Assembly (NCBI GenBank): GCA_947378515.1
Contig: CANCKG010000003.1
Location: forward strand, 1 to 12,990
Length of the DNA stretch: 12,990 bases
Origin: Gammaproteobacteria bacterium
GTDB taxonomy: Bacteria; Pseudomonadota; Gammaproteobacteria; CAISUE01
Direction of reading: 5' to 3'
Made by a program: the position numbers and the translations under genes. Below the pieces are notes generated by a model. The model worked only from the letters and a program-made list of their open reading frames with translations. It did not search any database and had not been told where the DNA came from. Positions 1-12,990 of the stretch are shown here, in pieces; the stretch's first letter is position 1, and every line of letters starts with the position of its first letter.

Positions 1-147
1 TTTATCAAAATCAACTTTATCGCCACCGAAGGTATCGGCCATAACTTTAGTTAAGGCCGCTGTTAACGTTGTTTTACCGTGATCGACGTGACCAATGGTA
101 CCGACGTTAACGTGTGGTTTGTCGCGTAGAAATTTAGCTTTAGCCAT
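1..147 (-). CDS. tuf: Elongation factor Tu, N-terminal fragment (cut by window edge)
   Basis: Only the first 49 codons are inside the window. The ATG is at 147, preceded by GAGGAA five bases upstream. The protein opens [20 protein letters not shown] and continues with the P-loop GHVDHGKT (G1), which is diagnostic of EF-Tu, the GTPase that delivers aminoacyl-tRNA to the ribosome. The remaining GTPase motifs and domains 2 and 3 lie beyond the left edge. It is the last visible gene of the str operon, 184 bp after fusA. That gap contains a copy of repeat family 2. Whether this is the tufA or tufB copy cannot be told here; the position after fusA is the classical tufA place. Confidence 0.95.
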
Positions 148-214
148 TAGAGTTCCTCATTATATTTTCAATACATTAAATACTGGATTAATTATTACTA
201 ATAATCGTGTTTCG

Positions 215-318
215 TGGTACCACCCATACGGCCAGTGGTACATCATAATCCGCGATTTCAACGTTCGCCGACAAAAAGCAGTGCTTTTCGAATTCCCGGC
301 TCACCCACAAGGACTCGC
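215..318 (-). repeat. Repeat family 2, copy A (fusA-tuf spacer)
   Basis: About 104 bp that align almost without gaps to 11522-11630. In plus-strand order it has TGGTACCAC, a 7-bp variable part, GCCAGTGGTA, then CGCGATTTCAACG. The core at 262-307 is shared with 4891-4936 and includes the palindrome AAAAGC-AGT-GCTTTT followed by GAATTCCCGGCTCACCCA. It lies 14 nt beyond the fusA stop codon. Strand is given relative to the neighbouring genes. No coding potential is claimed. It could be a MITE-like or REP-like element, or a shared 3' processing or termination structure. Confidence 0.8.
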
Positions 319-331
319 CCATATGGATATT

Positions 332-2446
332 TTAATCTTCTTTACCGGCAGTGAATTTCTTCATGATCACTTCGGCGATGCTATTGGGCGCTTCGGCATA
401 TTTGCAGAATTCCATCGAATAACTGGCGCGTCCTTGCGTCGCAGACCGTAAATCCGTCGCATAGCCAAACATTTCCGATAATGGCACTTCGGCTGTGACC
501 GATTTACCATTCGGTGCATCGTCCATCCCTTGAATCAAGCCCCGACGTCGACTCAAATCACCCATCACATCACCCATATAATCTTCTGGGGTTAAGATTT
601 CGACTTTCATCATCGGTTCAAGCAAGACCGGGCTGGCTTTTTTAGCACCTTCTTTAAAGCCCATAGAGCCAGCAATTTTAAAGGCCATTTCGTTGGAATC
701 GACATCATGGTAAGAACCGTCAAAAATAGTGACTTTGACATCGACGACGGGGAAGCCGGCGATTACACCATTTTGCATTTGTTCTTTAACGCCCTTCTCA
801 ACCGCCGGAATATATTCGCGCGGCACTACACCACCGACGATACCGTTGACAAATTCAAAGCCTTTACCCGCTTCTTGTGGTTCAATTTTTAACCACACAT
901 GACCGTATTGACCGCGGCCACCACTTTGACGCACAAACTTACCTTCTTGTTCAACTACTTTGCGAATCGTTTCACGATAAGCCACTTGTGGCTTGCCAAC
1001 ATTGGCTTCAACATTGAATTCGCGCCGCATCCGATCGACGATGATATCAAGATGCAATTCACCCATACCCGAAATAATGGTTTGACCCGACTCTTCATCG
1101 GTATGCACCCTGAACGATGGATCTTCTTGCGCCAATTTACCCAAAGCAATACCCATTTTTTCTTGATCAGGTTTGGTTTTAGGTTCAACTGCAACCGAAA
1201 TAACGGGATCTGGGAAATCCATACGCTCTAAGACAATGACATTGTCCATATCGCACAAGGTATCCCCGGTCGATGCGGTTTTTAAACCAATTACCGCGGC
1301 AATATCACCGGCGCGTAATTCTTTAATTTCTTCCCGTGAATTGGCATTCATCAATACTAAACGACCAATGCGTTCTTTTTTATCTTTAACCGAGTTAAGA
1401 ACGCTATCACCGCTATTCAATTTACCGGAATATACGCGAATAAAAGTCAGAGTGCCGACAAATGGATCGGTCATGATTTTAAACACTAATGCTGAAAAAG
1501 GTTCTTTTTCATCGGCTAAGCGTACGGCTGGAGTATTATTAGCATCATCTAAGTTGCCTTTGATCGGCGGCACTTCAGTCGGTGAAGGCAAATAATGAAT
1601 CACCGCATCTAATACTGCTTGCACACCTTTGTTTTTGAAAGCAGAACCACACATCACTGGCACGATTTCACCACTGATCGTGCGCAGACGCAAGCCCGTA
1701 CGAATTTCTTCAACTGTCAATTCAACGCCTTCCAAGTATTTGGTCATTAAATCTTCAGAACTTTCAGCAGCGGCTTCGACCATCGCTTCACGCCATTTGA
1801 CGCATTCGGCTAACATATCATCTGGAATAGGCCGCGCATCATACGACATGCCTTGGTTATGCTCATGCCAGTAAATAGCGTGCATCAAGACTAAATCGAC
1901 TACCCCTAAGAAATGTTCTTCGGCACCAATCGGTAATTGAATCGGCACGGCATTGGCACCCAAACGAGTTTTCATTTGACCGACGACGCGTAAGAAATTC
2001 GCTCCCGCCCGATCCATTTTATTAATATAAGCCACACGCGGCACATGATATTTATTCGCCTGACGCCACACGGTTTCCGATTGCGGCTCAACACCACCGA
2101 CGGCACAAAATACTGCCACCGCCCCATCCAAGACGCGCAACGAACGTTCCACTTCAATCGTGAAATCGACGTGACCTGGGGTATCGATGATATTGATGCG
2201 ATGTTCGGCGAATTGTTTATCCATGCCCGACCAGTAACAGGTGGTCGCAGCTGACGTAATGGTAATGCCACGTTCTTGTTCTTGCGCCATCCAATCCATG
2301 GTGGCGGCGCCATCATGCACTTCGCCAATTTTATGGGTCACGCCGGTATAAAATAATACCCGTTCGGTGGTGGTCGTCTTACCCGCATCGATGTGCGCGG
2401 CAATGCCGATATTACGATAATTCTCAATAGGTGTATTACTAGCCAC
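332..2446 (-). CDS. fusA: Elongation factor G (EF-G)
   Basis: EF-G is the ribosomal translocase GTPase; with RRF it also helps recycle ribosomes. The 704 residues equal the usual gammaproteobacterial length. GTPase motifs are intact: AHIDAGKT at 17-24 (G1), RGITITS at 59-65 (switch I), DTPGH at 88-92 (G3), NKMD at 142-145 (G4), and GSAFKNKG for G5. Domain IV carries [11 protein letters not shown], and the C-terminal part has GDLSRRRG and [14 protein letters not shown]. The start is GTG at 2446, chosen because GAGGGA sits seven bases upstream and the N-terminus [20 protein letters not shown] fits the family. It lies 305 bp after rpsG, a large gap for the str operon, filled with hairpins and repeat family 1. 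Repeat family 2 follows its stop. Confidence 0.98.
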
Positions 2447-2513
2447 GATTCAATCCCTCACACTCGCTTACGCGATAAATTTATATTTAATTTTGTATTC
2501 TAAACTTTATAAA

Positions 2514-2547
2514 AACATTAAGCTTTCAGCATTGAAAGCTTAATGTT
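2514..2547 (-). terminator. Candidate intrinsic terminator or attenuator before fusA
   Basis: A perfect 15-bp stem, AACATTAAGCTTTCA paired with TGAAAGCTTAATGTT, with a 4-nt loop. On the minus strand the stem runs into TTTTTAT, as expected of a factor-independent terminator read in the gene direction. The stem is AT-rich, which weakens the call. It lies inside the str operon between rpsG and fusA, so it could reduce fusA expression or be a processing site. Confidence 0.45.
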
Positions 2548-2548
2548 A

Positions 2549-2640
2549 CCTTACGCGATGGGGTGATTTTAAGAGGGGGGAATCGCGATTCTCCCCTCTT
2601 AATCGCAAGCGCGGGTTTTCCGCGCGCAGCGAACTAGATA
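2549..2640 (-). repeat. Repeat family 1, diverged copy (rpsG-fusA spacer)
   Basis: It begins CCTTACGCGATGGGG like the MITE interior at 12065. A near-perfect 34-bp palindrome follows at 2569-2602, centred on AATCGCGATT with one G-T wobble, and then a GC-rich hairpin GCGCGG-GTTTT-CCGCGC at about 2609-2626. The distal end, CAGCGAACTAGATA, looks like a decayed form of the terminal repeat GTGCTGAATAGATAC. No left terminal repeat or target duplication is recognisable, so this is an older or truncated copy. Confidence 0.75.
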
Positions 2641-2650
2641 ATGGCATAAA

Positions 2651-2686
2651 ACAAAAGATCCTAACCGTTAAATTAGAATCTTTTGT
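2651..2686 (-). terminator. Candidate intrinsic terminator downstream of rpsG
   Basis: A stem of ACAAAAGAT paired with ATCTTTTGT, continued after one mismatch by CTAA/TTAG, with an 8-nt loop. On the minus strand the 3' arm is followed by TTTTAT, giving a T-rich tail ATCTTTTGTTTTAT. The position is 65 nt after the rpsG stop. The low GC content of the stem makes termination efficiency uncertain. Confidence 0.45.
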
Positions 2687-2712
2687 ATTGAAATGGATGC
2701 TGCTTATATAAT

Positions 2713-2740
2713 GTATCTATTCAGCGTGCTGAATAGATAC
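2713..2740. repeat. End-to-end junction of family-1 terminal inverted repeats
   Basis: GTATCTATTCAGC (2713-2725), then GT, then GCTGAATAGATAC (2728-2740): a perfect inverted repeat with a 2-bp centre. The two halves match the terminal repeats of the MITE at 12014-12160: the complete 15-bp right end plus 13 of the 15 bases of the left end, with no interior. The flanks TATATAAT and AAATAAAA do not form a target duplication. It ends 11 nt past the rpsG stop, so the RNA would form a strong hairpin there. Confidence 0.8.
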
Positions 2741-2751
2741 AAATAAAAAAA

Positions 2752-3294
2752 TTATCGAGCAAAGTGCGCGAAAGCTTGGTTGGCTTTAGCCATCGCATGG
2801 ACAGTTTCACGTTTTTTCACCGCTGTGCCACGACCTTCAAAAGCATCAAACAATTCACCGGCTAATTTCAGAACCATGCTTTTTTCAGACCGATTTGAAG
2901 CTGCTTCAATCACCCAACGCATCGCTAAAGCATCACGGCGATCGACGCGAACTTCGGTCGGGATTTGATAAGTCGAGCCACCCACACGACGTGGACGCAC
3001 TTCGACGATCGGCCGAACATTGTCTAAAACCGATTCTAAAACTTCAACGACAGATTTAGCACGAGCTGGTGTAGCAGCAGCGTCGCTGTCTTCGGCAACA
3101 ACGACAGGAGCCGCATGCGCCGTTTTGGCTTTCATACGTTCTTGAACTTTATCCAAAGCACCATAAACGATTTTTTCAGCAACCGCTTTCTTGCCACTCA
3201 TCATGACGCGGTTAATAAATTTTGCGATCAACAAACTACCGTGCATTGGATCTGGCAGGATTTCACGCTTTATAGCATGGGCTCTTCTTGGCAT
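2752..3294 (-). CDS. rpsG: 30S ribosomal protein S7 with an internal insertion
   Basis: S7 nucleates assembly of the 30S head by binding the 3' domain of 16S rRNA, and it lines the E/P tRNA region. The protein is 180 residues. The N-terminus has [16 protein letters not shown], the centre [20 protein letters not shown], and the C-terminus [20 protein letters not shown], all typical S7 blocks. Aligned from memory to the 156-residue core form, it carries about 24 extra residues near 54-78, rich in Ala, Val and acidic residues, between ALDKVQERM and [15 protein letters not shown]. This is the loop joining two helices of the core. The reading frame is intact on both sides, so it is an insertion rather than a frameshift. 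The start ATG at 3294 has only a weak GTGAG upstream. It lies 140 nt after rpsL. Confidence 0.96.
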
Positions 3295-3434
3295 AACAGT
3301 TACTCACTTATTTTGAAGGTACATACTTATTACAAACCGTCGAAACACTCAAAAAAGTTTCTCGTTAGGTGCGTTCAGCCGGAGTTGCAGCTGAGCTTCC
3401 ATACAGTCTGAATAATTACTTAAAAGGGTAAAAC

Positions 3435-3809
3435 TTACTTCTTAGGACGCTTAGTACCGTATTTTGAACGGCCTTGCATACGTTTGGCAACACCTGACGT
3501 ATCTAGAGCACCGCGGACAATATGGTAACGTACACCTGGTAAATCCTTGACTCTGCCGCCACGAATTAAGACCACACTATGTTCTTGCAAGTTATGACCT
3601 TCACCACCAATATAAGCAATGACTTCAAAGCCATTGGTTAAACGAATCCGCGCCACTTTACGTAACGCTGAGTTTGGTTTCTTAGGTGTCGTCGTATACA
3701 CGCGGGTACAGACGCCACGGCGTTGTGGGCAGCTTTCTAGAGCCGGGCTCTTACTCTTATAATGCACTTTGACCCGACCTTTTCGAACGAGCTGATTAAC
3801 AGTTACCAT
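3435..3809 (-). CDS. rpsL: 30S ribosomal protein S12
   Basis: S12 sits at the decoding centre and controls accuracy. The length of 124 residues is exactly that of the family. Conserved blocks are [40 protein letters not shown] and [20 protein letters not shown]. Lys43 and Lys88, where streptomycin-resistance substitutions occur in other bacteria, are the wild-type residues. The ATG at 3809 is preceded by GGAG six bases upstream. It is the first gene of the str operon, and a near-consensus promoter lies just upstream. Usually rpoC precedes it in gammaproteobacteria; here dnaQ does. Confidence 0.98.
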
Positions 3810-3876
3810 TTAAAACTCCGCTATGTAAGGATTTTGCGCTTGACACAATAGTGATAAACAAAATTTGAGGATGATT

Positions 3877-3905
3877 ATTCTAATAAGAGACGGTCATGAA
3901 GTCAA
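3877..3905 (-). promoter_or_regulatory. Sigma70-type promoter of the str operon
   Basis: On the minus strand a -35 box TTGACT (3900-3905) and a -10 box TAGAAT (3877-3882) are separated by exactly 17 bp. Each differs from consensus at one position. The predicted transcription start, near 3870, leaves a leader of about 60 nt before the rpsL ATG. The -35 box begins 6 bp after the dnaQ stop codon, so the str genes can be transcribed independently of dnaQ. Confidence 0.75.
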
Positions 3906-3911
3906 CAAGAA

Positions 3912-4652
3912 TCAATCATTGAATTTATCCCAATACACTGCACTTTTCTTTTTAGCGCGCAACAGAACTAACATTTGCTCATGTTCCGCACATTCTTCTG
4001 TCGATGCGTGAATAATTGCTTCAGGGCGATTCGCCATCGGCGCTGCTGCACTTGATCCACGCATTGCTTCGGGCTGAACAGGAATAGACCCCGCCCCAAC
4101 CGGTTCATGCAAGAATAAACTCTTTTGACCACCGGTCAGCGCTAAATATACTTGTGCCAAAATCGCCGCATCCAATAGCGCACCATGTAAGTTACGATGG
4201 GCATTATCGACCTTGTAACGCTTACACAAGGCATCAAGCGAATTCTTTTGGCCTGGATGCATTTTACGAGCCATCACCAAAGTGTCGGTCACTGTAGCAC
4301 GCGCGGTGATCTTGACGGGTTTAACGCCGGCCAATAAAAATTCATGCTCTAAGAATTTGACGTCAAACGGCGCGTTATGAATGATCAACTCTGCCCCATC
4401 GATAAACGCTAACAATTCATTGACGATGCTGGCAAACAACGGTTTGTCCGCTAAAAATTGATTATTTAAACCGTGAATGGCTACCGCTTGCTCTTCAACT
4501 AGCCGCTCGGGATTTAAATAATAATGAAATTGTTGGCCTGTCAAGCGCCGCTCAACCATTTCCAAAGCGCCGACTTCAATCACCCGATGACCGCTCAATG
4601 GATCTAAACCGGTGGTTTCAGTGTCAAGAATAATCTGGCGATGCCTATTCAT
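3912..4652 (-). CDS. dnaQ: DNA polymerase III epsilon subunit (3'-5' proofreading exonuclease)
   Basis: DnaQ removes misincorporated nucleotides as part of the polymerase III core. The 246 residues fit the family. DEDDh catalytic motifs are complete: D10 and E12 in ILDTETTGLD (ExoI), D97 in HNAPFDVKFL (ExoII), and H156 with D161 in HGALLDAAILAQVY (ExoIII). After the exonuclease domain, QKSLF at 176-180 fits the beta-clamp binding consensus. A linker rich in Ala, Pro and Glu then leads to a basic tail that, by analogy, binds the alpha subunit. The ATG at 4652 is preceded by AAGGAA five bases upstream. The usual neighbour rnhA is absent; lolB lies upstream across a 318-bp hairpin-rich spacer, and rpsL lies downstream. 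I could not find its promoter with confidence. Confidence 0.96.
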   Translation of the reverse strand: MNRHRQIILDTETTGLDPLSGHRVIEVGALEMVERRLTGQQFHYYLNPERLVEEQAVAIHGLNNQFLADKPLFASIVNELLAFIDGAELIIHNAPFDVKFLEHEFLLAGVKPVKITARATVTDTLVMARKMHPGQKNSLDALCKRYKVDNAHRNLHGALLDAAILAQVYLALTGGQKSLFLHEPVGAGSIPVQPEAMRGSSAAAPMANRPEAIIHASTEECAEHEQMLVLLRAKKKSAVYWDKFND

Positions 4653-4688
4653 AGAAATTCCTTATTTGTTGTGAATAAGCTGAGCACA

Positions 4689-4717
4689 CCTTACGCGATA
4701 GGGGATTATCAAGGGGG
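4689..4717 (-). repeat. Repeat family 1, partial copy (upstream of dnaQ)
   Basis: CCTTACGCGATAGGGGATTA, then TCAAGGGGG, matches the first 25-30 bp of the family-1 interior seen at 2549 and 12065. The similarity stops where the other copies begin their long palindrome. Here a different palindrome (4731-4748) follows. It is most likely a truncated or recombined copy. Confidence 0.65.
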
Positions 4718-4890
4718 CTGTAGCGGAAAAGAAAAAACATGTTTTTTCCCGCGAAAGGCTAAGAGCAATGATGCTCTTGGCAGGGCTTTTCGGTAAGGCA
4801 GGATGAAAAACCTTACCGAAAAGAACGCGACTGGCTACTGCCAAGTAGCCATCCTTGGATGCAAGTCCAGCCTAGCCTTCCATGGCTAAT

Positions 4891-4937
4891 CGTTCACCGG
4901 CAAAAAGCAGTGCTTTTTGAATTCCCGGCTTACTCCC
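4891..4937 (-). repeat. Repeat family 2, copy B (core only, after lolB)
   Basis: The sequence CGTTCACCGGCAAAAAGCAG followed by TGCTTTTTGAATTCCCGGCT matches the core of copies at 262-307 and 11571-11616 with few differences. The outer half present in the other two copies (TGGNACCAC ... GCGATTTCAA) is not recognisable. It lies 34 nt past the lolB stop, in the same orientation as the other copies. Confidence 0.8.
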
Positions 4938-4970
4938 GCGCGTAGGTGAAAAAAAGAATGACTTGGTGTT

Positions 4971-5585
4971 TCATAGCTTAATATTCCATTGTTCAATGGC
5001 GAGCTTTAATTGCAGTGGCCCTTTGGTTAAAATCAAGCGTTTGGGCAAGCGATAACCATCGACCCATTGGTATTCTGAATAATTAATTGCCCAACCGGCT
5101 TGCAGCATCTCAGTCATTTCGCCAGCCGTATTACGGTTAATTTTGGCATGGCTACCAGGTTCTGGTAGGGCAAATAACCAGTAATTGAGTGCCGCTACCG
5201 GCAAATACCATGCTACATTGGCACGCAATAGCGCATCGATTGAAGTCGCATGAAATACCCGACCATCGCTTAAGGCGAGTGTCGCCTCTTGATCCGTCGC
5301 ATTAAATGTCGCACGCCATAAGCTTAATGGGCCGACAATCATTAGCTGGGTTTGTTTCGGTCGCAAATTATGCTGATCTAACAGGATCGCTGCGGTAAAG
5401 CCATTATGGGTAACCGTATCGCGATAGGCAAAGCGACCTGTCACTTGCCACGTCATTATTTTGGCCACTTGCTGTGCATTAAGGGCTTGCGCACTGCCCG
5501 TCATTTTAGGGCTTATTTGCGCGCAACCAATCAACAAGGTAGTGAATAATAAAACGCTAGCCGCTCGCCCATAGTGTCTTAACAT
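4971..5585 (-). CDS. lolB: Outer-membrane lipoprotein receptor LolB
   Basis: LolB accepts lipoproteins from periplasmic LolA and inserts them into the inner leaflet of the outer membrane. The N-terminus is a lipoprotein signal with lipobox LIGC; the lipidated Cys is residue 21 from the chosen ATG and is followed by Ala, not Asp, which agrees with outer-membrane sorting. LolB-type blocks are visible: MTWQVTGRFAYR, an aromatic-bordered PVAALNYWLFALPEPG, then WAINYSEYQWVDGYRLPKRL and a C-terminal LKLAIEQWNIKL. I chose ATG at 5585, which overlaps the mlaB stop (ATGTTAA) and has GAG five bases upstream. A GTG at 5591 would add two residues but has a poorer binding site. lolB often lies beside ispE or hemA, so the position after mlaB is unusual. 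The family call rests on pattern recognition. Confidence 0.85.
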   Translation of the reverse strand: MLRHYGRAASVLLFTTLLIGCAQISPKMTGSAQALNAQQVAKIMTWQVTGRFAYRDTVTHNGFTAAILLDQHNLRPKQTQLMIVGPLSLWRATFNATDQEATLALSDGRVFHATSIDALLRANVAWYLPVAALNYWLFALPEPGSHAKINRNTAGEMTEMLQAGWAINYSEYQWVDGYRLPKRLILTKGPLQLKLAIEQWNIKL

Positions 5586-5866
5586 AAACACTCAGCAAAC
5601 ACGTGATCAATATTTGTCACTGCCAATAAAGCGTTAAGTGCAGCCGGTGGGTTTTTAAAATAAATTTTAACGGCGTGTTGTTTGGCAAAACGCCACCACG
5701 CAATCAATAAAGCCACGCCGGCACTATCGGCATTATCGATCTGGCTTAAGTCAAAGGTGACTGATCTCGTTTTAGCAAGCCATTGGCAACCTTGTGGCAC
5801 TAAAGCTTGCGCGGTCGTGAAGTCCAGATTGCCTTTTAGTGTGATCACACCCTCTTGACACAGCAT
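5579..5866 (-). CDS. mlaB: STAS-domain protein MlaB of the Mla lipid-transport system
   Basis: MlaB is the cytoplasmic STAS subunit of the inner-membrane MlaFEDB complex, which moves phospholipids between the membranes. The 95 residues are almost entirely one STAS domain: strand GVITLKGNLDF, helix to about residue 31, strand SVTFDLSQI, then the signature IDNADSAGVALLIAWWRFAK (43-62), with Ser48 at the position that is Ser or Thr in the fold, and a last strand VKIYFKNPP. The ATG directly abuts the mlaC stop (TAAATG), indicating translational coupling. The mlaF, mlaE and mlaD genes that normally precede mlaC are not in the window. Alone the sequence could be any STAS protein; the mlaC neighbour makes MlaB the best call. 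Confidence 0.87.
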   Translation of the reverse strand: MLCQEGVITLKGNLDFTTAQALVPQGCQWLAKTRSVTFDLSQIDNADSAGVALLIAWWRFAKQHAVKIYFKNPPAALNALLAVTNIDHVFAECLC

Positions 5867-6523
5867 TTAATTGACCTTGGTGTTATGACTTTGCAACGTT
5901 GCGGTTAATTGCGCTAAGCTTTCGCCATTCGACAATTCAGCGGCAAATTGCGCCCGGAAACTTTGAATCATGCTGACACCTTCGACGCTAAAATCATACA
6001 CATACCAGTCATAGGCTGGATTCAAACCCAGTGTTTCATAGACTAAGCGATAGCTGACGGTAATCGGCGGACCATCATTACGAATAATTTGACTGGTGAC
6101 TTCTACGCGCGTTTGATCTGGTTGAATCCCCCCACGAATAGCGTCAAATTTAACGCTTTCATCAGTATACGACGATAAACCCGCCGCATAGGTATGCAAT
6201 AAAAGCAATTTAAATTGATCCGTAAAAGCTTGCTGGTCAGCCGACGTGGCGTTCGTCCAAGCATCGCGCCCTAAAGCCGATCTAGCCATGACGGTTAAAT
6301 CCACATGCGGCAATAAAATCTTTTCGACGATGTCATACACCACTTGCGGATTTTTGGTCATACTGGCTTTATTGGTTTTAAGCGCACTGATCATTTGATT
6401 AGAAATCGCTTGCAACTCTGGCGTCGGATTTGGCGCTTGCTCGGCAAAGCCAAGTCGCATTAATCCGATAGTTAATAAGCCTACCATGACCACTTTTAAC
6501 CAATTCACTTTTTTCTGGTACAT
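5867..6523 (-). CDS. mlaC: Periplasmic phospholipid-binding protein MlaC
   Basis: MlaC shuttles phospholipids across the periplasm between the MlaA-porin complex and MlaFEDB. The 218 residues begin with a Sec signal peptide: MYQKKVNWLK, a hydrophobic stretch, and a likely cleavage after GFA at about residue 27. The mature part shows the family pattern VVYDIVEKILLPHVDLTVMA, then ALGRDAWTNATSADQQAFTD and, later, a beta-rich region with VEVTSQIIRNDGPPITVSYR and YDWYVYDFSVEGVSMIQSFR. Its AGGGA binding site overlaps the nuoF stop codon (only 9 nt separate the genes), so it is probably translated from the nuo transcript. Association with nuoF is not the usual arrangement. Confidence 0.92.
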   Translation of the reverse strand: MYQKKVNWLKVVMVGLLTIGLMRLGFAEQAPNPTPELQAISNQMISALKTNKASMTKNPQVVYDIVEKILLPHVDLTVMARSALGRDAWTNATSADQQAFTDQFKLLLLHTYAAGLSSYTDESVKFDAIRGGIQPDQTRVEVTSQIIRNDGPPITVSYRLVYETLGLNPAYDWYVYDFSVEGVSMIQSFRAQFAAELSNGESLAQLTATLQSHNTKVN

Positions 6524-6532
6524 AGTTATTCC

Positions 6533-7816
6533 CTAATGTTGACATTCTGGCAAGCAACCCTTGTGCTCGACATGATAAATAAATTCAGCCCTAAAATGCT
6601 TGATGATACCTTGAACCGGCCAAGCGGCAGCTTCACCCAAGGCACATATCGTTCGACCACAGATATTGGCAGCCACTCGTTCTAGCGCATCAATATCTTC
6701 CATCCGACCCTGCCCGTGTTCAATCCGATGCACCAAGCGCGCCAACCAGCCGGTTCCTTCCCGACATGGAGTGCATTGACCACACGACTCGTCTTTATAA
6801 AATTCCGATAAACGGGCCAGAACTTTCACCATGCACGTTGTTTCATCCATTACAATCACCGCACCCGAACCTAACATCGAACCTGCTTTCACCAAAGAAT
6901 CATAATCCATGTCGGTGGTTAGCATAATGTCAGCTGGCAACACTGGCATACTCGAGCCGCCTGGAATCACCGCTTTTAAGCGGTGTCCGGTACGAACACC
7001 ACCGGCGAGCTTTAATAATTCGACAAATGGGGTACCTAAGGGTACTTCAAAATTACCAGGATTATTCACATGGCCTGAGACACTGAAAATTTTTGTGCCG
7101 CCATTATTCGGCCGACCCAAATCTAAAAACCATTGACCGCCATTTTGCAAAATGACCGGCACAGACGCAATTGTTTCGGTATTGTTGATGGTCGTCGGTT
7201 GACCATACAAGCCATAATTAGCCGGAAAAGGTGGTTTAAAGCGGGGCAAGCCTTTTTTACCTTCTAACGATTCCATCAACGCGGTTTCTTCACCACAAAT
7301 ATAAGCACCTGCACCCATGTGATTATAAATATCAATGGTTTGATCGGTGCTTAAAATATTTTTTCCCAGCAAACCTGCGTTATAAGCCTCTTTAAGCGCA
7401 GCTTCACAACGCTCGATTCCTTCGTAATATTCACCACGAATATAATTATAGGCTTTGCTAGCACCCATCACATAACAAGCAATCGCCATCCCTTCCAATA
7501 ATTGATGCGGATTGTACCGCAAAATATCGCGATCTTTACAAGTACCTGGTTCACCTTCATCGGAATTACATAAGACATATTTTTGACCGGGGGCATTTCT
7601 GTTAATAAAACTCCATTTCAAACCGGTAGGAAAACCAGCTCCCCCACGGCCCCGCAGGCCGGATAATTTTAATTCAGCAACAATTTCTTCGGGAGGAGTC
7701 TGCTCTTGGATGATTTTGCGCCATACCGACCAACCTCCAATGCTTTCATAAGCTTTTAAAGTCCAGGATTCAGGTACGTGCAAAACACGATAACAAACTT
7801 GATTCAAGACAGTCAT
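6533..7816 (-). CDS. nuoF: NADH-quinone oxidoreductase subunit F (NADH/FMN/N3 site)
   Basis: NuoF is the flavoprotein at the tip of the peripheral arm of complex I: it binds NADH, holds FMN and passes electrons to the N3 cluster. The 427 residues match the family. The glycine-rich nucleotide loop [13 protein letters not shown] spans 53-65, the FMN-site block [13 protein letters not shown] spans 168-180, and the N3 4Fe-4S ligands are Cys345, Cys348, Cys351 (CGQCTPC) and Cys391 (TICALG). The ATG at 7816 overlaps the nuoE stop as ATGA. The expected next gene, nuoG, is missing; mlaC follows after 9 nt. Confidence 0.98.
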
Positions 7817-8310
7817 GACGGTTTACCTGCATTCGTTAATTGGCTAAGCAATTCATCGACTTTCTCAGGTGTTAAATTTTCGTGATACTGTTTATTCACT
7901 TCTAACATCGGCGCATGAATACAAGCCCCCATGCATTCGACTGACCGTAACGTAAATTGCCCATCGGCGCTGGTTGCACCCAATTTTGTCTTACAACGCT
8001 GTTCTAAATGCTCGACAATGGATTGGCAACCGGCTAATTGGCAAGAAATATTGGTACAAACCGATATTTTGTGTTTGCCGATCGGCGTCAATTCATACAT
8101 CGAATAAAAACTTGCCACTTCAAAAGCGGCGATATGGGGAATGGCTAAATAATCAGCTACCGCTTCAATAATAGCGGGGCTTAACCAACCATCATGCGCG
8201 TCTTGCGCGATCAATAAAGCGGGTAAAACAGCTGACCGACGCTGTTCAGGCGGATATTTCTGTGTCCATTGGTCGATTTTGGTAATTGTTTCTTGGGATA
8301 ATACAGTCAT
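7813..8310 (-). CDS. nuoE: NADH-quinone oxidoreductase subunit E (N1a 2Fe-2S)
   Basis: NuoE is the 24-kDa thioredoxin-fold subunit that carries cluster N1a next to the FMN in NuoF. The 165 residues have the four ligands Cys85 and Cys90 (CTNISC) and Cys126 and Cys130 (CMGAC), in the usual C-x4-C and C-x3-C arrangement. The N-terminal half is helical, with [17 protein letters not shown] and the conserved ASFYSMYEL. It ends by a 4-nt overlap with nuoF, showing coupling. Upstream, 102 nt separate it from nuoD, and that gap carries two hairpins. The binding site is weak (GGT about six bases before ATG). Confidence 0.97.
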
Positions 8311-8349
8311 AAGTTACCATTTAAATTTTTTATAATGTGAAATTGATTC

Positions 8350-8366
8350 GGGTCCATTCTGGACCC
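8350..8366. other. Perfect hairpin in the nuoD-nuoE spacer
   Basis: GGGTCCA-TTC-TGGACCC is a 7-bp perfect stem with a 3-nt loop, 39 nt before the nuoE start. No T-run follows on the minus strand, so it does not look like an intrinsic terminator. It could stabilise or punctuate the nuo mRNA. Confidence 0.5.
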
Positions 8367-8389
8367 TCTCGAGCGCTCTAAAGCGTGTC

Positions 8390-8413
8390 AAAATTGGCTT
8401 TCCTGCCAATTTT
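8390..8413 (-). terminator. Hairpin at the nuoD stop codon, possible weak terminator or processing site
   Basis: AAAATTGGC pairs perfectly with GCCAATTTT across a 6-nt loop, and the distal base overlaps the last base of the nuoD TAA. On the minus strand the four T of the 3' arm resemble the start of a terminator tail, but the sequence then continues GACACG, so termination would be weak. Since nuoE and nuoF follow, partial read-through or RNA processing is more plausible. Confidence 0.35.
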
Positions 8414-9666
8414 TACCGGTCAATTTCGCCAAAGACAATATCTTGGCTCGATAGCACTGCGACAACGTCAGCTAACATATGACCTTTGGTCATTTCTTCT
8501 AATGCCGCTAAATGGGCAAACCCGGCCGCACGAATTTTTAAACGGTACGGCTTATTAGCGCCATCTGACACTAAGTAAATGCCAAATTCTCCTTTGGGAT
8601 GTTCAATCGCCGCATAGGCTTCACCGGCGGGAATCGAATACCCCTCACTGAATAACTTGAAATGATGGATCAGCGATTCCATATCTTCTTTCATATGCAA
8701 TCGCGATGGTGGGGTCACTTTATGCTGATCTAACATCACTGAACCTGGATTGACTTGCAACCATGCCACGCATTGGTTAATGATTTTTACCGATTCGCGC
8801 ATTTCTTGCATCCGTACCAAATAACGATCATAACAATCACCCGTGGTACCAATCGGAATATCAAAATCGAGCTGATCATAAACTTCATAGGGTTGCGTTT
8901 TACGCAAATCCCACGCCACACCTGAACCACGCAACATCGGACCCGTGAATCCCAGAGCAATTGCCCGCTCAGCGGATACGACACCAATACCGACGGTTCG
9001 TTGTTTCCAAATCCGATTATCGGTGAGCAGTGTTTCATATTCATCTATTTTACTAGGGAAAGATTTGGCAAAAACAGCGATAAAATCCAACAGTGATCCT
9101 TGGCGATCGGCATTACGTTTAGCGGTTTCGGCTTTATTACAAAAAATAGATTCTTGATATTGAGGCATTTGCTGTGGCAAATCACGATGCACACCACCGG
9201 GACGATAATAGGTCGCATGCATTCTGGCGCCTGAGACGGCTTCATAACAATCCATCAATGTTTCGCGCTCCCTAAACGTATAGAGAAACATCGACATCGC
9301 ACCCAAATCTAAGCCATGGGCCCCTAACCATAATAAATGATTTAAAATACGGGTGATTTCATCAAATAAGACGCGAATATATTGGGCGCGAATCGGCGCT
9401 TCAATGCCGAGCATTTTTTCAATCGCCAATACGTATGCGTGTTCATTGCACATCATTGAGACATAATCGAGGCGATCCATATAACCGATACTTTGATTAT
9501 AGGGTTTCGATTCAGCCAATTTTTCTGTTGCCCGATGTAATAAACCAATATGCGGATCGGCGGCTTGAATTACTTCACCGTCTAATTCCAACACTAAACG
9601 CAACACGCCATGGGCGGCAGGATGTTGAGGGCCGAAATTTAAGGTGTAATTGCGAATATCAGTCAT
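8413..9666 (-). CDS. nuoD: NADH-quinone oxidoreductase subunit D (49-kDa)
   Basis: NuoD forms most of the quinone-reducing chamber at the foot of the peripheral arm and descends from the large subunit of NiFe hydrogenases. The 417 residues are the standard length. The N-terminal [10 protein letters not shown] (11-20) supplies the conserved His loop, LLHRATEKL (43-51) is the 49-kDa signature with Ala in place of the commoner Gly, and Tyr68 in MDRLDYVS is the likely quinone contact. The C-terminus ends with the conserved [13 protein letters not shown]. The ATG at 9666 is preceded by AGAGGA eight bases upstream. The first six codons are duplicated 81 bp upstream, where they overlap the nuoC stop. 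Confidence 0.98.
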
Positions 9667-9678
9667 AGTCTATTTCCT

Positions 9679-9747
9679 CTACGCCTCATGGCCTAAATGT
9701 AATTTCGTGAGGACAATGGTACAGCGATCATTGCGAATATCGGTCAT
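9679..9747 (-). other. 22-codon ORF that copies the nuoD start (nuoC-nuoD spacer)
   Basis: ATG at 9747 overlaps the nuoC stop (ATGA) and opens an ORF of 22 codons ending in TAG at 9679. Its first six codons read MTDIRN, identical to the nuoD N-terminus; 17 of 18 bases match (9730-9747 against 9649-9666), and the one difference is synonymous. The remaining 16 residues, DRCTIVLTKLHLGHEA, do not resemble NuoD. It looks like an abandoned nuoD start displaced by a rearrangement, or a leader ORF that couples nuoC and nuoD translation. Confidence 0.6.
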
Positions 9748-10394
9748 ACTTTAGCTCGAATAACTTTAGGCACCAAAATCCGCGGCTTGATACTGACCGG
9801 TTCATAGACAACTCGGCTAGACGCGGCGTCATAGCGTACTTCCAAATGCCCACTTAACGGAAAATCTTTGCGAAATGGATGGCCGATAAAACCATAATCA
9901 GTCAAAATACGTCGCAAATCTGGATGGCCCATGAATAAAATGCCATACATGTCGAAAGCTTCGCGTTCAAACCAATTGACCGATGGCCAAACATCGATCA
10001 ATGAATCGACGTGTAAATAATCCTGATCGGTTAACAACACTTTCAACCGTAAACGCTGATTGTGTGCTAACGATAATAAATGATAGACCACAGCAAATCG
10101 TGGTCTATCCGGGTTTGCGGTTAATACCAATGGCTCAACCGCCCGATCAAAACCAGTCGATGTTGCCCCACTCGTTTCCCATTCGGCTTGACCATAAGTC
10201 AAATAATCCACGCCACACACATCGACGCATTGATTAAAAACGAAAGCAGGATCATCACGTAAGCGAAAACACAACGCCTTTAAAGCCATTGCTTTAATTG
10301 TTAAGGTTAATTCACCCAGCGCCAAGACAGTTTCATCAATGGCTTCAGGAAATTGCTTCATTAAAGCCGTTTGTAATTCAATAAGGAGGGTCAT
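9744..10394 (-). CDS. nuoC: NADH-quinone oxidoreductase subunit C (30-kDa)
   Basis: NuoC is a structural subunit of the peripheral arm, next to NuoD and NuoB. The 216 residues correspond to the separate NuoC form, not the NuoCD fusion found in E. coli. The 30-kDa signature starts at 143 with [20 protein letters not shown], followed by [20 protein letters not shown]. The region at about 60-97 contains extra linker-like sequence ([18 protein letters not shown]) before the conserved [11 protein letters not shown]. The ATG at 10394 has only a poor binding site. It lies 40 nt after nuoB. Confidence 0.97.
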
Positions 10395-10434
10395 GGGCGA
10401 GACTCAGAAGATAGTTAAACGAATGCTAGTAGCA

Positions 10435-10926
10435 TTAACGCTCAATGATGGATTTACCGCGAATTTTATTTTGTAATTGAATGATGCCATACAATAAAGC
10501 TTCTGCCGTCGGTGGACAACCTGGCACATAAATATCGACTGGCACGATGCGATCACAACCCCGCACCACCGAATACGAATAATGATAATAACCCCCACCA
10601 TTGGCACACGATCCCATCGAAATCACCCACTTGGGATCGGCCATCTGGTCATACACCCGACGCAGTGCCGGTGCCATTTTATTACATAAGGTACCCGCTA
10701 CGATCATCACATCGGATTGCCTAGGGCTAGGCCTAAACATGATGCCAAAACGATCTAAATCATAACGTGAAGCGCCAGCATGCATCATTTCGACGGCACA
10801 ACAGGCCAAACCAAAGGTCATTGGCCACATCGAACCGGTTTGCGCCCATTCAACTAATTGGTTAACACTGGTGACAAAAAAGCCATTTTCACTTACATTT
10901 TTATCGAGCTCAGACGTTATTCCCAT
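10435..10926 (-). CDS. nuoB: NADH-quinone oxidoreductase subunit B (N2 cluster)
   Basis: NuoB carries the terminal 4Fe-4S cluster N2, which reduces quinone. From the chosen start it has 163 residues, with ligands at adjacent Cys42-Cys43 ([10 protein letters not shown]), Cys107 (MGSCANGGG) and Cys137 ([10 protein letters not shown]). I chose ATG at 10926 because AAGGGG lies seven bases upstream and the gene then overlaps nuoA by only 10 nt. The longest ORF would begin at 10947, adding seven residues inside nuoA without a good binding site. The overlap implies coupled translation with nuoA. Confidence 0.97.
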
Positions 10927-11273
10927 TCTAAAGCCCCTTTTGACCATTCATAAATAAAGCCGATCACTAATAACCCGACAAATAAACTCATCGCGAGTAA
11001 CCCTGGTAAGCCAATCGTTTTTAACGCTACAGCCCACGGAAATAAGAAAGCCGTTTCTAAATCAAAGAGAATAAACAAGATCGCCACTAAGTAGTAACGC
11101 ACATCAAAGGGCAGGCGTGCATCTTCAAAGGCTTGATAACCACATTCATAAGCGGCATTTTTTACCGCATTAGGATGCTTTTTACCCAATAAATGTCCGG
11201 CCAGTATCGGCATCGAACCCACTAAGATACCCACGGCGATAAATACTAGGATTGGAAAATACGACATTAACAT
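10917..11273 (-). CDS. nuoA: NADH-quinone oxidoreductase subunit A
   Basis: NuoA is the ND3 homologue, a three-helix membrane subunit at the junction of the two arms of complex I. From ATG at 11273 it has 118 residues with membrane segments at about 6-26, 62-82 and 90-108. The conserved switch loop [20 protein letters not shown] (41-60) includes Cys44, and [12 protein letters not shown] follows. The open frame extends to 11363, but that would run into the tRNA-Leu gene, so the start must be downstream. ATGs at 11282, 11273 and 11267 are possible; 11273 is preferred because a GGGA lies about ten bases upstream and the N-terminus [11 protein letters not shown] fits the family. Confidence 0.95.
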
Positions 11274-11321
11274 AAGGTACATTCCCACGCCCACACCAGG
11301 TCGGTGAGCGATACATAAATT

Positions 11322-11406
11322 TGGTGCCGGCGATCGGATTTGAACCGATACAGCTTTCGCCACCGCCCCCTCAAGACGGCGTGTCTACCAATTCCACCAC
11401 GTCGGC
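11322..11406 (-). tRNA. tRNA-Leu, anticodon GAG
   Basis: 85 nt including an encoded CCA at the 3' end (11322-11324). Acceptor GCCGACG pairs with CGCCGGC except for an A5-C68 mismatch. The D arm is GTGGAATTGGTAGACAC. The anticodon stem CCGTC/GGCGG encloses the loop TTGAGGG with anticodon GAG. The long variable arm, TGGC-GAAA-GCTGT, identifies a class II tRNA, and the T arm is ATCGG-TTCAAAT-CCGAT. It lies about 50 nt before nuoA and is probably cotranscribed with secG and nuoA. A 6-bp hairpin TTTCAC-TTTC-GTGAAA (11412-11427) lies just upstream of its 5' end. Confidence 0.96.
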
Positions 11407-11521
11407 ATTTCTTTCACTTTCGTGAAACAACCATTAAAACCTTAAACTTCAGGCTTTAGATAAAATAACACGATTAAATCATCATGTTATTTGAGGGATA
11501 TACGTTACATCATACTGCTTA

Positions 11522-11630
11522 TGGAACCACAATCAGTGCCAGTGGTACCACGGTTAGCTGCGATTTCAATGTTCACCGGCAAAAAGCAATGCTTTTCGAA
11601 TTCCCGGCTCACCCATAAAGACTTACTCTT
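11522..11630 (-). repeat. Repeat family 2, copy C (secG-tRNA-Leu spacer)
   Basis: It aligns with copy A at 215-318 over its full length. TGGAACCAC and GTGGTACCA (11522-11530 and 11542-11550) can form an 8-of-9-bp hairpin. TGCGATTTCAATG follows, then the core GTTCACCGGCAAAAAGCAAT, and GCTTTTCGAATTCCCGGCTC followed by ACCCA. It ends 14 nt past the secG stop, the same spacing as copy A after fusA. The rest of the 238-bp secG-tRNA spacer holds an 8-bp stem AAATAACA/TGTTATTT (11463-11492) and nothing else I can identify. Confidence 0.8.
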
Positions 11631-11644
11631 GCGGTCTTTTCATT

Positions 11645-11989
11645 TTAATGTGAAACGGGGCCCGTCGGTAATTGCGGGGTTAGCGCTTTTACCGGTGCTG
11701 CTATCGGGGCATTTTCAGCGGCTTTAATCGCCGCCAGCGCTGGATTCAATTGATTGGCGCGCGTCACTGACATCGCGCCCAATACCAAACTCATCACAAA
11801 AAACAACACACCAAACACCGCGGTTAATTTCACTAAAAATGACGCTGATCCTGCCGCACCAAACACTGTCGCCGACGCACCGGCGCCAAACGATGAACCC
11901 ATATCGGCACCTTTACCGCGCTGCATCAAGATCAATAACACTAAGATGATGCAAATCATCACATGCACAAACAATACCAATGAATACAT
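11645..11989 (-). CDS. secG: Protein-export translocase subunit SecG
   Basis: SecG is the auxiliary inner-membrane subunit of the SecYEG channel. The 114 residues have two membrane segments (about 2-22 and 53-73) joined by the conserved cytoplasmic loop LMQRGKGADMGSSFGAGASA, followed by TVFGAAGSASFLVKLTAVFG. The C-terminal tail is rich in Ala and Pro and poorly conserved, as usual. The ATG at 11989 is preceded by TTGAGG five bases upstream. It follows tpiA, with the MITE filling the gap, and precedes tRNA-Leu; tpiA-secG-tRNA-Leu is a common gammaproteobacterial order. Confidence 0.96.
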   Translation of the reverse strand: MYSLVLFVHVMICIILVLLILMQRGKGADMGSSFGAGASATVFGAAGSASFLVKLTAVFGVLFFVMSLVLGAMSVTRANQLNPALAAIKAAENAPIAAPVKALTPQLPTGPVSH

Positions 11990-12005
11990 AACAACCTCAA
12001 ATTAA

Positions 12006-12168
12006 CATTTTTAGTATCTATTCAGCACATTTACTACATTTTACGTAGAAGCTTGCTAGTGGCTCCTTACGCGATGGGGGATTTTAAGGGGGAGAATCGC
12101 GATTCTCCCCCTTAACATGCACTGCGTGCGGGTTTCCCGCGCACAGTGCTGAATAGATACCATTTTTA
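12006..12168. mobile_element. MITE-like element with 15-bp inverted ends and 8-bp target duplication
   Basis: The element proper is 147 bp (12014-12160). Its ends GTATCTATTCAGCAC (12014-12028) and GTGCTGAATAGATAC (12146-12160) are perfect inverted repeats. It is flanked by a perfect 8-bp direct repeat CATTTTTA (12006-12013 and 12161-12168), the signature of transposition. The interior has no ORF. It contains CCTTACGCGATGGGGG, a perfect 32-bp palindrome at 12084-12115 centred on ATCGCGAT, and a long hairpin at 12119-12149 (GCACTG ... CAGTGC around GTGCGGG-TTT-CCCGCGC). The right target copy includes the tpiA stop codon. The 8-bp duplication is compatible with several insertion-sequence families, so I do not assign one. 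Confidence 0.85.
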
Positions 12169-12918
12169 AATCAAATACATTTTGGCCATGGTACTAAATT
12201 CTATCGCATCCCATGAAGCACCACCGACTAGGCCGCCATCGACGTCCGGCATCGCTAATAAGGCAGCAAAATTTTGCGCTTTCACGCTACCACCATAAAC
12301 AATCGGAGTCCATTTCGCGTCACTACCCAATAGTGTCACTAAGACCGTCCTGATAAATTGATGCACATGCTGAACTTGTTCAGCATGTGCTACCTTACCT
12401 GTACCAATCGCCCAGACCGGCTCATAAGCAATGATGAACGCTTGAGCACCTTTTTTCTCAGCGAAGAGCTCGGTCAATTGTTGCTCTAGGACCATAAACG
12501 TTTTATTCGCTTGCCACTGTTCTAGCGTTTCGCCGATGCAGATGACTGGAACCAAACCCAATTCCATCGCGCGAGAAAATTTGCTGGCTATTTTAGCATC
12601 ATTCTCACCAAAGTAGCTACGTCGTTCTGAATGTCCGACTAATACATAGCGACAACCAAGATCCAGCAACATTTCCGCTGCTACTTCACCGGTATAGGCG
12701 CCGGGCGCAAATTCCGATACCGTTTGCGCACCTAGTGCAATCGAGGTCGATCCAATGACGTCAGCCACCAAACTCAAATAAGGCGTTGGCGGAAATAACA
12801 CGATCTCTAGCGCTGGTTCAGCGCCAGGCATGCTGAGCACCAATTGCTCAAGCAAGGCTGTAATTTTACGCGTGTTACCGAGCATTTTCCAATTAGCGAG
12901 TAAATATTTTTTGCGCAT
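12166..12918 (-). CDS. tpiA: Triosephosphate isomerase
   Basis: TpiA interconverts dihydroxyacetone phosphate and glyceraldehyde 3-phosphate in glycolysis and gluconeogenesis. From ATG at 12918 (AAGG six bases upstream) it has 250 residues, the normal length; the open frame extends to 12963, but the extra N-terminus is not family-like. Catalytic residues are Lys11 in ANWKM, His96 in VGHSERR and Glu166 in AYEPVWAIGTGK, whose second half is the flexible lid. Phosphate-binding loops are YGGSV (208-212) and GGLVGGASW (228-236). The stop codon lies inside the 8-bp target duplication of the adjacent MITE, so the reading frame survived the insertion. The 72 bp upstream show no clear promoter. Confidence 0.98.
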   Translation of the reverse strand: MRKKYLLANWKMLGNTRKITALLEQLVLSMPGAEPALEIVLFPPTPYLSLVADVIGSTSIALGAQTVSEFAPGAYTGEVAAEMLLDLGCRYVLVGHSERRSYFGENDAKIASKFSRAMELGLVPVICIGETLEQWQANKTFMVLEQQLTELFAEKKGAQAFIIAYEPVWAIGTGKVAHAEQVQHVHQFIRTVLVTLLGSDAKWTPIVYGGSVKAQNFAALLAMPDVDGGLVGGASWDAIEFSTMAKMYLI

Positions 12919-12990
12919 TTTGTGCCTTATCGCGTTTGATGATGGGTATTCACTTCGCGACAATGCGTTTCTCGAAATAAAAACGTAAGC

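Follow-up and report, generated by a model that had tools for sequence, protein, structure and literature searches.

A MITE with IS66-like ends at the 3' end of tpiA appears to carry a REP-like two-hairpin core that recurs between different ends

The gap between tpiA and secG in the gammaproteobacterial genome studied here very probably holds a MITE with IS66-like ends, inserted at the 3' end of tpiA and carrying a REP-like core as its cargo. As a MITE event the insertion is very clean but otherwise ordinary; what is added here is a structured core that MITEs with different ends have in common. The DNA analysed (the window, 12,990 nt) is the whole of contig C3 of the draft genome G000 (987 kb, 187 contigs, 58.7% complete). 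The sole genome of the same genus in our search for relatives, G001, is 99% complete. The features of the window are collected in Table 1.

Table 1. Positions of the element, its parts and the neighbouring features in the window.
Feature	Position	Strand	Remarks
Left target duplication copy	12006..12013	.	8 bp, CATTTTTA; letters read
Left terminal inverted repeat	12014..12028	+	GTATCTATTCAGCAC; 15 nt, 100% complementary to the right arm
Left arm	12029..12064	+	folds weakly; varies between subfamilies
Conserved core flank	12065..12080	+	CCTTACGCGATGGGGG; from core comparison
Hairpin P1	12081..12118	+	near-perfect palindrome
Hairpin P2	12119..12149	+	4-nt overlap with the right terminal inverted repeat
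Right terminal inverted repeat	12146..12160	-	complementary to the left repeat
Right target duplication copy	12161..12168	.	CATTTTTA; 12166-12168 (TTA on the + strand) is the tpiA stop codon
Second core copy	2552..2631	+	model R1, E 5e-18; rpsG-fusA gap; no IS66-like ends around it
Possible 28-bp remnant of the MITE	2713..2740	.	two terminal inverted repeats head to head; just past the rpsG stop; no matching 8-bp flanks
tpiA (triose-phosphate isomerase)	12166..12918	-	start taken at a likely internal ATG; TTG start at 12963 in the ORF list
secG	11645..11989	-	next gene of the presumed tpiA transcript

The element spans positions 12014-12160, between two genes that both lie on the minus strand, and contains no ORF that reaches 60 aa. 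A preliminary description of the locus had proposed perfect 15-bp terminal inverted repeats (TIRs) and a perfect 8-bp target duplication around 147 bp, and this is confirmed to the letter. It had also placed the tpiA stop within the duplicated bases; the coordinates bear this out (right copy, Table 1), and it is because the stop codon sits inside the duplicated 8 bp that it was kept and the gene end preserved. With respect to the interior, the two strong hairpins that had been announced are present as P1 and P2, but "almost entirely palindromic" was too much to say, since the left arm folds only weakly. The predicted fold of the gene-strand RNA reaches -72.6 kcal/mol, against -35.3 (sd 4.0) in 200 shuffles (z -9.3), and in it the left TIR pairs with the right one as well. 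A consensus scan of positions 11850-12350 found neither a terminator nor a sigma-70 promoter, and no Rfam family exceeded its threshold (gathering score) for the element or its core, tRNA alone passing. A separate dispersed repeat of about 64 nt (TTCACCGGCAAAAAGCARTGCTTTTCGAATTCCCGGCT...) occurs at window positions 252-315, 4881-4944 and 11560-11623; its 3' part resembles the end of a tRNA gene, and two short matches to it are also found in G001.

That the element is an insertion follows from the tpiA-secG gap of G001, which measures 21 nt, against 176 nt in the window, that is exactly 21 + 147 + 8. As had been predicted for a close relative, G001 has the site without the 147 bp: it reads AAATTGACAAGTTTAAATC, with a single copy of the 8-bp target that is two letters off CATTTTTA. 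The empty site that marks a MITE was thus found for one copy, that of the window; a TpiA search of the genome contig collection gave no relative. As an explanation of these sequences, an insertion that postdates the split from the sister lineage is the best. One could imagine instead that the 147 bp are a conserved non-mobile spacer, or a regulatory hairpin, of the tpiA-secG operon, given that they lie within the presumed transcript and fold strongly. However, the same site in G001 is empty, the lengths agree exactly and many copies occupy other sites; we reject this reading on the empty site and give it virtually no chance. Two findings had been named beforehand as speaking against a mobile element, a spacer conserved in relatives and a lack of other genomic copies with the same ends; G001 has no such spacer, and the copies are many.

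The search of the genome for the 15-bp end, which had also been proposed, gave 141 matches with at most two mismatches in G000, against 1 for a reversed-pattern control, along with identical full copies; in G001 there were 54 (control 1). At least 40 rows in G000 cover at least 130 of the 147 bases (40 scored among 100 candidates), and five of the scored rows are identical over all 147. Two of these five, on contigs C48 and C143, carry one common flank, GTCCAGTT, so the five represent at most four insertions; the C48 and C143 copies are probably one insertion split by the assembly. The recent insertion suggested at the outset fits these identical rows. The copies in G001 are more diverged from the window element, the best reaching 90%. 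Our collection holds 46 entries, one a duplicate, and hence 45 copies, of which 36 have both flanks (29 in G000, 7 in G001) and nine more lack a flank. Exact 8-bp duplications bound 18 of the 36 (15 of 29 in G000, 3 of 7 in G001), and in 24 at least 7 of the 8 duplicated bases match; the exact duplications are 78% A+T. Short, bounded by TIRs, devoid of coding capacity and dispersed in copies with target duplications, the element has the features of a MITE.

Of these 36 copies, 32 do not overlap any ORF of at least 100 aa. Within 25 bp of the elements lie 12 ORF 3' ends (at 11 copies) against a single 5' end, so that an insertion site like the one at tpiA is nothing out of the ordinary in this family. 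We infer that the bias is most simply explained if insertions at other places have been lost. Many contigs of G000 start or stop inside a MITE copy (for example C48, C143, C114, C71 and C171), which indicates that the element probably broke the assembly.

Among the aligned copies, alternative versions of each segment occur in differing combinations. Across the 45 copies, the arm and P2 types are found in all four combinations (12, 2, 1 and 14), as are the types of the middle segment and P2 (15, 8, 1 and 5). Such mosaic sequences suggest that copies have recombined or undergone gene conversion with one another, although errors of the assembly may account for part of them. There are also longer TIR-bounded relatives, of 186 to 471 bp, in which by eye the tip of P1 has apparently been swapped for longer hairpin stretches; the one of 186 bp has an exact duplication, GTGTCAAG. 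A relative of 100 bp with TIRs has the exact duplication CAATTGAT, and P1, again by eye, is absent from it.

The usual account of bacterial MITEs is that they are insertion sequences with internal deletions, and the end type by which a parent transposase would be recognised here is GTAT/GTAACTATTCAGCAC. The preliminary description had also suggested a transposase that may still be active elsewhere in the genome; a Pfam IS66-domain search returned partial matches alone, three in G000 (59% complete) and one in G001 (99% complete), and so no intact IS66 transposase with these ends in either genome; the parent consequently has to be deduced from other genomes. An IS66 fragment on contig C54 of G000 has an end-like sequence, GTAACCATTCACCAC, 75 bp past its stop. 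At this locus (L107, 1295-2085) a resolvase-like ORF (1513-2085) directly follows the fragment, replacing the rest of the transposase gene. Used as a query, the C54 fragment matched 37 of 369 genomes of the class; of 30 loci fetched, 9 have an end with at most three mismatches no farther than 80 bp past the transposase match. Two elements with an intact gene were examined in full. That of G264 measures 1727 bp, has the ends GTAACCATTCAGCAC and GTAACTATTCAGCTA and lacks a flanking duplication; that of G222 measures 1722 bp, has the ends GTAACCATTCAGCTT and GTAACCATTCAGCAT and is flanked by AATTTTTT on either side. Their proteins score far above the IS66 cut-offs, and both elements carry GTAACYATTCAG ends. 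They resemble the MITE in these GTAACYATTCAG... ends and, for G222, in an 8-bp duplication, but they are about 1.7 kb long with a single transposase gene and an interior that has no likeness to the MITE beyond the end. In the part of the IS66 literature used here, IS66 ends start GTAAGCG and insertions have 8-bp repeats (PMC11946415); the GTAA and the 8 bp agree with the elements described above, whereas the letters that follow differ.

The ends of the MITE open GTAT and those of the IS66 elements read here GTAA, a difference at the fourth base (T against A). This base aside, the two features of an IS66-derived element, IS66-like ends and an 8-bp duplication, are both found, and these matches make it probable that an IS66-type transposase moved the element in trans. 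It could be argued that the ends belong to another DDE family with an 8-bp duplication and that their likeness to IS66 is coincidental, in view of the fourth base and of a genus in which no intact parent was found. Yet matching ends stand beside IS66 transposases in several unrelated genomes and beside the IS66 fragment in G000 itself, and we consider such a coincidence improbable. An IS66-type DDE transposase, then, would act in trans on DNA bounded by these ends, and its insertion of the element at the 3' end of tpiA would have duplicated eight AT-rich bases.

Inside the element, the core consists of the GCGATGGGG flank, P1 and P2, and our covariance model of it (R1) matches positions 12068-12148. 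The palindrome pattern GGGGRRAATCGCGATTYYCCCC matched 93 genome contig stretches, 80 of which were retrieved, with 84 core matches in them. The retrieved stretches come mostly from gammaproteobacterial MAGs, and the MAGs matched include Legionellales SP151, a Coxiella sp. MAG, GWE2_42_36, Bin_66_13 and Zod_Metabat.15; further matches lie on several contigs from a bin with the label Myxococcales, and a single one, in Anaerolineae, lacks the rest of the core. The exact palindrome pattern had no match in viral contigs, and the plasmid collection had none to the core. A GCGATGGGG-like flank and the second hairpin are conserved next to the palindrome; the flank, which is unpaired, is present in 54 of 60 cores (all those with 25 nt on both sides). 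The covariance model found the core in 26 of 369 genomes of the class (E <= 1e-4, G000 and G001 included), belonging to 22 of 272 genera, and in 2 of 398 genomes of a phylum-wide draw, one of them G000, although many genomes of the phylum draw belong to the same class, so that the composition of the two samples cannot be compared. As a control, the model was run on 92 kb of IS66 loci, where it found no core.

Apart from the second core copy (Table 1), the window has a weak third match at 4692-4753 (18.5 bits, E 0.0015), beside a dnaQ-like gene. In several genomes a third hairpin such as CCCCGCAGCTTGCTGCGGG often precedes the core (L302-L309 in G095, L311-L316 in G113, and L317, L320 and L321 in G135), and in G135 the core occurs in tandem with no TIRs seen. 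The open-licence literature, judged mostly from listings, yielded no paper recognisably about the two-hairpin core.

For a comparison of the stems, 41 non-redundant cores were selected; a GCGATGGGG-like motif was required at this step, and hence its invariance in the alignments is biased. Alignments A1 and A2 comprise 31 and 27 of these cores, hand-picked, each with the two window cores and one from G030 added; among those left out are cores with an N, a broken right arm or different, G+C-rich flanks, and near-duplicates. As the search pattern fixes the tip of the stem, the outer pairs alone are informative. Two-sided changes occupy 52 cells in A1, against 17.8 in shuffles, while further pair types are not raised (15 against 17.0). 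In A2, which covers both hairpins, they occupy 89 cells against 29.5, in 16 of the 25 pairs, a count that none of 500 shuffles attained; the covariation score is 0.333 against 0.160, and further pair types (33 against 30.6) do not differ significantly. Over all 60 usable cores, 5.3 of 7 outer-arm positions pair, compared with 3.9 (sd 0.12) after permutation.

Template switching at hairpins (quasipalindrome correction) is a process that keeps two arms complementary. P1 might accordingly be free of selection and the core a decaying passenger, which would suit copies that are mosaic and a stem in which most changes replace one Watson-Crick pair by a different one and G-U cells are few in P1. This process does not explain, however, why an unpaired flank should be kept in nine cores out of ten, and P2, like P1, covaries in A2; it seems to us a rather unlikely account of the core.

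We tested 54 distinct cores with enough flank for a duplication of at least 8 bp together with TIRs matching at 9 or more of 14 positions, and found both in 17, against none of 263 mismatched flank pairs. Three of the 17, all in Bin_66_13, have GTAACCATTCAGCA-like ends and 8-bp duplications; a further core with IS66-like ends and a duplication (AACAAAAT) comes from G298. Thirteen, in six MAGs, have CAGCGGTTCCCGCT-like (CAG-type) ends, twelve of them with 9-bp duplications and eleven of these twelve 143-144 bp long. The ends of the last (L177) are unconvincing. Some contigs of Zod_Metabat.15 carry the core next to CTGAATAGTTAC-like right ends, the left ones being cut off; on another contig it is enclosed by CAGTAATTCCCGAG-like ends. 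A third kind of flank, ATACCGCTCGCC-like, is found in G030 and G000, without a shown duplication. Several cores in G000, including the one in the rpsG-fusA gap, have no IS66-like ends. To look for a parent with the second type of ends, G231 was searched with a pattern; it matched 58 times and the control 24 times.

Cores without ends, and ends without P1, suggest two separable parts, with the reservation that the dispensability of P1 depends on one 100-bp element, which could have lost P1 after insertion. Since the core also lies inside MITEs with other ends, and where there are no TIRs, it is best read here as cargo, which would ride along and be dispensable for movement; by its sequence it looks like a REP-like module common to unrelated MITEs. 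Perhaps it is even an independent structured module, an RNA or a DNA site, that is under selection and has been taken up by several unrelated gammaproteobacterial MITE families. In favour of such a module are the occurrence of one core with IS66-like ends, with CAG-type ends and without TIRs, the covariation of its stems and the presence, in at least one MAG, of the core beside both kinds of ends; against it are the lack of any Rfam family over threshold and a patchy distribution. We would put its chances a little below even.

REP elements, with their REP-associated tyrosine transposases, are likewise abundant intergenic hairpins, but the MITE described here differs from them in having TIRs and target duplications. 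The closest precedent described is QMITE2 of Coxiella burnetii, at least by analogy: 150-190 bp long, it has TIRs as well as unique direct repeats of 7-9 bp, is built around a REP palindrome, has short forms without TIRs and lies at gene 3' ends, some of which it overlaps by 1-10 bp (PMC5896051). Compared by description, the two are alike in size, TIRs, direct repeats, palindromic centre and 3'-end location; unlike ours, the REP of QMITE2 is the GTAG REP, a target of IS1111, and the passages on QMITE2 drawn on here state no link to IS66 (PMC5896051). Other high-copy MITEs derived from insertion sequences are MITECca01 of Cardinium, with an IS982 parent (PMC9769881), and MITEPsy1 of Pseudomonas syringae, which has probably an IS5-type parent and was caught transposing (PMC3189936). 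They differ from the MITE here in that, as far as these accounts describe them, they have no core common to other families (PMC9769881, PMC3189936).

The stems that the core has kept, and its location near the 3' ends of genes, fit either an RNA hairpin of mRNA ends or a tolerated passenger, and its most likely role is that of a hairpin which, in 3' untranslated regions, would be tolerated or mildly useful for mRNA ends. The significance of the element lies in its interior, which, the ends aside, does not resemble the presumed parent, is conserved in structure across many genera and is found again between ends of other kinds. A core found between different ends separates the mover of an element from what the element carries. 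If the core is indeed a selected module, it would be a cargo moved now by one transposase and now by another, and would accumulate at the 3' ends of genes. Natural variants with the core only, the ends only or both make it testable why hairpin repeats gather at these ends.
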